The notes beneath the pieces are model-generated. The model did no database searches and was not told the origin of the DNA. It worked only from the letters and a program-made list of their open reading frames with translations. From Millisia brevis NBRC 105863 (GTDB lineage: Bacteria > Actinomycetota > Actinomycetes > Mycobacteriales > Mycobacteriaceae), in NCBI RefSeq assembly GCF_001552615.1, contig NZ_BCRN01000001.1, positions 186,001 to 250,000 on the forward strand: DNA of 64,000 nt, in the 5' to 3' direction. The position numbers were made by a program, and so were the translations under genes. Shown here one piece after another: positions 1-64,000 of this stretch (the first letter of the stretch is position 1; each line of letters starts with the position of its first letter).

Positions 1-205
1 CCGACAGCAGGATGCCGAAGGCGAATGCCGCCCCCAGCTGCTGGGTGAAGGTGGCGGTCTGGGTGATGAAGCCGGGGCCGATGGCGCTGGTCGCCATCAT
101 GAAGATCGCGCCGATCAGCGCGCCTCTGCGGGCCTTGGCGTGAGCTTTGGCTTGTTGGCCGAGCCCGGGCTCGCGGGCGCCGTCCGGGGACTCTGATGTG
201 TTCAT
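1..205 (-). CDS. NRAMP-family metal transporter, N-terminal part (truncated by window edge)
   Basis: About 68 codons are visible before the window edge. After a short charged N-terminus (MNTSESPDGAREPG) comes a first membrane segment reading ALIGAIFMMATSAIGPGFIT, the signature of NRAMP-like divalent metal cation transporters, which couple metal uptake to protons across the inner membrane. The start is the ATG at 205. The gene is divergent from the GntR regulator at 395, with a GntR-type palindrome between them, so the regulator probably controls it. The substrate cannot be read from this fragment. NRAMP-like proteins with uncertain or non-metal substrates also share this opening. Confidence 0.75.
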   Translation of the reverse strand, partial: MNTSESPDGAREPGLGQQAKAHAKARRGALIGAIFMMATSAIGPGFITQTATFTQQLGAAFAFGILLS

Positions 206-310
206 CGCGTATTTCCCATCCATCGCGTTCTGTCGATACGGGGTACTGCCCGTCTCCCACGGACGCACCGTTGGGTTCACAGAAGGTCGGGTTTCACAGA
301 AGTATGCCCT

Positions 311-323
311 GTTGTTGAACAAC
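311..323. promoter_or_regulatory. GntR-type operator candidate
   Basis: GTTGTTGAACAAC is a perfect 13-base palindrome. Its core TTGTTGAACAA fits the GntR/FadR-subfamily pattern TNGTNNNACNA. It lies between the divergent NRAMP-like gene (start 205) and the GntR gene (start 395). A related half-site, GTTGAAC, follows at 336-342. Binding by the neighbouring regulator is inferred. Confidence 0.45.
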
Positions 324-394
324 TCGCAGCGCTTCGTTGAACATTCCTCGGAAGAGTTTCAACAGGGAGCCATGGATCCTTCTACGATGAGGCC

Positions 395-1060
395 ATGGAT
401 CGTGGCCTCGACCTCACCGAACGCATCGCCCAAACCCTGCGCGGGCTGGTGGTGGACGGCGAACTCACCGCCGGGGCTCAGGTCAACGAGGTGGCGCTGT
501 CCGAACGGCTCCGGGTGTCCCGCAATACGCTGCGCGAGGCCGTGCGCATCCTGGTGCACGAGGGCATCCTCGAACGCCGCCCCCACCGCGGCGTCTTCGT
601 GGCCGCCCCGGACCTCGGAGACGTGCTCGACCTCTATCGGGTGCGCCGAATCATCGAGATTCAAGCGGTTCGCGACACCCCGCGCCACCACCCCGGAATC
701 GCGCGGGTGATCGACGTCGCGGAGCGAGCGGCCGAACTGCGCGAGGACGGCGACTGGTCGGGCGTCGGGTCCACCAATATGGACTTTCATGCCGCGATCG
801 TGGCCCTGGTGGACAGCCCGATGCTCGACGCGATGTTCCGCACCCTATTGGCTCGGATGCGATTGGCGTTCTCCCAGTTGGGTTCTCCCGAGTTCGTGCA
901 CGGTCCGTTCGTCGACGACAATCTCGAACTGGCCAAGCTGATCCGCGACGGCGACACCGAGCGCGCCGCGGAACTGCTCGACACCTACTTCATGCGATCC
1001 GAACGCACGGTCACCGCCGCCTACGGCCGCATGGATATCGAGCGTTCCCGCCCGGTATAG
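395..1060 (+). CDS. GntR-family transcriptional regulator (FadR/FCD subfamily)
   Basis: A 221-residue repressor or activator of the FCD group. The N-terminal winged helix-turn-helix covers about residues 5-70, with the recognition region LSERLRVSRNTLREAVRIL and wing HRGVFVA. The C-terminal helical FCD ligand domain (about 80-210) contains the expected metal/ligand residues around DFHAAIVALVDSPML and an RSEH-like end. FCD regulators usually sense small organic acids or other metabolites. It is divergent from the NRAMP-like transporter and precedes an LLM oxidoreductase and a crotonase on the same strand, so either set could be its target. Start ATG 395 gives the standard family length. Confidence 0.88.
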   Translation: MDRGLDLTERIAQTLRGLVVDGELTAGAQVNEVALSERLRVSRNTLREAVRILVHEGILERRPHRGVFVAAPDLGDVLDLYRVRRIIEIQAVRDTPRHHPGIARVIDVAERAAELREDGDWSGVGSTNMDFHAAIVALVDSPMLDAMFRTLLARMRLAFSQLGSPEFVHGPFVDDNLELAKLIRDGDTERAAELLDTYFMRSERTVTAAYGRMDIERSRPV

Positions 1061-1121
1061 GCCGCGGCGATGTGACGGGTGCCGCGCGCCGGTCGGGTGA
1101 GAATCGGGAAGGATGGTGGGC

Positions 1122-2180
1122 GTGCCTCGACAGGGAGATCCGCTGCGGCGGCTGGGATTCTTGACCATCGGACTGTTCGACGCGGACAACCCCGCGGCCG
1201 GTCACGAACAGACCCTTCGCACCATCGAACGGGCGGAGGACCTGGGGTTCGACAGCGCCTGGCTGCGCTGTCGACATATGCAGTACGGCATCTCCTCGCC
1301 GGTGGCGGTCATGGCCGCCGCCTCGCAGCGCACCAGCCGCATCGAATTGGGGACCGCGGTCATCCCGCTCGGCCTGGAGAACCCGCTGCGGCTGGCCGAG
1401 GACCTGGCCACCGTCGACGTACTGTCCGGCGGCCGCATCAATCCCGGTGTCTCGGTGGGCACTCCGATGCACTACGACGACTTCAAGGAGCACCTCTACC
1501 CGGACACCCACGACGTCGAGGACTTCTCCAAGAAGCGCGTCGAGCGCCTGCTGTACTGCCTGCGGGGCGAGCCGGTGAGCGACTTCAGCGGGACCCAGGG
1601 CTTCGAGACGTTCAGCCGCCGTGTCGAGCCCCATTCGCCCGGGCTCGCGGACCGGGTCTGGTACGGCGGGATGCGCTCGTCCGCGATCTGGGCCGGCCGG
1701 CAGGGCATCAACTTCCTGAGCAGCTCGATCGTCACCATCGAGGGCACCGACCGCACCGGCACCGATCCGGCCGACTTCGGGATCGTGCAGGCCGGTGACA
1801 TCGACGCCTTCCGCGCCCACCACCCGCTCGGCGAACGCGCCCGTGCCTCGCAGGGCCTGGTACTGATCCCCACCGATTCGGCCACCGACGATCAGAAACG
1901 CCGCTACGCCGAATTCGCCGCCGCCCGCCTGCCGCGCACCAAGGGCCCGGTCGGGCCGCGCGGCATGCTGATCTCCCCCGATCTGGTCGGCCCGAGCGAC
2001 GAGCTGGCCGAACAGCTCTGGGCGCACCCGGGCTTCCATCGGGTGGACGAGATCGCCGTCGCGCTGCCGTTCACCTTCGGGGAGGACGACTACACGCAGA
2101 TCATCACCGACCTCGCCGAGCACCTGGGACCGGCGCTCGGATGGTCGCCGCGCTCGTCCGCGACCGGGGACACCGCCTAG
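1122..2180 (+). CDS. LLM-class flavin-dependent oxidoreductase
   Basis: Bacterial-luciferase-like monooxygenase (TIM barrel, FMN or F420 dependent), about 352 residues. It opens with LGFLTIGLFDADN and contains TSRIELGTAVIPLGLENPLRLAEDLATVDVLSGGR in two adjoining stretches, the typical family core. The GTG at 1122 is preferred because GGAAGG lies 8 bases upstream; ATG 1113 and GTG 1116 are in-frame alternatives. It is followed 10 bases later by the crotonase at 2191, suggesting one transcript. It resembles the LLM protein at 13784 (shared RTSRIE motif and C-terminal GDIDAFR/EQIERYR-type region). Cofactor and substrate are unknown. Confidence 0.85.
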   Translation: MPRQGDPLRRLGFLTIGLFDADNPAAGHEQTLRTIERAEDLGFDSAWLRCRHMQYGISSPVAVMAAASQRTSRIELGTAVIPLGLENPLRLAEDLATVDVLSGGRINPGVSVGTPMHYDDFKEHLYPDTHDVEDFSKKRVERLLYCLRGEPVSDFSGTQGFETFSRRVEPHSPGLADRVWYGGMRSSAIWAGRQGINFLSSSIVTIEGTDRTGTDPADFGIVQAGDIDAFRAHHPLGERARASQGLVLIPTDSATDDQKRRYAEFAAARLPRTKGPVGPRGMLISPDLVGPSDELAEQLWAHPGFHRVDEIAVALPFTFGEDDYTQIITDLAEHLGPALGWSPRSSATGDTA

Positions 2181-2190
2181 GCTCAACCCC

Positions 2191-3015
2191 ATGAGCACAG
2201 CGGCCCAGCAGTGGATCGACCAACCCGCCCTCGCCGGCGGACAACTGCTGCTGCGGCGGCAACCGGGGGCGGTGGAGGTCACCTTTCATCGACCGGAGAA
2301 GCACAACGCGTTCACCGACGCGATGTACGACGGTCTGCTGGCACTGACCGCGAGCCTGGTCGACGACACCGAGACGCGCGTTGTCGTCTTCCGCGGGGGC
2401 GGTGGCCGCGCCTTCGCGGCGGGCAACGACATCTCGTCGTTTGCCGGCTTCACCACCGGCGCCCACGGGGTGGCCTACGAGGCACGCATCCGACAGGTTC
2501 TCGACGGCCTGTCCGGACTGCCGCAGACCACGCTCGCGGTGGTCGATGGGCTCTGCGTCGGGGGCGGTCTGGCGGTCGCGAACGCCTGCGACCTGCGGGT
2601 GGCGACGCCGGCGTCCCGGTTCGGATATCCGATCGGCCGGACCCTGGGCAATGCGCTGTCCGCCTCGCTGGTACACCGCTGCGTCGAGGTCTTCGGCGAT
2701 CCGATCACCCGCGAGATGCTGTTGACCGCGCGGCTGATCGACGCCGAGCGCGCCTACGCGGTCGGCGCGGTCATGCAGGTCCAGCAGGCCGACGAGTTGG
2801 ACGCCTTCATCGACGGATTCGTGATCACCACCGTGCCGTTGGCTCGGCTGACCGGCGTGCTGACCAAGTCGCAGCTCGCCGAGGGCCCGCACCGCTACGA
2901 CCGCGACGCCGACGATGCCCGCCTGGACATCGCCTACGGCAGCGCCGACTTCCGCGAAGGGGTGTCGGCCTTCCTGGCGAAGCGCAGCCCCGCCTTCGGC
3001 GGCTCGATCGACTGA
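2191..3015 (+). CDS. Crotonase (enoyl-CoA hydratase/isomerase family) lacking usual catalytic glutamates
   Basis: A 274-residue crotonase-fold protein. The first oxyanion-hole segment is FAAGNDISSF (about 75-84) and the second is GLCVGGGLAVANACDLR (about 120-136). In true enoyl-CoA hydratases a glutamate follows GGG (GGGCELA) and a second glutamate sits in the next loop. Here the positions read GGGLAVA and PIGRTLGNAL, so both acids seem absent. It probably acts on an acyl-CoA thioester but may be an isomerase, hydrolase or decarboxylase rather than a hydratase. It is likely co-transcribed with the LLM oxidoreductase upstream. Confidence 0.85.
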   Translation: MSTAAQQWIDQPALAGGQLLLRRQPGAVEVTFHRPEKHNAFTDAMYDGLLALTASLVDDTETRVVVFRGGGGRAFAAGNDISSFAGFTTGAHGVAYEARIRQVLDGLSGLPQTTLAVVDGLCVGGGLAVANACDLRVATPASRFGYPIGRTLGNALSASLVHRCVEVFGDPITREMLLTARLIDAERAYAVGAVMQVQQADELDAFIDGFVITTVPLARLTGVLTKSQLAEGPHRYDRDADDARLDIAYGSADFREGVSAFLAKRSPAFGGSID

Positions 3016-3020
3016 GCCGA

Positions 3021-4181
3021 CTACCCCGCGCAGTCGCCGAGCATCGTGGTCTCGAGCATGATGCGGCCGAGCGCCACCCAGGCGGAGCCGTAATAGCTCG
3101 GCTCCCGTTCCAACAGGTCGGATGCCTCGTCCAGGCGCAGGCCGGCCCGCTCGGCGTCGCCGGCGGCCGCCGCGGCGCCCGCCGCGCCGACCAGCGCCAG
3201 CGGATGCGCCCAGTCCACCCGCGCCGTGCCATCCAGGCCGAAGACCGCCACCGTGCCCGCCCCCTCGCCGTCACCGATGCGCCCGTCGAGCGCGGCGGCC
3301 AGGGCCCGGTCGGCCGGATCGCAGGATTCGGCCATTCGGATGGGGAAGCGGGCCGCGTCCATGCCGTACTGGGTGTTGCCCGCGGTATCGGTCGGGGTCG
3401 GGGTGGCGGTGCCGACGGCGTCGACGCGGACCCAGTCCGCGGGCAGGTTGCCGGTGCCGATCAGTTGCCAGGACACCGCCCGTTGGGTCTGTGACAGCAG
3501 GTCCCACCGCGGATCGTCGCTCGCCTCGCCGAGCACACGGTCGGCGCGCGGGCTGAAGTAGCTGGGGTTGACGGTCGCCGGGGTGGTCGTCGACCAATTG
3601 CCGGCGGTCAGCACGATCCCCTCACCGGATATCGCCGAACCGTCCGGCAGCGTCGCCGCGGCCACGCCGGCGACCGTCGTGCCCACCCGTACGGTCTCGC
3701 CGGCGAGGACCGCCCCGGCCAGCATGCGCCCCGCGGTCGTCATCGCCGGGTCGGCAAACCGTTGACCGGCCAAAACCAGGGCGCGGGCCGCGTCGAGGTC
3801 GGCATCGGCGGCGCTGCTGGGATCGACGACGGCGCCGTCGGCCCACCGCCAGGACAGCAGGCTGTCGGGGCGCTGCAGATGCTCGCGCGTCCAGTTCCAC
3901 ACCGAGCGGAACCGCTCGCGGTCCCCGATGGCCACCGCGACCAGCAGGGCGTACGCCTGCCCCTCGCTGACGGTATCGCCGCTTTCGTCCCGGCGAACGA
4001 CACGACCGTCGGGATCGACGTAGTCGTCGAGGAATTGCTCCCCCGCGAGCCGGGCCGCCACATCGGGGCCCGGCTCGCGGGGATCGGAATCACGCTGGTG
4101 GACAAGCACACCGAAGGCAATAAGGCAGACGACCACCAGCGTGAGCAGCCCGAGGACCGGGCGGCGCCGGCGGGTCACCAC
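3021..4181 (-). CDS. Glycoside hydrolase family 8-like secreted endoglucanase
   Basis: A 386-residue protein with an N-terminal membrane anchor or signal segment (VLGLLTLVVVCLIAFGVLV, residues 9-27) followed by an alpha/alpha-barrel typical of GH8. The motif VSEGQAYALL (about 72-81) carries the general-acid Glu, and SSAADADLDAAR (about 122-133) carries the conserved DADLD acids. GH8 enzymes cut beta-1,4-glucans; in cellulose and other exopolysaccharide operons they trim the nascent polymer. The start is GTG 4181 or GTG 4178; the latter makes a GTGA overlap with the stop of the upstream mannosyltransferase, implying translational coupling. It is the last gene of the polysaccharide operon. Confidence 0.85.
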   Translation of the reverse strand: MVTRRRRPVLGLLTLVVVCLIAFGVLVHQRDSDPREPGPDVAARLAGEQFLDDYVDPDGRVVRRDESGDTVSEGQAYALLVAVAIGDRERFRSVWNWTREHLQRPDSLLSWRWADGAVVDPSSAADADLDAARALVLAGQRFADPAMTTAGRMLAGAVLAGETVRVGTTVAGVAAATLPDGSAISGEGIVLTAGNWSTTTPATVNPSYFSPRADRVLGEASDDPRWDLLSQTQRAVSWQLIGTGNLPADWVRVDAVGTATPTPTDTAGNTQYGMDAARFPIRMAESCDPADRALAAALDGRIGDGEGAGTVAVFGLDGTARVDWAHPLALVGAAGAAAAAGDAERAGLRLDEASDLLEREPSYYGSAWVALGRIMLETTMLGDCAG

Positions 4182-6823
4182 ATGGGGTCCGGTCCACCCA
4201 CCGGCCCGATCGCGTCCGGCTGAACTCGCAACTCCGGAACTCCGTCACCGACGCCGAGCAACATCATCGTCGCCCGTCCACCGTCGGGCACCGGAGCGGT
4301 GAGATGCCATACCCGTTCGCCCGCTTGTACGGTGACGGCAACCTGCCCGGCCGGGATCTGCGCGTATCCGGTGACCAGCCCGTAGCTCACGCCGTCGGCC
4401 AGGACCATCCCCTCCGCCCCGAATCCCGGATCGGTGAGCGTCATCCGCAGCGGTCCGACGTCCGGCGTGGCCACGGCCAGCCGCACCAGTCCGGTGCCGA
4501 TCGGCGGATCGGCGGCCATATCCCCGACGAACTGGGTAGTGGCCGATTCCGGACCACCCGCCCCGGCGAAGAGGGTGAACGTATGACTCTCCCCCGGTCG
4601 CACGGTGATCCGCTGGCGCACCACCGACGGTGCGGTGGGCGAAACGCGACTCGCGAGCACGTAGGAGCCCGCGGGCAACTCCCGATAGTCGCCGACGCTG
4701 CCGTAGCCGCCGACGGGGATCGAGCCGACCGGACCGCCGGAGGTGTCGAAGATGTCGACGATATGCGGCCCGGCCATCGGTCGCAGCTCCGCGACCCGCA
4801 CATTTCCCGGGGTGGGTGCGACCTCGCCGAGATCGCCCCCGACGGGTGCGATCGGCGGCGCCTGGTTCGAGAGGGATTCGGCCGGTAGGGGTTCCGGCGG
4901 GAACCGCACCAGCAGTCCGTCGGGAAGTTCCCGGATCGAGTCCGGCGCGAAGGGCTCGACCTGTGCGGAGAAGAACTCGACCAGGGACGCGCGATCGGCC
5001 TCGTTCGCGGTGAACAACACCTGTCGACGGAGCCCGCCGACCAGGTCCTCCGCGGGGATCGCCGGCAGGCCGAGAACCCCGAACGGCAGACGCGTCGACA
5101 GCACCGCGAGCGAGGCGAGGATGCGCGGATCGACCGGTGCGGTGCGCAACGTCTCCGCCGCCGCCGGGGCCGCCCGGTCGCCGAGGCGGATCGCCAGCTG
5201 GTCCCCGATACCCGCTGTGTCGGTGACCGGTTCGGTCGAACCGATGTGGCGCACCTCGACACTCGTGGCGCCGGCGCCGAAAGCCGCCACCGGTACCGAG
5301 TGGGCGATCGCGTCGGCCACGACCCCGGCGGCCGGGGTATCCGATCGGATCGAGGCGGTGACGATCACCCAGTCGTAGTCCTTCCGTCCGCGCGGCGCCC
5401 AGCTCTGCACCTCGACGTCGGTGTCGGTCTTGTAGAACCAGACCACGTCCCGGCGGTCGCGCCCGGCCTGCACCAGATTGGTCCACATCGCGTCGTCGAC
5501 GATCAACCGATCACCCAACGGCACGTTCTCGTGAATCCACTGCTCCGCCTGACGAATCGGCGCGTCCTCGTCCACGGTGAGCGCCCGGGTGAGCGCCGGC
5601 CCGGAGACGAGGGCGGCGGTGGCCGCGAACGCGATGACAACCAGCAGCACCGACCCGCGCCGCAGCGCGGACGATGCCGCCGATTCCCGTCCGGCCGAGC
5701 TCACCGCGTGTCGGGCCGGGGCCGGCTCGCCGTGTGCGATCGTCGCCCGATAGGCGGCGTCCGCGATACCCGCCGCGAGGATCGCGACGAGCGGGATGAC
5801 GGCGATCACGAAGGGAACCGGCAGATATCCCTGGCGCAGCACCGCGGCGACCAGGATCAGCATGCCCAGCGTCAGCGGACGCAGGGCGTGGACGTACCAG
5901 CCGGCCAGGGCGACGGGCACCGCGAGCCCCATCAGCAGCGGATCGAGTTCCCACCACCGCAGGACGGTGTGCTGATTGAGCGTGCCCGGCTCGAAGACGC
6001 TGCCGCCTCCGGCCCGACCCCACAGCTGGAATCGAATGGCGTCGACCAGGCTGACGTGGTCGGGACCGGGGAACAACTCGTTGCGCACCGCCGCGAACAG
6101 GACGTACCCGGTCAGGATCAGTCCGATCACGGTGGCGGTCACCGCCATCGTGTAGCGCCGCGTTTCCCGGGCCGACCGCGTCCACGCCATCATCAGCACC
6201 ATCGGCAGCAACAGCAGCATCGTCTCCTTCGTCAACACCGCCACCCCGAAGCAGACCGAGCCGCCGAGGGCCGCGGCCAGCCGCTGCTGCGGCGAACAGA
6301 ACAGGACGAGCGCCGCCAAGACCCAGGCCATCGCGATGTTGTCGAGGTAGACCATGCGCCCCAACGAGATCGCCAACGGCGACAACGCGAAGATCGTCAC
6401 CGCCGCGGCCGCCGCCACGGTCGACAGGCCGAGCCTGCGCGCCAGTATCCAGATCAGCACGGCGGTCATCACGGCGATGACCACCATGAACGCGCGGCCG
6501 GCCACGATCGCGTCGATCGAGGAATGTGGACCGCCGATCAGCAGGAACCACCCGGCGATCTGCAACCAGCCGAGCGGTGGATGGTCGTACCAATAGGTGT
6601 AGTGCGCAAGCGAACCGAGCTGGAGCACCGCGTACGCCTGGGCGACGTACGTCCCCTCGTCGTCGACCCGTTGCGGCGAACCGATCAGGTTGACGATCCG
6701 CACCGCCGCGGTGAGCAGGACCAACGATGTCGGCAGCGCCCACATCCGCATGCGGTTCCACCGGCCGACTCCCCGACGGCCGGTGACCACTGCAAACGGT
6801 GTGGTCTCCGCGGTGGCGGTCAT
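4175..6823 (-). CDS. GT39/ArnT-like membrane glycosyltransferase with C-terminal DUF4397-like repeats
   Basis: About 882 residues. The first part is a GT-C fold with many membrane segments: a first helix at about 28-47, then the acidic loop RVDDEGTYVAQAY (52-64) and YWYDHPPLGWLQIAG (77-91), hallmarks of polyprenyl-phosphate-sugar mannosyltransferases such as PMT/ArnT. A soluble region follows, then two DUF4397-like beta units at about 675-757 (VRVAELRPMAGPHIVDIFD, YRELPAGSYVLASRV) and about 768-850 (GYAQIPAGQVAVTVQAG). The ATG at 6823 overlaps the upstream gene's stop as ATGA. It probably transfers a sugar from a lipid carrier outside the membrane, onto polymer or protein. The acceptor is unknown. 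Confidence 0.8.
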   Translation of the reverse strand: MTATAETTPFAVVTGRRGVGRWNRMRMWALPTSLVLLTAAVRIVNLIGSPQRVDDEGTYVAQAYAVLQLGSLAHYTYWYDHPPLGWLQIAGWFLLIGGPHSSIDAIVAGRAFMVVIAVMTAVLIWILARRLGLSTVAAAAAVTIFALSPLAISLGRMVYLDNIAMAWVLAALVLFCSPQQRLAAALGGSVCFGVAVLTKETMLLLLPMVLMMAWTRSARETRRYTMAVTATVIGLILTGYVLFAAVRNELFPGPDHVSLVDAIRFQLWGRAGGGSVFEPGTLNQHTVLRWWELDPLLMGLAVPVALAGWYVHALRPLTLGMLILVAAVLRQGYLPVPFVIAVIPLVAILAAGIADAAYRATIAHGEPAPARHAVSSAGRESAASSALRRGSVLLVVIAFAATAALVSGPALTRALTVDEDAPIRQAEQWIHENVPLGDRLIVDDAMWTNLVQAGRDRRDVVWFYKTDTDVEVQSWAPRGRKDYDWVIVTASIRSDTPAAGVVADAIAHSVPVAAFGAGATSVEVRHIGSTEPVTDTAGIGDQLAIRLGDRAAPAAAETLRTAPVDPRILASLAVLSTRLPFGVLGLPAIPAEDLVGGLRRQVLFTANEADRASLVEFFSAQVEPFAPDSIRELPDGLLVRFPPEPLPAESLSNQAPPIAPVGGDLGEVAPTPGNVRVAELRPMAGPHIVDIFDTSGGPVGSIPVGGYGSVGDYRELPAGSYVLASRVSPTAPSVVRQRITVRPGESHTFTLFAGAGGPESATTQFVGDMAADPPIGTGLVRLAVATPDVGPLRMTLTDPGFGAEGMVLADGVSYGLVTGYAQIPAGQVAVTVQAGERVWHLTAPVPDGGRATMMLLGVGDGVPELRVQPDAIGPVGGPDPMW

Positions 6824-8430
6824 GCGACACCCGCCGCGGACGGGGTGCGATGCAGATTCGAGTGCGCCGTCTTCTCCCACCCGCGGCGGCCGCGAGCTTC
6901 CCGCCACACCGATCGCAACGCCGCGAATGCCAACAACAGTTGATACGGGAATGCGCCGAGCACCAGTCGAATACGGTCGCGCCAGCGCAGCCGCACCCCG
7001 AAGGCGCGGGAGAACTCCCCCAACCCGGCCATCTCGACCGCCACGGTGACGATCGTCGGTGTCAGCGGCAGGAAGGTGAGCAGGGTGATCGGGACGGGCA
7101 CCTTGACCAGCAGCATTGCGGCGAGCGACAGCGGGATCAGCAGGCCGGTGGCCGCCTGCAGGAAGGGCATCGCGAGCGTATAGCGGGCGAGCCAGCGCTG
7201 CCGCCGGGTCGGCAGCCGGCGCCACTCCTTCTTGCGCAGGACCTGCAGGAACCCCTGGTTCCATCGGGTGCGCTGTTTGATGAGCGCCGGAATCGAATCC
7301 GGAGTTTCCTCCCTGGTAACCGCGTCGGGGTCGTAGGCCACCGCGACGGTAGCGCCCGCCGCCGACAGCCGGACACCGATCTCGCAATCCTCGGCCAGGC
7401 ACTCCGGATCCCACCCCCCGTGGGCCCGCAGCAACTCGGTCTTGGTGAAAACGGTATTGCCGCCGAGCGGAATGAACCGCTGCTGCGCGTGGAAGTGCAG
7501 CCGCGAACGGAACCAGAAGTAGTACTCGAGGCAATTGCGCAACGACCACCAACTGCTGTGCACGTTCATCAACTGGACGCCCGCCTGGACGACGTCGGCG
7601 CCGGTCTCCTCGAACCGGGCCTCGATCAGGCGGAGCAATCCGGGGTGCACCTCATCCTCGGCGTCGAAGACCCCCGTGATCTCACCGGCGCAGGCCGGCA
7701 GCGCCCGATTCAACGCCTTGGGCTTGTTCTTCGGCACATTGTGATCGATGATCACCCGCACCCGATCGGGATGTCGGCGCTGGGCCGCGCGGGCGACCGC
7801 CTCGGTCTCCGGATCGTCGTGACCGATGATCGCGATGATCTCGAAGTCCGGATGATCCTGCATTGCAAGCGAATCGATCGTATCGCCGAGTACCTCCTGT
7901 TCGTGGCGCGCCGGCAACAGCAAGGAGAACGAGTGCGGTCGTCGCGCCGATCGGCGGGTGAACCCGGTGGCGACAAGGGATCGCGGGGTGCGCCACGCGT
8001 GCAGCATCCACCACAGCGTTGTGGAGGCGACCACCGTGAGCGCCAACGCGACGACCGCGAGCACGACGCTGATCAGCACCGTTCCCCAGCCGGTCGAAAG
8101 ACTTTCGGGTGCATCGGGATACGCGGTGCGTACATCCGGAGCGGGGAGCGCCTGCACCCCGTCCGCGCGCGGGAGGACCCCGCCGGAGTTCCCGGTCGCG
8201 TCATCGTCGTCGCCGGATACGGCCGCCGGGGCGGCGCCGCCCACGATCACCGACTGCGCGGCGTCGTATCCCACCTCGGGATTCGACGAAGTGGCATCCG
8301 TTCGGGAGCCGGGTAGCGCGGTGAGGACCATCACGAGCAGGAAGACCGCGAGCACCGCGGGTAGGCCCAGCCGGCGCAGCAGCGGCCGGAGTCGACTGGG
8401 CAGGGGAAGGTTCGAAAAAGCGCGTTGCAT
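6820..8430 (-). CDS. Processive family-2 glycosyltransferase (cellulose/hyaluronan-synthase type)
   Basis: About 536 residues. The catalytic GT-A domain carries LLLPARHEQE (about 170-179), the DxD-type motif DAED (256-259), the acceptor-site motif AEDCE (346-350) and QRTRW (386-390), i.e. the D, D, D, QxxRW set of processive synthases. Membrane segments flank it at about 23-41, 117-140 and several after 410. It should polymerise a nucleotide sugar at the inner membrane and extrude the chain. Start ATG 8430 is chosen because AAGAGGAG lies about 8 bases upstream; an ATG 13 codons earlier lacks this. It is first of three coupled genes with the GT39-like and GH8 proteins. Confidence 0.85.
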   Translation of the reverse strand: MQRAFSNLPLPSRLRPLLRRLGLPAVLAVFLLVMVLTALPGSRTDATSSNPEVGYDAAQSVIVGGAAPAAVSGDDDDATGNSGGVLPRADGVQALPAPDVRTAYPDAPESLSTGWGTVLISVVLAVVALALTVVASTTLWWMLHAWRTPRSLVATGFTRRSARRPHSFSLLLPARHEQEVLGDTIDSLAMQDHPDFEIIAIIGHDDPETEAVARAAQRRHPDRVRVIIDHNVPKNKPKALNRALPACAGEITGVFDAEDEVHPGLLRLIEARFEETGADVVQAGVQLMNVHSSWWSLRNCLEYYFWFRSRLHFHAQQRFIPLGGNTVFTKTELLRAHGGWDPECLAEDCEIGVRLSAAGATVAVAYDPDAVTREETPDSIPALIKQRTRWNQGFLQVLRKKEWRRLPTRRQRWLARYTLAMPFLQAATGLLIPLSLAAMLLVKVPVPITLLTFLPLTPTIVTVAVEMAGLGEFSRAFGVRLRWRDRIRLVLGAFPYQLLLAFAALRSVWREARGRRGWEKTAHSNLHRTPSAAGVA

Positions 8431-8904
8431 ACGGCGACTCCTCTTGGTGGCGAGAGGGGGACGCATCATTGCGTATCCACAGACTGACCGGTCGGTGATC
8501 CGGCGACACGCGTAGTTGCCTACGCGATTGGCAGGACCAATGCGTAAATCACTGATACCTATCAGTCACCCCGGTTGACCGACAGCCGCCGACGGCCCCC
8601 GCCCGGCCGGCATTCACGGGACACAACAGACCCCGCCGCGAGCACCAATCGCCGAAAGCCCGCGCGCGAGATAGTAACCGTGAGGCTGACCAGGAGTCGA
8701 CTACAGCCCGACCCTCGCTCTCCGACCGGTCGCGCCGAACCGGACCGAACAACAAAAAATCGGACCGGCTATCGCCGGTCCGATTAATTTGAACTGTGGG
8801 CCGAAACCGAGTGGCCTCCATGTCGGAGGTTCACCTGAAAGGAACCGGCTCACAGAACGACCAAGATCACATTTGCATGCCGCCCCTCGGCGCCGACCGC
8901 GACG
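8431..8904. promoter_or_regulatory. Intergenic region with clustered palindromes upstream of polysaccharide operon
   Basis: No gene seen. The segment next to the operon start holds three dyads: ACTGACC/GGTCGGT at 8483-8496 (one mismatch), TACGCgATTGG-CAGGA-CCAATgCGTA at 8521-8546, and the perfect ACTGATA-CC-TATCAGT at 8551-8566. These are likely operators for one or more dimeric regulators of the minus-strand operon. The distal part holds the ppk2 terminator. Confidence 0.5.
8758..8785 (-). terminator. Rho-independent terminator of ppk2
   Basis: AATCGGACCGGC-TATC-GCCGGTCCGATT is a perfect 12-bp hairpin. Read on the minus strand it is followed at once by a run of T (8752-8758 as A on the plus strand). 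It lies about 120 bases after the ppk2 stop and before the polysaccharide operon promoter region. Confidence 0.85.
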
Positions 8905-9834
8905 CTACTTCTTGCCGTCCTCGGCGGGCTTCTTCTTCGCCGGCTTCTTGCTGTCGGACCCCGGCTTCTTGCCGTTGGTCGACGGGGCGCTGCCGTTGAG
9001 GGAGACAGCCGTCGCCGCGGCGCCGACCGTTCCGGCGTGGTCCGGGACGTAGCGCAGGGTTTCCCGCGGCGGACGCGCGTACCCGACGGCCGGCGGCCGA
9101 TCCGGGATCTCGATCTTCGCCGGCGGGATGTGCTCGTAGGGGATCGAGGCCAGCAGGTGCGCGATCGAGTTGATCCGCGCCGCGCGCTTGTCCTCGGACT
9201 CGACGGTGTACCAGGGCGTGACGCCGGTATCGGTCGACTCCATCATGCGGTCCTTGGCGCGGGAGTAGTCCTCCCAGCGGCTGATGGACTGCATATCCAT
9301 CGGCGAGAGCTTCCACTGACGCATCGGGTCGGTCGCACGGGACCGGAAGCGGGCCTCCTGCTCGACGTCGGACACCGAGAACCAGTACTTGCGCAGCAGG
9401 ATCCCGTCATTGACGAGCATCTTCTCGAACTCGGGCGTCTGGCGGAGGAACCGCTCGTACTCGTCGTCGGTACAGAAGCCCATCACGCGCTCGACACCGG
9501 CACGGTTGTACCAGGACCGGTCGAACAGGACGATCTCACCGGCGGCGGGCAGATGCTGGATATAGCGCTGGAAGTACCACTGGGTCTTCTCCCGCTCACT
9601 CGGCGCGGGCAGGGCGACGACGCGGACGACGCGGGGGTTGAGCGCCTCGGTGATGCGTTTGATCGCACCACCCTTGCCGGCGGCGTCGCGGCCCTCGAAG
9701 ATCACGATGACCCGTTGCCCGGTCGCCTTGACCCATTCCTGCAGCGCCACCAACTCCTGCTGCAGCCGCGCCAGTTCCTGCTCGTAGAGGACCTTGTCCA
9801 TCCTGCGCTGGCCGCTCGCCGTGTCCTTTGCCAT
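8905..9834 (-). CDS. ppk2: Polyphosphate kinase 2 (PPK2 family)
   Basis: About 309 residues. PPK2 transfers phosphate between polyphosphate and nucleotides, normally polyP-driven GDP/ADP phosphorylation. The Walker A motif [11 protein letters not shown] is at about 46-56, the lid segment near [12 protein letters not shown], and Walker [18 protein letters not shown] at about 104-120. A basic low-complexity tail ([15 protein letters not shown]) extends past the catalytic core and may bind polyphosphate. Start ATG 9834 has GGGAG about 9 bases upstream; in-frame ATGs at 9855 and further upstream are alternatives. A strong terminator follows. The gene is divergent from the riboswitch-controlled metE. 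Confidence 0.92.
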
Positions 9835-10009
9835 CTGTTCATTCTCCCGCCCCATGTCCGTTTCCGCAGAAGAAGCGCCGACCCCGGGCGCCGGCGTGAC
9901 GAACACAACGCTTCGCGCGGCCGGCTATGCTGGTCGACGCAGCTGGTTCGCCCGTGCGGTCGTGAGGAGCCCCGAAGACCGTCGCGTGCGTCGAAGCATT
10001 CCGACCTCC

Positions 10010-10178
10010 CCTGTGGATCGTCGGCATGTGAGAGGGAACCCGGTGAAAGTCCGGGACTGTCCCGCAGCGGTGAGTGGGAACGACCGCCGTCATCAGCACT
10101 GGGTATCCCCCGGGAAGCGACGGCCAGTAGGTGCGACTTTCTGTCGTGTGCCCGCGAGTCCGAAGACCTGCCGCCTGC
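10010..10178 (+). ncRNA. Cobalamin (AdoCbl) riboswitch
   Basis: The conserved B12-aptamer blocks appear in order: GGGAACCCGGTGAAAGTCC (near 10034-10051), then ACTGTCCCGCAGCGGTGA, which contains the B12-box core GCAGCGGTGA, and finally GCCCGCGAGTCCGAAGACC near 10149-10168 just before the closing helix CTGCC. It lies in the long leader of metE, the B12-independent methionine synthase, where B12 binding normally shuts expression off. A short perfect hairpin GTGGTT-CATC-AACCAC (10315-10330) sits just before the metE ribosome binding site and may be part of the expression platform. Confidence 0.93.
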
Positions 10179-10348
10179 GTCGGGTGCGCCGCATCCGACG
10201 GTCCACCGCCTCGAGGATTGGGCGGAGCGACCCGGTCGTGCTTGTCGCGCGTCCGCCCCTCGCGGCGGGCGCTGCGTGTGCTGTGGGCTCATCGGGCGTG
10301 TCCGTTCGCGGGTGGTGGTTCATCAACCACGTACCGAAGGACAACATC

Positions 10349-12628
10349 GTGTCCCCTGCCGATCAACCCGGGCGGTTCACCGCCACCGTGCTCGGTTCCC
10401 CGCGGATCGGGCCGAAGCGCGAACTGAAGAAGGCCGTCGAACGCTACTGGGCCGGGCGTATCGACGCCGACGCGCTGGCGGCCGTCGCCGCCGATCTGCG
10501 CCGCCGGCACAACGCCGATCTGCGGGCCGCCGGGCTCGACTCGGTCCCGGTCAATACGTTCTCCTATTACGACCAGGTCCTCGATACCGCGGTTCTGCTC
10601 GGCGCCCTGCCGGAGCGGGTGGCCGGCATCGCCGATCCGCTCGATCGGTACTTCGCCGCCGCTCGCGGCACCGACACGATTCCCCCGCTCGAGATGACCA
10701 AGTGGTTCGACACCAACTACCACTACCTGGTCCCGGAGATCGGACCCGATACGTCCTTCGCGCTCGACGATGCGGCGGTCCTGGCCGACCTGGCCGAGGC
10801 CCTCGCCGACGGGATCCCGGCCCGCCCGGTGATCCTCGGGCCGGTTACCTTCCTGCTGCTGTCCAAGGCGGTGGGGACCGACGCACCTCCGATCGACCGG
10901 CTCGCGGAGCTGGTGCCGCTGTACGAAAACCTGCTGGCCCATCTGCACCGGGCCGGTGCCGAATGGGTGCAGATCGACGAACCGGCGCTGGTCGCCGACC
11001 GGACCGACGAGCAGATCGCCGCCGCTCGGGAGGTCTACGACCGGTTGTCGGCGCTGTCGGATCGACCGGCGATCCTGGTCGCCTCCTACTTCGGCAGTCT
11101 GGGCGCGGCCCTGCCGGCATTGGCGTCCACCGGGATCGAGGGCATCGCGATCGACCGCGTGGCGGGGTCGGATTCGATCGCCGCGGTACCGGAGTTGACC
11201 CGCAAGCACGTGGTTGCCGGGGTGGTCGACGGTCGCAATATCTGGCGCACCGACCTCGAGGCCGCGCTGGCCGAGTTGGGCACCCTGCTCGGATCGACCG
11301 GATCGCTGGCGGTGTCGACGTCGAGTTCGCTGCTGCACGTGCCCTACACCCTGGACGCCGAACCGGATCTCGACGACAGCCTGCGCTCCTGGCTGGCGTT
11401 CGGGTCTGAGAAGGTCACCGAGGTGGTGACGTTGGCGACCGCCTTGTCCGGCGGCGTCGAGGCGGTGTCCGGGGCGATCGAGCAGTCCCGGCAGGCCGCG
11501 GCCTCGCGGCGTGAAGACCCCCGTCTGCACGACTCCGCCCTGCGGGGTCGGTTGGATTCGGTGCTGAGCACCGAGCCGGGCCGGTCGCCCGCCACCGAAC
11601 GTCGGGCGGCCCAGACCGGGTTGGCCCTGCCACCGTTGCCGACCACCACGATCGGGTCGTTCCCACAGACCGGACAGATCCGGACCGCCCGGGCGGCGCT
11701 GCGACGCGGGGAGATCGACACCGCCGAATACCTCGAGCGGATGCGCACCGAAATCGCCGAGGTGATCGCCTTCCAGGAGGGTCTCGGCCTGGACGTGCTG
11801 GTCCACGGCGAACCCGAGCGCAACGACATGGTGCAGTACTTCGCCGAACTGCTCGACGGTTTCGCCACCACGGCGAACGGGTGGGTGCAGTCCTACGGCA
11901 CCCGGTGCGTCCGCCCGCCTATCCTCTACGGCGACGTGCGGCGACCGCAGCCGATGACCGTCGACTGGATCACCTACGCGCAGTCGCTGACCGCCAAGCC
12001 GGTCAAGGGGATGCTCACCGGGCCGATCACCATCCTGGCGTGGTCGTTCGTGCGCGACGACCAGCCGTTGGCCGACTCCGCCAACCAGGTGGCGCTCGCG
12101 ATCCGCGACGAGACGGTCGACCTGCAGGCCGCGGGCATCCGCATCGTGCAGGTCGACGAACCGGCGCTGCGCGAGTTGCTGCCGCTGCGTGCGGCCGATC
12201 AGCCGGCGTATCTGGACTGGGCGGTGCGCGCCTTCCGCGTCGCGACCTCCGGGGTGGCGGACTCGACGCAGATCCACACCCACCTCTGCTACTCCGAGTT
12301 CGGCGAGGTGATCGACGCGATCGCCGGCCTCGACGCCGACGTCACGTCGATCGAGGCGGCGCGGTCGCATATGGAGGTGCTCGACGACCTCAACGCCGCC
12401 GGGTTCGCCAACGACGTGGGCCCCGGCGTCTACGACATCCACTCCCCGCGGGTCCCCGGGGTCGAGGAGGTCGCGGAGTCGCTGCGGCTGGCGTTGGGGC
12501 AGGTGCCGTCCGAACGGTTGTGGGTCAACCCCGACTGCGGGCTGAAGACCCGCGGCACCGCCGAGGTCGAGGCATCGCTGCGCAATCTGGTCGCCGCCGC
12601 CCACAAGGTGCGGGCCGATCTGAGCTAG
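10349..12628 (+). CDS. metE: 5-methyltetrahydropteroyltriglutamate-homocysteine methyltransferase (B12-independent methionine synthase)
   Basis: About 759 residues, standard MetE length. It catalyses the last step of methionine synthesis, methylating homocysteine from methyl-folate without cobalamin, in the cytoplasm. The N-terminal barrel begins [16 protein letters not shown]; the C-terminal barrel holds the zinc site: His645 and Cys647 in HTHLCYSEF, a Glu in [10 protein letters not shown] (about 669) and Cys730 in NPDCGLKTR. The GTG at 10349 is chosen because GAAGG lies 8 bases upstream and the frame before it runs through the riboswitch. Regulation by the cobalamin riboswitch upstream implies the cell also has a B12-dependent MetH. 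Confidence 0.96.
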
Positions 12629-12658
12629 CACCCGTCGGGCCGTCCACACCGTCCGCGT

Positions 12659-12699
12659 CACAGCGGGGCCGCGACAATTATTGTCACGGCCTCGCTGTG
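12659..12699. terminator. Bidirectional hairpin between metE and rpmF
   Basis: A 19-base inverted repeat with loop TTA: left arm CACAGCGGGGCCGCGACAA, right arm TTGTCACGGCCTCGCTGTG, with one G-T pair and one mismatch. A second, outer repeat CGTCCACA (12641-12648) / TGTGGACG (12710-12717) encloses it. It lies between the convergent genes metE and rpmF. There is no long U tract, so termination is inferred from position and stem strength. Confidence 0.65.
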
Positions 12700-12732
12700 C
12701 GGGGTCGTTTGTGGACGTCACCGCGACGATCT

Positions 12733-12903
12733 TCAGTCCGGCGGGGGCAGCACCCCGGTCTGGTAGGCCTTCACCAGGCGCCGCGGGACCATATGGCGGC
12801 GGCCGGCGATCATGATCGGCACCAGTGCGGGCGGGGTGGCCCGCCACTGCGCGCGGCGGGTGCGGGTATTGCTGCGCGACATCCGTCGCTTGGGGACAGC
12901 CAT
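12733..12903 (-). CDS. rpmF: 50S ribosomal protein bL32, zinc-independent (C-minus) paralogue
   Basis: A 56-residue protein starting [20 protein letters not shown], the classic bL32 start. The usual CxxC zinc-ribbon cysteines are absent (there is no Cys at all), which defines the C-minus form that replaces the zinc-binding protein when zinc is scarce. The ATG at 12903 is set by family homology. A perfect inverted repeat resembling a Zur box lies 36-54 bases upstream. It stands alone here rather than with the other C-minus ribosomal proteins. Confidence 0.9.
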
Positions 12904-12938
12904 CGGAACTCCTGAGTTGGCGCGATCCACCCACTCTA

Positions 12939-12957
12939 AACGACAATGGTTGTCGTT
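12939..12957 (-). promoter_or_regulatory. Zur-box-like operator upstream of bL32
   Basis: AACGACAA-TGG-TTGTCGTT is a perfect 8-bp inverted repeat with a 3-base centre, matching the layout of actinobacterial Zur sites (ATGA-AAT-type arms around a short centre). It sits directly upstream of the cysteine-free bL32 gene, a standard Zur target. Zur identity is inferred from the pairing of site and gene. Confidence 0.6.
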
Positions 12958-13323
12958 ATCGACTGGAGGTTTCTTCGAGTCTGCGCGGCGATCATGCCCT
13001 CGTCGGTGATCGACTCGCAGCGCACCGACATCACCCTCGACGCCGCGCACTTCACCGCATACCTGCCCACCGGATGGACGTCGGATTCCGGTACATCATG
13101 ATGAACCGCATGGCGGATTCCTTCCCTCGTGTGGTCCACGTCGGCAACGTTGGCGTCTACGTGGCTGTCGCTCGCGGCGACGTGGGACCCACAGTGCCGC
13201 CGCGGCGGCGGGAAGAAATCCGTCAAGATACCGAGATCGGATACTGATCGTTCGGATACGCATGCCGACTGGATACGCATGCCGACGCCGGCCGGGGCCA
13301 ACCCGCAGACAGCGAGGAGTTCG
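12958..13323. other. Intergenic region, no convincing gene
   Basis: About 365 bases. A short open frame at 12994-13101 (starting [16 protein letters not shown], 35 residues) has no ribosome binding site and no recognised match; it could be a gene remnant. TACGCATGCCGACTGGATACGCATGCCGAC-type sequence just before 13300 shows a short direct repeat (GGATACGCATGCCGAC at 13254-13269 and 13272-13287). Confidence 0.4.
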
Positions 13324-13737
13324 ATGTCCGGCTTTGCGAGGGGACTACTGGTCGGCGCCCTGCTGGGCGTCGCGGTGACGGTGATCGCCGGTCTGTGGTG
13401 GACGTTCGGCCGGCCGGACCCGCTGGACGCGGTCATCGCGACCTCCCGCGGCGGCACGATGGCCGACCACGGCGACCCGTCCTCCGCATCAGCGGCGCGC
13501 TACCAGGTGGTGATCTCCGCCGAGCCGGACTCCGACGGTTACCTGGTTTCCGGGATCGTCTGCATCGGCGGTTGCAGCTACCGGCAGGACCTCGGAACGA
13601 TCGGCCGCGCCGACTCGCCCGCCGACGCGGTGGCCCGCTTCGGGGACATCCGGTGGGAGCCGGAGGTGATCACCATCGGCGGCCGCGACGGGATCCACGC
13701 GACGATCGACCGCGCCCAATTGGAAGTCCACAGGTGA
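13324..13737 (+). CDS. Hypothetical membrane-anchored protein with CxxxC motif
   Basis: 137 residues, not recognised. One N-terminal hydrophobic segment (about 7-27, LLVGALLGVAVTVIAGLWW) anchors or exports it. The rest is a small soluble domain with acidic and aromatic residues and the pair CIGGC (VSGIVCIGGCSYRQD), which could form a disulfide outside the membrane. The ATG at 13324 is preceded by GAGGAGTTCG-type sequence (GCGAGGAG). It lies 46 bases before the LLM oxidoreductase on the same strand, with which it may or may not be co-transcribed. Confidence 0.65.
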   Translation: MSGFARGLLVGALLGVAVTVIAGLWWTFGRPDPLDAVIATSRGGTMADHGDPSSASAARYQVVISAEPDSDGYLVSGIVCIGGCSYRQDLGTIGRADSPADAVARFGDIRWEPEVITIGGRDGIHATIDRAQLEVHR

Positions 13738-13764
13738 CCCCGGTCATGGAAATAATTGCAGTGT

Positions 13765-13775
13765 CAACTAAGTTG
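13765..13775. promoter_or_regulatory. Short palindrome before LLM gene
   Basis: CAACT-A-AGTTG is a perfect 11-base dyad inside the AT-rich stretch just upstream of the start codon at 13784. Its position would let a repressor block initiation. No regulator for it is visible nearby. Confidence 0.3.
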
Positions 13776-13783
13776 TAGGAACT

Positions 13784-14800
13784 ATGAAGAACATCGGATT
13801 CCTGTCCTTCGGACATTGGACACCGTCGCCCCACTCGCAGACGCGGTCGGCGGCGGATGCCCTCCTGCAGTCGGTGGACTTGGCGGTTGCCGCCGAGGAG
13901 CTCGGAGCCGACGGCGCGTACTACCGCGTCCACCATTTTGCCCGCCAACTGGCCTCGCCGTTCCCGCTGCTCGCGGCGATCGGCGCGCGCACGAGCCGCA
14001 TCGAGATCGGCACCGGCGTGATCGACATGCGTTACGAAAACCCCCTCTACATGGCCGAGGACGCCGGCGCCGCCGACCTGATCGCCGGTGGCCGGTTGCA
14101 GCTCGGCGTCAGCCGGGGATCGCCCGAGCAGGTGATCGACGGCTTCCGCTACTTCGGCTACGAGCCGCCGGACGGTGACCACGCCGAGATGGCGCGCAAG
14201 CACACCGAGATCTTCCTGGAGATGATCGACGGCCACCGGTTCGCGCAGCCGAACCCGTCGCCGATGTTCCCGAACCCGCCGGGCCTGCTGGGCCTCGAGC
14301 CGCAGTCGCCCGGGCTGCGCGACCGCATCTGGTGGGGTGCGGGCAGCCGCGCCACCGCCGAGTGGACCGCGAAGATCGGGATGAACCTGATGTCCTCGAC
14401 GCTGTTGACCGAGGACACCGGCGTGCCGTTCCACCAGTTGCAGGCCGAGCAGATCGAGCGCTACCGCGCCGCGTGGAAGGAAGCGGGGCATACCCGTGAG
14501 CCGCGCGTCTCGGTCAGCCGCAGCATCATGCCGCTGGTCACCGATATGGACCGCGCCTACTTCGGCGACGAACGGCGCAGCAGCGACCAGGTCGGCTACA
14601 TCGACGGCGGCACCGCCCGCTTCGGCAAGGCCTACGCCGGGGAGCCGGACAAGCTGATCGAGGAACTGGCGCAGGACGAGGCGATCGCCGCGGCGGACAC
14701 GCTGCTGCTGACCGTCCCCAACCAGCTCGGCGTCGAGTACAACGCCCAGCTGATGGAGAACGTCCTGACGCTGGTCGCCCCGGAACTCGGCTGGCGCTGA
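13784..14800 (+). CDS. LLM-class flavin-dependent oxidoreductase
   Basis: 338 residues of the luciferase-like fold, starting MKNIGFLSFGHWTP. Core motifs are TSRIEIGTGVIDMRYENPLY (about 67-86) and DLIAGGRLQLGVSRGSPEQV. It belongs to the same group as the protein at 1122 and to atypical LLM alkanal-type monooxygenases. It would use FMNH2 or reduced F420; the substrate is not evident. The ATG at 13784 follows GTAGGAACT, a weak ribosome site. It stands alone between a hypothetical protein and a convergent response regulator. Confidence 0.87.
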   Translation: MKNIGFLSFGHWTPSPHSQTRSAADALLQSVDLAVAAEELGADGAYYRVHHFARQLASPFPLLAAIGARTSRIEIGTGVIDMRYENPLYMAEDAGAADLIAGGRLQLGVSRGSPEQVIDGFRYFGYEPPDGDHAEMARKHTEIFLEMIDGHRFAQPNPSPMFPNPPGLLGLEPQSPGLRDRIWWGAGSRATAEWTAKIGMNLMSSTLLTEDTGVPFHQLQAEQIERYRAAWKEAGHTREPRVSVSRSIMPLVTDMDRAYFGDERRSSDQVGYIDGGTARFGKAYAGEPDKLIEELAQDEAIAAADTLLLTVPNQLGVEYNAQLMENVLTLVAPELGWR

Positions 14801-14829
14801 CGCCCGCTCAGATCCACCCCCCAGCCCGG

Positions 14830-15453
14830 CTAGATCCACCCCAGCCGGCGGGCGGTGGCGCCGGCCTCGTGCCGATTGGCCGCGCCGAGCTTGGTGACCG
14901 CGCTCGATAGATAGTTGCGCACGGTGCCGGGTGACAGCGCGGCCCGCCGGGCGATCTCGTCGATGGGAGCGCCCTCGGCGGACAGTTCGAGCACGTCGGC
15001 CTCGCGCGGGGTCAGCGGGCTGTCACCGGCGCTGATCGCCTCGGCGGCCAGCTCCGGGTCGACGTGCCGCCCACCGGCGTGCACCTTGCGCACCACCTCG
15101 GCCAGAGTGGTCGCCGACGTCGTCTTCGGCAGGAACCCCCGCACCCCGACCTTGAGTGCCCGCTTGAGGTGACCGGGCCGCCCGTGGCTGGTCACGATGA
15201 CGCAGGCACAGCTCGGCAGTCGTTGGGCCAACTCCTCGGCGACCTCGATGCCGTCGAGGCGCCGCGTGCCGTTACCCGGCATCTGCAGATCGAGCACCGC
15301 GACGTCGGGCTCCACTTTCAGCGCGGTCGCCAGGGCCTCGTCCCCGCTCGCCGCCTGGGCGACCACCTCGAGGTCGTCCTCGAGGTCGAGCAACTGACCG
15401 AGCGCCTCCCGGATGAGGTTCTCGTCGTCGGCCAACAGCACTCGGATCACCAC
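14830..15453 (-). CDS. NarL/FixJ-family response regulator
   Basis: About 207 residues. The receiver domain (about 1-120) starts VVIRVLLADDENLIREAL with acidic pocket D9-D10 and the phosphorylation site D55 (AVLDLQMPG), plus the conserved Lys in FLPKTT. The LuxR-type helix-turn-helix is at about 145-205 (LTPREADVLEL, GTVRNYLSSAVTKLGA). The start is GTG 15453 or 15450, with GAAGGG upstream. It is the natural partner of the DesK-type kinase at 16163-17392, although a gene on the other strand lies between them. It probably controls the ABC exporter genes upstream of the kinase, and has an inverted-repeat-rich promoter shared with 15619. Confidence 0.9.
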   Translation of the reverse strand: MVIRVLLADDENLIREALGQLLDLEDDLEVVAQAASGDEALATALKVEPDVAVLDLQMPGNGTRRLDGIEVAEELAQRLPSCACVIVTSHGRPGHLKRALKVGVRGFLPKTTSATTLAEVVRKVHAGGRHVDPELAAEAISAGDSPLTPREADVLELSAEGAPIDEIARRAALSPGTVRNYLSSAVTKLGAANRHEAGATARRLGWI

Positions 15454-15489
15454 GATCGAATCGCCCTTCGGTGTTGGTGTGACGGCACG

Positions 15490-15587
15490 CACTTTCGCCA
15501 ATATCCTTACGGTCCCGCCACATTCGGGAAACGGCAACACGCCAAAGTGGCAGTTAACATGAGCGTTACAGCCAATCTGCCACTTTC
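15490..15587. promoter_or_regulatory. Inverted repeats in divergent promoter of response regulator and 15619 gene
   Basis: AAAGTGGCAG (15544-15553) and CTGCCACTTT (15577-15586) are perfect reverse complements 23 bases apart. A third half-site, CACTTTCG, lies at 15490-15497. The spacing and the position between two divergent genes suggest binding sites, possibly for the NarL-type regulator itself; a stem-loop is also possible. Confidence 0.45.
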
Positions 15588-15618
15588 GGCGGGCGGATGT
15601 GCTAGCCACAATGGAGGC

Positions 15619-16146
15619 ATGTCCGCATCACCTGTGCGAACGGAAACCGAGCAGTACGCCACGTCCGTCCTCATGCACGACGCCAACCATGATCTCGCCC
15701 TGCGACCGATCCACTTCCGGGACCGGCTGCTCGCCCGGCTCTGCGCCGGGAACCTCGATACCCAGCTCGCCGCGGGAGCGCCGATCGAGTCGCGCAAGCT
15801 GCGCGCAGTGCGAGCGGCCCTGCTGGTCACCCCGGCCCAGCGCGAACGGCTGGCCTCCGCCTGGGTGTCGGTCCTGCATCAGGCCGAGCCCGTTGCCGAC
15901 CCGATTCCGATGGTGGCGTCGTCCCGCGTTCCCGTCCAGCACGACGAGGTCAGGGAGGCCGCGCCCCAGATCGAGGAGCTGACCACCGTCCTGCGCTCGC
16001 CGCGCCCGATCTCGGCACGCGGCGCCGCGATGGCTCGGGTCCTGCTGATCGACGGCGGCGGTCCGCTCTATTCCGCCGGCTGCCGGCGCAACCTGGCCGA
16101 CTCGGTCGCCGAGGCGGCCCGGGAGTTGGACTCGCTCTGCCTCTGA
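15619..16146 (+). CDS. Hypothetical protein between response regulator and kinase genes
   Basis: 175 residues, not recognised. It is soluble, mostly helical by composition, rich in Arg, Ala and Leu, with no signal peptide or membrane segment. Segments such as FRDRLLARLCAGNLDTQL and PAQRERLASAWVSVLHQ suggest a small all-alpha domain. The ATG at 15619 has GGAGG only 1 base before it, too close for a normal ribosome site, so a leaderless message from a CACAAT-like -10 box is possible. It is convergent with the kinase gene (16-base gap) and divergent from the response regulator, so it may modulate this signalling system. Confidence 0.65.
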   Translation: MSASPVRTETEQYATSVLMHDANHDLALRPIHFRDRLLARLCAGNLDTQLAAGAPIESRKLRAVRAALLVTPAQRERLASAWVSVLHQAEPVADPIPMVASSRVPVQHDEVREAAPQIEELTTVLRSPRPISARGAAMARVLLIDGGGPLYSAGCRRNLADSVAEAARELDSLCL

Positions 16147-16162
16147 CCGGGCCACGCGCGCG

Positions 16163-17392
16163 CTAATCGCCGACGACATCTGCCGGGAAGCCCGCGACCA
16201 GCGCAAACCGGTCGTCCTCGCGCTGCACGGTCAACGTCGCCCCCAACGGGGCGAGCCGTTCGCGCAGCCCACTGATGCCGGATCCGCCGACGGCGGTCGG
16301 GTCCGCGGGATGCGCGCCGTCGTTGCGCACGATCAGGGTGCCCGCCCCGGCGGGGTCGCCGAGCCATTCGACGATCACCTCCTCGGCGTCGGCATGCCGC
16401 AGCACATTGGTGATCGCCTCGCGGATGACCCACCCGGCCGGCTCGTGCAGCCGTGCGGGCAGCGCGGCGAGGTCGCATCGGGATTGGATACCGGCCGACG
16501 CCAACAGGGAGGTCGCCCCGTCGAGTTCGGCCTGCAGGTCGGTCTCGCGATACCCGCGGGCGAGGGCGCGGGCCTCGCGCAGCGCCTCCTGCGCCGCCGA
16601 CCGCACCCGCAGCATCTCCTCCCCCGCCCGCTGCGCGTCCCGATCGGCGAGCCGGGCCGCCAGCTCCGAGCGCACGGCGATCGTCGACAGGTGGCGGCCG
16701 AGCACATCGTGCACGTCGCGGGAGAACCGCAGCCGTTCCTCGGCGACCGCCAACCGGCTCTGCACGCCGCGCGCCTCGTCGAGTTCCTGCACCACCCAGA
16801 GCACCCACAGCGATACCCGCAGGATGAACAGCAGGAAGACGTAGAACGCCACCCACACCAGCGCCGCGGCCGGATCGGCGTCCAACACCAGCGAACCCAC
16901 CGCGTAGAGGACGACGCCGGTCACGATGGCGAACCACTTCGGCATCGCGCCGACCACCCACGCGGCGCTGGTGAAGACGGTGCCCATCACGACGGTGGCC
17001 GGCACCTGCGGCAACGTCGATCCCCACGCCAACAGGACGAGAATCGCCACCCCGGTACCTATGAGCAGGCGTCGCGCGTCGGGTGCGTTCGGATCGACCC
17101 CGTTCGGGTGGGCGAGCGCGACGTGCACCCCCCACGTGCCGATCGCACCCATCACCGCGATCGTGACGACAACCGCCGCGATCGCGGCCGGCCCCTCGAA
17201 CGCAGCCGGGCTCGGCGAGAGCGCCCAGAGCAGGGCCAGCGACCATACCCCCAGGTAGAGCGACACCTTGGTGTACAGCTCGACCCGCTGCACATCGGTG
17301 CGCCGGGACCAGAAGCCGTTCCAGCGTGCCATCGAACGCGGATTCCTTCCGTGCCGTTCGTCGGGAGAATCTGTTCGGTCGATCGTAGGCAT
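16163..17392 (-). CDS. Two-component sensor histidine kinase (HisKA_3/DesK type)
   Basis: About 409 residues. Several N-terminal membrane segments (about 55-215) form the sensor; then the HisKA_3 dimerisation domain with the phospho-acceptor His in FSRDVHDVLGRHLSTIAVR, and a HATPase_c domain with REAITNVLRHADAEEV (N box) and GSGISGLRERLAPLGATL (G box). It signals to a NarL-type regulator, here 14830-15453. The ATG at 17392 has GGGAGG upstream. It follows the ABC permease gene by 93 bases on the same strand, the common arrangement where the kinase senses a substrate of the exporter. Confidence 0.9.
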   Translation of the reverse strand: MPTIDRTDSPDERHGRNPRSMARWNGFWSRRTDVQRVELYTKVSLYLGVWSLALLWALSPSPAAFEGPAAIAAVVVTIAVMGAIGTWGVHVALAHPNGVDPNAPDARRLLIGTGVAILVLLAWGSTLPQVPATVVMGTVFTSAAWVVGAMPKWFAIVTGVVLYAVGSLVLDADPAAALVWVAFYVFLLFILRVSLWVLWVVQELDEARGVQSRLAVAEERLRFSRDVHDVLGRHLSTIAVRSELAARLADRDAQRAGEEMLRVRSAAQEALREARALARGYRETDLQAELDGATSLLASAGIQSRCDLAALPARLHEPAGWVIREAITNVLRHADAEEVIVEWLGDPAGAGTLIVRNDGAHPADPTAVGGSGISGLRERLAPLGATLTVQREDDRFALVAGFPADVVGD

Positions 17393-17485
17393 CGGCGCCT
17401 CCCGTCGGGCGAAACGCGGCATCCGTCGAACCACTCGAGGTGATTCGACGGATGCCGTTGTAGGTCCGATCAGCTGCAGGTCCGA

Positions 17486-18304
17486 TCAGCCGCGCGGTTC
17501 CCAGCGCATCGACCGCTTGGTCAGCACCGCGGCGAGCACCAACCAGCCCACCAGCACCGCCAGCGGTCGACCGGCCTCGGTGAAGGTCTGCGCGAAGGTC
17601 AACGAGATACCGTCGAGGTCCTGGCCGAACCACGCGATCCGCACCAGCGCCTCGATCGCGGCGCCCGGCGTCAGCTCCAGGTACGGGTGCACCGACTCGG
17701 GGAAGACCGCCCGCAGCGAGCCGACGATCGCCAGCATGAGGATCGGCAGCGAGGTCACCCGCGCCGCTTCGGCATTGCGGGTCCACGCCGCGGTCCAGAA
17801 GGCGAGGCCGGCAAATGCGGTGGCGATCACCAGCACCGCGACCAGCAGCACGATCGGATTGGCCGGCAACGGCTGCCCGAAGGCCGGGGCGATCGCGACC
17901 GCCAGCAGCGAGACGATCAGCATCACCGCGATGCCGGGGATGGCGATCGAGGCGAGCAGGTCATTGTCGCTGCTCTCGCCGGAACGGAATCGCTTGAGCA
18001 CCAATTCGTCCCGACGGGTGACCGTCTGCGAGAGCATGTTGTAGTACACGGGGAAGAGCGCGGCGAGCAACAGCACGTTCGTCATGCTCATGATGCCGAA
18101 GGTGGTGTCCCCGCGATCACCGACCAGCAACCAGGCCAGCGGGATGAGCGGGAAGATGAAGGCGTAGGCCAGGGTCATGCGGTTCCTGGTCAGCAACAGC
18201 GCATTTGCCTTCGCCATGCCCGCGATACGCCGGACGCGGGAGCCCTGGCGGTGGTCACCGGCGTGGCGGGCCGGGGTCAGATCGACGGTGGGGGTGATGG
18301 CCAT
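17486..18304 (-). CDS. ABC-2 type exporter permease
   Basis: 272 residues with six predicted membrane segments, from MTLAYAFIFPLIPLAWLLV (about 43-61) to a final one near PLAVLVGWLVLAAVLT. This is the ABC2-membrane layout of drug, lantibiotic or lipid exporters. The ATG at 18304 has AGAGG 8 bases upstream and begins 3 bases after the ATPase stop, so the two genes are co-translated. It works with the ATPase at 18308-19303; the substrate is unknown. Confidence 0.88.
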   Translation of the reverse strand: MAITPTVDLTPARHAGDHRQGSRVRRIAGMAKANALLLTRNRMTLAYAFIFPLIPLAWLLVGDRGDTTFGIMSMTNVLLLAALFPVYYNMLSQTVTRRDELVLKRFRSGESSDNDLLASIAIPGIAVMLIVSLLAVAIAPAFGQPLPANPIVLLVAVLVIATAFAGLAFWTAAWTRNAEAARVTSLPILMLAIVGSLRAVFPESVHPYLELTPGAAIEALVRIAWFGQDLDGISLTFAQTFTEAGRPLAVLVGWLVLAAVLTKRSMRWEPRG

Positions 18305-18307
18305 GGT

Positions 18308-19303
18308 TCAGACCTCTTTCGAAGACGTGGGGGCCGCGCGACGGTCGTCGTCGCCGTCGGCGATCGCCAGGAAGACCGACTCGAGGCTCGCGGTGCGCGC
18401 GTCGAGGCCGTCGATGCGCACCCCCTCGTGCTGGGCCCATCCGAGCAGGGCGGTCAGGGATTCCTGCAGGTCGGTGGTGTGCAGGACGGTGCGCGGATCG
18501 GACAGGGATGCGGGGTCGACGGTGGCGCGCGGCAGGGCGGGCAATTCGCGGTGCAGCCGATCGAAGGTGATCGTGGAGGGGTGCCCCTCGGCGATCTCGC
18601 CGGCGGTGCCGCTGCGGACGATCCGCCCGGCGTGCATGATCTCGAGGCGATCGGCGAGGGCTTCGGCCTCGTCGAGGTAGTGGGTGGTCAGCAGCACGGT
18701 CGCCCCGGCGTCACGCAGGCCGCGCACCAAACGCCATACCTCCCTGCGGCTTTCCGGGTCGAGGCCGGTGGTCGGCTCGTCGAGCATCACCAGTTCCGGC
18801 CGGCCCATCAGCGTCAGGGCGAGGTCGAGGCGACGCTTCTCGCCGCCGGACAGGGCGCTGACCTTCACGTCGGCGCGGGCCCGCAGGTCGAGCATCTCGA
18901 GCGCCTCCTCGACCGGGCGCGGCGTGCTGAGCGTCGAATGCCACAGCCGGGCGGTCTCGACGACGGTCAGGTCACCGGAGAATCCGCTGGACTGCAACAG
19001 AACTCCGATCCGCCGCCGCACCTCGGCGCGGTCGGCGATCGGGTCGAGACCCAGCACCCGCACCTCGCCCTCGGTCGCACGGCCGAGCCCCTCGATCACC
19101 TCCAGGGTGGAGGTCTTGCCGGCGCCGTTGGTGCCGAGCAGGGCGGTGACGGTGCCCTCGGGAACGATCAGGTCCAGTCCGCGCACGGCTTCGAAAGCCT
19201 GTGCACCGGTGCCGTAACGACGACGCAGCCCGCGCACCGCGATGGCGGCGCCGGTGTGCTGCGAGGTCGCCTCGGGCGAGCGAGTCGCTTGTGTCGTATT
19301 CAT
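18308..19303 (-). CDS. ABC transporter ATP-binding protein (DrrA/CcmA-type)
   Basis: 331 residues. Walker A GTNGAGKTS, signature LSGGEKRRL, Walker B LVMLDEPTTGLDP and the switch His in LLTTHYLDEAE are all intact. The C-terminal extension is typical of DrrA-like exporters. It energises the permease encoded next. The 89-base gap before it, downstream of the LysR-type gene, should hold the operon promoter, and the operon continues into the permease and probably the kinase. Confidence 0.92.
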   Translation of the reverse strand: MNTTQATRSPEATSQHTGAAIAVRGLRRRYGTGAQAFEAVRGLDLIVPEGTVTALLGTNGAGKTSTLEVIEGLGRATEGEVRVLGLDPIADRAEVRRRIGVLLQSSGFSGDLTVVETARLWHSTLSTPRPVEEALEMLDLRARADVKVSALSGGEKRRLDLALTLMGRPELVMLDEPTTGLDPESRREVWRLVRGLRDAGATVLLTTHYLDEAEALADRLEIMHAGRIVRSGTAGEIAEGHPSTITFDRLHRELPALPRATVDPASLSDPRTVLHTTDLQESLTALLGWAQHEGVRIDGLDARTASLESVFLAIADGDDDRRAAPTSSKEV

Positions 19304-19392
19304 GGTTCCACTGTCGCGCCGAATCAGCCACGGCGGCAGGTCGATTCCTCACCGGTTCGCCGGCGCTTTTCACCGTTCGGGCATGACAAATG

Positions 19393-20280
19393 TCATCTGC
19401 CCGACCACACCGGGCGCTCGCCCGCCGCCGCGACCACCGCGTCGGTCAATCGATCCAGCAGTTCGGACCGCAGTTTCCACCGCTGCCAGTACAGCATCAC
19501 GTCGACGTGATCGTCCGGACCGAGACGTACCAGTCGGCCCGCGGCGAGATCCCGCTCGATCTGGCCGGCCATCCCCACCCCCCACCCGAGCCCGTGCCGG
19601 ATCGCGTGCAGGAAGGCGTCGTTGCCGGGCAGGTTGTGGGCCGGCGCGTCGGCGACCCCGTAGCGCTCGAGGATGCGGTGCTGCAGGTCGTCCTTGTCGT
19701 TGAAGCGGACCAGCGGCATCGCCGACCAGTCGATCCCGTCGGCGCCGCGGTACCGCGCCACCAACTCGGGGGTGGCGACCGCGAAGTATCGGAACGCGGT
19801 CAGCGGTCGGGTGGAACAGCCCTGGACGCCGATCGGCTCCGAGGTGACCGCGGCCAGCACGTCGCCGGCCCGCAGCAGCCGGGTCGAGTGTTCCTGGTCC
19901 TCCACCCGGACGTCGAGCAGCACATCGGACCAGTCGGCGACCGCGGTCAGCACGTCGCCGAACCAGGTGCTCAGCGAGTCCGCGTTCACGGCGATCGGGA
20001 CCACCGTGCGGCTGCCGGCGGGGCGGTCGGGACCGCGGATCTCGGCGAGCGCCTCGGCCGCCAGGAGGTGTTGCTGGCGGGAGAAGCGGATCAGCACCTC
20101 GCCGGCCGGGGTGGCCCGGCAGGGGGCCGCGCGCACCACCAGCACCTGTCCGATCTCGTTCTCCAACGCGCGGATGCGCTGACTGATCGCCGACGGGGTG
20201 ACCGCCAGCTGCGCGGCCGCGGCCTCGAACGTCCCGGTGTCGATCACCGCGGTCAACGCGGCCAGCCGATGCGGATCCAT
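19393..20280 (-). CDS. lysG: LysR-family regulator LysG/ArgP
   Basis: 295 residues. The N-terminal winged helix LAALTAVIDTGTFEAAAAQL...SAISQRIRALE is followed by the LysR substrate-binding domain. The RIRALE end of the DNA-binding helix and the genetic arrangement (divergent from lysE, 73-base gap) identify it as LysG/ArgP, which activates the exporter when Lys, Arg or His accumulate. A C-terminal region with DDHVDVMLYWQRWKLRSELLDRL matches this subfamily. ATG 20280 is the natural start. Confidence 0.92.
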   Translation of the reverse strand: MDPHRLAALTAVIDTGTFEAAAAQLAVTPSAISQRIRALENEIGQVLVVRAAPCRATPAGEVLIRFSRQQHLLAAEALAEIRGPDRPAGSRTVVPIAVNADSLSTWFGDVLTAVADWSDVLLDVRVEDQEHSTRLLRAGDVLAAVTSEPIGVQGCSTRPLTAFRYFAVATPELVARYRGADGIDWSAMPLVRFNDKDDLQHRILERYGVADAPAHNLPGNDAFLHAIRHGLGWGVGMAGQIERDLAAGRLVRLGPDDHVDVMLYWQRWKLRSELLDRLTDAVVAAAGERPVWSGR

Positions 20281-20353
20281 AATGAAGCAACTCTAATGGT
20301 TGTCAAGAATCATTCGTTGGCCTTAACAGACCGGCGACCCTAGCGTCGTTCCG

Positions 20354-20953
20354 GTGACGACGTACCTGGCCGGACTGGCCACCACTGCCGGATTGATCGT
20401 GGCCATCGGCGCCCAGAACGCCTGGGTGCTGCGTCTGGGCCTGATCCGCAACCACGTCGGCGTCGCCGTGGTGGTGTGCATCCTGGCCGACATCACGCTC
20501 GCGATGATCGGCATCGCCGGACTCGGATCGATGATCACCGCACGCCCGACCCTGCTCGAGGTGATCACCTGGGTCGGTGCGGCCTATCTGTGTTTCCTCG
20601 GCGTCGCCGCGTTCCGGCGGGCCGCCCGTCCGGACGCCCTCGACGCGGCGACCGGGGCCACGCACGGTCGGCGGGGGGTGCTGCTGGGCACGTTGGCGGT
20701 GACCCTGCTCAACCCGCACGTCTACCTCGACACCGTCGTCCTGATCGGTTCGCTGGCCGCCACCCACGGATCGGTCGGTCGGTGGATCTTCGGCGCCGGG
20801 GCGATCACCGCCAGCATCCTGTGGTTCACGGGCCTGGGCTTCGGCGCGGTGCGGGCGGCGCCCTGGCTCGCCCGGCCGACCACCTGGCGGATGATCGAAG
20901 CGGCGATCGGCCTGGTGATGTTCGGACTGGCCGCCATGCTGGTGATCGGCTGA
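20354..20953 (+). CDS. lysE: LysE-type basic amino acid exporter
   Basis: 199 residues with six membrane segments. The N-terminus GLIVAIGAQNAWVLRLGL carries the LysE signature GAQNA..LR, and LLNPHVYLDTVVLIGSL carries the conserved NPH.YLDT. It exports L-lysine and L-arginine to prevent toxic build-up. The start is GTG 20354; TAGCGT 7-8 bases upstream could be a -10 box for a leaderless message. It is controlled by the divergent lysG. Confidence 0.94.
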   Translation: MTTYLAGLATTAGLIVAIGAQNAWVLRLGLIRNHVGVAVVVCILADITLAMIGIAGLGSMITARPTLLEVITWVGAAYLCFLGVAAFRRAARPDALDAATGATHGRRGVLLGTLAVTLLNPHVYLDTVVLIGSLAATHGSVGRWIFGAGAITASILWFTGLGFGAVRAAPWLARPTTWRMIEAAIGLVMFGLAAMLVIG

Positions 20954-20972
20954 GCCCCGCGACCGGTCCGGG

Positions 20973-21845
20973 CTACTGCAGGATCGGCGCGAGGACCTCG
21001 CGCAACTGGATCGCGCGCACCGCGATGATCGTGACGATCAGGGCGGCGATCCCACCGACGACCGCCCAGCCGTAGGCCTGCTTCCGCAGGTAGAGGAAGC
21101 CCGCGGCGACGGCGGCGCCCGCGAGCAGGCCGCCGAGGTGCCCCCACAGCGAGATCCCCGGTACCGCGACGCTCAACCCGAAATTGAGCACCAACAGCAT
21201 GATCAGCGAACTCGGATTGCGACGCAGTCGCAGCACGACCAGCAGGGTCGCGCCGAACAGTCCGAAGACCGCTCCGGAGGCGCCCGCAGTCGCGCCCATC
21301 GGCTGCATCACCAGCACGGAGGCCGAACCGCCGAGCAACGACAGGAAGTAGATCGCCAGATATCTGGCGCGACCGAAGAAGACCTCACAGTCGCGACCGA
21401 AGATGAACAGCGCGAGCATATTCGCCAGCAGATGCAGCGGCCCGTAGTGCAGGAAGCCGCTCCCGATCAACCGTTCGAGATCGCCGTACCCGACCAACGG
21501 GCCGAAGAGGACCAGCCGGTCGAACAGCGTCGATCCGGAGGCGTTGTCGAAGAGGCTGCGCGACTGCACCGCGGTGATCGCGAAGATCGCCACATTGATC
21601 GCGATCAGCCCCATGGTGATCGGGGCTGCGGAGGCGCGGGTGGGGCCGGGGCGCTGTGGGGTGCGCACATCCGCGGGATCGGCGCGGATGCAGTCGAGGC
21701 ATTGATTGCCGACGGGCGCGGAACGCAGACACTCCGGGCAGGCCGGGCGGCCGCAGCGGACGCACGACAGGCCGGTGGCCCGATCCGGATGCCGGTAGCA
21801 CCCCGGGAGCTGCTGGTACGGCACCGGACCGGGCGGTTGGGTCAT
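20973..21845 (-). CDS. Rhomboid-family intramembrane serine protease with N-terminal zinc-binding motif
   Basis: 290 residues. An N-terminal B-box-like zinc region has paired ligands (Cys16, His19, Cys28, Cys31, Cys36, Cys39, Cys49, Cys52). The rhomboid domain follows with about six to seven membrane helices, the catalytic Ser190 in GASGAVFG and His236 in LWGHLGGLLAG. It cleaves membrane proteins within the bilayer; the substrate is unknown. It begins 1 base after the ppiA stop, so the two form an operon, which is a common pairing in mycolic-acid bacteria. Confidence 0.9.
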   Translation of the reverse strand: MTQPPGPVPYQQLPGCYRHPDRATGLSCVRCGRPACPECLRSAPVGNQCLDCIRADPADVRTPQRPGPTRASAAPITMGLIAINVAIFAITAVQSRSLFDNASGSTLFDRLVLFGPLVGYGDLERLIGSGFLHYGPLHLLANMLALFIFGRDCEVFFGRARYLAIYFLSLLGGSASVLVMQPMGATAGASGAVFGLFGATLLVVLRLRRNPSSLIMLLVLNFGLSVAVPGISLWGHLGGLLAGAAVAAGFLYLRKQAYGWAVVGGIAALIVTIIAVRAIQLREVLAPILQ

Positions 21846-21846
21846 A

Positions 21847-22371
21847 TCAGGCGATGGTGATCTTCTCGATCACGACCGGCTCGACCGGACGATCGCCGCG
21901 GCCGACCTTGGTCGACGAGATCGCGTCGACAACCTTGCGCGACTCGGCGTCGAGCACCTCACCGAAGATGGTGTGCTTGCGGTTGAGGTGCGGGGTCGGG
22001 CCGGTGGTGATGAAGAACTGCGAACCGTTGGTCGCCGGTCCGCGGTTGGCCATCGCGAGCAGGTACGGACGGTCGAAGCGCAGTTCCGGGTGGAACTCGT
22101 CGCCGAACTCGTAGCCGGGGCCACCCGCACCGGTGCCGGTCGGGTCGCCGCCCTGGATCATGAAGCCGTCGATGACGCGGTGGAAGATCGCGCCGTCGTA
22201 GAAGGGCCCGCTCTTACTGCCCGAGGCGTTCTCGGTGGTGTACGGCGCGGTGCCGTCCGCCAGTCCAACGAAGTTCTCGACCGTCTTCGGCGCGTGATTG
22301 CCGAAGAGGGAGACAACGATGTCGCCACGGTTGGTATGCAGGGTCGCTGTTCCGGTCTGGATGTCGGTCAC
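21847..22371 (-). CDS. ppiA: Peptidyl-prolyl cis-trans isomerase, cyclophilin type
   Basis: 174 residues of a cytoplasmic cyclophilin. Family motifs are [29 protein letters not shown] and GSQFFITT. It speeds proline isomerisation during protein folding. The start is GTG 22371. It is divergent from the CwsA-like gene at 22460 and followed by the rhomboid protease, matching the neighbourhood of ppiA near the origin in mycobacteria (ppiA divergent from cwsA). Confidence 0.94.
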
Positions 22372-22459
22372 CCGGCCATCGTGCCATGCGACCGCGGGCG
22401 GATCGACGACGCCCGCCGTGTCGGGACCGGTCGGCGAACTCTGGGCATAAGGTGAAGGT

Positions 22460-23368
22460 ATGACTACCTCGGAGACGCCGGGCGTCGAGGCGACCCCGGA
22501 CGACGATCACGGTTCCCAGAGCACCGGTCGGCAGGTCGCGAAGGCCGCCGCCGTCACGGCGTTCGCGTTGACCAAGGCCCCGCTGGTCGCCGGCTTCACC
22601 GCCGGACGGTCCGCCTTCCGCCTCGGTCGCGAGGTGATGGCCAAGCGCGCGGCCTCCCGTGGGGACACCAGCGGCAAGCTGTCGACCGGCACGGTCGTGG
22701 CGGTCGCCCTGGGTGCCACCGTGGTCGGTGTCGGCGTCGCCGCCGTCGTCCTCGCACGCCGCAACGAGCCCGCTCCGCCCGCCGCCGCGCCGCCGTCGCT
22801 GCGCGAGGTCGCCGGCACCGAGGTCTCGCTCAACGGCCACGGTCCGGCCGCCGCCACGGTGACCGCAGAGACCGCTGCCGACGAGACGCCGGTCGAGTCG
22901 CCCGTCGAGACGGCCGCTGCCGAGCCCGTGGTCGACGAGATCGTCACCGTCGAGGATCCGGACGCCGCGAGCCCCGCCGCCGAAGATGCCGCCGCCGAGG
23001 ATGTCGCGCAGGACGCCGCCGAGGCCGCTGCCGACGAAACCCTGCCGGTCGACGAGGCGCCCGTGGACGAGACCCCGATCGACGAGGCCCCCGCCGACGA
23101 GCCGCCGGCGGTCACCGAGGTCGCACCCGAGGTCGCCGAGGCGGAGTCGGTCGAGGTCACGGTGGACGAGCCCGCCGCGATCGAGGAGGCCCCCGAGGCT
23201 CCCGAAACCACCGATACCACCGCCGACCTCGATGCGGTCGACACCGAGGTCCTCGAGGCGGTCGACGCTCCGGTCACCACCCCGAACCCGGTGGTATCGA
23301 CCGACGAGGTCGGCGCCCTGCCGTCGACCAACGGTCTGCCGGCCGGTGCGGATCGCTCCGAAGGCTGA
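22460..23368 (+). CDS. CwsA-like membrane protein with long acidic C-terminal tail
   Basis: 302 residues. A basic N-terminal part ([20 protein letters not shown]...GREVMAKRA) leads to one strong membrane segment at about 75-97 ([20 protein letters not shown]) followed by [14 protein letters not shown]. This layout, and its position divergent from ppiA, match mycobacterial CwsA, which binds Wag31 and CrgA in polar growth and division. CwsA is only about 145 residues; here about 190 residues of Glu, Asp, Pro, Ala and Val repeats ([20 protein letters not shown]) follow. The assignment rests on synteny and topology, since sequence identity seems low. Confidence 0.6.
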
Positions 23369-23383
23369 TCCCGACCGATATCC

Positions 23384-23423
23384 AGGAATGGGCCCGTCCT
23401 TCGCGGAGGACGGGCCCATTCCT
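23384..23423. terminator. Strong bidirectional terminator hairpin
   Basis: AGGAATGGGCCCGTCCT-tcgcgg-AGGACGGGCCCATTCCT is a perfect 17-bp stem with a 6-base loop, between the convergent CwsA-like gene (stop 23368) and the GGDEF gene (stop 23454). No long U tract follows in either direction. Confidence 0.8.
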
Positions 23424-23453
23424 GTGTGGGTCGAGCGATGTGGGGCGGGTCGG

Positions 23454-24767
23454 TCAGTCGTTCGGGTGGCGATGCGGCTGCGGCGGGGCGTCGTTGAAGT
23501 AGACAACCGCGCTGCGGCCGACGGCCCGGGGCGAACGCCCCGACTCGAGGGCGGCCGGGCCGTTGCCCGGCGGGATGGCCCGGGGAGCCTGCGTGGTGGG
23601 ACGGGGTCCGGAACCGGCCGGGATCGACGGCTGGGCCAAGGGCCCGTCGACGGAGGATTCGACGGCCGCCGGCACGTCGGCGACCGGATGCCAGCCGCCC
23701 GATGCCTGCATCGACGTCTCCCTGCCGGGGGCGCGCTCGACGGGGACCCGATCCACGGCCGGACGCGGCTGCGGGAGCTGGTCGTCGACCGGACGCGGCG
23801 GCGGGAGTTGATCGTCGGCCGGACGCGGACGGGCCTGCGGATCGGCCTTCTTCGGGCGGCGCCGCTTGGCCCGGTAGAGCTCGGCGTCCGCGGCGCGATA
23901 GAGCTCGGCCCAACGCTGGACGGCGGTCAGGCAGACCGTTCCGGCGCTCCAGCCGGCGGCATGGGACTGCCGCAGCCGTTCGAGGACAACCTCGGCGTCG
24001 TGCTCGCGCACACCGGGCATGAACAGCACGAATTCGTCGCCGCCCAGGCGGCCGAGGACCTCACCGTTGCGCAACTGGGAGCGCCAGGCTTCGGCGACCC
24101 GGCTGAGCAGAACGTCGCCGGCGATATGCCCGAAACGGTCGTTGACCTGCTTGAAGTTGTCGAGGTCGATCACCGCCATCGTCACCGGCAGGGCGCGGGC
24201 GGAGTAGACCGGAAGCATCGATTCGACGGTCTGCTCGATCCCGAGGCGGTTCAACAGGCCGGTGAGCGGATCGTGCAGCGCCGAGTACCGCATGCGCCGG
24301 GCGAAGGCGCTGAACGCCTCGCAGGCGATCACGACGCCCATCGCGATCATCACGTAGACCACCCAGTGGGCCTGCGCCGGGGAAAGGAAGGCCGCGCCAA
24401 TGATTCCGGCGATAAGAATGGCTTCCCATATCCACGACATGCGCTCGGACCACGAGGCGCCGATGTGCATCGCGAGGAAGATCGCGGCCTGAGCGGCCAG
24501 AAGATTGGTGACGAAAAGGTCGTCGGTGGCGAAGACGAGCATGATCCCGACGATCGCCAGCACGGTTACCAGGCCGAGAACTCGGCGCGGAAGCGGCTTC
24601 GGCGTGAAATGGACGATGCCAATACCGACCAGTCCGACAACGGCAGACGCACCCAGCCAGACGCCTCCCGAGCCGCCGTTTCCGCCCAGGAAGCCGACAA
24701 AAGCGGCCGCATACAGGACGGTCGTTACGACAAAATAGGCAACCATGGCCGATGCAGCGTCGTCCAT
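23454..24767 (-). CDS. Membrane GGDEF diguanylate cyclase with proline-rich tail
   Basis: About 437 residues. Roughly five to six membrane helices (1-150), then a GGDEF domain: DPLTGLLNR at about 166-174, DLDNFKQVNDRFGH (201-214) and intact GGDEF (242-246). It should make cyclic di-GMP. The inhibitory I-site position reads RNGE instead of RxxD. After residue 302 a 135-residue Pro-rich tail contains repeats such as PRPADDQLPPPRPVDDQLPQ, likely disordered. The start at ATG 24767 is the first ATG before the membrane helix; ribosome-site support is weak and ATG at the VAYFVV segment is possible. It stands alone. Confidence 0.87.
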   Translation of the reverse strand: MDDAASAMVAYFVVTTVLYAAAFVGFLGGNGGSGGVWLGASAVVGLVGIGIVHFTPKPLPRRVLGLVTVLAIVGIMLVFATDDLFVTNLLAAQAAIFLAMHIGASWSERMSWIWEAILIAGIIGAAFLSPAQAHWVVYVMIAMGVVIACEAFSAFARRMRYSALHDPLTGLLNRLGIEQTVESMLPVYSARALPVTMAVIDLDNFKQVNDRFGHIAGDVLLSRVAEAWRSQLRNGEVLGRLGGDEFVLFMPGVREHDAEVVLERLRQSHAAGWSAGTVCLTAVQRWAELYRAADAELYRAKRRRPKKADPQARPRPADDQLPPPRPVDDQLPQPRPAVDRVPVERAPGRETSMQASGGWHPVADVPAAVESSVDGPLAQPSIPAGSGPRPTTQAPRAIPPGNGPAALESGRSPRAVGRSAVVYFNDAPPQPHRHPND

Positions 24768-25167
24768 CCACCGGCTCTTCACACCAAACAGTATTGCGCA
24801 AGGTATCGGACGGCGCCCCCGGCGGTGGGTATACGACGGAATAGCCGACCGTAGCGAACTGACCGACAGGGTTCCCCCCGGCAAACAACCAAATGGACGG
24901 TCTGCTTATTGAACTCTCAGGTTCCCGAGGACAATGGCACATTGATCTACATCGCCGCAGGCAGACGGCACGCGGGTTCAGCCGTATGCGACCCGACTCC
25001 GACGAACCGAAGGAATGGGTACCGACTGCCGCCACACCGACCGCCGGCGGACGCCGCGAATCCACTGCGGAATCGATAGCCAATCGGAACATCGGCCCAC
25101 CGATTCCTCCGCGCGCTGCCGCCCGTAGTGGACGAAACGGGCAGCACGGAGGCCCGGCCGCCGGGGC
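24768..25167. other. Intergenic region, nothing recognised
   Basis: About 400 bases between the GGDEF start and the SIMPL-protein stop. It should contain the GGDEF promoter (minus strand) and the end of the SIMPL transcript. A GC-rich imperfect hairpin at about 25151-25168 overlaps the SIMPL stop codon. No convincing gene on either strand. Confidence 0.4.
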
Positions 25168-25836
25168 CTACTCGGCGACGAAACGCGCCTCGACGACCAC
25201 CGAGACCACGATGTCCTCCGGCACGAACGACAACGACGGCCCGGCGGGCGCCGCCGCCCGCGCGAAGGCCATCGGACCACGCTCCACCAACGGGCTCGGA
25301 CCGGAGCCGGCCAGCAGTCCGGGATCGGCCAACGCGACCGCGCGCACCTTCGATAGGCCGAGCGCAGCGGCGTATACCTGCGCGGCGGATACCGCGTCGG
25401 CGACCGCGGCGCCACGCACGTCGCCCATCATGCGTTCGCGGTCCTCGGGCAGCAGATCCCACGAGATCGACTCGACGGTGATCGCTTCGTCCGAGGCGCG
25501 CGCCACGACCCAATCGGCGAAGGCGGTGAAGTCGACAAAGGTGGCCGAGGTGGTCACCGAGGCGTGGTGGATCGTCGGGCGCGGCGCCCCGTCCGGCGCA
25601 TAGGGCCGTTCGGACCAGGCGTTGAGCCGCTCGGCCGACCAGGAGGTGACCGGTCCCGCCGTCGGATGGCTCAGCTCGGTCAGACTCGCGGCCACCTCGG
25701 TGGCCGCGGCGGCCGCCAATTCGACCACCCGCTCGCGCTCGTCGCCGGCGTATTCACAGCGCACCGTCACGATCGCCCGCTGGGCGGCGCGACGTCCCTC
25801 ACCGGTGCCGCGGACGGTAATCGTCGTCTCGGTCAT
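25168..25836 (-). CDS. SIMPL-domain (DUF541) protein
   Basis: 222 residues, starting MTETTITVRGTGEGRRAAQR, typical of SIMPL proteins. The middle carries TSATFVDFTAFADWVV and DLLPEDRERMMGDVRGAAVADAVSAA in adjoining stretches, the conserved DUF541 core, and the end is a beta strand rich in VPEDIVVSVVVEARF. There is no signal peptide, so it is cytoplasmic, like mycobacterial homologues. The function of the family is poorly known (oligomeric; some linked to oxidative stress). ATG 25836 is taken; an ATG three codons earlier is possible. Confidence 0.85.
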   Translation of the reverse strand: MTETTITVRGTGEGRRAAQRAIVTVRCEYAGDERERVVELAAAAATEVAASLTELSHPTAGPVTSWSAERLNAWSERPYAPDGAPRPTIHHASVTTSATFVDFTAFADWVVARASDEAITVESISWDLLPEDRERMMGDVRGAAVADAVSAAQVYAAALGLSKVRAVALADPGLLAGSGPSPLVERGPMAFARAAAPAGPSLSFVPEDIVVSVVVEARFVAE

Positions 25837-25894
25837 GGGGCCCATCTTGCCCGGTGGCTCGCGTCGCCCGGCGGCTCCGTGCCGACATATGCAT

Positions 25895-25909
25895 GAGACG
25901 TTCCGTCTC
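25895..25909. promoter_or_regulatory. Perfect dyad in the divergent SIMPL/SGNH promoter
   Basis: GAGACG-TTC-CGTCTC is a perfect 6-bp inverted repeat with a 3-base centre, in the 131-base gap between the divergent genes at 25836 and 25968. It looks like an operator for a dimeric repressor. No candidate regulator is adjacent. Confidence 0.35.
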
Positions 25910-25967
25910 GGACAGTATCGGTACCGTCGAAGGCGGACCGAACCGCGGCACACCACCGGGAGCATCG

Positions 25968-26876
25968 ATGCACGGAGGAACCGAACCGCACGCCGTCGCG
26001 CCCCGCCGTTTGGCGCGGGTCGCGGTGACTCTGGCGCTGGCCGTGGCCGCGACGATGTCGCTGTCGAGCGGGGCGCGCGCCGCCACGATCGCCCCCGGTT
26101 CCGAGTACGTGGCGCTGGGCAGCTCGATCGCAGCAGGCCCCGTCCTGCCGCCCGTGGTCGACTCCGGCTGCCTGCGATCGGGCTCGAACTATCCCAGCCT
26201 GGTCGCCGAGGCGTTGTCGCTGCAGCTGGTCGACGTCACCTGCTCGGGAGCGACCACCGCCAACGTGCTGTCGACACCGCAGGGGCTGGCCGGCGGGGCG
26301 AGCAACCCGGTACAGATCGACGCGATCGGTCCGCAGACCCGGCTGGTCACCGCGAGCATCGGCGGCAACGACCTGCAGTACGTCGGCCGCCTGACCGCCG
26401 ACAGCTGCGCCAACACCCCGGTGTCCGACGTGCCGGGCGCCTGCGACGCGCTCGCGGCAACGCCCTCGACCATCCCTGCCGAGGCGGACTACGCGGCGGT
26501 CGAGGACCACCTGGTGCAGGTCGTCACGACCGCCCGTTCGCGCGCACCGCTGGCGACGGTCGTTCTGGTCGACTACCTGCCGATCCTCGATCCGAACGAC
26601 CGCGACTGCGCGGTCACCCCGTTGACCGATATCCAGTGGCAGACCAGCTACCGGGTAGCGACGGGCCTGGCGGCGGCCTTCCGGGCGGCGGCGGACCGCA
26701 CCGGGGCGACCCTGGTGCGCGCATCCGACCTCGGCGTCGGGCACACGCCGTGCAGCGCCGATCCGTGGATGTCCGGCTTCCAGGCGCCCGACCCCGCCGG
26801 CGGGCCGTTGCCGTACCACGCCACCGAGGCCGGGATGGCCGCCGTCGCGGCCGACGTCGTGCGCACCCTGGGCTGA
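25968..26876 (+). CDS. Secreted SGNH/GDSL-family hydrolase (lipase/esterase)
   Basis: 302 residues. The signal peptide (about 1-36, basic RRLAR then VAVTLALAVAATMSL, cleavage near ARA-ATIAP) shows export. Block I is EYVALGSSIAAGP with the nucleophile Ser, block III is IGGNDLQYV, and the block V His is in PYHATEAG. Cysteines pair in the exported domain. This matches the mycobacterial/streptomycete secreted lipases that hydrolyse fatty esters. ATG 25968 is preferred over earlier frames because it places the signal peptide correctly and has GGGAG upstream. Confidence 0.9.
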   Translation: MHGGTEPHAVAPRRLARVAVTLALAVAATMSLSSGARAATIAPGSEYVALGSSIAAGPVLPPVVDSGCLRSGSNYPSLVAEALSLQLVDVTCSGATTANVLSTPQGLAGGASNPVQIDAIGPQTRLVTASIGGNDLQYVGRLTADSCANTPVSDVPGACDALAATPSTIPAEADYAAVEDHLVQVVTTARSRAPLATVVLVDYLPILDPNDRDCAVTPLTDIQWQTSYRVATGLAAAFRAAADRTGATLVRASDLGVGHTPCSADPWMSGFQAPDPAGGPLPYHATEAGMAAVAADVVRTLG

Positions 26877-27013
26877 TCGACACGCGGACATGTCAAACCG
26901 ATGTCAGGTTATGACGGGTACATATGGAACTACCGTTGAGTACAAGCTGAGAATCCGTGATGACTTGGCGAAAATTGTTCCTTTCGGTACCGCACGACCG
27001 GTAAATATGTGGC

Positions 27014-29062
27014 GTGACATCGAGTGTGCATGATCTCAGTCGTGTGCTCCCGTGTGCCGCGGAACGCCTCTGGAAGGTGGTCGCCACCCCGGAGTTGATC
27101 GTCCGCTTCCTCGACGGCGTGGGCACCCCGCAGCGCATCGGTCGTCACCAGCAGCAGGACGCGGGCCGGTATCGGATCCGCCTCGACACCGCCGGCGAGC
27201 CCGCCGAGGTCGAGTTCGACGCGGTTGTCGTTCGTTCCGGGCGCGAGGTGCGCTTCGAGAACGTCGACGGCCCCGGGCTGATCTCGATCACGCTGGCCGA
27301 CCGGGCGCCGGACGCCACCGAATTGATCGTGACGGTGCTGCGGGCCGCCGACGCCCTCCCGCCGACGGTTCACCCGAACAACGAGTCCGTCCTCGCCTGG
27401 ATCGATCGGGCCCTCGGGCGCATCGACGACTACATCACCGGGCGGCCCACATCGGTGGTGATCAACCACGGCGACATCCGCCCGGCGACGTTGGCGGTCC
27501 TGAAGGTGATGGTCGCGACCGGGGTGGTCCGTGCGAGCGCGCCGCATCGGGGACTGCTGCAACTGGCCTCGCTGGCTCGATGGGGCTTCACCCTCGGCGG
27601 CGGAATCGCCGCGGCCCGCGCTCGCAGTCCCCGGGTGCCGGCGATCGTCGACGACCGCGGCACGCTGACCTTCGGAGAATTGCACGATCGGTCGAACTCC
27701 CTCGGAGCCGCCCTGCAGAGCCGCGGGATCGGCCGGGGCAGCACCGTGGGGCTGTTGGCCCGCAACCACTCGGCGATGGTCGGCGCGCTCGCCGCGTGCG
27801 GCAAGATCGGCGCCGACGTCGTGCTGTGCAATACCGCGCTGGCCGCCCGGCAACTCGAACATGTCGCCGGCCGCCACGACCTGTCGGCGCTGCTGCTGGA
27901 CGACGAATTCGACCCGCTCGCACATGGTCTGCCCTCGGAACTGCCGCGCTTCGCCCTGCGCCAGGACGGCCGACTGCCGGATCGGCTGGGGATCCGCGCC
28001 CTGCTCGGTTCGACCTCCACACCGATCTCCCCTTCGCCGACGCCGGGAAAGCTGATCGTGTTGACCTCGGGGACAACCGGTTTGCCGAAGAGCGCCACCC
28101 GTCCCACGCCGGGGGGATTCGGCCCGATCGCCGCGATGCTGTCGCGGATGCCGCTGCGCATGGGTCAGCCGATGATGATCGCCGCGCCGTTGTTCCACAG
28201 CTGGGGCCTGGCGATGCTCCAGGTGAGCACCAGTCTGCGGGCGCCGGTGATCCTGCCGCCGCGGGCCGACCCGGAGGAGTTGCTGCGAGGTATCGCGATG
28301 CACCGCTGCGCGTCGCTGGTCGCCGTGCCGATCATGTTGCAGCGCATCATGAATCTGCCCGCCGCCGTCCGTGATCGCTACGACACGAGCAGCCTGAAGG
28401 TCGTCGCGATCAGCGGTTCACCGCCGTCGGCGCATCTGGTGCGGGAGTTCACCGCGGCCTTCGGTGACGTGATCTTCAACTTCTACGGCTCGACCGAGGT
28501 GTCCTGGGCATCGGTGGCGGGCCCGCGCGATCTGCGGCTGGCGCCGACCACCGCGGGGCGTCCCCCGCTCGGTACCTCGGTGATGATCGCCGACCCGCAG
28601 GGCCGTCCCGTTCCCGTGGGGATGATCGGCCGGATCTGCGTCTCGAACGACATGCTCTTCGAGGGCTACGCCGACAACCCCGGTCCGCAGACCCACGACA
28701 GCCTGATGGACACCGGCGACCTGGGCTGGATCGACGGATCGGGGCGCCTCTACGTCGCGGGGCGCAACGACGAGATGATCATCTCCGGTGGCGAGAACGT
28801 CTTCCCGCGACCAGTGGAGGAGACGCTGGTCGACGTCCCCGGCATCGCGGAAGCCGCCGTGGTCGGGGTCTCCGACGCCGAATTCGGACAGCGCCTCGTC
28901 GCCTACGTCGTCCCCGACGGCAGCCGGGAACTCGACTCGGAGACCTTGCGGGATCACCTGCGCGAACACCTCAGCCGCTTCGCCGTTCCGCGCGACTTCG
29001 TCTTCGTGCGGGACTTGCCGCATACCGCGACGGGCAAGATCCTCAAGCGCGACCTCGCCTGA
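27014..29062 (+). CDS. Acyl-CoA synthetase fused to an N-terminal SRPBCC (DUF2505-like) domain
   Basis: 682 residues. Residues about 1-150 look like an SRPBCC/START-type fold (HDLSRVLPCAAERLWKVVAT, VEFDAVVVRSGREVRFE). From about 185 comes a FadD-type AMP-forming ligase: P-loop LTSGTTGLPKSA (350-361), YGSTEV (491-496), TGDLGWIDGSGRLYVAGR and the catalytic Lys675 in TGKILKRDL. It activates a carboxylic acid (fatty acid or similar) to its CoA thioester. Usual ligases are 500-550 residues, so the lipid-binding-like domain is an addition. GTG 27014 follows TAAATAT by 5 bases, suggesting a leaderless start. Confidence 0.87.
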   Translation: MTSSVHDLSRVLPCAAERLWKVVATPELIVRFLDGVGTPQRIGRHQQQDAGRYRIRLDTAGEPAEVEFDAVVVRSGREVRFENVDGPGLISITLADRAPDATELIVTVLRAADALPPTVHPNNESVLAWIDRALGRIDDYITGRPTSVVINHGDIRPATLAVLKVMVATGVVRASAPHRGLLQLASLARWGFTLGGGIAAARARSPRVPAIVDDRGTLTFGELHDRSNSLGAALQSRGIGRGSTVGLLARNHSAMVGALAACGKIGADVVLCNTALAARQLEHVAGRHDLSALLLDDEFDPLAHGLPSELPRFALRQDGRLPDRLGIRALLGSTSTPISPSPTPGKLIVLTSGTTGLPKSATRPTPGGFGPIAAMLSRMPLRMGQPMMIAAPLFHSWGLAMLQVSTSLRAPVILPPRADPEELLRGIAMHRCASLVAVPIMLQRIMNLPAAVRDRYDTSSLKVVAISGSPPSAHLVREFTAAFGDVIFNFYGSTEVSWASVAGPRDLRLAPTTAGRPPLGTSVMIADPQGRPVPVGMIGRICVSNDMLFEGYADNPGPQTHDSLMDTGDLGWIDGSGRLYVAGRNDEMIISGGENVFPRPVEETLVDVPGIAEAAVVGVSDAEFGQRLVAYVVPDGSRELDSETLRDHLREHLSRFAVPRDFVFVRDLPHTATGKILKRDLA

Positions 29063-29079
29063 GGATCCTGCCCCTGCCG

Positions 29080-30513
29080 CTAGAGGTCGAGTCCGGTCAG
29101 GACCAGCACCCGCTCCTCGGTGAAGTCGTCCATCGCGCTGCGCAGACCCTCGCGCCCGACGCCGGAGGCCTTCACCCCGCCGTAGGGCATCTGGTCGGCG
29201 CGGAACGACGGCACATCACCGATGACCACACCGCCGACCTCGAGCTCGCGGTGCGCGGTGTACGCCACCTGCAGATCCCGGGTGAAGATGCCGACCTGCA
29301 GGCCGAACCGCGACGCGTTGACCAGCTCGAAGGCGTCGTCGAGGGTGTCATAGGGGACCAGCGTCAGCACCGGCCCGAAGACCTCCTCGGTCAGCACCTT
29401 CGCGTCGTCCGCGGCGTTGGCCAGCACGGTCGGGGCGATGGTGCGCCCGTCCCGCTCGCCGCCGGTCAGCAGGTCGGCGCCACCGGCGACCGCCTCGCTG
29501 ATCCAGCCCTCGATGCGGTCGGCTGCCGCGTCGTCGATCACCGGTCCGACGACGACCTCGGGATCGGCCGGGTCGCCGGTCTTCAATGCCGCGACCTTCT
29601 CGACCAACAGCGCGGCGAATCCGTCGTAGGCGGAACGCGGCACCAGGACGCGCTGGACGCCGATGCACGACTGTCCGGCCTGGTAGTTGCCGAAGGTGGC
29701 GATCCGCTGGGCCGCCCACTCGAGGTCGTCGTAGTCCGGCGCGATGATCGCCGCGGCGTTGCCGCCGAGTTCCAGGGTGACGTGCTTATTCGGCACCGCG
29801 CCCTTGATCATCCAACCGACCCGCTCGGAACCGGTGAAGCTGACCACCGGCAGCCGCGGATCGGCGACGACCTCGCTCATCCGGGCGTCCGGCACGATCG
29901 CGATCGTCACCGCGCCCGGCGGCAGATCGGTCTCGGCGATGATCTCGCCGAGCAGCAGGGCCGACAGCGGGGTCTTCGGCGCCGGCTTCAGCAGGATCGG
30001 GGCACCGGCCGCGATCGCGGGAGCGATCTTGTGCGCCACCAGGTTCAGCGGAAAGTTGAACGGCGAGATGCCGAGCACCGCACCGCGCGGGAAGCGGCGG
30101 ATGATCGCCATCCGACCGGCCGCCGACGAGTCGGTGTCGAGACGCTGCAGGTCGCCGGAGAAGCGGCGCGCCTCCTCGGCGGCCCACCGGAACGTCGAGA
30201 TGCCGCGGGCCACTTCACCTTTGGCCCACATGATCGGCTTGCCGTTCTCGGCGCTGATCACCTCGGCGAACTCGTCGGCGCGCGCCTCGAGCCCGTGATA
30301 GATCGCGTCGAGGGCGGCGGCCCGCGCCGCGGCGGACAGCGCCCTGGTGGCGGGCAGCGCCGCGGCCGTGGTGGCGATCGCCTCCTCGGTCTCGGCCTCG
30401 GTCAGGTAGTGGGCCTGGCCGACGACCCGCCCGTCGTAGGGGTTGGTGACGTCGAATGCGTCACCGCCGGTGCGGATCTTGCCGGCGATCAGGTGCCCGT
30501 AGGTCGTGCTCAT
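29080..30513 (-). CDS. NAD(P)-dependent aldehyde dehydrogenase, probable succinate-semialdehyde dehydrogenase
   Basis: 477 residues. Catalytic Glu is in VTLELGGNA and catalytic Cys in YQAGQSCIGVQR; the cofactor fold includes SFTGSERVGW. It begins at ATG 30513, overlapping the gabT stop as ATGA, so the two are translated together. In this context it would oxidise succinate semialdehyde from GabT to succinate, or other amine-derived aldehydes made by the amine oxidase at 36831. The sequence alone does not separate these substrates. It converges on the acyl-CoA synthetase gene with a 17-base gap. Confidence 0.9.
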   Translation of the reverse strand: MSTTYGHLIAGKIRTGGDAFDVTNPYDGRVVGQAHYLTEAETEEAIATTAAALPATRALSAAARAAALDAIYHGLEARADEFAEVISAENGKPIMWAKGEVARGISTFRWAAEEARRFSGDLQRLDTDSSAAGRMAIIRRFPRGAVLGISPFNFPLNLVAHKIAPAIAAGAPILLKPAPKTPLSALLLGEIIAETDLPPGAVTIAIVPDARMSEVVADPRLPVVSFTGSERVGWMIKGAVPNKHVTLELGGNAAAIIAPDYDDLEWAAQRIATFGNYQAGQSCIGVQRVLVPRSAYDGFAALLVEKVAALKTGDPADPEVVVGPVIDDAAADRIEGWISEAVAGGADLLTGGERDGRTIAPTVLANAADDAKVLTEEVFGPVLTLVPYDTLDDAFELVNASRFGLQVGIFTRDLQVAYTAHRELEVGGVVIGDVPSFRADQMPYGGVKASGVGREGLRSAMDDFTEERVLVLTGLDL

Positions 30514-31847
30514 GCGCCGACGACCTCCGCGAACGCCTCGTCGAGCAGGTCGAGTCCGGTGGACAGCAGGTCTTCCTCGATCACCAGCGGCGGCAGGAAG
30601 CGGAAGACGTTGCCGAAGGTGCCGCAGGTCAGGGTGACCAGGCCGCGACGGTGGCCGGCGGCGTTGATCGCAGCGGTCGTCTTGGCGTCGGGGGTCTTGG
30701 CCTCCCGATCGGAGACCAGCTCGATCGCCTGCATCAGGCCACGGCCGCGGATCTCGCCGATCACGTCGTAGCGGGAGGCGAGGTCCTCGAGCCGCCCGGT
30801 CAGCAGCTTGCCCAGGCGGGCCGACCGCTCGACGAGGTCGTCGGCGCGCATGGTCTCGATCGCACCCAGCGCGGCCGCGCAGGCGATCGGGTTGCCGCCG
30901 TAGGTGCCGCCGAGTCCGCCGGAGTGCGGCGCGTCCATCAGGTCCGCGCGGCCGGTGACCGCGGCCAGCGGCAGGCCGCCGCCGATCGCCTTGCCGGTGG
31001 TCATCAGGTCGGGGACGACGTTCTCGTATTCGCTGGCGAACCAGTTGCCGGTGCGGCAGAAGCCGGTCTGCACCTCGTCGGCGATGAACACGATGCCGTT
31101 GTCGGTACACCACTGGGCCAGCCGGGCGACGAATCCCGGTGCCGGAACGATGAATCCACCCTCGCCCTGGATGGGCTCGAGGATGACAGCGGCGGTGTTC
31201 TCCTCGCCGACACGCACGTGCACGGCCTCGACGAAAGCGTCGAAGGCCTGGTCGGCGCACTGATCGACGCCGCCCGGCCAGCGGTACGGGTAGGCCATCG
31301 GGACGCGGTGGATCTCGCTGGCGAAGGGGCCGAAGCCGGACTTGTAGGGCATCGACTTCGCGGTGAGCGCCATCGTCAGGTTGGTGCGGCCGTGGTAGGC
31401 GTGATCGAACGCGACCACGCCGGCGCGACCGGTGGCCGAGCGCGCGATCTTCACCGCGTTCTCCACCGCCTCGGCGCCGGAATTGAAAAGAGCCGAACGC
31501 TTCTCGTTGTCGCCGGGCGCGAGGTCGTTGAGCTGCTCGCAGACCTCGATGTAGCCCTCGTAGCCGGTGACCATGAAGCAGGTGTGGGTGAACTTGCCGG
31601 CCTGCTCGCGCACCCGCTCGACCACCCGCGGATCGGTGGCGCCGACGCCGGTCACGGCGATACCGGAAGCGAAGTCGATCAACTGGTTGCCGTCGACGTC
31701 CCGCAGGATGCCGCCACCGGCTTCGTCGATGTACACGGGCAGGGTCGCGCCGACCGCCGACGAGACGGCCGCCGCCCGGCGGCTGTGCAACGCCTGCGAG
31801 GCGGGGCCCGGCAGGGCGGTGGTGAGGCTGTACTCCTGTGCGACCAT
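30510..31847 (-). CDS. gabT: 4-aminobutyrate aminotransferase
   Basis: 445 residues of a class-III PLP aminotransferase. It carries FNSGAEAVENAVKIARSATG, FDHAYHGRTNLTMALT, the cofactor Asp in FIADEVQTGF and the Schiff-base Lys in MTTGKAIGGGLPL. It transfers the amino group of GABA to 2-oxoglutarate, giving succinate semialdehyde and glutamate. ATG 31847 is supported by AGGAGG 6 bases upstream. It heads the gabT-dehydrogenase operon. The 170-base gap to the PucR stop holds the promoter; control by PucR is likely by analogy with other gab/ald loci. Confidence 0.94.
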   Translation of the reverse strand: MVAQEYSLTTALPGPASQALHSRRAAAVSSAVGATLPVYIDEAGGGILRDVDGNQLIDFASGIAVTGVGATDPRVVERVREQAGKFTHTCFMVTGYEGYIEVCEQLNDLAPGDNEKRSALFNSGAEAVENAVKIARSATGRAGVVAFDHAYHGRTNLTMALTAKSMPYKSGFGPFASEIHRVPMAYPYRWPGGVDQCADQAFDAFVEAVHVRVGEENTAAVILEPIQGEGGFIVPAPGFVARLAQWCTDNGIVFIADEVQTGFCRTGNWFASEYENVVPDLMTTGKAIGGGLPLAAVTGRADLMDAPHSGGLGGTYGGNPIACAAALGAIETMRADDLVERSARLGKLLTGRLEDLASRYDVIGEIRGRGLMQAIELVSDREAKTPDAKTTAAINAAGHRRGLVTLTCGTFGNVFRFLPPLVIEEDLLSTGLDLLDEAFAEVVGA

Positions 31848-32017
31848 CGCGGTCCTCCTACGGCCTGAGCCGATCCACGGCCAAACGGCCGATGACGTGC
31901 GGGGCTGAGTGTTTGCCCACCAGTCTTCGCCGGTTCACCGTTTGGGGCAGCTATACGTTTCGGCACCTTCTTTCGATGTTCGCTCCATAATGGCGCGCAC
32001 CATTCGTTCCGAAGGGT

Positions 32018-33550
32018 TTACCGGCCGTCGGTCGGCTGCTCCACCTGTAGGGCCAGCCACAATTCGGCCCGCCGCGTCGGCGAGTCGAGCGGATAGCCGA
32101 GCCGGCCCTCGATTCGGCGGATGCGATTGCGCAGGGTGTGTCGGTGCACGCCCAGTTCGGTCGCGGCCGGATCCCACTGGCCGTGATGCGCCAACCAGGA
32201 GCGCAACGAATCCCGCAGTTCGTCGTCGAGCGGGGCCAGCGCGGCGGTCCCGAAGCGGCGGGCGGTCTCCTCCGACACCAGCTCCAGCAGGGTCGGCGGC
32301 GGGATGCCGGCGAAGTACACCGCCGGAAGATTCTCGTGCGCAGCGTAATCCGCGGCACGGCCGGCCTGCTCGCGCGCCTCGACGAAGTCGGCATAGGAGG
32401 TGGGATCCGAGATCCCCAGGTGGACCCCCTCCAACTCGGAGAAGGGCGCCGGGACCACCGATCGATCGCCGTCCGCGCGGTCGATCAGGTAGGCGGGCAC
32501 CACGACGATCAGCACGTCGTCGATCCGGGCGTGGATCGCCGCGGCGGCGGCGGCCGTACGGTTGCCGATCAGCCGCTCCCGCGCCCGGGCCAGCGCGTAG
32601 CGGCTGCCCCGGCATTCGACCACCACGATCGGCGGATCGGGCAGCCCGTGCCACAGGTCGGCGGCGATCCGGCGGACGGTCCCGATGGCGGACGGGCTGT
32701 CGACGGCGGTCAACAGGCCCATCGTCGAGGCTTCCAGTTCGAGCCGATCGCGTTCGAACAGCCGGGAGCGGTCGAGCACCAGGGTCAGCAGAGACACCGC
32801 CGCCATCACCACCTCGCGCTCGGGTCCGGTCGACGCGCGGTCGCCGCCGAGGACCAGGATGCCCGCGACGTTCTGACCGGCGATCAGCGTCTGCAACCAC
32901 ACCTCGTGACCGTCGGCCCCGCGGCTGACCAGGCTGCCCGGCCCCGCGGTGGCGGCCAACCGTTCCAGGTCGGGCCGCAGCGCACCGATCCGCCCGGCCT
33001 CGACCGAGGGGGCGGCGGTGATCAGCGCGCCGGCGTGATCGACCAGGACCGCCCAGCCGCCGATCGACCGCACCAGGACCGCGACGACCGCCTCCGGCCC
33101 GCCGGCGCCCACCGCCGCGGCGGTCAGGCGCTCCCGGCAGCGGTGCACCCAACTGCGCACCGCGTCCTCGCGGGCCGCAATCGCCCGGGATACCGCCTTG
33201 GTGATCGCCAGGAAGGGGGTCGCGCGCGGCACGCTGAGCAGCGGCAGGCCGGCGGCCCGGCAGGCATCGACCAGGGCGACCGGTACCGCCTCGCGGTGGA
33301 CACCGATCCCGTAGCCCAGGGCCGCGACGTCCGCCTCGACCAGCCGTTCGACGTAGTCGCGCACCTCGTCCCGACGCCGCGGCAGGCGCACCCCGGTCAG
33401 CAGCAGCAGCTCGCCGCCCTCGAGGAATTCGGTCGGGTCGATCAGCTCGCTGACGTGGGCCCAACGGACCTCGCGATCCAGATGCTCGCCGCCCGAGACG
33501 GCCTCGAGCCCCAACTCGACATCGTCGAGCAACTCGCGCACCGGGACCAT
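32018..33550 (-). CDS. PucR-family transcriptional regulator
   Basis: 510 residues. The N-terminal PucR domain (about 1-125; VPVRELLDDVELGLEAVSGG, SELIDPTEFLEGGELLLLTG) is followed by a GAF-like or GGDEF-like middle and a C-terminal helix-turn-helix of the HTH_30 type (LAHHGQWDPAATELGVHRHT, LRNRIRRIEGRLGYPL). PucR proteins activate purine, GABA or amino-acid catabolic genes in response to the substrate. The ATG at 33550 starts the standard domain. It lies upstream of gabT on the same strand and is divergent from ltrA; its likely targets are the gab operon and the amine oxidase genes. Confidence 0.9.
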   Translation of the reverse strand: MVPVRELLDDVELGLEAVSGGEHLDREVRWAHVSELIDPTEFLEGGELLLLTGVRLPRRRDEVRDYVERLVEADVAALGYGIGVHREAVPVALVDACRAAGLPLLSVPRATPFLAITKAVSRAIAAREDAVRSWVHRCRERLTAAAVGAGGPEAVVAVLVRSIGGWAVLVDHAGALITAAPSVEAGRIGALRPDLERLAATAGPGSLVSRGADGHEVWLQTLIAGQNVAGILVLGGDRASTGPEREVVMAAVSLLTLVLDRSRLFERDRLELEASTMGLLTAVDSPSAIGTVRRIAADLWHGLPDPPIVVVECRGSRYALARARERLIGNRTAAAAAAIHARIDDVLIVVVPAYLIDRADGDRSVVPAPFSELEGVHLGISDPTSYADFVEAREQAGRAADYAAHENLPAVYFAGIPPPTLLELVSEETARRFGTAALAPLDDELRDSLRSWLAHHGQWDPAATELGVHRHTLRNRIRRIEGRLGYPLDSPTRRAELWLALQVEQPTDGR

Positions 33551-33672
33551 CACGACACGATACGTCGCCGCCCCCGATCCGCAGCGACCTATTGGTCGTA
33601 ATTGCCCGAAATCTTGGTGGCCGCAACATATCCGGACAGGACGGACCCGCCCGGCGGCGGTAGCGTGACCCG

Positions 33673-34917
33673 ATGACCGAAGCGCAGGCCCGGGGGTCCC
33701 GTCGTCGCATGGTCGGCCGCGACATACTCGAACGCCACCGGACGGCCACACCTCTCGAGCTGTTGTTCGACCTGGTCTTCGTCGTCGCGTTCGGGACCGC
33801 CGCGCAGCAACTCGCGCACGCGATCGCCGGCGACTACATCGGGCCGGGCATCATCGGCTTCGCCTTCGCCACCTTCGCGATCGCCTGGGCCTGGATCAAC
33901 TTCACCTGGTTCGCCTCCGCCTTCGATACCGACGACTGGCTGTTCCGGCTGACCACGATGGTGCAGATGATCGGCGCGCTCATCCTGGCGTTGGGCCTAC
34001 CGGCGCTGTTCGCCTCGCTCGAGGAGCACACCCTCGACAACGAGGTGATGGTCCTCGGCTACGTCGTGATGCGCATTCCGATGATCGCGCAATGGCTTCG
34101 GGCGGCCCGCCAGTCGCCCGAGTACCGCGATGCGGCGATCATGAACGCCGTCGGCATTCTGGTGGCCCAGGTCGGCTGGGTGGCACTGCTTTTCGCGCAC
34201 ACGCCATTGACGGTCACCATCGTCTGCGCTCTATTTCTCTATATCGTCGAACTCGGCGGCCCCGCCCTGGCGGAGCGGCGCGGCGGGACGCCCTGGCATC
34301 CGCACCACATCGCCGAGCGCTACGGGCTGATGGTGATCATCGCGCTCGGCGAGGGCATGGTGGGCACCATGGCGGCCCTGACCGCGATCCCGGGCCCCGA
34401 CGGGCCGGGGTGGTCGTTGGACTTCGTCCTGATCGGCTTCGCCGGGGTCGCCCTGCCCTTCGGCGTCTGGTGGACCTACTTCAGCATCCCGTTCGCCGAA
34501 CTGCTCGCCGCCCATCGCAACCGCGCCTTCGGGTTCGGCTACTGGCATATCGTGGTCTTCGGCGCCGTCGTGGCCATGGGCGCGGGGTTCGATATCGCGG
34601 CCTACTTCCTCGAACACGAGACCCGCGTCGGCGACGTCGCGACCATCCTGTCGGTGCTGATCCCCGCCGGCCTCTACTTCGCGGCGATCTTCCTCATCTA
34701 CAGCCTGGTCACCCGCGAATTCCAGATCTATCACCTGGTGCAGTTCCTGATCAGCATCGCACTGTCGGTGCTGGTGGTCGTCCTGGTTGCCGGCCCCGTG
34801 TCGGTGCCATGGGCACTGCTCGCCACCGCGGCGATCCCGTGGGTCTGGGTGGTCGGCTACGAGGTCTACGGGCGTCGCAGCGGCGAGCGCATCATCGCCG
34901 CGCTGCCCACCGAGTGA
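33673..34917 (+). CDS. ltrA: Low-temperature-requirement A (LtrA) family membrane protein
   Basis: 414 residues with about eleven membrane segments. The N-terminus RTATPLELLFDLVFVVAFGT (near 24-43) is the LtrA family hallmark ('ELFFDLVFV'), and HHIAERYGLMVIIALGEGM is the second conserved block. The role of LtrA proteins is unclear; the name comes from a Listeria cold-growth mutant. It lies between the PucR regulator and the amine permease, divergent from the former by 122 bases. No functional tie to amine catabolism is evident. Confidence 0.9.
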   Translation: MTEAQARGSRRRMVGRDILERHRTATPLELLFDLVFVVAFGTAAQQLAHAIAGDYIGPGIIGFAFATFAIAWAWINFTWFASAFDTDDWLFRLTTMVQMIGALILALGLPALFASLEEHTLDNEVMVLGYVVMRIPMIAQWLRAARQSPEYRDAAIMNAVGILVAQVGWVALLFAHTPLTVTIVCALFLYIVELGGPALAERRGGTPWHPHHIAERYGLMVIIALGEGMVGTMAALTAIPGPDGPGWSLDFVLIGFAGVALPFGVWWTYFSIPFAELLAAHRNRAFGFGYWHIVVFGAVVAMGAGFDIAAYFLEHETRVGDVATILSVLIPAGLYFAAIFLIYSLVTREFQIYHLVQFLISIALSVLVVVLVAGPVSVPWALLATAAIPWVWVVGYEVYGRRSGERIIAALPTE

Positions 34918-35261
34918 CCCCGGTTCCCTTCCGCGACCGGGTTCGGTCATCGATCGGATGCTGCGCGAAACCGGAGAAACCGCACTAAGATCACCATTTC
35001 AACGGCATCCGTGCGTCCGCGACTCCGGTCGCCGGCAGAGAGGATCCTTCGAGGTTCGACGTTCGCGTCGCACCGCGATCGGCGCGGCCGGCCGCCGTCG
35101 GCGCCCGAGGACATAACGGCGTAGCCCTCAGCGCACCCACTCCATTTCGGCATCTTGCCGGCTATGACACGGGTCACAACACTCTCTCGTAGCGCCATCC
35201 GGGCACGAGCGACGACCTCCGGAGAGAAGGGCACAGCGATGACACCGAACGGAGTCTCCTC
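34918..35261. promoter_or_regulatory. Upstream region of the amine permease/oxidase operon with CRP-like site
   Basis: About 344 bases without a full-size gene. TATGA-CACGGG-TCACA at 35163-35178 matches the CRP consensus TGTGA-N6-TCACA at 9 of 10 positions and lies about 85-100 bases before the permease start. A short leader frame sits at the end of this region. Confidence 0.4.
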
Positions 35262-35265
35262 ATGA
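35239..35265 (+). CDS. Short leader ORF coupled to the permease start
   Basis: Eight codons, MTPNGVSS, with a good ribosome site (AGAAGGG, 7 bases spacing). Its TGA stop overlaps the permease ATG as ATGA (35262-35265). This layout would make permease translation depend on ribosomes finishing the leader. It could instead be an accident of sequence, since it is so short. Confidence 0.4.
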   Translation: MTPNGVSS

Positions 35266-36785
35266 CCACCCGCGAGAACACCGGCGAGGGCGACCTGCAC
35301 GAAAAGGGCCTCTCCGGCGACAGCGTCGGCCTGATGGGCGCGATCACACTCGGCGTGTCCAGCGTCGCCCCCGCGTACACGCTGACCGCCACCCTCGGCC
35401 TGGTCGTCCTGGCCGTCGGGGTCCAGATGCCCGCGGTCTTCATCGCCGGCTTCATCCCGATGTTCCTGACCGCGTACGCCTATCGCGAGCTCAACCGCGA
35501 TCTGCCGGACTGCGGAACGTCGTTCACCTGGGCGACCAAGGCCTTCGGCCCGTGGATCGGCTGGATGTGCGGATGGGGCATGGTCGCCGCGACGGTGATC
35601 GTACTGTCGAACCTCGCCGGCGTCGCGGTCTCCTTCTTCTACCTGTTCATCGCCCGGGTCACCGGCAACGAGCAGATCGCGGACCTGGCCGCCAACAAGG
35701 TGGTCAATATCGTCACCTGTCTGGCGTTCATCGCGATCGCCACCGCCATCGCCTATCGGGGAATCACCACAACCCAACGCCTGCAGGCGATCCTGGTGAC
35801 CTTCCAGATGGCCGTGCTCGTGCTGTTCGTCGTGATGGCGATCTCCTCGTCGTCGAGTTCGCCGACCGGGATCCCCTTCTCGCTCGACTGGTTCAACCCC
35901 CTGGCCACGGTCAGTCTGGCCGCCTTCATCGCCGGCGTCTCCGGATCGATCTTCGCCTTCTGGGGATGGGACGTCTGTCTGACGGTCAACGAGGAGGCCA
36001 AGGACGCCGCCAAGACCCCGGGACGCGCCGGTCTGCTCTGCGTCTTCACCATCCTGGCGACCTACCTGTTCGTAGCCGTCGGCGCGATGATGTACGCGGG
36101 CGTCGGCACCGAGGGCCTGGGACTGAGCAACGAGGAGACGTCGGACAACGTCTTCGGGGCGCTCGCCGAGCCGATCATGGGCCACTGGCCGTCGCTGCTG
36201 CTGTTCCTGGCGGTCCTCGCGTCGAGCGCCGCCTCGCTGCAGACGACGTTCCTGCCGCCGGCACGCACCATGCTGGCGATGAGCCAGTACAAGGCGATCC
36301 CCGCCCGGTTCGCCCGGGTGCATCCACGGTTCCTGATCCCGGGCTTCGCCACGATCGCCAGCGGTGTCGCCACCGGCCTCTTCTACACCGTGTTGACCGT
36401 GCTGAGCGAGCGCGTCCTGTACGACACGATCGCCGCCCTGGGCATCATGATCTGCTTCTACTACGGGCTCACCGCATTCGCCTGCGTCTGGTACTTCCGC
36501 AACCAGCTGTTCGTCAGCGCGAAGAGCTTCGTCTTCCGGGCGCTGTTCCCCAGCCTCGGCGGGCTGATGCTGGCCGGCGTCTTCGTGCTCTCGCTCATCG
36601 AGAGCTTCTCGCCGGACTACGGCAGCGGGGCGGCGATCGGCGGCGTCGGCCTGGTCTTCTTCCTGGGACTGGGAATCCTGCTGCTCGGCGCGGTGCTCAT
36701 GCTGATCTACGCGCGTCGGAACCCGGCATTCTTCCGCGGGGAAACATTGCGCAGTGGCATCTCCGAGGTCTCCGTTTCCGACTAG
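35262..36785 (+). CDS. APC-family amino acid/amine permease
   Basis: 507 residues with about twelve membrane segments. The N-terminal segment GAITLGVSSVAPAYTLTATL is the APC superfamily signature of the first helix, and WGWDVCLTVNEEAKD is a conserved loop of the amino acid/polyamine group. It is followed 45 bases later by the copper amine oxidase, so it most likely imports the primary amine that the oxidase degrades. ATG 35262 overlaps the stop of the leader frame at 35239. Confidence 0.9.
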   Translation: MTTRENTGEGDLHEKGLSGDSVGLMGAITLGVSSVAPAYTLTATLGLVVLAVGVQMPAVFIAGFIPMFLTAYAYRELNRDLPDCGTSFTWATKAFGPWIGWMCGWGMVAATVIVLSNLAGVAVSFFYLFIARVTGNEQIADLAANKVVNIVTCLAFIAIATAIAYRGITTTQRLQAILVTFQMAVLVLFVVMAISSSSSSPTGIPFSLDWFNPLATVSLAAFIAGVSGSIFAFWGWDVCLTVNEEAKDAAKTPGRAGLLCVFTILATYLFVAVGAMMYAGVGTEGLGLSNEETSDNVFGALAEPIMGHWPSLLLFLAVLASSAASLQTTFLPPARTMLAMSQYKAIPARFARVHPRFLIPGFATIASGVATGLFYTVLTVLSERVLYDTIAALGIMICFYYGLTAFACVWYFRNQLFVSAKSFVFRALFPSLGGLMLAGVFVLSLIESFSPDYGSGAAIGGVGLVFFLGLGILLLGAVLMLIYARRNPAFFRGETLRSGISEVSVSD

Positions 36786-36830
36786 CGTCATGCTCGACGT
36801 GGCGTCACTTCGCACGAAAGGCGGTCCCCC

Positions 36831-38816
36831 GTGTCCGACTCGACGGTCCCCGACCATCCCCTCGATCCTGTCAGTGCCGACGAGATCCGGACGGTCACCG
36901 GAATTCTTCGGCGGGAGAAGGGAGTCGGACCGGGGTGGCGCATCGCCTCGATCGAATTGCGCGAGCCCGACAAGGAGGTCGTGCGGGCCTTCGCACCGGG
37001 CGACGCGATCCGCCGCGACGCGCGGGTGGTGCTGTGGAACCGCGAGGACGGCGCCACCTACCGGGCGGGCGTCTCGATCACCGATGACGCCCTGACCTCC
37101 TGGGAGGAGGCGCCGGGGCGGCAGGCGAATGCCACCGTCGACGAGTACCACGAGTGCGAGACGGTCCTGAAGAAAGACCCCCGGGTGATCGAGGCGCTCG
37201 CGAGCCGCGGCATCACCGACCTCGACCTCGTTCTGATCGATCTGTGGACCTATGGGGCGCACCTGGTTCCGTCGCAGTTCGCCGACCGCCGCGTCGGCTG
37301 GTGCGATCTGTGGGTGCGCGACGCCCACACCTCGAACCCCTACGCCCACCCGATCAAGGGCCTCAAGCTCATCTATGACATGAACAGCTCCGAACTGCTG
37401 GACATCGAGGACTCCGGGCACATCGTCACCGCTCCGGATGTCCAGGGCGAGTACACCCCGGAGCACATTCCCGGGTACCGGGTGCGCACCGACCGCAAGG
37501 CGTTGGACATCACCCAGCCCGACGGCCCGAGTTTCACTCTCGACGGCAACGAGCTGCGCTGGCAGAAGTGGCGAATGCGCCTGGGCTTCAACTACCGCGA
37601 GGGTTTGGTGATCCACCAGGTCGGCTACGAGGATGGCGTCGACGCGGCCGGCGCGCCGATCGTCCGGTCGATCGCCGACCGCCTGTCGTTCGCCGAGATG
37701 GTGGTCCCCTACCGCGATCCGACGCCCGAGCACGTCCGCCGCACCGCCTACGACATCGGCGAGTGGGGGCTGGGGTATATGACGACGTCGCTCGAACTCG
37801 GCTGCGACTGCCTGGGCGAGATTCGTTACGTCGACGCAACTTTGAGCAACTCGGCGGGTGAGCCCTACACCATCACCAACGCGATCTGCCTCCACGAGGA
37901 GGACAACGCCGTGCTCTGGAAGCACGTCGACGAGCGCGCGGGGGCCGAGGTGCGCCGGATGCGTCGGATGGTGGTCTCCTTCCACGTCACCGTCGCCAAC
38001 TACGAGTACCTGACCTATTGGCGGTTCCACGAGGACGGTTCGATCGAGTGCGAGGTGCGCGCCACCGGCATCATGGTGACCACCCCGTTCGAGGGCGACA
38101 CCGCACCGCCGTACGGCACCGTGGTCGACCATCAGACCTACGCGCCGATCCACCAGCACTTCCTGATCGCCCGCCTCGACCTGGCGATCGACGCCAACGG
38201 TGATCCGGCGACCGCCGGCAACAGCGTGGTGATGTCGGAGACCGAGCAACTGCCGATCGGCCCGGACAACCCCTTCGGATTGGCGTTGACACAGCGCAAT
38301 ACCGTGCTGCGCACCGAATCCGAGGGCAAGCAGGATTCGAACTGGTCGACCCAGCGCGGCTGGAAGGTGATCAACCCCAACCGCACCAACAAGGTCGGCG
38401 GCCCCGTCGGCTACAAGCTCGCCTCGACCGCCGCCTTCCCGGCGATGCTCGACGAGTCGTCGCCGGTCTTCCAGCGCGCCCGGGTGCTCGGGCATACCGT
38501 GTGGGTGACCCCGTACGACAGCGAGGAGCGCTGGCCCTGTGGGGAGTTCGTGAATCAGAGCTCCTCGGACGACCAGGGCATCGCGGCCTGGACGGAGGCG
38601 GATCGAGCGATCGAGAACACCGATGTGGTGCTCTGGTACGTCTTCGGCATCCACCACATCCCCCGGATGGAGGAGTGGCCGGTGATGCCGGTGGACGCGG
38701 TGTCGTTCTGGCTCAAGCCGACCGGATTCTTCGACCACAACCCGGCCCTCGACGTCGCACCGTCGGAGTCTGCGCATTGCGCGGCGCCCGCGCCGGAAGG
38801 CGGCTCCTGCCACTGA
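36831..38816 (+). CDS. Copper-containing primary amine oxidase (TPQ enzyme)
   Basis: 661 residues. It oxidises primary amines to aldehyde, NH3 and H2O2. The quinone precursor is Tyr391 in VANYEYL (TxxNYE/D motif), the catalytic base is Asp308 in [10 protein letters not shown], and copper ligands are His441 and His443 in IHQHFL with a third His in the [11 protein letters not shown] block near the C-terminus. There is no signal peptide, so it acts in the cytoplasm after uptake by the permease upstream. The start is GTG 36831. A C-terminal stretch [12 protein letters not shown] is unusual and carries two Cys. The substrate may be phenethylamine-, tyramine-, histamine- or putrescine-like. Confidence 0.95.
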
Positions 38817-38858
38817 TCGGTACCGCCCGCGATCTGCCGTCGAGCAGGTCGCGGGCGG

Positions 38859-39413
38859 TCAGTCGGTGATCAGCGGTTCGATCGCCTCGGCCATCTCGAC
38901 CACGCCGTCGCAGGCGTGGCCGGTGAATCCGTTGGTGCCGCCGCGTCGGGGAAAGGTGTCGATGATGACAGCCCCGAAGCTGGTGCGCATGAGCAGCGCG
39001 CAGGAATCCTCTGTCAACGAGTCCGGGACATACAGCGTCTCGCGTCCGTTGATGGTCATCGACTGCGCGGGCGCCGATAGCGGAATCTCCTCCCACGGGA
39101 CGTTCTGCGCGAAGAAGCTGATCGAGCGGTCCGGTTGGAGGATTCTGCAGGCGACCAGGTCCTTCTCGCCGACGCTGGTCTCCTCGCGCGTTTTACGGGT
39201 GGGGTCGAGCCCGAACTGCCGAAAGACGCTGTCTTCGATCACTTCGCAGGCATCGAATGTCACATCCGGTAGCCCGGCGACCGTCGATGCCACCAACGAT
39301 GTCGACACCGGCGGATCCACCTGCGCCGTTTGATCATCGGAATCGGCGCCACCGGCACATCCGGCCAGCAGTATGCCTACCCCGAGAACAACCACGACAG
39401 CCCGCGGCCTCAC
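38859..39413 (-). CDS. DUF3558-family lipoprotein
   Basis: 184 residues. The signal peptide MRPRAVVVVLGVGILLAGCAGG ends in a lipobox (LLAG-C, Cys19), so the mature protein is lipid-anchored on the outer face of the membrane. The rest is a DUF3558 domain, common in mycolic-acid bacteria, with the typical VTFDACEVIEDSVFRQFGLDP start and Cys pairs. The start codon is GTG 39413, overlapping the stop of the EspC-like gene as GTGA, so the two are coupled. Confidence 0.87.
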   Translation of the reverse strand: MRPRAVVVVLGVGILLAGCAGGADSDDQTAQVDPPVSTSLVASTVAGLPDVTFDACEVIEDSVFRQFGLDPTRKTREETSVGEKDLVACRILQPDRSISFFAQNVPWEEIPLSAPAQSMTINGRETLYVPDSLTEDSCALLMRTSFGAVIIDTFPRRGGTNGFTGHACDGVVEMAEAIEPLITD

Positions 39414-39739
39414 CAGCCCACCTCGGCTCCCGCCGCGCGGATGCCCTCCGCGCCCCCTGTGTCGGATTCCAGGTAGTTCGCTCCGGCCGCACGAATCTTG
39501 GCCGCGTACTCCCGAGCCACCGCCTCCTGCTGATCCAGGTGATCGACGGCCTGCAGGCGCTTGTCCTCGAACCCGGCATCCAACTCGACCGCCGACGGGA
39601 ACCCCGCGAACCCGGTCCCGTAACTGTGGTCACGCAGCCTTTGCGCCGCTGCCGCCAAGGCATCCGCATGCCGATCGAACGCCGCCGCAATCCGCTCGGC
39701 AGCGCCCGGTTCGATCCGCAGTACGTCTCCGTCCGGCAC
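39410..39739 (-). CDS. EspC/WXG100-like helical protein, possible type VII secretion-associated product
   Basis: 109 residues, all helical by composition, starting VPDGDVLRIEPGAAERIAAA. The pattern (short N-terminal 'I-P' turn, two long Ala-rich helices around GFAGF, ending YLESD) matches the T7SS EspC/WXG100 hairpin class, although no WXG tryptophan is present. The GTG at 39739 has AGGAGG 6 bases upstream. It is coupled to the DUF3558 lipoprotein. No ESX secretion genes are in the window, so export by a type VII system is inferred from fold resemblance only. Confidence 0.6.
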   Translation of the reverse strand: MPDGDVLRIEPGAAERIAAAFDRHADALAAAAQRLRDHSYGTGFAGFPSAVELDAGFEDKRLQAVDHLDQQEAVAREYAAKIRAAGANYLESDTGGAEGIRAAGAEVGW

Positions 39740-39907
39740 GGCAAACCTCCTCGTGTGGTCCTTCCGATTGGACGCAACCGAGCCCCGAGCGGTTCCGGAT
39801 CGAGTCCAGAAAGGTAAGGCACATCACCCCTGACCTGGGTTGATTAACATACCCGTAACAAGGGAGACTGGAGGACGTCAGCGATTCGACCAGGAGTAGT
39901 ACCCAAC

Positions 39908-40033
39908 ATGTTGTTCGCACGTGCCCGTGCCCGTCGTCAGTCCCGCCTTCTCTACAAGGCGATCAACCGTGTCGCCAGCCCCGGCCAGCGCGACGAGTTG
40001 ATCGTCATGGCTCAGCGCGCAGAGTCGCACTGA
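39908..40033 (+). CDS. 41-residue basic small protein
   Basis: The frame MLFARARARRQSRLLYKAI...AQRAESH is 41 residues with 9 Arg, no Cys and a likely single amphipathic helix. It has AGGAG 11 bases upstream, a clean intergenic position and its own intrinsic terminator 16 bases after the stop, which together argue for a real gene. I do not recognise the family; a ribosome-, nucleic-acid- or membrane-binding role would fit the charge. Confidence 0.6.
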   Translation: MLFARARARRQSRLLYKAINRVASPGQRDELIVMAQRAESH

Positions 40034-40048
40034 CGCTCACAGACAACC

Positions 40049-40092
40049 GCGGCGCCCCCGAGGATCCTCGATCCCCGCCGGGCGCCGCTTTT
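40049..40092 (+). terminator. Intrinsic terminator after the 41-residue protein gene
   Basis: GCGGCGCCC (40049-40057) pairs with GGGCGCCGC (40080-40088), and TTTT follows at 40089-40092. The loop region itself holds CGAGGATCCTCG, a second small palindrome. Confidence 0.8.
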
Positions 40093-40107
40093 GTGTCCGG
40101 GAGCGTG

Positions 40108-40518
40108 TCAGCGCATGCGTTCGAGCGCGTAGACCAGCACCGGCACCAGGACCACGTGCATCAGCGACAGCAGCACGGTGCTGACGGTGTCGAAGCCGGC
40201 GGTCACGGTCATCGCGATGGTGCCCAGGGCGGCGATCGAGCCGATGATCTGCGCCGGACGAATGACCGCCGGCACCTTCGGCGCCATCAGCCCGGCCACC
40301 AGCAGTCCGACCGTCAGCGGGAGGATCGTCATCACCAGCACGCCGCCGGGAGCGACGGTCTCGGTGCCGCCGGCGCCATCGGAGACCTCGAACGATCCGC
40401 CGAGGGCCAGGCCGATCAGCCACAACACCAGGTTCGCCACCACCGCGGCGACGACGGCCGCCCCCGTGGTGACGAGGATGCGCCGCAAACCGAGCGTCGA
40501 CGTACCCGTTTCGGTCAT
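40108..40518 (-). CDS. DUF6069-like four-helix membrane protein
   Basis: 136 residues with four membrane segments (about 12-33, 57-77, 86-107, 115-133), a layout and composition like the DUF6069 family of small actinobacterial membrane proteins. Function unknown. The ATG at 40518 has AAGGGG about 7 bases upstream; an ATG two codons earlier lacks spacing. It is 55 bases downstream of the MNIO operon's last gene on the same strand, so read-through is possible, but an inverted repeat TCACCAG/CTGGTGA (40535-40571) lies between. Confidence 0.65.
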   Translation of the reverse strand: MTETGTSTLGLRRILVTTGAAVVAAVVANLVLWLIGLALGGSFEVSDGAGGTETVAPGGVLVMTILPLTVGLLVAGLMAPKVPAVIRPAQIIGSIAALGTIAMTVTAGFDTVSTVLLSLMHVVLVPVLVYALERMR

Positions 40519-40573
40519 GTGCATTCCCCTTCGGTCACCAGCTGCGTCCCGATTGCCGGGTTTTCTGGTGAGA

Positions 40574-41011
40574 CTAGCCGAGTAGCCGCTTCCACCACGG
40601 ACGTCCGGTTGTCACTTCGGGACCCCCTCCACCGTGCGGCGCCGCCTCGGTGGGGTCGATCTCGCCCCGCTCGACGAGATGGGCGGTGAACGCCCGGGCC
40701 TCGGCGGCCGAGCCGGACCGCTCCCGCCCGCGCGCCCAGTCCGCGAACAGCTCGACGAAGCGATCGCCCAGCATGCTGCGGATGTGCGGGATATGCCAGG
40801 CGACCTCACCGGCGCGTTTGCGCAGCAGCGCGTCGGCCGCGACGCCAACCCGTCGAGTGTCGAATCCCTCGGGGATCGGGCCGCCGACTACCAACGCGCG
40901 AACCAGCTCGGCCTGTTGACGAGCCAGCTGCTCGCGTTCCCACACAGTGGCTCCTGCCTCGGACCCGGCCTCGTCCCCTGCCTCGACCTCGGACACGGGC
41001 TCGTCAGGCAT
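40574..41011 (-). CDS. Putative partner protein of the DUF692 (MNIO) enzyme
   Basis: 145 residues. After an acidic N-terminus comes a helical domain: VWEREQLARQQAELVRALVV, then FDTRRVGVAADALLRKRAGE and GDRFVELFADWARGR. DUF692 enzymes are nearly always encoded with a small helical partner that binds the substrate leader (MbnC, TglI, BufC/DUF2063 types), and the N-terminal helices here resemble that role. The ATG at 41011 overlaps the DUF692 stop by 8 bases. It ends PWWKRLLG, a possible membrane or enzyme contact. Identification as the partner rests on operon position. Confidence 0.65.
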   Translation of the reverse strand: MPDEPVSEVEAGDEAGSEAGATVWEREQLARQQAELVRALVVGGPIPEGFDTRRVGVAADALLRKRAGEVAWHIPHIRSMLGDRFVELFADWARGRERSGSAAEARAFTAHLVERGEIDPTEAAPHGGGGPEVTTGRPWWKRLLG

Positions 41012-41834
41012 CGGCCCACCAGCGGCTGCCGACGGTGATGCGGTCGGCCGACGCCGCAATTGCGATCGCGTCGAGTTCGGTGAGCAACTCGCGGGCGGGT
41101 GGGTAGTCGCCGTCACGTTCGAGCATGAACGCCGGCGCTCCCGCCGCCGCGGCGCGGGACACCAGGTCGAGCACCTCGTCGGGGACCGCTGCGCAATGCG
41201 TGTCGTGGTACAGCTCGCCCGCGTCGTGCCCGCCCGCCACGTGGCAGTAGGCGACCCGCTCGATCGGGAGTCGGGCGAGGTCACGGGCCGGATCGGTACC
41301 GCGATTGCGGGCGCAGGCGTAGACGTTGGCGACGTCGAGCAGCAGCAGCGCGTCGGTGCGCTCGACGATCTCCGCGATGAACTCCCCCTCGCTGAACTCG
41401 TCGTCCGGCCAGTCGAAGAGGGTGGCGATGTTCTCGACCGCGAAGGGCACCGGCAGCCGGTCCATCGTGCGGCGGATGTTGTCGACCAGGACGTTGAGCG
41501 ACGCGCGGGTGCGCGGCACCGGCAGCAGGTGGCCGGCTTCCAGACCGTCGGCGCGCACGAAGGCGAGGTGCTCGCTGACCAGTGGCGAGTCGAGCGCCGT
41601 CGCCGCTCGGGCGAGCACGTCGATCCGTTCGGCCGTCACCGGTTCCGCGCCCCCGAGCGACAGCCGGATGCCGTGCGGGATCACCGGAACGGCCAGCTCC
41701 CGCAGGATCTCGACCGTCGCGTCGCCGACCGATTCGGCGATGACCTCGGTGAAGCCGAGACCCGGCAGCTCGGAGACCAACCCGGAGATCTCCGGGCGCC
41801 AGCCGATTCCGATTCCCGCGATCGGAGAACTCAT
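41004..41834 (-). CDS. DUF692 / MNIO-family multinuclear non-haem iron enzyme
   Basis: 276 residues of TIM-barrel fold. All expected metal-binding motifs are present: His54 (IPHGIRLS), SEHL with His89, EN at 134-135 (FAVENIATLF), LLLDVANVYA with Asp167 and Asn170, CHVAGG with His198, HDTH at 210-213 and LERD with Glu239. Characterised members (MbnB, TglH, ChrH, BufB) use two or three irons to oxidise cysteines in ribosomal peptides. The ATG at 41834 has GGGGGAG 6 bases upstream. It sits 25 bases after a membrane protein with a Gly/Cys tail, its likely substrate. Confidence 0.88.
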   Translation of the reverse strand: MSSPIAGIGIGWRPEISGLVSELPGLGFTEVIAESVGDATVEILRELAVPVIPHGIRLSLGGAEPVTAERIDVLARAATALDSPLVSEHLAFVRADGLEAGHLLPVPRTRASLNVLVDNIRRTMDRLPVPFAVENIATLFDWPDDEFSEGEFIAEIVERTDALLLLDVANVYACARNRGTDPARDLARLPIERVAYCHVAGGHDAGELYHDTHCAAVPDEVLDLVSRAAAAGAPAFMLERDGDYPPARELLTELDAIAIAASADRITVGSRWWADA

Positions 41835-41859
41835 TGCCCACTCCCCCTGGTCGATGGTC

Positions 41860-42828
41860 TCAGTCACCGCCGCCACATCCTCCCCCGCCGCAGCCCGGAC
41901 CGGCATGGCCTCCCCCACCGCCGTGGCCACCAACGCCCGCGTCCGCCCATACCCCGTAGGCACCCGAGCAACTCGCGCTGCCCCCATAACTGAAGCCGAG
42001 CAGGCTCACTCCGAACAGGGCTCCCGCCCGCCGCCGCTCGGCCACACCCCCTGCGGCCGCCGATTCGGTGCGAACAACCCGGCCGATCGAGTCGACGGCG
42101 TCCGGGCCGAACAGCGCCACGGCCATCGCCGATTCGCGCGGGCCGTACAACCGCGTCGACGGGCGCCGGTCCGGCGTCAGATGCCGGTAGGTGTGCGCCA
42201 GTTCGGCGATCACGCGGTCCCCCCGGCTGGTGCGACGCAGGCTTCGCCTGCGTCCGAACCATTCCCGCACCAGGTCGACGGTGAGCACCACCGCGCGGAT
42301 GAGCAGAACGGCGGCCGCAACACCGAAGACCCAGCGCAGCACGGTCGGCACCGGTGAACCGAAGACCACCAACCCCACCGGACCGAGCAGGATGCCGGGC
42401 ATCGCCATCAACGCATCGGCAACCACCCGCCACCGTCCCGGTGGACACCCCAAGTACCCGCGATCGGTCACCTCGGCGCTCAGGTTCCGCCAGTCGTGGC
42501 CCGGGTTCCGGATCAGTCGATCGTAGGTAATGGTCGTGGACCGGGGCACCTTTCGCAGCACTGCGGCGGTGAAAGGGTGCAATGTCGCCGTCGGCTCCGT
42601 CCCGCGGCGCCGCAGATGCCTGCCCCGTTCGACGGTGATCCGCTCGAGTAGGAGCAGTTCGGTGATCGCGACGGCAACCGCGTGCGGATACGAGAACAGG
42701 GCGCCTACCTCGACCGGTTCCAGCTCCGGCTCGTCGCCCCGACGTGCTCCGGGGCGGGGGCGATCCCGGAGGGCGAGGACGGCGCCGACGAGGTATCCGA
42801 TGGCCACCAGCCACCACAGGTGATTCAC
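41860..42828 (-). CDS. TIGR04222-type membrane protein with Gly/Cys-rich C-terminal tail
   Basis: 322 residues. An N-terminal membrane segment (LWWLVAIGYLVGAVLAL, about 4-20), a cytoplasmic TIGR04222-like domain (about 45-140, VAVAITELLLLERITVERGR), then two membrane helices (about 152-190) and a second domain. The last 40 residues are Gly/His rich and end GHAGPGCGGGGCGGGD, with Cys313 and Cys318 plus Cys287. Such tails recur in TIGR04222 proteins beside DUF692 genes, so this tail is the probable site of oxidative Cys modification. GTG 42828 overlaps the upstream stop as GTGA. Confidence 0.8.
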   Translation of the reverse strand: MNHLWWLVAIGYLVGAVLALRDRPRPGARRGDEPELEPVEVGALFSYPHAVAVAITELLLLERITVERGRHLRRRGTEPTATLHPFTAAVLRKVPRSTTITYDRLIRNPGHDWRNLSAEVTDRGYLGCPPGRWRVVADALMAMPGILLGPVGLVVFGSPVPTVLRWVFGVAAAVLLIRAVVLTVDLVREWFGRRRSLRRTSRGDRVIAELAHTYRHLTPDRRPSTRLYGPRESAMAVALFGPDAVDSIGRVVRTESAAAGGVAERRRAGALFGVSLLGFSYGGSASCSGAYGVWADAGVGGHGGGGGHAGPGCGGGGCGGGD

Positions 42829-43691
42829 GACACCCTTCCCTTCCGCAGGTCGGTCGCCCACATTTCGACAGCAGCCCCCCAGGACGCGAATGTCCTTGGT
42901 GCCGTTCGTATCCTGATGTCGCGGAACGCTTCGTGGAGCGCCGGTTCGGAGTCGCGTACGGCCTCGGGCCCGTAGATCGCCGCGCCCATGGCGGTTTCGC
43001 GCGGCTCGTGGACGGTTGGCGCCGGTCGATGATGCGGGCCCAGGTGGCGGTAGCGCTCGCGCGCCCGGCGCAGTTCACCCACGCCGCGCGGGGTCGGTCC
43101 GCTGCGGACCCGGTCGTACGGGTTGCTGTGCAGCACAGGAACGATCAGGGCGGCCCCGGTCACCGCGCAGATCAGTACCGGCGCGAAGGCCGCCGCCGAC
43201 AGCACACCGGTGGCGATGCCGATCGCCCCCAGAGCCCCGACGACCAGCGGAGCGACCGTCACCCAGCCGGAGGCCGGGCGCCGCAGATATCCCCGTTCGA
43301 TCAGATCGTCGCGCAGCGCGCCCCGCGGACCGACGGTCGCCGTCTCCGCCTCGGCCGGCGGCCGTCCCCCGCCAGCGGCGACGGCGCGCCCGACATCGTT
43401 CACGAACGGATGCGTCCATTGCTGCGCGCGACTCCCGGTCGCGTGGACTCGGCCGGCGCGGACGACGATCGCGTCGTGCGCGGCCAATTCCGTCAGCGCG
43501 ACCAGGACGGCGAGCCGATCCGATGTCAGCATTCCGAACTCGACCGGTGCGAGAGCGGGGCGCCGCCCCCACGGCACCGCCGATCCGTACAGGACGGCCC
43601 ATGCGATTCCCGTGCCGACCAGGGTGAGCACGACCACCGCGAGATATCCGACGGCCGGCCCCCATTCGGGCACGTTCGATAATCCCCCCAT
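42825..43691 (-). CDS. TIGR04222-type membrane protein without Cys tail
   Basis: 288 residues, paralogous to the next gene: an N-terminal membrane segment (about 14-37), a TIGR04222-like domain (DRLAVLVALTELAAHDAIVV, then DLIERGYLRRPASGWVT), two central membrane helices (about 148-187) and HEPRETAMGAAIYGPEAV, matching GPRESAMAVALFGPDAV in the paralogue. It has no cysteine-rich end, so it may be a structural partner rather than a modified substrate. ATG 43691 has GGGGAGGGG upstream. It heads the four-gene operon, and a LacI-like operator lies just before it. Confidence 0.8.
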   Translation of the reverse strand: MGGLSNVPEWGPAVGYLAVVVLTLVGTGIAWAVLYGSAVPWGRRPALAPVEFGMLTSDRLAVLVALTELAAHDAIVVRAGRVHATGSRAQQWTHPFVNDVGRAVAAGGGRPPAEAETATVGPRGALRDDLIERGYLRRPASGWVTVAPLVVGALGAIGIATGVLSAAAFAPVLICAVTGAALIVPVLHSNPYDRVRSGPTPRGVGELRRARERYRHLGPHHRPAPTVHEPRETAMGAAIYGPEAVRDSEPALHEAFRDIRIRTAPRTFASWGAAVEMWATDLRKGRVS

Positions 43692-43712
43692 GCCGATCCC
43701 CTCCCCGGATCA

Positions 43713-43730
43713 TGCGTAAGCGCTTGCGCA
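43713..43730 (-). promoter_or_regulatory. LacI-family-like operator upstream of the MNIO operon
   Basis: TGCGTAAGCGCTTGCGCA is an 18-base palindrome with one mismatched pair and the central AAGCGCTT typical of LacI/GalR-family sites. It lies 22 bases before the start codon of the operon's first gene. No LacI-type regulator is in the window. Confidence 0.4.
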
Positions 43731-43884
43731 CCTGGTCCGTTCAGTATCGGGAAAATCCGGAAACTTCAGGTGGCGAGGTCGAATCGATATATTGCCGTTA
43801 TCGCGAATTCGTGGGACCCGCCCCCGAATACCTGCCCTGACCGGCGCTTTTGTCGCCGCACCTCGAGAGGCTTTTCCGGCAGAC

Positions 43885-43922
43885 CATTACGGCCGGAGCG
43901 CATGGTGCGCCCGGCCGTAATG
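43885..43922. terminator. Long hairpin between F420-type gene and MNIO operon
   Basis: CATTACGGCCGG pairs with CCGGCCGTAATG (12 bp), with an inner GCGC-ATGGT-GCGC stem. It lies 30 bases after the stop of the minus-strand oxidoreductase gene at 43952 and about 190 bases before the operon start of TIGR04222. No U tract, so termination is inferred from position. Confidence 0.6.
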
Positions 43923-43951
43923 ATTTCGAGATTCTTATCGACGAATTCGTC

Positions 43952-44728
43952 TCACTGCTTGTCGCGCCAGGCGATCCACTTTTCGAGAGCGCTCAGGTCG
44001 TAGTCGGGTCCACCGACACCGATGGTGAACAGCGACGCGCCCGCCTCGACGAAAGCCGGTCCGATGTCCTCGGGTTCACCTTCGCGCACCCCGATCGAGC
44101 GCTCGATCAGCAAGGGGTCGCGGCCGACGGTCTCGCAATGCCGATCGAGGACGCCGCTCTTGTGGGTGAACACCTCGAGATCGCCGAAGGAGTGCCAGAT
44201 GTCGGCGTACTCGGCCACCAGGCGCAGCGTCTTCTTTTCGCCGCCGCCGCCGATCAGCACCGGGATGTGGCGCGTCGGCGGGGGGTTCAGCTTCTCGAGG
44301 CGGGCGGTGATCTTCGGCAGGGCGCCGGCCAGATCGTCGAGTCGCCCACCGGCGGTGCCGAACACGTAGCCGTACTCGTCGTAGTCCCGCTCGAACCAGC
44401 CCGATCCGATGCCGAGGATCAGCCGGCCGTCGGCGATGTGGTCGACCGTGCGGGCCATATCGGCCAGCAGCTGCGGGTTGCGGTAGCTGTTGCAGGTGAC
44501 CAACGCGCCGATCTCGATCCGCGAGGTCTGCTCGGCCCACGCGCCGAGCATCGTCCAGCACTCGAAGTGCTTGCCGTCGGCATCGCCGTACAGCGGATAG
44601 AAGTGGTCCCAGTTGAACGCGATATCGACGCCGAGCTCCTCGGCGGCGGTGAGGGCATCGCGGATCGCGCTGTAGTCGGCCTGCTGGGGCTGCAGTTGAA
44701 CACCGATACGGATGGGGTGTGCGGTCAT
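43952..44728 (-). CDS. LLM-class F420-dependent oxidoreductase
   Basis: 258 residues, luciferase-like fold. It starts IRIGVQLQPQQADYSAIRDA and carries FNWDHFYPLYGDADG, TSRIEIGALVTCNSYRNPQL and GRLILGIGSGWFERDYDEYG, the pattern of the mycobacterial F420-dependent LLM subfamily ('IGVQLQPQ.A.Y..lR'). It would use reduced F420 on an unknown substrate. ATG 44728 is the natural start. It is 52 bases downstream of the CoA-binding gene on the same strand. Confidence 0.88.
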   Translation of the reverse strand: MTAHPIRIGVQLQPQQADYSAIRDALTAAEELGVDIAFNWDHFYPLYGDADGKHFECWTMLGAWAEQTSRIEIGALVTCNSYRNPQLLADMARTVDHIADGRLILGIGSGWFERDYDEYGYVFGTAGGRLDDLAGALPKITARLEKLNPPPTRHIPVLIGGGGEKKTLRLVAEYADIWHSFGDLEVFTHKSGVLDRHCETVGRDPLLIERSIGVREGEPEDIGPAFVEAGASLFTIGVGGPDYDLSALEKWIAWRDKQ

Positions 44729-44779
44729 GACGGCGACGCTACTCCCGACGGGTGAACGTCCCTGGCGCCAGTCGCCGGG

Positions 44780-45202
44780 TCAGTCGAGCACGCCGCGCTT
44801 GCGCCATTCGATCGCCGGGCAGGTATCCATCACCATCGGCACGCCGGCGGCGGTGGTCCGCTCGAAGGCGTCCTCGTCGACGACGCCGAGTTGGAACCAC
44901 ACCCCCTTGGCGCCGACCTTGACCGCTTCGTCGGCGAACTGGCCGGCGGCCTCCGACCGGCGGAAGACGTCGACCACGTCGATCGGGAACGGGACGTCGG
45001 CCAGCGAGGCGTAGCCCTGCTCGCCGAGCACGGTCGGGGCGGACGGGTGGATCGGCACGATGCGCTTACCGCGCGACTGCAGCAGCGCGGCGATCCGATA
45101 GGCGGTCTTCGACGGATCGCCGGACAGGCCGACCACCGCCCAGGTCTCCAGCTCGTTCAGCATCGAGTCGACGGCCGCCGGGTCCTGCCAGGAAGTGCTC
45201 AT
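44780..45202 (-). CDS. CoA-binding (YccU-like) protein
   Basis: 140 residues of the CoA_binding Rossmann fold. Motifs are TWAVVGLSGDPSKTAYRIA at the nucleotide loop and VDVVDVFRRSEAAGQFADEA and GAKGVWFQLGVVDEDA further on, typical of the YccU family found across bacteria. Such proteins bind CoA, but their role is not known. ATG 45202 opens the family-standard N-terminus. It is 18 bases downstream of the cbiX-like gene, so possibly on the nir transcript. Confidence 0.9.
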   Translation of the reverse strand: MSTSWQDPAAVDSMLNELETWAVVGLSGDPSKTAYRIAALLQSRGKRIVPIHPSAPTVLGEQGYASLADVPFPIDVVDVFRRSEAAGQFADEAVKVGAKGVWFQLGVVDEDAFERTTAAGVPMVMDTCPAIEWRKRGVLD

Positions 45203-45220
45203 CCCTCAACGGTAGCCGCG

Positions 45221-45949
45221 TCAGGCGACGCCGGCGGTATCCGCCGGTTGCGGGGCTCCCAGCCCTTCGGCGGCCGCCCGGTACCGCTCGACGACGATCT
45301 CGATCAGCGCCGGGTGGGCACCGATCGGCGCGGTGACGATGCCGGGGTACGCGGCCTCCAGGCGGTGCTGGAAGAAGCCGGGGGCCAGCAGGTAGGACAG
45401 CACGGTCACCGCGCGGTCCGGGTCGCGCCGGCGGGCGTCGGCCACGGCGTCGGCCACCGATACGTCCGGTCCGGCGACGCAGCCGTGATCGACGCGGGTG
45501 CCGAGCAGGTGCGCGACCCGCGAAGCCATATCGCGGGCATCGCGCTGCGAGCTAGGGTCGCTGGAACCGGCCGGGGCCAGCACCAGGTGCGAGTCGGCTT
45601 CCGGCTGCGCCTCGAGCAGACGGTCGACGACGATGCGGGCCAACCGGTCGTCGGGGCCGAGGGCATCGGCGACGGCGACCCCGGGGCGGCCCTCGGCGGC
45701 CTCGGCGATATCGCGGTGCACGTGCACCCCCGCGGACAGCAGCAGCGGAACGACCACCGCGCGGCGCCCCTCGGCGGCCACCCGGTCGAGCACATCGGCC
45801 ACCGCCGGCTTCTGGACGTCGACGTAGGCCAGGCGCACCTCGACGTGCGGCAGCGCCAGGCGCACATCGCGGGCGATGCGCTGCACCATCGCGCGGCCGT
45901 GCGGGTCGCGGGTGCCGTGTGCGGTCAGGATCAGGGTGGGAATCATCAT
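45221..45949 (-). CDS. Sirohydrochlorin chelatase (CbiX/SirB-like)
   Basis: 242 residues. It opens ILTAHGTRDPHGRAMVQ, the chelatase active-site His motif, with a second in VPLLLSAGVHVHRDI. Two CbiX-like halves are present (the second around VLAPAGSSDPSSQRDA). It inserts iron into sirohydrochlorin to make sirohaem, needed by NirB. ATG 45949 overlaps the stop of the hemD-like gene as ATGA. Mycobacteria have the same gene (Rv0259c type) beside the nir cluster. Cobalt insertion is a less likely alternative. Confidence 0.88.
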   Translation of the reverse strand: MMIPTLILTAHGTRDPHGRAMVQRIARDVRLALPHVEVRLAYVDVQKPAVADVLDRVAAEGRRAVVVPLLLSAGVHVHRDIAEAAEGRPGVAVADALGPDDRLARIVVDRLLEAQPEADSHLVLAPAGSSDPSSQRDARDMASRVAHLLGTRVDHGCVAGPDVSVADAVADARRRDPDRAVTVLSYLLAPGFFQHRLEAAYPGIVTAPIGAHPALIEIVVERYRAAAEGLGAPQPADTAGVA

Positions 45950-47070
45950 GCCTCCGTCACGGCCAACGAGTAGCCGCGCTTCACTACGGTACGGACGAGA
46001 TCCGGAGACCCCGTTGAGCTGCGCAGACGGGCGATCGTCACGTCGAGCGCGTGCGGATTGCGAGCATCGCCGGGCAGCAGGTCGAGCAGGTCGCCGCGCA
46101 GGACGACGTCGCCGTGCGCGTCGACCAGGGCGCCGAGGATGATCCGGCAGGCCGGGGCGACGGTGATCGTGCGGCCGTCGAGCACGATGTGCCGGGCCCG
46201 CACCAGCAGCGGGCCGGCGACGGTGTCGATCGGCCGCCGCTGGGCGAAGTGGCCGACCAGCTCGCGCAGCATCGCGCCGAGCCGCCACCGTTCGGGTACC
46301 AACGGCTTCAGACCCACCCGCAGCAACGGTTCGGCGGTGATCGGGCCGACGGTGGCCACCACCAACCGATCGGCGGCGATCAGATCGCGCATCCGCTCGA
46401 TCTGTTCCGGCTCCGCGCCGGTCAGCCACGCCTCGACGCCGGGAGCCGAGGTGAACACCACCGCGTCGAGCTGGCCGTCGGCGGTGGCCGCCACCGAGGA
46501 GCACAGCGCCACCCGATCGGCGCTCTCCCAGCGGTAGGTCATCACCCCGGTCACCTTCGCGCCCGCCTCGACCAGCGCGGCGTCGAGACCACCGGCACCC
46601 GCACCGTGCAATTGCACGGCGACATGTTGCCCGGCGATCCCCTCGTCGAGCAGGTGTCGCTGGATCTCCTCGACCGTCTCGGAACCGGCCACCCAGTCGG
46701 GGCTCAGGTCGGCCGCCTCGATCGCACCGCGGGCCTTGGGACCGCGGGCGATCAGCCGAGAGCGGCCGAGGGTGGCGAGCAGATCGTCGGCGAGACCGAC
46801 CGCGTCGGCGGCCTCGATCCAGGCGCGGAAGCCGATCGCCGTGGTCACCACGACCACATCGGGCTGATCCGCGAGCAGGGCGCGGGTGGAGCGGACGGCG
46901 GCGTCCTCGTTGGGGTGGGCCACCGAGCGCAGCGCCGGGTGGTGTTCCACCAGGGCGCCGCGTCGCTCGAGGGCTACGCGCAGTTCGGTCACGCGGCGAT
47001 CGGCGGTCACCGCGATCACGCATCCGGCCAAGGGCAGCGTCGCCGAGCCGGACAGGTCGTGGTCATTCAT
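45946..47070 (-). CDS. Uroporphyrinogen-III synthase-like protein with C-terminal DNA-binding domain
   Basis: About 374 residues. The HemD domain (about 15-270) starts LAGCVIAVTADRRVTELRVAL and includes VVFTSAPGVEAWL and VVATVGPITAEPLLRVGL. Residues about 290-372 form an OmpR/PhoB-type winged helix (GDARNPHALDVTIARLRSS, LVRTVVKRGYSLAV). The same fusion occurs in mycobacteria (Rv0260c type) next to nitrate/nitrite genes. It may cyclise hydroxymethylbilane for sirohaem and sense flux to control the nir genes; whether the synthase still works is unknown. It starts 20 bases after nirD. Confidence 0.87.
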   Translation of the reverse strand: MNDHDLSGSATLPLAGCVIAVTADRRVTELRVALERRGALVEHHPALRSVAHPNEDAAVRSTRALLADQPDVVVVTTAIGFRAWIEAADAVGLADDLLATLGRSRLIARGPKARGAIEAADLSPDWVAGSETVEEIQRHLLDEGIAGQHVAVQLHGAGAGGLDAALVEAGAKVTGVMTYRWESADRVALCSSVAATADGQLDAVVFTSAPGVEAWLTGAEPEQIERMRDLIAADRLVVATVGPITAEPLLRVGLKPLVPERWRLGAMLRELVGHFAQRRPIDTVAGPLLVRARHIVLDGRTITVAPACRIILGALVDAHGDVVLRGDLLDLLPGDARNPHALDVTIARLRSSTGSPDLVRTVVKRGYSLAVTEA

Positions 47071-47089
47071 CAGGGGGCCGTGCACCCCC

Positions 47090-47488
47090 CTACGTGCATT
47101 CGTCGCCGTGGACACCGGCGACATCGACCAGAACCCGACCATTTTCCACCACCGCCGGATAGCTGATCAGGTCGGCCGTGTCGGACCGCGCCGGCATTCC
47201 GGCCGGATCGAGGCACAGACCGTCCACCAACGAGAAGACCTGCTTGTAGATCGGGGAGGCGATCGTCGGTGTCTCGCCCCGCGAACCGGTGATTCCGCGC
47301 GAGATCACCGCCGCCCCGGAGAAGGGGCAGATATTCGACACCGCGAAGACGCTGTCGTCGCTGAGCCGAAAGACCGCGATCTGGCGGTCGTCGACCAGGG
47401 CCGCGACCCCGAGTTCCGGAATCAGCTGATCGAAGGGACAGATGTCGACGTACCGGGCCGAGTCGGCGTCGGGCAGCACTGCGGTCAT
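47090..47488 (-). CDS. nirD: Nitrite reductase small subunit NirD
   Basis: 132 residues of the Rieske-like NirD fold. It carries VSNICPFSGAAVISRGITGS and ASPIYKQVFSLVDGLCLDP; as in other NirD proteins the Rieske iron-sulfur ligands are missing. It is the small subunit of the cytoplasmic NADH-dependent nitrite reductase that makes ammonium. ATG 47488 overlaps the nirB stop as ATGA. Longer upstream frames are not supported. Confidence 0.94.
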   Translation of the reverse strand: MTAVLPDADSARYVDICPFDQLIPELGVAALVDDRQIAVFRLSDDSVFAVSNICPFSGAAVISRGITGSRGETPTIASPIYKQVFSLVDGLCLDPAGMPARSDTADLISYPAVVENGRVLVDVAGVHGDECT

Positions 47489-50067
47489 GAACGGACCTCC
47501 AATGTCGGCGATGCGATGACGACCGGGCCGGACTGTGTGTCCCGGTCGGTGGCTGCCCTGTCTCGATCGGTGGCCGGGCGTCGCTGCCCGCGTTCGAGGA
47601 CGTAGGCCAGGGTCGGGTCGACGGCGTCGGGGGCGTTGACGAAGGGGGTGAACTGTCGCAACCGCTCCGGATCGCGCAGCACCGCGGCCCATTCGTCCTC
47701 GTACGCGTCGACATGGCGAGCCATATGCGCATCGAGCTCGGCCCCGATGCCGAGCGCGTCGTCCACCACGATCTCACGGATCCGGTCGAGCCCGCCATCG
47801 TGATCCTGCTGCCAGACCGCGGTGCGCTGCAGACGGTCGGCGGTGCGCACGTAGTAGACCAGGTACCGGTCGATCACCCGGATCGCCGTTTCCGTGTCGA
47901 CGTCCTCGACCAACAGCTGCGCGTGCCGCGGGGTGAAACCGCCGTTGCCGCCGACGTAGACGTTCCAGCCGTTGTCGGTGGCGATCAGCCCGACATCCTT
48001 GCCGCGGGCCTCCGCGCACTCGCGGGCGCACCCGGATACGCCCAGCTTGAGCTTGTGCGGGCTGCGCAGGCCCCGGTAACGCAGCTCCAGTTCGATCGCC
48101 AATCCGACCGAGTCCTGAACCCCGAAGCGGCACCAGGTGGAGCCGACGCAGGACTTGACCGTGCGCAACGACTTTCCGTAGGCGTGGCCGGATTCCATCC
48201 CGCCGTCGACCAGGCGCTGCCAGATCGGCGGGAGCTGGTCGAGCCGGGCGCCGAAGAGATCGATGCGCTGGCCGCCGGTGATCTTGGTGTACAGCCCGAA
48301 GTCGCGGGCGATCTCGCCGATCAGGATCAGCTGCTCGGGGGTGATCTCGCCGCCGGGTACGCGCGGGACGACCGAATAGGTGCCGTCCTTCTGCATATTG
48401 GCCATCACGCGGTCGTTGGTGTCCTGCAGCGCGGCGCGATCCTCACCGAGGACGTGCTTGCCGTAGAGCGAGGCGAGGATCGAGGCGATCGCCGGCTTGC
48501 AGATATCGCAACCGCGGCCGGTGCCGAAACGTTCGATGATCGCGGCGAAGCCGGTCAGCCCGGTCACCATCACCGCGTTGAACAGCTCCGCGCGCGACAT
48601 CGCGATGTGCTCGCACATCGCCGAGGACACCGTGATGCCCTGCTTGGCGAGCTCGCCGGCCAGCAACTTCTTGACCAGCGGCACACAGGAACCGCAGGAG
48701 GTGCCCGCCTTGGTGCACTGCTTGACCGAGGCGACGTCGTGGCAGCCGTCGCAGACCGCCTGCCGGATCTCGCCGGCCGAGACCGCATTGCAGGAGCACA
48801 CCGAGGCGGCGTCGGGCAGTTCGGTCTGCGGCCGGGCGGCGCCCTCGGGCAGCAGCCAGGCACCCGGGTCGCCGCCGAGTTCGGCGCCGAGCATCGGCCG
48901 CAGCGAGGCGTAGGCGGACGCGTCGCCGACCAGCACGCCGCCGAGCAGCGTCTTCGCGTCGTCGGTGACCACCAGCTTCTTGTAGACGCCGGTGACCGGG
49001 TCGGAGTGCACCACCTCGAGCGCACCCGGGGTCTGGGCGAACGCGTCGCCGAAGGAGGCGACGTCGACGCCGAGCAGCTTGAGCTTGGTCGACATGTCGG
49101 CACCGGGGAAGTCCGCTTCCCCACCGAGGAGTCGGTCGACGGCGACTTCGGCCATCGCGTAGCCCGGTGCGATCAGGCCGAGGCAGCGGCCGCCGATGCA
49201 GGCGACCTCGCCGATCGCGTAGACGTTCGGATCGTCGGTGCGGCAACCGTCGTCGACGACCACCCCGCCGCGCGGACCGGTCGCGAGCCCCGCCGGACCG
49301 GCGAGATCGTCGCGCGGTCGCACGCCGGTGGCCACGACGACCACATCGGCGGGGATCACCTCACCGTCGGTCAACCGAAGCCCGGAAACCGTTCCGTCCG
49401 CACCGATCTCGACGGCCTCGCTCGCCTGGCCGGTGCGCACGACGACGTCCATCCGCTCGATCAGCCGGCGCAGCGCGTGGCCGCCACCCTCGTCGACCTG
49501 CAGGGCCATCAGCCGCGGCGCGAACTCGACCACGGTGGTGTGCGCCTGCAGGCCGACCAGGGCGCCGGCGGCCTCCAAACCGAGCAGACCGCCGCCGATG
49601 ACCACGCCCCGCACGGGACGACCGAGCTCCGTTGCTCGGGTGGTCACCCAGTCCTTGAGAGTGACAACATCTTCGATGGTTCGGTAGACGAATACCCCGG
49701 GCGCGTCGGCGTGCGGCAGCGGCGGTACCCAGGCGTACGAACCGGTGGCCAGGACCAGGTGGTCGTAGTCGATCGGATCGGCGCCGTCGACCTCGATCCG
49801 GCGGGCCGCCCGGTCGATTCCGCTCGCCCGGGCGCCGACCCGCAGGTCGACCTCGGTGTGCTCCCACAGCTGCGGATCGCCGAGGGCCAGGTTGCGCGGA
49901 TCGACGCCGGAGAAGAAGGAGGACAAGGCCACCCGGTCGTAGGGCAGGTGGTTCTCCTCGCCGACGACGGTGACGCGGAAGCGGCCGTCGGCATCGCGGG
50001 AGCGGAGGGATTCGACGAATCGGTGGGCGACCATGCCGCCGCCGACAACTACTACGTGTTCGGTCAT
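47485..50067 (-). CDS. nirB: NADH-dependent nitrite reductase large subunit NirB
   Basis: 860 residues. N-terminal FAD/NAD domains (VVVGGGMVAHRFVESLRSRD; VVVATGVRPRDDLAG), a BFD-type [2Fe-2S] domain (CSCNAVSAGEIRQAVCDGC and a CxxC downstream in TSCGSCVPL), then the sirohaem/[4Fe-4S] domain with ligands in KSCVGSTWCRFGVQDS and GVSGCARECAEARGKD. It reduces nitrite to ammonium for assimilation. ATG 50067 is standard. It follows narK by 62 bases on the same strand, so nitrate/nitrite import and reduction are co-regulated. Confidence 0.96.
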   Translation of the reverse strand: MTEHVVVVGGGMVAHRFVESLRSRDADGRFRVTVVGEENHLPYDRVALSSFFSGVDPRNLALGDPQLWEHTEVDLRVGARASGIDRAARRIEVDGADPIDYDHLVLATGSYAWVPPLPHADAPGVFVYRTIEDVVTLKDWVTTRATELGRPVRGVVIGGGLLGLEAAGALVGLQAHTTVVEFAPRLMALQVDEGGGHALRRLIERMDVVVRTGQASEAVEIGADGTVSGLRLTDGEVIPADVVVVATGVRPRDDLAGPAGLATGPRGGVVVDDGCRTDDPNVYAIGEVACIGGRCLGLIAPGYAMAEVAVDRLLGGEADFPGADMSTKLKLLGVDVASFGDAFAQTPGALEVVHSDPVTGVYKKLVVTDDAKTLLGGVLVGDASAYASLRPMLGAELGGDPGAWLLPEGAARPQTELPDAASVCSCNAVSAGEIRQAVCDGCHDVASVKQCTKAGTSCGSCVPLVKKLLAGELAKQGITVSSAMCEHIAMSRAELFNAVMVTGLTGFAAIIERFGTGRGCDICKPAIASILASLYGKHVLGEDRAALQDTNDRVMANMQKDGTYSVVPRVPGGEITPEQLILIGEIARDFGLYTKITGGQRIDLFGARLDQLPPIWQRLVDGGMESGHAYGKSLRTVKSCVGSTWCRFGVQDSVGLAIELELRYRGLRSPHKLKLGVSGCARECAEARGKDVGLIATDNGWNVYVGGNGGFTPRHAQLLVEDVDTETAIRVIDRYLVYYVRTADRLQRTAVWQQDHDGGLDRIREIVVDDALGIGAELDAHMARHVDAYEDEWAAVLRDPERLRQFTPFVNAPDAVDPTLAYVLERGQRRPATDRDRAATDRDTQSGPVVIASPTLEVRS

Positions 50068-50129
50068 TCTCGGTCCTTACGGTCTTTCGTGTACCGGGGG
50101 CTGTCCGGGATACGGCGGATCGGGAGCGA

Positions 50130-51569
50130 TCAGACCCGCGCCATGGTCGCGCCGGGGCGCAGGTAGAACGCGGCGGTCACGACGGCCATCACCAGGAAGA
50201 CACCGACGTAGATCTGCAGGGCGGGCACGATCGAGCCGGTCAGGTCGGTGGAGAAGCGGTAGATGAACGGCACCAGGAAGCCACCGAACGCGCCGACCGC
50301 GGAGATCAGGCCGATGGCGCCGGCCGCGCGCCGCTTCATCTCCAGCCGGCCCTCCGGGGTGTCGTGGCCGTGCACGATCGCCAGTCGGGTGAATACCGAC
50401 GGGATCATCCGGTAGGTCGACCCGTTGCCGATGCCGGTGGCGATGAACAGCAGCAGGAAGGCGATGAAGAACAGCACCAGGCTGCGCGATTGCACGCCGA
50501 TCACCGCGATCACACCGGCGCCTGCCATCACCAGGAAGGCGACGAAGGTGACCGCCGAGCCGCCGACCCGGTCGGCGAGCTTGCCGCCGAGCGGCCGCGA
50601 GATCGAGCCGACGAGGGCGCCGAGGAAGCCCCAGGTCAGGGCGATGTCGGTGCGTTCGAAGACCGACCGCAGCAGCGTCGGGAAGGCGGCGGAGTAGCCG
50701 ATGAAGGAGCCGAAGGTGCCGATGTAGAGGACGGCGATCAGCCAGGTGTGCAGGTGCTTGGTGGCGTTGATCGTCGGCCGGATGTCGGCCTTGGCCTCGC
50801 GCAGGTTGTCCATCTGGAAGTACGCGAAGACCGCGGCGCCGATCGCCAGGACGAAGTAGAGCAGGCCCGCGTTCGCCAGCCCGGCGCCGATCCCGCCGAG
50901 CGCGACCACCAGCGGCACGATCTTCTGGGCCACGGCGACACCGATATTGCCACCGGCCGCGTTCAGGCCGAGGGCCCAACCCTTTTCACGTTCGGGGAAG
51001 AAGAAGGTGATGTTCGCCATCGAGGAGGCGAAGTTGCCGCCGCCGAGTCCCGCGGTGCCGGCGACGACGAGCAGCACCCAGAACGGGATGCCGGGATTCG
51101 ACACCGCCCAGGCGAGACCGAGGGTCGGAATCACCAGCAGCAGAGCGGAAATCACCGTCCAGTTGCGTCCGCCGAAGATCGGCACGGCGAAGGTATAGGG
51201 GATGCGCATCATCGCGCCGACACCGGAGGCCACCGCCACCAGGGTCAGCGCCTCGCCCGCGGTCAGGGCCCAGCCGTTGGTACCGGCGGCGGTCAGGGTG
51301 CCGTCGGCGGCGAAGGTGCCGGTCATCATCACCACGACGATCGACCAGAGCAGCCACACCGAGAAGCCGATGTGCTCGGCGACGATGGACCACAACAGGT
51401 TCCGTCGGGCGATCGGCTTGCCCGTCGCATCCCAGAAGTCGACGTCGTCGGGATCCCAGTGTTCGATCCAGCGGCCGGGGCCGATCAGTTCGGCCGGGGT
51501 GGGCGGGGCGGAGCTGTTGGCGTGCGGGGTCGATGTCGATGTCGACGCGGGCGAAGGCGCGGAAGTCAT
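50130..51569 (-). CDS. narK: Nitrate/nitrite MFS transporter NarK
   Basis: 479 residues with twelve membrane segments. A cytoplasmic N-terminus with GRWIEHWDPDDVDFW precedes helix 1, and the nitrate signatures GLGGGNFASSMANITFFFPE and GTIGSFIGYSAAF-type segment (IGTFGSFIGYSAAFPTLL) are present. It imports nitrate or exports nitrite and feeds nirBD. ATG 51569 is the natural start. The next upstream 372 bases hold no gene and should contain the nitrogen-control sites of the operon. Confidence 0.95.
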   Translation of the reverse strand: MTSAPSPASTSTSTPHANSSAPPTPAELIGPGRWIEHWDPDDVDFWDATGKPIARRNLLWSIVAEHIGFSVWLLWSIVVVMMTGTFAADGTLTAAGTNGWALTAGEALTLVAVASGVGAMMRIPYTFAVPIFGGRNWTVISALLLVIPTLGLAWAVSNPGIPFWVLLVVAGTAGLGGGNFASSMANITFFFPEREKGWALGLNAAGGNIGVAVAQKIVPLVVALGGIGAGLANAGLLYFVLAIGAAVFAYFQMDNLREAKADIRPTINATKHLHTWLIAVLYIGTFGSFIGYSAAFPTLLRSVFERTDIALTWGFLGALVGSISRPLGGKLADRVGGSAVTFVAFLVMAGAGVIAVIGVQSRSLVLFFIAFLLLFIATGIGNGSTYRMIPSVFTRLAIVHGHDTPEGRLEMKRRAAGAIGLISAVGAFGGFLVPFIYRFSTDLTGSIVPALQIYVGVFLVMAVVTAAFYLRPGATMARV

Positions 51570-51941
51570 GTTCGTGTCCCTTTCCGGGAGCTATCGGAGA
51601 ACCTCGAAATGTCGAGCACTGACGACGCGGCCGTCGGGCGTATGCGGCCCGACATTGGGCTTCCGCATGGGTGAAGGGCTCGATCCCGCGATGAACACCA
51701 CCGTAGGAATCGGACATTCGCGCTTCGATACACAACGGTTAAACGTCCGCAACATGCAACTACCGCCGCGCGGACCGCCGCGATGAGAACTTCGACATAT
51801 GCCCGTAACAAACGGTGGCCGGGCCTTCTCACGGTGCGCCACATTCGCTGCACCGGGCCCGGGGAAACCGACCGATCGTCGGCACGATATCCCCCGCGCG
51901 CCGAATTGCCGGTCGGCACCCGGTCGTCCACTCTGTCCTGC
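51570..51941. promoter_or_regulatory. Divergent intergenic region of narK and the nucleobase permease
   Basis: No gene seen. GTCGGGC-GTATGCG-GCCCGAC (51633-51653) is a perfect 7-bp inverted repeat and CTCGA-AATG-TCGAG (51603-51616) is another dyad; both lie within 90 bases of the narK start and are candidate operators. I could not confirm a GlnR box by eye. Confidence 0.35.
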
Positions 51942-53195
51942 ATGAATATGAGCTGGAAGCTGCACGGCGACGGTCGGACGATCGCCGCCGACGAGATCGT
52001 CAAGCCGGATGAGCGGCTGGCGTGGCCCGCGACGATCGGGCTCGGTTTGCAGCACGTCGTCGCGATGTTCGGCGCCACCTTCCTGGTGCCGCTGCTCACC
52101 GGATTCCCGCCGACGACCACCCTGTTCTTCTCGGGTGTCGGCACGATCCTGTTCCTGCTGATCACCGGCAACCGGCTACCGAGCTACCTCGGCTCGTCGT
52201 TTGCGTTCATCGCGCCGATCACCGCGGCGGTCGCCTCGGACGGTCCCGGCGGGGCGCTGTTCGGCATCATCGCGGTCGGTGTCCTGCTCGCCCTGGTCGG
52301 TGTGCTGGTCCAGTTCACCGGCACCGGCTGGATCGACGCGCTCATGCCGCCGATCGTCGCCGGCGCGATCGTGGCGCTGATCGGCTTCAACCTCGCCCCG
52401 GTCGCGAAGGCCAACTTCGCGATCTCGCCGTGGATCGCGCTGATCACCCTGGCCGCGGTGATCCTGTGGACGGTGATCTTCCGCGGCCTGATCGCCCGCC
52501 TGTCGATCTTCTTCGGTGTCGTGGTCGGTTACATCGCCGCGGTGATCGCCGGGCAGATCGACTTCACGCCGGTCTCCGAGGCCGCCTGGATCGGGTTGCC
52601 CGACTTCCAGTCCCCGACGCTCGCCTGGTCGGTGCTGCCCGCGTTCCTGCCGGTGGTGCTGGTGCTGATCGCCGAGAACGTCGGGCACGTGCGCAGCGTC
52701 GCCCACCTGGCCGACCCGAGCCTGAACAAGCTGACCGGTCGCGCGCTTTTCGCCGACGGTGTCGCCACCACGATCGCCGGCGTGGGCGGCGGCTCCGGTA
52801 CCACCACCTACGGCGAGAACATCGGCGTCATGGCCGCCACCAAGGTGTACTCGACCGCCGCGTACTGGGTGGCCGGTGGCTTCGCGATCGCGCTGGGCTT
52901 CCTGCCGAAGGTCGGCGCCCTGGTCAACACGATCCCGCCCGGCGTGCTCGGCGGCGTCACCACCGCTCTCTACGGCCTGATCGGCGTGATCGGTATCAAG
53001 ATCTGGATCGACAACAAGGTCGACTTCTCCCGCCCGGCCAACCAGTTCACCGCCGGCATCGCCCTGGTGATCGGCATCGCCGACTTCACCTTCTCCAACG
53101 GGTCGCTGACCTTCAACGGTATCGCCCTGGGCACCCTCGCCGCGATCATCGTCTACCACGTGATGACCGCGATCGAGCGCGTTCGGACCCCCTGA
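51942..53195 (+). CDS. Uracil/xanthine permease (NCS2 family)
   Basis: About 417 residues with some twelve to fourteen membrane segments. Family signatures: LGLQHVVAMFGATFLVPLLT at helix 1, IAENVGHVRSVAHL with the substrate Glu, and GGGSGTTTYGENIGVMAATK. It is a proton symporter for uracil or a purine. ATG 51942 or ATG 51948 is the start; longer frames upstream are Cys/Arg-rich and unlike the family. A CACTCT-type box 9 bases before suggests a leaderless message. It is divergent from narK. Confidence 0.92.
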   Translation: MNMSWKLHGDGRTIAADEIVKPDERLAWPATIGLGLQHVVAMFGATFLVPLLTGFPPTTTLFFSGVGTILFLLITGNRLPSYLGSSFAFIAPITAAVASDGPGGALFGIIAVGVLLALVGVLVQFTGTGWIDALMPPIVAGAIVALIGFNLAPVAKANFAISPWIALITLAAVILWTVIFRGLIARLSIFFGVVVGYIAAVIAGQIDFTPVSEAAWIGLPDFQSPTLAWSVLPAFLPVVLVLIAENVGHVRSVAHLADPSLNKLTGRALFADGVATTIAGVGGGSGTTTYGENIGVMAATKVYSTAAYWVAGGFAIALGFLPKVGALVNTIPPGVLGGVTTALYGLIGVIGIKIWIDNKVDFSRPANQFTAGIALVIGIADFTFSNGSLTFNGIALGTLAAIIVYHVMTAIERVRTP

Positions 53196-53263
53196 CGGCC
53201 CGACCGGAAGAGACCATCCGTCGGCGGCCGGTTCACCGCCGCCGACGGGTGTTCAATGGGGAC

Positions 53264-53629
53264 ATGGCCACCAGTGAGATGTCCACCAACGGTATTCAGT
53301 CGATCTTCCTCGAAACCCACAGCTGGAAGCAGACCGCCGAATTCCTGCAGGCCCTCGGCTACTCCATCGACTTCGAGACCGACCACAACTCGGGTCAACT
53401 GCGCAACGCCACCGGCCCCACCATCTTCGTCGCCGAGGTCCCTGCCGAACAGCCGGTGCGCACCACCCTCGCGCTCGAGGTGCCCGACGCGGACGCCTTC
53501 TTCGCCACCGCGCCCGTCGAGGTCGTCGAACCGTTCACCGAGACCCATTACGGGACCAGGGAGATGACGGTTCGCGACCCCGACGGCCGGATCTGGAGCC
53601 TGCAGGCGCCGCTGGTCGACCCGAGCTGA
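53264..53629 (+). CDS. VOC-family (glyoxalase/bleomycin-resistance-like) protein
   Basis: 121 residues with one VOC unit pair: IQSIFLETHSWKQTAEFLQALGY at the start and MTVRDPDGRIWSLQAP at the end. The metal-ligand pattern is partial. Function unknown. The ATG at 53264 follows TTCAATGGGGAC, possibly leaderless; an in-frame ATG lies five codons later. The gene is convergent with the GyrI-like gene, 6 bases apart. Confidence 0.78.
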   Translation: MATSEMSTNGIQSIFLETHSWKQTAEFLQALGYSIDFETDHNSGQLRNATGPTIFVAEVPAEQPVRTTLALEVPDADAFFATAPVEVVEPFTETHYGTREMTVRDPDGRIWSLQAPLVDPS

Positions 53630-53635
53630 GTGGGA

Positions 53636-54139
53636 TCAGACGACCGGCAGGATCAGGTCGGTGCGCAGCCGACTCGGGTCGATACCCGGGAACGGCTCGG
53701 TGACGTAGGCCTCGATGGTGCGGCCGGTCGGCTGGGCGCCGGCGTCCAGCGCGGCCTTCGCCAGTCCGGCCCAGGCCTCGGGAAGGCCTTCGTAGGAGCC
53801 GACATGGCTGGCCGCCCAGGCGGTGCCCGGCTCGAGCGTCACCGGCACCGCGACGTAGTCGCCGAGTTCGAGCGGGCCGTCGATCGGCTCCGCCACCGGG
53901 AAACCGATCTCGAGGTCGAAGACCTCGAAGGGGCTGCCGTTATAGATCGCCAGCGCGGCGCCGACGGGGATGAAGGTGCCCTTCTCGGCTGCGGCACCGA
54001 GCGCGGAGAAGGTGCCGTCGAAGAGGGCGGGTAGCGCATCGAGAGTGGTCTTCTCGTGCCGGACGACCACCAGGTTCAGTTCGGGGATCGACACCTGGAC
54101 GGGTGTCTCGTGGGGATATTCCGGAATCAGGGAACTCAC
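53636..54139 (-). CDS. GyrI-like / AraC effector-binding domain protein
   Basis: 167 residues of the SHS2-type ligand-binding fold found in GyrI and BmrR-like regulators. VQVSIPELNLVVVRHEKTTL at the start and ASHVGSYEGLPEAWAGLAKA near residue 111-130 are typical. It lacks a DNA-binding domain, so it may sequester or bind a small molecule. ATG 54139 is the natural start. Confidence 0.78.
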   Translation of the reverse strand: MSSLIPEYPHETPVQVSIPELNLVVVRHEKTTLDALPALFDGTFSALGAAAEKGTFIPVGAALAIYNGSPFEVFDLEIGFPVAEPIDGPLELGDYVAVPVTLEPGTAWAASHVGSYEGLPEAWAGLAKAALDAGAQPTGRTIEAYVTEPFPGIDPSRLRTDLILPVV

Positions 54140-54269
54140 CCGGCCACCCTATCGACCGCCCCCTCCGTTTCGGTGGTTCGGGCCGCAATCGGGCACCCCA
54201 TCGCGGAGCCGCCACTAGGTTCATCGATGTGTTCCGCTCGCGCGAACCCAGGCGGCCCGGCAGGCGACC

Positions 54270-55595
54270 GTGACGCTGACCCCGACACGCATCGTCGCGC
54301 TCAGCTTCGCCGTGGCCATCGCGATCGGCACCGGTCTGCTGATGCTGCCCGCCGCCCGCGCCGACGACATCCCCACCGGCGTGGTCGACGCACTGTTCAC
54401 CGCCACCTCGGCGATCTGTCTGACCGGGCTGGTCATCGTCGACACCACTACCCATTGGTCGGGATTCGGTCTGGGGGTCATCCTGGCGCTGATCCAGATC
54501 GGCGGACTGGGCATCATGACGATGGCCTCGCTGGTCGGACTGCTCCTGGCCGACCGCATCGGGCTGCGCGCCCGCCTCAACACCGCCGTCGAGGCCCGCT
54601 CGACCGGCGGCATCGGCGATGTGCGGACCGTGGTGCTCGGTGTGGTCAAGATGAGCGTGATCCTCGAGCTGATCACCGCGATAGCCCTGGCGGCGCGCTT
54701 CCACCTCGGCTACGACGAAACGGTCCCCCGGGCGATCTGGCTGGGCGTCTTTCACGCGATCTCGGCGTTCAACAACGCCGGCTTCGCCCTATTCGGCGAC
54801 AACATGATCGGCTTCGCGGGCGATCCGTGGATCTGCCTGCCGCTGATCGCGGCGGTGATCACCGGGGGTATCGGCTTTCCGGTGCTCTTCGAAATCGGCC
54901 GGCATCTGCGTCGCCGCCGCCCGCCGCGCTGGACGGTGCACACCCGGCTGACGCTGCTGACCACCGCGGTGCTGCTGGTCGGCGGGACGGTCGCGGTGCT
55001 GGTCCTCGAATGGCAGCGCACCCTGGCCGGTTTCTCGATGGGTGAGCGTCTGTTGGTGGCGTTCTTCCAGGGGTCGATGCCGCGGTCGGCCGGATTCAAC
55101 AGCGTCGACTACGCCGCGATGGACCCGGCGACACTGCTGGTCACCAACGTGTTGATGTTCATCGGCGGCGGCAGCGGCAGCACCGCGGGCGGCATCAAGG
55201 TGACCACCTTCGCGCTGCTGCTGTTCGTGATCCTCGCCGAGGTGCGCGGCGAGTCGAAGGTGACCATCTTCGACCGCACGATGGATCCGCGGGTCCAGCG
55301 GCAGGCCCTGTCGGTGGCGTTGCTGGCGGTGGCGCTGGTGATGGTGCCGACGATCGTGCTGCTCGCCGGGACCAGCTTCGATCTCGACCACATCCTGTTC
55401 GAGGTGATCTCGGCATCGGCGACCGCGGGGCTGTCGGTCGGCCTGGCTCCACAGCTGCCGGTCTGGGGGCAGGTCATGCTGGTCGCGCTGATGTACATCG
55501 GCCGGATCGGGTCGATCACCCTGGTCAGCGCGTTGGCGGCGCGCACCCGCACCCGGCGGTACACCTACCCGCAGGAGCGCCCGCTCATCGGCTGA
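54270..55595 (+). CDS. TrkH/KtrB-family potassium uptake subunit
   Basis: 441 residues with about ten membrane segments forming four M1-P-M2 repeats. The selectivity-loop glycines lie in FTATSAICLTGL, SAFNNAGFALFG, GSMPRSAGFNSVD and SASATAGLSVG. It is the pore of a sodium- or proton-coupled K+ importer gated by the TrkA/KtrA protein encoded 40 bases downstream. GTG 54270 is the first in-frame start codon. Confidence 0.92.
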   Translation: MTLTPTRIVALSFAVAIAIGTGLLMLPAARADDIPTGVVDALFTATSAICLTGLVIVDTTTHWSGFGLGVILALIQIGGLGIMTMASLVGLLLADRIGLRARLNTAVEARSTGGIGDVRTVVLGVVKMSVILELITAIALAARFHLGYDETVPRAIWLGVFHAISAFNNAGFALFGDNMIGFAGDPWICLPLIAAVITGGIGFPVLFEIGRHLRRRRPPRWTVHTRLTLLTTAVLLVGGTVAVLVLEWQRTLAGFSMGERLLVAFFQGSMPRSAGFNSVDYAAMDPATLLVTNVLMFIGGGSGSTAGGIKVTTFALLLFVILAEVRGESKVTIFDRTMDPRVQRQALSVALLAVALVMVPTIVLLAGTSFDLDHILFEVISASATAGLSVGLAPQLPVWGQVMLVALMYIGRIGSITLVSALAARTRTRRYTYPQERPLIG

Positions 55596-55635
55596 GCGAC
55601 GCGCCCACATCCGGACGACAACGAGAGGAACGGCA

Positions 55636-56301
55636 GTGGCGACTAAGGACACCTCGAATGTGGTGGCCGTCCTGGGGCTCGGGCGCTTCGGACGGTCGCT
55701 GGCGCTCGAGCTGATGCGCGAGGGGGTCGAGGTGCTCGGTGTCGACTCGCGCGAGGTGGTCGTCCAGCGCCTCTCCGGGCAGCTGACCCACGCCGTCGTC
55801 GCCGACACCACCGACGAGGAGTCGCTGCGGCAGCTGTCGGTACACGAGTACACCCGGGCGGTGGTCGCGATCGGCACCGATCTCGAGGCCAGCCTGCTGA
55901 CCGCCTCGGCGCTGCTCGACATGGAGATCCCGAATATCTGGGCCAAGGCGACCAGCTCGGCGCACGCGAAGATCCTCACCCAGATCGGCGTCCACCACGT
56001 GGTGCAACCGGAGTACGACATGGGCAAGCGGGTCGCCCACCTGGTGCGCGGACGCATGCAGGACTACATCGAGTTCGACGACGGGTTCGCCCTGGCCAAG
56101 ACCACGCCGCCGGCGTTCGTGATCGGTCGGCGGTTGGCCGATTCGACGATCCGCACCAAGTACAAGGTGACGGTGGTGGCGATCAAGCGCCCCGGCGAGG
56201 GCTTCACCTACGCGACCGAGGACACCGTGCTGGCGCCGGAGGACACGATCATCGTCTCCGGAACGGTGCACGACACCGAGCGCTTCACCGACCTAGCATG
56301 A
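55636..56301 (+). CDS. TrkA/KtrA-family potassium channel regulatory protein
   Basis: 221 residues. The N-terminal RCK_N Rossmann domain has VAVLGLGRFGRSLALELM with GxGxxG and ADTTDEESLRQL, and the C-terminal RCK_C domain starts near IGRRLADSTIRTKYKVTVVA. It binds NAD(H)/ATP and gates the TrkH-like pore. GTG 55636 has AGAGGAACG upstream. It forms an operon with the pore gene. Confidence 0.92.
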   Translation: MATKDTSNVVAVLGLGRFGRSLALELMREGVEVLGVDSREVVVQRLSGQLTHAVVADTTDEESLRQLSVHEYTRAVVAIGTDLEASLLTASALLDMEIPNIWAKATSSAHAKILTQIGVHHVVQPEYDMGKRVAHLVRGRMQDYIEFDDGFALAKTTPPAFVIGRRLADSTIRTKYKVTVVAIKRPGEGFTYATEDTVLAPEDTIIVSGTVHDTERFTDLA

Positions 56302-56356
56302 GACCGCCCGGCACGAAACGTGGCCGGCAGCGCCGGCACCCACCATGATGGGGCCT

Positions 56357-57697
56357 ATGAGCTTCCGCCAGACGGACGACTTCGACACTTCACCGGAACA
56401 GCTGTGGGCCTGGTTGTCGCGCCCCGGCGCCATCCACCGCCTGATGCCCCCGTGGCAGCCGATCACCGTGGTCCGCGAGGCGGCGAATCTGCGGGACGGC
56501 CGCGCGCAGTTGCGGGTCCTCGGGCTGCCGTGGACCGCCCGCCACGACCCGTCCGGGTACATCGAGGGCTCCCGTTTCGTCGACGAACTGCTCGTCCCGG
56601 TGCCCGGATTTCTGCCGCTGCCGACCGTGGTGCCGTGGCGTCACGAACACACCCTGGAGGCGAGCCCCACCGGGGTGAACATGACCGACGAGGTCAGCAC
56701 CCCGGCACCGGGCGCCCTGCTCGATGGGATCTTCCGGTACCGCACCCGACAGGTCCGCGACGACCTCGCCGCCCACCGCCGGTACTCCGCGACGCCGCTG
56801 ACCGTCGCGGTGACCGGCACCAACGGGATGATCGGCACCGCGTTGACCGCGCTGCTGTCGACCGGTGGACATCGGGTGATCAAGCTGGTGCGGAAGGCAT
56901 CCGGGGGCGACACCCTCGAACAGCGGGTCTGGGACCCGGCCGCGCCGACGCCGGAACTGTTCGCCGACGTCGACGCGGTGGTCCACCTCGCGGGCGCGCC
57001 GATCCTCGGCCGGTTCACCGAGGGACACAAGCAGAAGGTGCGCGACTCGCGGGTCGGTCCGACCAAGCTGCTGGCGCGGGCGGCGAGCGCCGCCGGGGTG
57101 TCGACCTTCGTCAGCGGTTCGGCGATCGGCTTCTACGGCGCCGACCGGGGCGACGAGGAGTTGCCCGAAACCGCGGGGCGCGGCACCGGATTCCTCGCCG
57201 ATGTGGTGGCCGACTGGGAGGCCGACGCGGTCGACGGCGTCGGGCCCGACACCCGACTGGTGCGGGTGCGCACCGGAGTGGTGCTCTCCCCGGCCGGCGG
57301 CATGCTGCGCCTGCTGTACCCGATGTTCGCCGCCGGGCTCGGCGGACCGCTCGGCGACGGCAAGCAGTGGTTCTCCTGGATCTCGTTGGACGACATGGTC
57401 GAACTGCTCCTGCGCGCGGTGACCGATCCGGAGCTCTCCGGGCCGATCAACGCGGTGGCCCCACATCCGGTGCGGTACAGCGAATTTGCCCACACCCTCG
57501 GGAAGGTGCTGCACCGACCGGCGATCCTGCCGGTGCCCTCGCTGGGTCCGCAGGTCCTGCTGGGGCGCGAGGGCGCCGAGGAGTTCGCGCAGGCCGACCA
57601 GCGAGTGGTGGCCGCCAAGCTGTCCGACGCGGGTCACCACTACCGCCACCCGACGATCGACGTGGCGCTGGCGCATCTGCTCGGGAAGGCCGACTGA
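56357..57697 (+). CDS. TIGR01777-family NAD-dependent epimerase with N-terminal SRPBCC domain
   Basis: 446 residues. Residues about 1-150 form a polyketide-cyclase/SRPBCC domain (TDDFDTSPEQLWAWLSRPGA). From about 150 the extended SDR domain follows: VTGTNGMIGTALTALL, VVHLAGAPI and GSAIGFYGADRGDEEL. Homologues are YfcH-like proteins of unknown substrate; the fusion is common in actinobacteria. ATG 56357 fits the family start better than ATG 56345 or 56348. Confidence 0.87.
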   Translation: MSFRQTDDFDTSPEQLWAWLSRPGAIHRLMPPWQPITVVREAANLRDGRAQLRVLGLPWTARHDPSGYIEGSRFVDELLVPVPGFLPLPTVVPWRHEHTLEASPTGVNMTDEVSTPAPGALLDGIFRYRTRQVRDDLAAHRRYSATPLTVAVTGTNGMIGTALTALLSTGGHRVIKLVRKASGGDTLEQRVWDPAAPTPELFADVDAVVHLAGAPILGRFTEGHKQKVRDSRVGPTKLLARAASAAGVSTFVSGSAIGFYGADRGDEELPETAGRGTGFLADVVADWEADAVDGVGPDTRLVRVRTGVVLSPAGGMLRLLYPMFAAGLGGPLGDGKQWFSWISLDDMVELLLRAVTDPELSGPINAVAPHPVRYSEFAHTLGKVLHRPAILPVPSLGPQVLLGREGAEEFAQADQRVVAAKLSDAGHHYRHPTIDVALAHLLGKAD

Positions 57698-57753
57698 CAC
57701 CACCGCCGCCCGGCTGCCCTGCGCGGTCGCGGCAGCGCCCCTACGCTGATCGG

Positions 57754-58932
57754 GTGATCGACGCCGCGGAGCTTCTCGATCTCGGCGATCCCGACGTCGT
57801 CGCCGACCCGTATCCCCACTTTCGGGTGCTGCGGCAGCGGGCGCCGCTGGCTCGGCACAGCGGGCTCGGCATGTATGTGGCCACCGGCTACGAGCAGTGC
57901 GCGCAGGTGCTGCGGGAGCGCGGGATGGGACGCACCTTCCGGCCGCGTGTTCCGGCCGCCGAGTGGGAGACCTTCAACTGGTTGCACGCCGACGCGATCC
58001 TGGAGAACGAGCCGCCCACCCATACCCGGTTGCGTCGGCTCGTCCAGGGCGCCTTCGGACGCGGGCATGTGGAGCGGCTGCGCCCGCGGATCGAGGAGTT
58101 GACCGCCGGTCTGCTCGATCGGTGCGCCGAGCGCCTGGCGGAGACCGGCTCCTTCGACGTGATCGCCGAACTTGCCGAGCCCCTACCGGTATTGGTGATC
58201 GCCGAACTGCTCGGCTGGCCGCAGGACGATCGGCATCTGCTGCGGCCGTGGTCGCAGGCCATCGTGAAGATGTACGAGGTCGACCGCACTCCCGAACAGG
58301 AGGCGGCGGCGGTCCGGGCGAGCGACGACTTCGCCGCCTACACCGAACAGCTTGCCGCCGAACGCACCTCGCATCCGGGTGACGACCTGCTGTCCGATCT
58401 GGTCCGGGCCCGCGACGGTGCGGATCGGCTGACGACGCGAGAGTTGATCGCGACGGTGGTGCTGCTGCTCAACGCCGGCCACGAGGCGAGCGTCAACGGC
58501 TTCGGCAACGGGATCGTCTCGCTGCTGGAGTCGGGCGGTCCTGCAGGCGCCGGCGCGCCGCTGGTCGAGGAGATGCTGCGGCACGATTCGCCGCTGCAGA
58601 TGTTCGTGCGCACCGCGTTCACCGATGTCGAGATCTCGGGGACCACGATCCGCGCGGGTGAATCGGTCGCCGCCCTGCTCGGCGCCGCCAATCGCGACCC
58701 CGCGGTCTTCGAACAGCCCGATCGCTTTGTCCCCGAACGTGATCCGAACCGGCATCTCGCCTTCGGCCTCGGCATCCACTTCTGCCTCGGCGCCCCGCTC
58801 GCCCGCCTGGAACTGGAGGTCGGCGTCGAGGCACTGTTGCGCCGCTTCGGCCCGCTGCGCGTCGCCGAGGCCCACCGCCGGCCGACCTTCGTGCTGCGCG
58901 GCTACGAACGCATGGCCCTCACCCGGGGCTGA
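57754..58932 (+). CDS. Cytochrome P450
   Basis: 392 residues. The I helix has LLNAGHEASVNGFG (the usual Thr is Ser), the ExxR Glu is in EEMLRHDSPLQMF, and the haem Cys is in FGLGIHFCLGAPLARLE. It is a soluble bacterial class-I monooxygenase; the substrate is unknown and no ferredoxin is beside it. GTG 57754 follows TACGCT by 6 bases, so the message is probably leaderless. It starts 56 bases after the epimerase. Confidence 0.93.
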   Translation: MIDAAELLDLGDPDVVADPYPHFRVLRQRAPLARHSGLGMYVATGYEQCAQVLRERGMGRTFRPRVPAAEWETFNWLHADAILENEPPTHTRLRRLVQGAFGRGHVERLRPRIEELTAGLLDRCAERLAETGSFDVIAELAEPLPVLVIAELLGWPQDDRHLLRPWSQAIVKMYEVDRTPEQEAAAVRASDDFAAYTEQLAAERTSHPGDDLLSDLVRARDGADRLTTRELIATVVLLLNAGHEASVNGFGNGIVSLLESGGPAGAGAPLVEEMLRHDSPLQMFVRTAFTDVEISGTTIRAGESVAALLGAANRDPAVFEQPDRFVPERDPNRHLAFGLGIHFCLGAPLARLELEVGVEALLRRFGPLRVAEAHRRPTFVLRGYERMALTRG

Positions 58933-58968
58933 TACGGTCGCAGCGGCCATCGACGAACGGGGGATGCA

Positions 58969-59157
58969 GTGGTGCCGGACAGGGTGAAAATTACCGCGTT
59001 GGCGGGTTTTGTCGCCATGGCGTTCTGGCAGTTCTTTGCCGTCGCCGCCGATGTCGGTAAACAACGCATCCTGATGTGGGCGCTGCTGCTGTTCGTGATC
59101 TCGGCCGGGATCACCTGGCTGGTCACCGGCCGGCGGCAGCGCTCGGATACCCCCTGA
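58969..59157 (+). CDS. Small two-helix membrane protein
   Basis: 62 residues with two membrane segments (VKITALAGFVAMAFWQFFAV and QRILMWALLLFVISAGITWL) and a basic end. Not recognised. GTG 58969 or 58972 with GGGGGA upstream. It lies 36 bases after the P450 gene on the same strand and converges on the encapsulin gene (6-base gap). Confidence 0.6.
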   Translation: MVPDRVKITALAGFVAMAFWQFFAVAADVGKQRILMWALLLFVISAGITWLVTGRRQRSDTP

Positions 59158-59163
59158 TCCCGC

Positions 59164-59964
59164 TCAGCTGTTGAGCGCCACCGCTGCTTCGGCCGTGTCG
59201 ACGATGAACGTCAGCGTCTCCTGCAGGTAGAGGGTGATCGTCGTCGCGTCGTGCGCGAGGTAGCCGATCGACAGATCCTGGCCGAGCCGCAGGGTGTAGT
59301 CGCCGCCGCGGGTGGACAGCAGCGCCGCGCCGGTCAGGGCGGGCGCCCAGACGATGTCGTCGACCACCCGGCTGAGGTGGGCGTGGATCGGATAGCCGTG
59401 GTCGGAGGTCTCGGTGACCTCGGTGTACAGATCGGCGCTCAGGACCAGCGCATAGGGACCGTCGACGCCGGCCAGGCGCAACTCCCCCAGCCCATGGGCG
59501 ACGGCGGTGGGCAGTTCCCGTACATCCGAGGGCAGCGTGATCGGGGCGTTGGTCGACTCCGGCCGAACGCCACCGATCCTGGCGTCCTCCCACCCGTCGA
59601 AGATCGCGCGGTCCTCGGCGAAGGCGATGCGCTTGGCGGCCTCCCGCGCCGGGTCCCAGTCCGGGTCCGGAGCGCCGCGCTCGACGTCGTCGACCGCCTG
59701 CCGGGAGACGACGAAGGGCACCCGCAGCTCGACGATCGGCTGCACCGTCCGCAGCTGCGAGAGCAGACCGTCCTCGGAGGACGCCAATTCGGCGACATGA
59801 CCGGTGCCGACCGCGGAGAGCTTGTAGCCGCCCGGCTCGGCGACGTCGACCACCCGGCGGCCGGCGACATTCGCGGTGAAGGTCGACCGCACCTCGCCCT
59901 CGAGGTCCTTCCAGGCCGCCTCGGAGACGGGAGCGAGCTCGCGGTGCAGATTGTTGACGGTCAT
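59164..59964 (-). CDS. Encapsulin (linocin M18-type) nanocompartment shell protein
   Basis: 266 residues of the HK97-like fold. It starts NNLHRELAPVSEAAWKDLEG and carries ARTFTANVAGRRVVDV-type sequence (TFTANVAGRRVVDVAEPGG) and DHGYPIHAHLSRVVDDI, the encapsulin family core. It self-assembles into a shell that encloses cargo protein. ATG 59964 overlaps the stop of the DyP peroxidase gene as ATGA, so cargo and shell are made together. Confidence 0.94.
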   Translation of the reverse strand: MTVNNLHRELAPVSEAAWKDLEGEVRSTFTANVAGRRVVDVAEPGGYKLSAVGTGHVAELASSEDGLLSQLRTVQPIVELRVPFVVSRQAVDDVERGAPDPDWDPAREAAKRIAFAEDRAIFDGWEDARIGGVRPESTNAPITLPSDVRELPTAVAHGLGELRLAGVDGPYALVLSADLYTEVTETSDHGYPIHAHLSRVVDDIVWAPALTGAALLSTRGGDYTLRLGQDLSIGYLAHDATTITLYLQETLTFIVDTAEAAVALNS

Positions 59965-61010
59965 GGCGTGCTCCTTTTGAGGCTGCCGATGCCGAGCGAG
60001 GCGTCGGCGGTCGGTGCGGAATCGTCCGGGTCCTGCGAGGTGATGTCCTGCGCCGCAGCGGAATCGGCGGCCGCGGGTTGGGCGTCGAAGAAGGTGGGCG
60101 GCGGGGTGTAGAAGAGCACCCCGGTCACCGCGGTCGAGAAGTCGAGGATCCGGTCGGTGGTACCGGGAGGGTTGCCCAGGAACATATTTCGCAGCATCTG
60201 CTCGGTGACCGCCGGGGTGCGCGCGTAGCCGATGAAGTAGGTGCCGTATTCGGCGGTCCCGACCGCACCGAAGGGCATGTTGTCGCGCAGGATCTGCAGC
60301 TGGTTGCCGTCGGCGTCGTTGACGGTGTTGAGCGCGACATGCGAATTGACCGGCTTGACGTCGTCGGGCAGTTCGACATCGGCCAGCTTGGTGCGGCCGA
60401 TCGCGGCTTCCTGCTGCTCGACGGTCAACGCGTTCCAGGCCGACATGTCGTGCAGGTACTTCTGGACGATCACGTAGGAGCCGCCGGCAAAGGTCGGGTC
60501 CTCGTCGCCGATCACCACCGCGTCGAACTTCGCCCGGCCGGTCGGGTTCTCGGTGCCGTCGACGAATCCGAGCAGATCACGCAGGTCGAAGTAGCGGAAG
60601 CCGTGCACCTCGTCGACCACCTCGGCGACACCACCGAGCCGATCCATGAACAGCGTGGCCAGCTCGAAGCACAGGTCGAGCCGCTCGGCACGGATGTGCA
60701 GCAGCAGATCACCCGGAGTGGACGGAGCATGGTGCACCGGCCCGTCCAAGGCGATGAACTCGTGCAGATCGGCCGGCCGCGGTCCGGCGTACAGCCGATC
60801 CCAGGCGTCGGAGCCGATCCCGATCACCAGGGACAGGTTGTTCTCCGGGGATCGGAATCCCACCGAGCGCAGCAGCCCACCGGAATCGGCCAGCACGTCC
60901 CGCACGGTCGACTCACCGCCGGGGGAGATCGTCAGCACCAAGAAGATCGCCGCATGGGTCACCCCGTCCAGAACGGCGCCGGGCTCCGGATAGTGCGCCT
61001 CGTCGGTCAT
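59961..61010 (-). CDS. Dye-decolorising (DyP) peroxidase with encapsulin targeting peptide
   Basis: 349 residues. The DyP motif GFVDGTENP (GxxDG) is intact and the proximal haem His is in KPVNSHVALN. The C-terminal extension after about residue 310 is flexible and ends ADASLGIGSLKRSTP; LGIGSLK (339-345) is the encapsulin cargo-loading peptide. The enzyme uses H2O2 on broad substrates inside the shell. ATG 61010 is the start. An IdeR-like half-box lies about 80 bases upstream. Confidence 0.95.
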   Translation of the reverse strand: MTDEAHYPEPGAVLDGVTHAAIFLVLTISPGGESTVRDVLADSGGLLRSVGFRSPENNLSLVIGIGSDAWDRLYAGPRPADLHEFIALDGPVHHAPSTPGDLLLHIRAERLDLCFELATLFMDRLGGVAEVVDEVHGFRYFDLRDLLGFVDGTENPTGRAKFDAVVIGDEDPTFAGGSYVIVQKYLHDMSAWNALTVEQQEAAIGRTKLADVELPDDVKPVNSHVALNTVNDADGNQLQILRDNMPFGAVGTAEYGTYFIGYARTPAVTEQMLRNMFLGNPPGTTDRILDFSTAVTGVLFYTPPPTFFDAQPAAADSAAAQDITSQDPDDSAPTADASLGIGSLKRSTP

Positions 61011-61089
61011 TGCCGCCCCCTCTCGACGCGTTCCGGTGTGCCGTCGATCGGGCTCGACACACGGGGTCGGACCGGATGCCGCTCCCGCC

Positions 61090-61108
61090 CGAGGTTAGCC
61101 TCAGCAAC
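61090..61108 (-). promoter_or_regulatory. IdeR/DtxR-box-like sequence upstream of DyP-encapsulin operon
   Basis: On the minus strand AGGCTAACCT (61092-61101) matches the right ten bases of the IdeR consensus exactly, but the left arm agrees only at 3 of 7 positions, about 13 of 19 overall. It lies 80-100 bases before the DyP start codon. Weak to moderate support. Confidence 0.3.
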
Positions 61109-61263
61109 CCCGACCCGCACGGGTCGAGGATCGGCGACACGGACGTTACCCGTTCCGCGGAGCAGCATTTCAGCTTTCTACCATCCCGACGCTACCGAGG
61201 GCCGGGCGGGGCGCGATCGATGTTCGTCCCCACAGGAGTGGTTGTGAAGGGTTGAATGTGGGC

Positions 61264-61854
61264 ATGACAACCGCACAGCCCACGAAGATCGGAATCATCC
61301 TCGGCAGCACCCGCCCGGGACGCCGCGGCGAGGCCGTCGCCCACTGGATCGTCGAGCAGTCGGCCGGCTATCCCTCGGTCGTCGACGGTTCGGTGACCGT
61401 CGAATTGCTCGACGTGGCCGCCTTCGATCTGTCGCTGCTGTCGGAGCCCACGATCCCCGGCGCCGCCAACCGCAAATACGAGAATCCCGCGACGCGCACC
61501 TGGGGTGCGGCGATCGACGCGCTGGACGGTTTCATCTTCGTGACGCCGGAGTACAACCACAGCGTTCCCGCCGCGCTGAAGAACGCCTTCGACGTGATCT
61601 ACCCCGAGTGGGGTCACAAAGCACTCGGCCTGGTGTCCTACGGCGCGGACGGCGGCGTGCGGGCGGTCGAGCACTGGCGGGCCATCGCGGCCAATGCTCA
61701 TCTGATGGCGGTGCGCGGTCAGGTGAGCCTGGGGCTGTTCACCGACTGGGACGGCGACACCTTCACGCCGAGCGAGCGGCGGGACGGGGAACTGCGGAGC
61801 CTGTTCGATCACGTGGTCTCGGTCACCAACGCCCTGGCGCCGCTGCGGGCCTGA
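61264..61854 (+). CDS. NADPH-dependent FMN reductase
   Basis: 196 residues of flavodoxin fold. It carries IGIILGSTRPGRRGEAVA for the FMN phosphate and TPEYNHSVPAALKNAFD. It reduces FMN or quinones with NAD(P)H. ATG 61264 is taken; GTG 61258 has a better-spaced AAGG. One base separates its stop from the Nudix ATG, so they form an operon. Confidence 0.92.
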   Translation: MTTAQPTKIGIILGSTRPGRRGEAVAHWIVEQSAGYPSVVDGSVTVELLDVAAFDLSLLSEPTIPGAANRKYENPATRTWGAAIDALDGFIFVTPEYNHSVPAALKNAFDVIYPEWGHKALGLVSYGADGGVRAVEHWRAIAANAHLMAVRGQVSLGLFTDWDGDTFTPSERRDGELRSLFDHVVSVTNALAPLRA

Positions 61855-61855
61855 G

Positions 61856-62494
61856 ATGTCCGAATCATCGGCGATCGAGGAGTTCGTCGATCGCACCCGG
61901 TCCCGGCTGGACGCCTTTCCGCGGCGCAGCCGGGATCTCGCGGGTCTGACGGCGGCGGCGGTCGCGATCGTGCTGCTCGAACCGCCCGACGGGCCGACCG
62001 TCGAATCGCCCGGCCCGCAGTACGTGATCACCCGACGCCCGGCCGGGATGCGCCGGCATTCGCGGCAGTGGGCGCTGCCGGGCGGGCGTCTCGACGGCGA
62101 CGAGACGCCGGTCGAGGGGGCGCTGCGCGAACTCGGCGAAGAGGTCGGTGTGCACCGCGGCGAGAACGCGGTGCTCGGTCTGCTCGACGACTATCCGACC
62201 CGCTCGGGCTATGTGATCACCCCGGTGGTCGTCTGGGGCGGCCGCCAGGACGAGTTGATCCCGCAGCCGACCGAGGTGGCCGAGCTGTACCGGCTGCCGG
62301 TCGAATCGCTCGACGTCGAACCCGGCTTCGCGACGATCCCGCAGTCACCGTCGCCGGTGATCAGCCTGCCGTTGCTCGGCGGCCGGCTGCACGCGCCGAC
62401 CGCCGCGCTGCTGTACCAGTTCCGCGAGGTGGTCCTGCACGGCCGAGCCACTCGCGTCGACCACTACGAGCAGCCGGTCTTCGCCTGGAAGTAG
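61856..62494 (+). CDS. Nudix hydrolase (CoA-pyrophosphatase-like)
   Basis: 212 residues. The Nudix box is complete, from Gly in GGRLDGDET through REL.EE.GV (LRELGEEVGV). VITRRPAGMRRHSRQWALPG precedes it, a pattern close to NUDT7/8 and YeaB CoA-diphosphatases. It hydrolyses a nucleoside diphosphate derivative. It is co-transcribed with the FMN reductase. Confidence 0.9.
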   Translation: MSESSAIEEFVDRTRSRLDAFPRRSRDLAGLTAAAVAIVLLEPPDGPTVESPGPQYVITRRPAGMRRHSRQWALPGGRLDGDETPVEGALRELGEEVGVHRGENAVLGLLDDYPTRSGYVITPVVVWGGRQDELIPQPTEVAELYRLPVESLDVEPGFATIPQSPSPVISLPLLGGRLHAPTAALLYQFREVVLHGRATRVDHYEQPVFAWK

Positions 62495-62498
62495 CCGG

Positions 62499-63101
62499 CT
62501 ACCCCCGGCCGCCGGCGATCCGGTCGAGCAACCAGCGCAACGCCGCGGTCTGTTCGCCCGGATCGGCACCGGCGTCGATCGCCAGGGCCGCGCGGTCGAA
62601 GGCCGCCGATACCAACCCCGCCAGCGCGTCGACCGACACCGTGTCGGGCACCGTTCCCAGTTCCCGCAGACCCTCGACCAGGGTGGCCGCCGAGGTGGCC
62701 TCGTCGAGGGCACGCATCTCCTCCGGACCGAACGCCGCGGGCCCCTCGACCATCAACAGTCGGGTGCGGCCCGGCTGCGCCATCGCGTCGAGATAGGCGG
62801 CGGTGCCGGCCGCCAGCGCATCGGCCGGGCCCCCGTCCGGGTGGTCGGCCGCCCGGATGTCGTCGGCCACCCGACCGGCCTCGCGGTCGAGCAGCGCCCG
62901 GAAGAGATCCCGCTTGTCGGTGAAGTGGTGATACAGCGCGCCGCGGGTGGTGCCGGCGGCCGCGACGATCTCCGGCGTCGTCGTGTCGGCATATCCCCTG
63001 GTCACGAACAGATCCCTGGCCGCATCCAGCAGTGCTGCGCGGGTGGTTTCCGACCGCTGCCGGTTCGATCGGCGGGCGGGAGTGCGCTCTACCTCTTGCA
63101 T
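62499..63101 (-). CDS. TetR-family repressor
   Basis: 200 residues. The helix-turn-helix is at about 20-65 (LLDAARDLFVTRGYADTTTP, then TTRGALYHHFTDKRDLF). The C-terminal domain is a ligand-binding helical bundle. The start ATG 63101 lies inside one of two matching palindromes, so it represses itself and the divergent VOC gene at 63164. Confidence 0.92.
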   Translation of the reverse strand: MQEVERTPARRSNRQRSETTRAALLDAARDLFVTRGYADTTTPEIVAAAGTTRGALYHHFTDKRDLFRALLDREAGRVADDIRAADHPDGGPADALAAGTAAYLDAMAQPGRTRLLMVEGPAAFGPEEMRALDEATSAATLVEGLRELGTVPDTVSVDALAGLVSAAFDRAALAIDAGADPGEQTAALRWLLDRIAGGRG

Positions 63102-63145
63102 ACAGACAGACTGTACGTTAATTTCACATGCAGACAGTTTGTATG
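63099..63145. promoter_or_regulatory. Two TetR operators between the repressor and VOC genes
   Basis: CATACAGACAGACTGTACG (63099-63117) and CATGCAGACAGTTTGTATG (63127-63145) are two 19-base imperfect palindromes, each paired at 7 of 9 positions, with centres 28 bases apart. The first overlaps the repressor's start codon, the second ends 19 bases before the VOC start. Confidence 0.7.
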
Positions 63146-63163
63146 TAAATGAAGGAGATGACG

Positions 63164-63613
63164 ATGCCACTCACCGACATGCAGGTCACCAGCTACTACC
63201 CGGTCCTGATGACCACCGACGTACCCGGAACGGCGACGTTCTGGCAGCAGCACTTCGGCTTCGTGTCGATGTTCACCGACACCTGGTACGTCCATCTGCA
63301 GCTCGACGGACACCCGGAGGTCAACCTCGCGGTCCTCGACCATGCCCATCCGACGGTTCCGGAATCCGCCCGCACGGCGATCACCGGCGGCCTGCTGATC
63401 AACTTCGAGGTCGCCGACGTCGACGCGGTGTACACGCGATTGGCGGCCGCCGGGCTGCCGATGCTGCTCGAACCGCGGGACGAGGACTTCGGCCAGCGGC
63501 ACTTCATCACCCGCGACCCCAACGGCGTGCTGATCGACGTGATCACCCCGATCGCGCCGTCTGCGGAGTATGCCGAGCTCTACGACTCGGCGGCGCTGCC
63601 CGGCGACGGCTGA
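63164..63613 (+). CDS. VOC-family glyoxalase/dioxygenase-like protein
   Basis: 149 residues. The VOC pattern runs from [20 protein letters not shown] to [18 protein letters not shown], with the end-strand Asp in place of a typical Glu ligand. ATG 63164 has AAGGAG 6 bases upstream. Controlled by the divergent TetR protein through the two operators. It may act on or bind the compound that TetR senses. Confidence 0.87.
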
Positions 63614-63650
63614 GGCCGCGCTCACCGAGCCGAGGTGCCAGGATCGTCGG

Positions 63651-64000
63651 GTGACGGCGGTGCTGGACGGCTTTGCGACCATCGGAGTGGTCGTGGCCGT
63701 CGGGTTCCTCCTGGCGCATCTGGGGCTGGTCGACGAGCGCGGTCAACGGGCCCTGTCGACGATCGCGTTCAATGTCGCCTCGCCGGCGTTGTTGCTGCGC
63801 ATCATGCAGGAGACGTCCCCCGCCGCATTGCTGTCGGCCAATCTGTGGACCGCAGCGTTGAGCGCGTACGGGGCGATGGCGGTCTACGCGGTGATCGCCC
63901 ATCGGCTCTGGCGGCCGCACCTACCGGCGGGCACCACGGTGATCGGTGCGTTGTGCGTCGGCTACGTCAACGCCGGCAATCTCGGCCTGCCGATCGCGTT
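63651..64000 (+). CDS. AEC-family (auxin efflux carrier-like) transporter, N-terminal part
   Basis: About 116 codons before the window edge. The helices VLDGFATIGVVVAVGFLLAH and TIAFNVASPALLLRIM, then GYVNAGNLGLPIA, match the AEC family start and its conserved NxGNLGLPI motif. Substrate unknown. GTG 63651 is probably leaderless. Its end is outside the window. Confidence 0.85.
   Translation, partial: MTAVLDGFATIGVVVAVGFLLAHLGLVDERGQRALSTIAFNVASPALLLRIMQETSPAALLSANLWTAALSAYGAMAVYAVIAHRLWRPHLPAGTTVIGALCVGYVNAGNLGLPIA

Follow-up and report, generated by a model that had tools for sequence, protein, structure and literature searches.

A Millisia brevis gene cluster predicted to modify the cysteine tail of a TIGR04222 membrane protein

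A four-gene cluster of Millisia brevis NBRC 105863 probably encodes a membrane-protein modification system, in which the MNIO enzyme P0003 and the putative partner protein P0004 would modify cysteines in the C-terminal tail of the integral membrane protein P0002, the tail staying in the cytoplasm. We give this reading, which is drawn from sequence comparison, a probability of about two in three. The cluster lies in a window of 64,000 nucleotides (contig NZ_BCRN01000001.1, positions 186,001 to 250,000). MNIO modification of such TIGR04222 tails in Actinomycetota was already proposed by Antoine et al. in 2025 (PMC12452194), for clusters with the same enzyme and membrane protein families and a C-terminal Ser/Gly/Cys tail as the proposed substrate. 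To this pairing, our comparison suggests adding a cytoplasmic location of the tail and a variety of anchors. We found no mention of the tail-less first gene or of a small-anchor version in the available text of PMC12452194.

The initial annotation described four touching minus-strand genes between 43691 and 40574 (Table 1), and each detail held when the sequence was re-read: P0001 and P0002 overlap in GTGA (42825-42828), P0003 and P0004 share 8 bases (41004-41011), and the 25-base gap and its ribosome site are present. Since the same gene set is common across Actinomycetota, the arrangement of the locus is no product of chance. We also considered a hidden precursor peptide gene between the cluster genes. 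In 71 relatives, the distance from the tail gene to the enzyme domain had a median of 22 and a maximum of 196 bases and exceeded 100 bases in five. Such gaps are too short, making a separate precursor gene unlikely at most loci; this candidate was rejected for them, and the gap in M. brevis is too small as well.

Table 1. Features of the cluster and their coordinates in the window
Feature	Position	Strand	Description
P0001	42825..43691	minus	288 aa; first gene of the operon; TIGR04222-like membrane protein without Cys tail
P0002	41860..42828	minus	322 aa, GTG start; TIGR04222 membrane protein carrying the Gly/Cys tail
Gly/Cys-rich C-terminal tail of P0002	41863..41991	minus	about the last 43 residues, end GPGCGGGGCGGGD; proposed substrate
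Gap	41835..41859	minus	25 bases between tail gene and enzyme gene; ribosome site GGGGGAG
P0003	41004..41834	minus	276 aa; MNIO/DUF692 enzyme (PF05114)
P0004	40574..41011	minus	145 aa; helical, DUF2063-like helical domain; probable MNIO partner

Judged by its profile match, P0003 belongs to the MNIO/DUF692 family (253 bits against PF05114; cut-off 25). The motifs SEHL, EN, LLLDVANVY, CHVAGG, HDTH and LERD, pointed out in the initial annotation, were all found in its sequence. Furthermore, alignment recovered 9/9 iron ligands of TglH (taken from PMC10880893) at H54, H89, E134, D167, N170, H198, D211, H213 and E239, and these positions are invariant across an alignment of 12 MNIO sequences. The best NCBIfam match of P0003 was BufB (NF050167), which at 176 bits remained under the cut-off of 310. 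Bufferin clusters, which comprise BufB and a DUF2063 partner, likewise have an MNIO gene followed by that of a helical partner, with Cys as targets.

P0004 is probably the MNIO partner protein. Its relatives accompanied the enzyme in 54/54, 11/11 (phylum sample) and 80/80 (named) loci of this type. At the named loci, they follow the MNIO in every case. Moreover, enzyme and partner share one open frame at 10 of the 11 phylum-sample loci, such single frames being found at 10 loci of genus g49 and at locus L072. Whereas PME-type 2 partners are given for at least 10% of the TIGR04222-MNIO clusters in PMC12452194, many of which apparently lack a partner, here a partner gene was present in nearly all loci of this type. 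The AF2 model of P0004 (pLDDT 86) had MbnC as its best PDB match, a weak one (Foldseek E 0.14; Z 5.0, rmsd 4.1, 105 residues), and TglI was also among the best, again weakly (Z 3.5). Unlike these two proteins, P0004 seems, judged by its length, to have no room for a complete second domain. The similarity of the P0004 family (an alignment of P0004 and 58 of 64 candidates) to the DUF2063 partners was also weak, with an hhalign P of 0.0023 and a probability of 12.5%. A DUF2063 match was obtained for 1/59 family members (E 0.033), and among three members tried, one matched with E 1.8e-4 and one with E 0.15. No solved-structure sequence matched the family profile up to E 10, and 3dee, named by Antoine et al. 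as a solved DUF2063-type partner (PMC12452194), was absent among the matches listed in the P0004 fold searches.

The C-terminus of P0002 reported in the initial annotation, GPGCGGGGCGGGD, was confirmed by reading the sequence. The tail cysteines are C313 and C318, and the last 60 residues hold three Cys. Across 71 Cys-tailed proteins, the mean was 4.39 Cys in the last 60 residues versus 0.59 elsewhere; 62/71 terminate exactly in CGG, and in 6/71 the last Cys stands at -5, as in P0002. The P0002 tail is atypical in having fewer Cys than most relatives and in ending with CGGGD instead of CGG.

The occurrence of tail and enzyme was compared in 150 genomes of the order, proteins with two or more tail Cys being counted as Cys-tailed. 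Each of the 71 Cys-tailed TIGR04222 proteins found was encoded in a genome with an MNIO, 64 of them adjacent to an MNIO and seven elsewhere. TIGR04222 neighbours were present at 50 of 59 MNIO places (57 entered the neighbor analysis, two divergent ones being left out), and the nearest neighbour was Cys-tailed in 50/50. In the TIGR04222 search, no more than 17 candidates were scored in each genome; among the 103 tails, that of G104 was cut by the contig end, and that of G127 lay behind a frame break, the other frame having no Cys tail. The seven genomes with TIGR04222 but without MNIO represent a single family, and this contrast is thus not phylogenetically independent. The idea that the Rhodococcus erythropolis group has lost TIGR04222 was rejected, as Cys-tailed copies lie approximately 7 kb off, outside the first flank. 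The genome survey of co-occurrence suggested by the initial annotation gave a positive result. Comparison lends good support to the central proposal of that annotation, in which an MNIO would act on an integral membrane protein at its Cys tail.

P0002 matched TIGR04222 with 70.3 bits (cut-off 43). For P0001, a six-frame genome search gave 55.1 bits, above the same cut-off; hmmscan gave no NCBIfam match. The two proteins align with 31% identity over 224 columns (E 1e-15), in line with the earlier description of them as TIGR04222-like paralogues. The hydrophobic segments of P0001 are compatible with three transmembrane (TM) helices, and P0002 is predicted to have an N-terminal TM helix, a DUF2207_C-like soluble domain, a TM2-TM3 hairpin and a disordered tail (mean pLDDT of the model 75; tail mostly below 50).

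Profile comparison indicates homology between TIGR04222 and the C-terminal half of DUF2207: hhalign aligned the two with E 2.2e-9 over 206 columns (control P 0.35), and 35 of the 71 members of the TIGR04222 alignment (P0002 and 70 of 71 sequences) matched PF20990, the DUF2207 C-terminal domain, at E ≤0.1 (best 1e-7). P0002 by itself had no Pfam match and is below curated PF20990 membership. DUF2207 (YciQ-like) proteins have an extra N-terminal domain, and some carry a Gly-rich tail, the one at L155 being without Cys. For the soluble domain, a GPP34/GOLPH3 fold was a weak lead (hhalign P 0.0022, probability 12.8%; 2/71 members, best E 0.012) and was not among the fold matches listed for the P0002 model; the listed matches included no convincing one. 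Against solved-structure sequences, the TIGR04222 profile gave chance-like matches only.

Quite different membrane anchors seem able to carry the tail. At four loci, it is borne by a tiny single-helix anchor instead of TIGR04222, with Arg-rich stretches between helix and tail. Since the tail is found on different anchors, it appears to be the conserved unit.

On which side of the membrane would the tail lie? DUF2207 proteins have a predicted extracellular N-terminus and an intracellular C-terminus rich in Gly and Ser (PMC10457818). Charge bias was scored in 59 of 73 proteins, the other 14 being dropped since they did not have three clean hydrophobic segments. A first count, which set 20-residue flanks against shorter loops, favored N-out/C-in in 59/59; normalization per residue gave the same, weaker bias in 55/59, with two proteins reversed and two tied. 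Together, the homology to DUF2207 and the charge bias suggest that the P0002-type tail faces the cytoplasm, contrary to the periplasmic location that Antoine et al. infer from predicted topology (PMC12452194). Their proposal, according to which the modified tail is exposed to the periplasm like bufferins and binds copper or another metal, gains from the fact that exported bufferins are substrates of related MNIO enzymes. Bufferin precursors carry a signal peptide, whereas the substrate here would be an integral membrane protein. The bias in most scorable proteins, the homology to a family whose N-terminal half is predicted to be extracellular, and the Arg-rich stretches, present even in the small replacement anchors, all argue against periplasmic exposure, which we consider unlikely.

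In the preferred, cytoplasmic arrangement, P0002 would remain anchored in the inner membrane, its N-terminus on the outer side and its domain and tail in the cytoplasm. P0003, acting as an iron oxidase with P0004, would oxidize at least one Cys in the disordered tail; with both in one compartment, the enzyme could meet the tail, and the modified peptide would need no export. P0001 would most simply be a partner subunit of P0002; a scaffold role for it is speculation, as is copper defense. We infer a thiooxazole or a comparable Cys-derived group as the product, which may serve in metal binding or redox sensing at the membrane. More tentatively, and at somewhat less than even odds, the tail may be the selected unit, moving with enzyme and partner between unrelated anchors and working in place, unreleased, as a membrane-tethered, cytoplasm-facing metal or redox center with modified Cys.

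MNIOs belong to the RiPP enzymes, and the substrates of TglH/TglI and MbnB/MbnC are peptides. For the TglH/TglI system, this peptide is TglA (PMC10880893). The tail could be cut off after modification to yield a free, soluble natural product, the membrane protein serving as leader. The conserved CGG end could define such a product, and a predicted bacteriocin cluster of Pseudonocardia is listed with a TIGR04222 gene among its members (PMC5183585). Release is nevertheless improbable, because no widely conserved protease or exporter was seen next to the cluster: among the other neighboring open frames at 80 loci, counted from a length of 90 residues and with the 25 commonest families listed, no conserved fifth gene was seen, and the recurring families were mostly lineage specific (commonest in 18/80 loci).

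Equally improbable is a plain, unmodified Cys-rich metal or redox segment, with the MNIO substrate encoded elsewhere: among ten MNIO-partner loci of g49, six have a Cys-less TIGR04222 neighbor and two lie in genomes without TIGR04222, no Cys-tailed open frame that seemed real being found near these loci, but an MNIO accompanies 71/71 Cys-tailed proteins, the tail stayed with enzyme and partner when it switched anchor, and the MNIO is truncated at one locus whose genome lost TIGR04222.

MNIOs are known for producing small natural products. Should they also install modified Cys in resident membrane proteins, many Actinomycetota would share a general type of protein modification, and TIGR04222, a family without function, would acquire one. 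The CGG end, the swapped anchors, the enzyme-partner fusion and the conflict over topology make the idea easily testable.

The minus-strand operon was read back in the sequence with all four genes, overlaps, and motifs claimed in the initial annotation. Family matches identified P0003 as a DUF692/MNIO enzyme and P0002 as a TIGR04222 membrane protein, while a genome search and alignment revealed that P0001 is a tail-less paralogue of P0002. The family profile searches gave no assignment for P0004. The nearest named relative found for P0003 was an enzyme of Gordonia polyisoprenivorans (74% identity; very near genomes may be absent from the comparison). The 5.65-Mb host genome yielded a single MNIO match and three matches to TIGR04222. 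The third TIGR04222 gene, located approximately 60 kb from the operon and outside the window, has no adjoining MNIO gene; its product carries a four-Cys tail with the C-terminal end GGCGGGGGCGG / CGGGGGCGG and is a possible substrate in trans. P0001 was not matched to TIGR04222 by hmmscan, yet it scored 55 bits in the six-frame search, perhaps because of a filter loss that could conceal tail-less members in surveys. The DUF6069 gene following the operon showed no sign of operon membership.

Features of the operon and of related loci (window positions for the window, locus positions otherwise)
Feature	Location	Positions	Remarks
P0001, tail-less TIGR04222-like protein	window	42825-43691 (-)	
P0002, TIGR04222 protein with Gly/Cys tail	window	41860-42828 (-)	
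P0003, MNIO/DUF692 enzyme	window	41004-41834 (-)	
P0004, 145-aa helical protein, probable MNIO partner	window	40574-41011 (-)	
DUF6069 membrane protein	window	40108-40524	after operon; 48 bits
Third host TIGR04222 gene	L066	6791-7786	
Small-anchor protein	L097	5387-5827	genome G069
Small-anchor protein	L283	4392-4679	Tsukamurella tyrosinosolvens; annotated hypothetical protein
Small-anchor proteins, two in tandem	L326	6658-7312	genome G531
Small-anchor protein	L327	6201-6500	genome G485
Open frame, TIGR04222-like start and MNIO	L330	5303-6100	
Cys-less TIGR04222 or none	L166, L167, L169-L172, L174, L175		genus g49
Enzyme and partner in one frame	L165-L172, L174, L175, L072		genus g49, except L072

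According to Antoine et al. (2025; PMC12452194), TIGR04222 genes adjoin MNIO genes mostly in Actinomycetota, and TIGR04222 subsets with C-terminal Cys-rich segments were proposed as MNIO substrates. In that paper, more than one-quarter of the TIGR04222 proteins lack C-proximal Cys, and no MNIO is present in 490 of 1372 genomes with TIGR04222. A genome paper with a single mention was the only other occurrence of TIGR04222 in the literature searched. The window locus is a member of this recently proposed class of candidate MNIO-modified tails.

The initial annotation had proposed a survey for co-occurrence of DUF692 with Cys-tailed TIGR04222 proteins, and such co-occurrence was borne out in 150 genomes of the order. 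With up to 17 TIGR04222 candidates scored per genome, TIGR04222 was above the cutoff in 59 genomes and MNIO in 55. Tails were read for 103 TIGR04222 places above the cutoff (one was cut by a contig end and one lay behind a frame break), and at least two Cys within the last 40 residues defined a Cys tail. Of the 71 Cys-tailed proteins, 64 adjoined an MNIO, 7 were elsewhere in an MNIO genome, and none was in an MNIO-less genome; the 32 others were distributed as 9, 16, and 7. All seven MNIO-less TIGR04222 genomes belong to one family, which limits this contrast. Per genome, Cys tail and MNIO occurred together in 50 cases, a Cys tail alone in 0, MNIO alone in 5, and neither in 95 (Fisher P = 1.7e-34, kinship ignored). 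The five genomes with MNIO alone comprised contig-end cuts (G080, G104), an anchor exchange (G069), and divergent MNIOs (G008, G082). Among the genomes listed for genus g2, the sole MNIO genome (G084) was also the sole TIGR04222 genome, and 15 had neither. Whether a TIGR04222 protein has a Cys tail thus goes a long way toward explaining the "looser association" in PMC12452194.

At 50 of 59 MNIO places a TIGR04222 neighbor was found, and the nearest one was Cys-tailed in all 50. Fifteen of these places had at least two TIGR04222 genes; in nine of the fifteen, a single copy lacks the tail, as is the case in the window. Of the remaining nine places, three are cut by a contig end, one is the anchor exchange, and five carry divergent MNIOs that score 61 to 160 bits against PF05114. 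Among 80 named loci, 71 had an upstream TIGR04222 gene, with two or more tail Cys in the nearest copy at 70 loci and a single one at L225. The nine others were six contig edges and three loci of the Rhodococcus erythropolis group, in which Cys-tailed copies lie approximately 7 kb away. The exact end CGG was present in 62 of the 71 tails, compared with approximately 9% expected from tail composition (70% Gly, 18% Cys), and thus the tail end itself seems to be selected, although the relatives are not independent. In six tails, as in P0002, the last Cys was at position -5.

Four loci with an MNIO and a partner of the P0004 family but no adjoining TIGR04222 gene instead encode small proteins in which an Arg-rich stretch links a single hydrophobic segment to a Cys/Ser/Gly tail. 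TIGR04222 was not found in genomes G069 and G531, while G485 (L328) and T. tyrosinosolvens (L282) also harbor the standard cluster. Since the MNIOs at these loci are related (the G069 enzyme shares 62% identity with those of G531 and G485), the exchange may have happened only once. An MNIO was present in 5 of 17 genomes of the G069 genus, and the exchange was seen in one. This suggests that it is the tail, and not the TIGR04222 domain, that is retained alongside the enzyme. Small-anchor proteins are not described in the main-text TIGR04222 sections of PMC12452194.

Genus g49, which has large genomes and may be Streptomyces-like, showed a different pattern: at the ten MNIO-partner loci read, TIGR04222 was Cys-tailed at two, Cys-less at six, and missing at two, and in the latter two genomes it was not found genome-wide. 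Four of these genomes contain a further TIGR04222 elsewhere with a single tail Cys (L177-L180). The open frames listed for L170 and L174 also include one for an exported DUF4142-like protein. At L330, an open frame starting like a TIGR04222 N terminus (MSNPWGLSGPAFLWLYAGG) continues into an MNIO whose beginning is absent; TIGR04222 was not found in this genome, and the locus is either decayed or an assembly fault.

Alignment with TglH, whose iron ligand set was taken from PMC10880893, placed the ligands at H54, H89, E134, D167, N170, H198, D211, H213, and E239 of P0003, all invariant across 12 MNIO sequences. The residue following the iron-bridging Glu, N135 (window position ~41430), is replaced by Pro in five of the 12 (L070, L074, L082, L091, L173).

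In PMC12452194, "PME-type 2" partners are reported for at least 10% of TIGR04222-MNIO clusters, many clusters apparently having no partner gene. Of the 57 fetched order loci, 54 gave a match downstream of the MNIO to a profile grown from P0004: 53 within 1.2 kb (partial at L069 and L072) and L111 at 3.7 kb; the other three had divergent MNIOs. Applied unchanged, the profile matched at all 80 named loci and at 11 of 15 MNIO loci from the phylum sample; the four without a match hold other types of MNIO and no TIGR04222. In 10 of these 11 loci, all from g49, enzyme and partner share one open frame with 29 to 84 linker residues between them, and at L072 they share a frame as well. Such frames represent a natural MNIO-partner fusion, our best evidence that the two work jointly. 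When the predicted P0004 model (pLDDT 86) was searched against the PDB with Foldseek, MbnC came out on top (E = 0.14) and TglI was 11th of 14 matches (E = 8.8); the VIA comparison also placed MbnC first (Z 5.0, rmsd 4.1, 105 residues), followed by TglI (Z 3.5). Each score is weak, but both proteins serve MNIOs as partners; 3dee, a partner with a solved structure, was not among the matches listed. Against six DUF2063 partners from bufferin-type loci, the P0004 profile gave P = 0.0023 over 104 columns (unrelated family, P = 0.56). One P0004-family member matched DUF2063 at E = 1.8e-4, and among P0004 and 58 relatives just 1 of 59 did so (E = 0.033).

The published proposal places the tail in the periplasm (PMC12452194). 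The TIGR04222 and DUF2207 profiles aligned over 206 columns including the transmembrane pair (hhalign probability 96%, E = 2.2e-9 for a single comparison; control, P = 0.35), and, with an E limit of 0.1, the C-terminal domain of DUF2207 was matched by 35 of 71 TIGR04222 members. In PMC10457818, the N terminus of DUF2207 proteins is predicted to be extracellular and their Gly- and Ser-rich C terminus to lie within the cell; the location printed for the latter is "intercellular," which we take to mean intracellular. Lys and Arg around the TIGR04222 helices, counted in the 59 scorable of 73 proteins (start codons by rule), followed the pattern expected for N-out, C-in: 0.022 per residue before and 0.167 after TM1, 0.219 before TM2, 0.109 in the TM2-TM3 loop, and 0.273 after TM3. 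The TM2/TM3 flanks exceeded the loop by count in 59/59 proteins and per residue in 55/59 (two less, two equal), including 35/35 with a loop of at least eight residues. By count, Lys and Arg were more numerous after TM1 than before it in 56 proteins, with three ties; per residue, the same held for 41 of 42 proteins that have residues before TM1. The homology and the charge pattern together argue, contrary to the published placement, that the tail is most likely in the cytoplasm. The soluble domain (P0002 residues ~34-130) bears a faint resemblance to GPP34/GOLPH3 (hhalign P = 0.0022), which 2 of 71 members matched in Pfam.

The best reading is that the MNIO would modify a cytoplasm-facing membrane-protein tail in place. 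Methanobactins are a precedent for metal binding. By analogy with bufferins (PMC12452194), metal binding by the tail is suggested.
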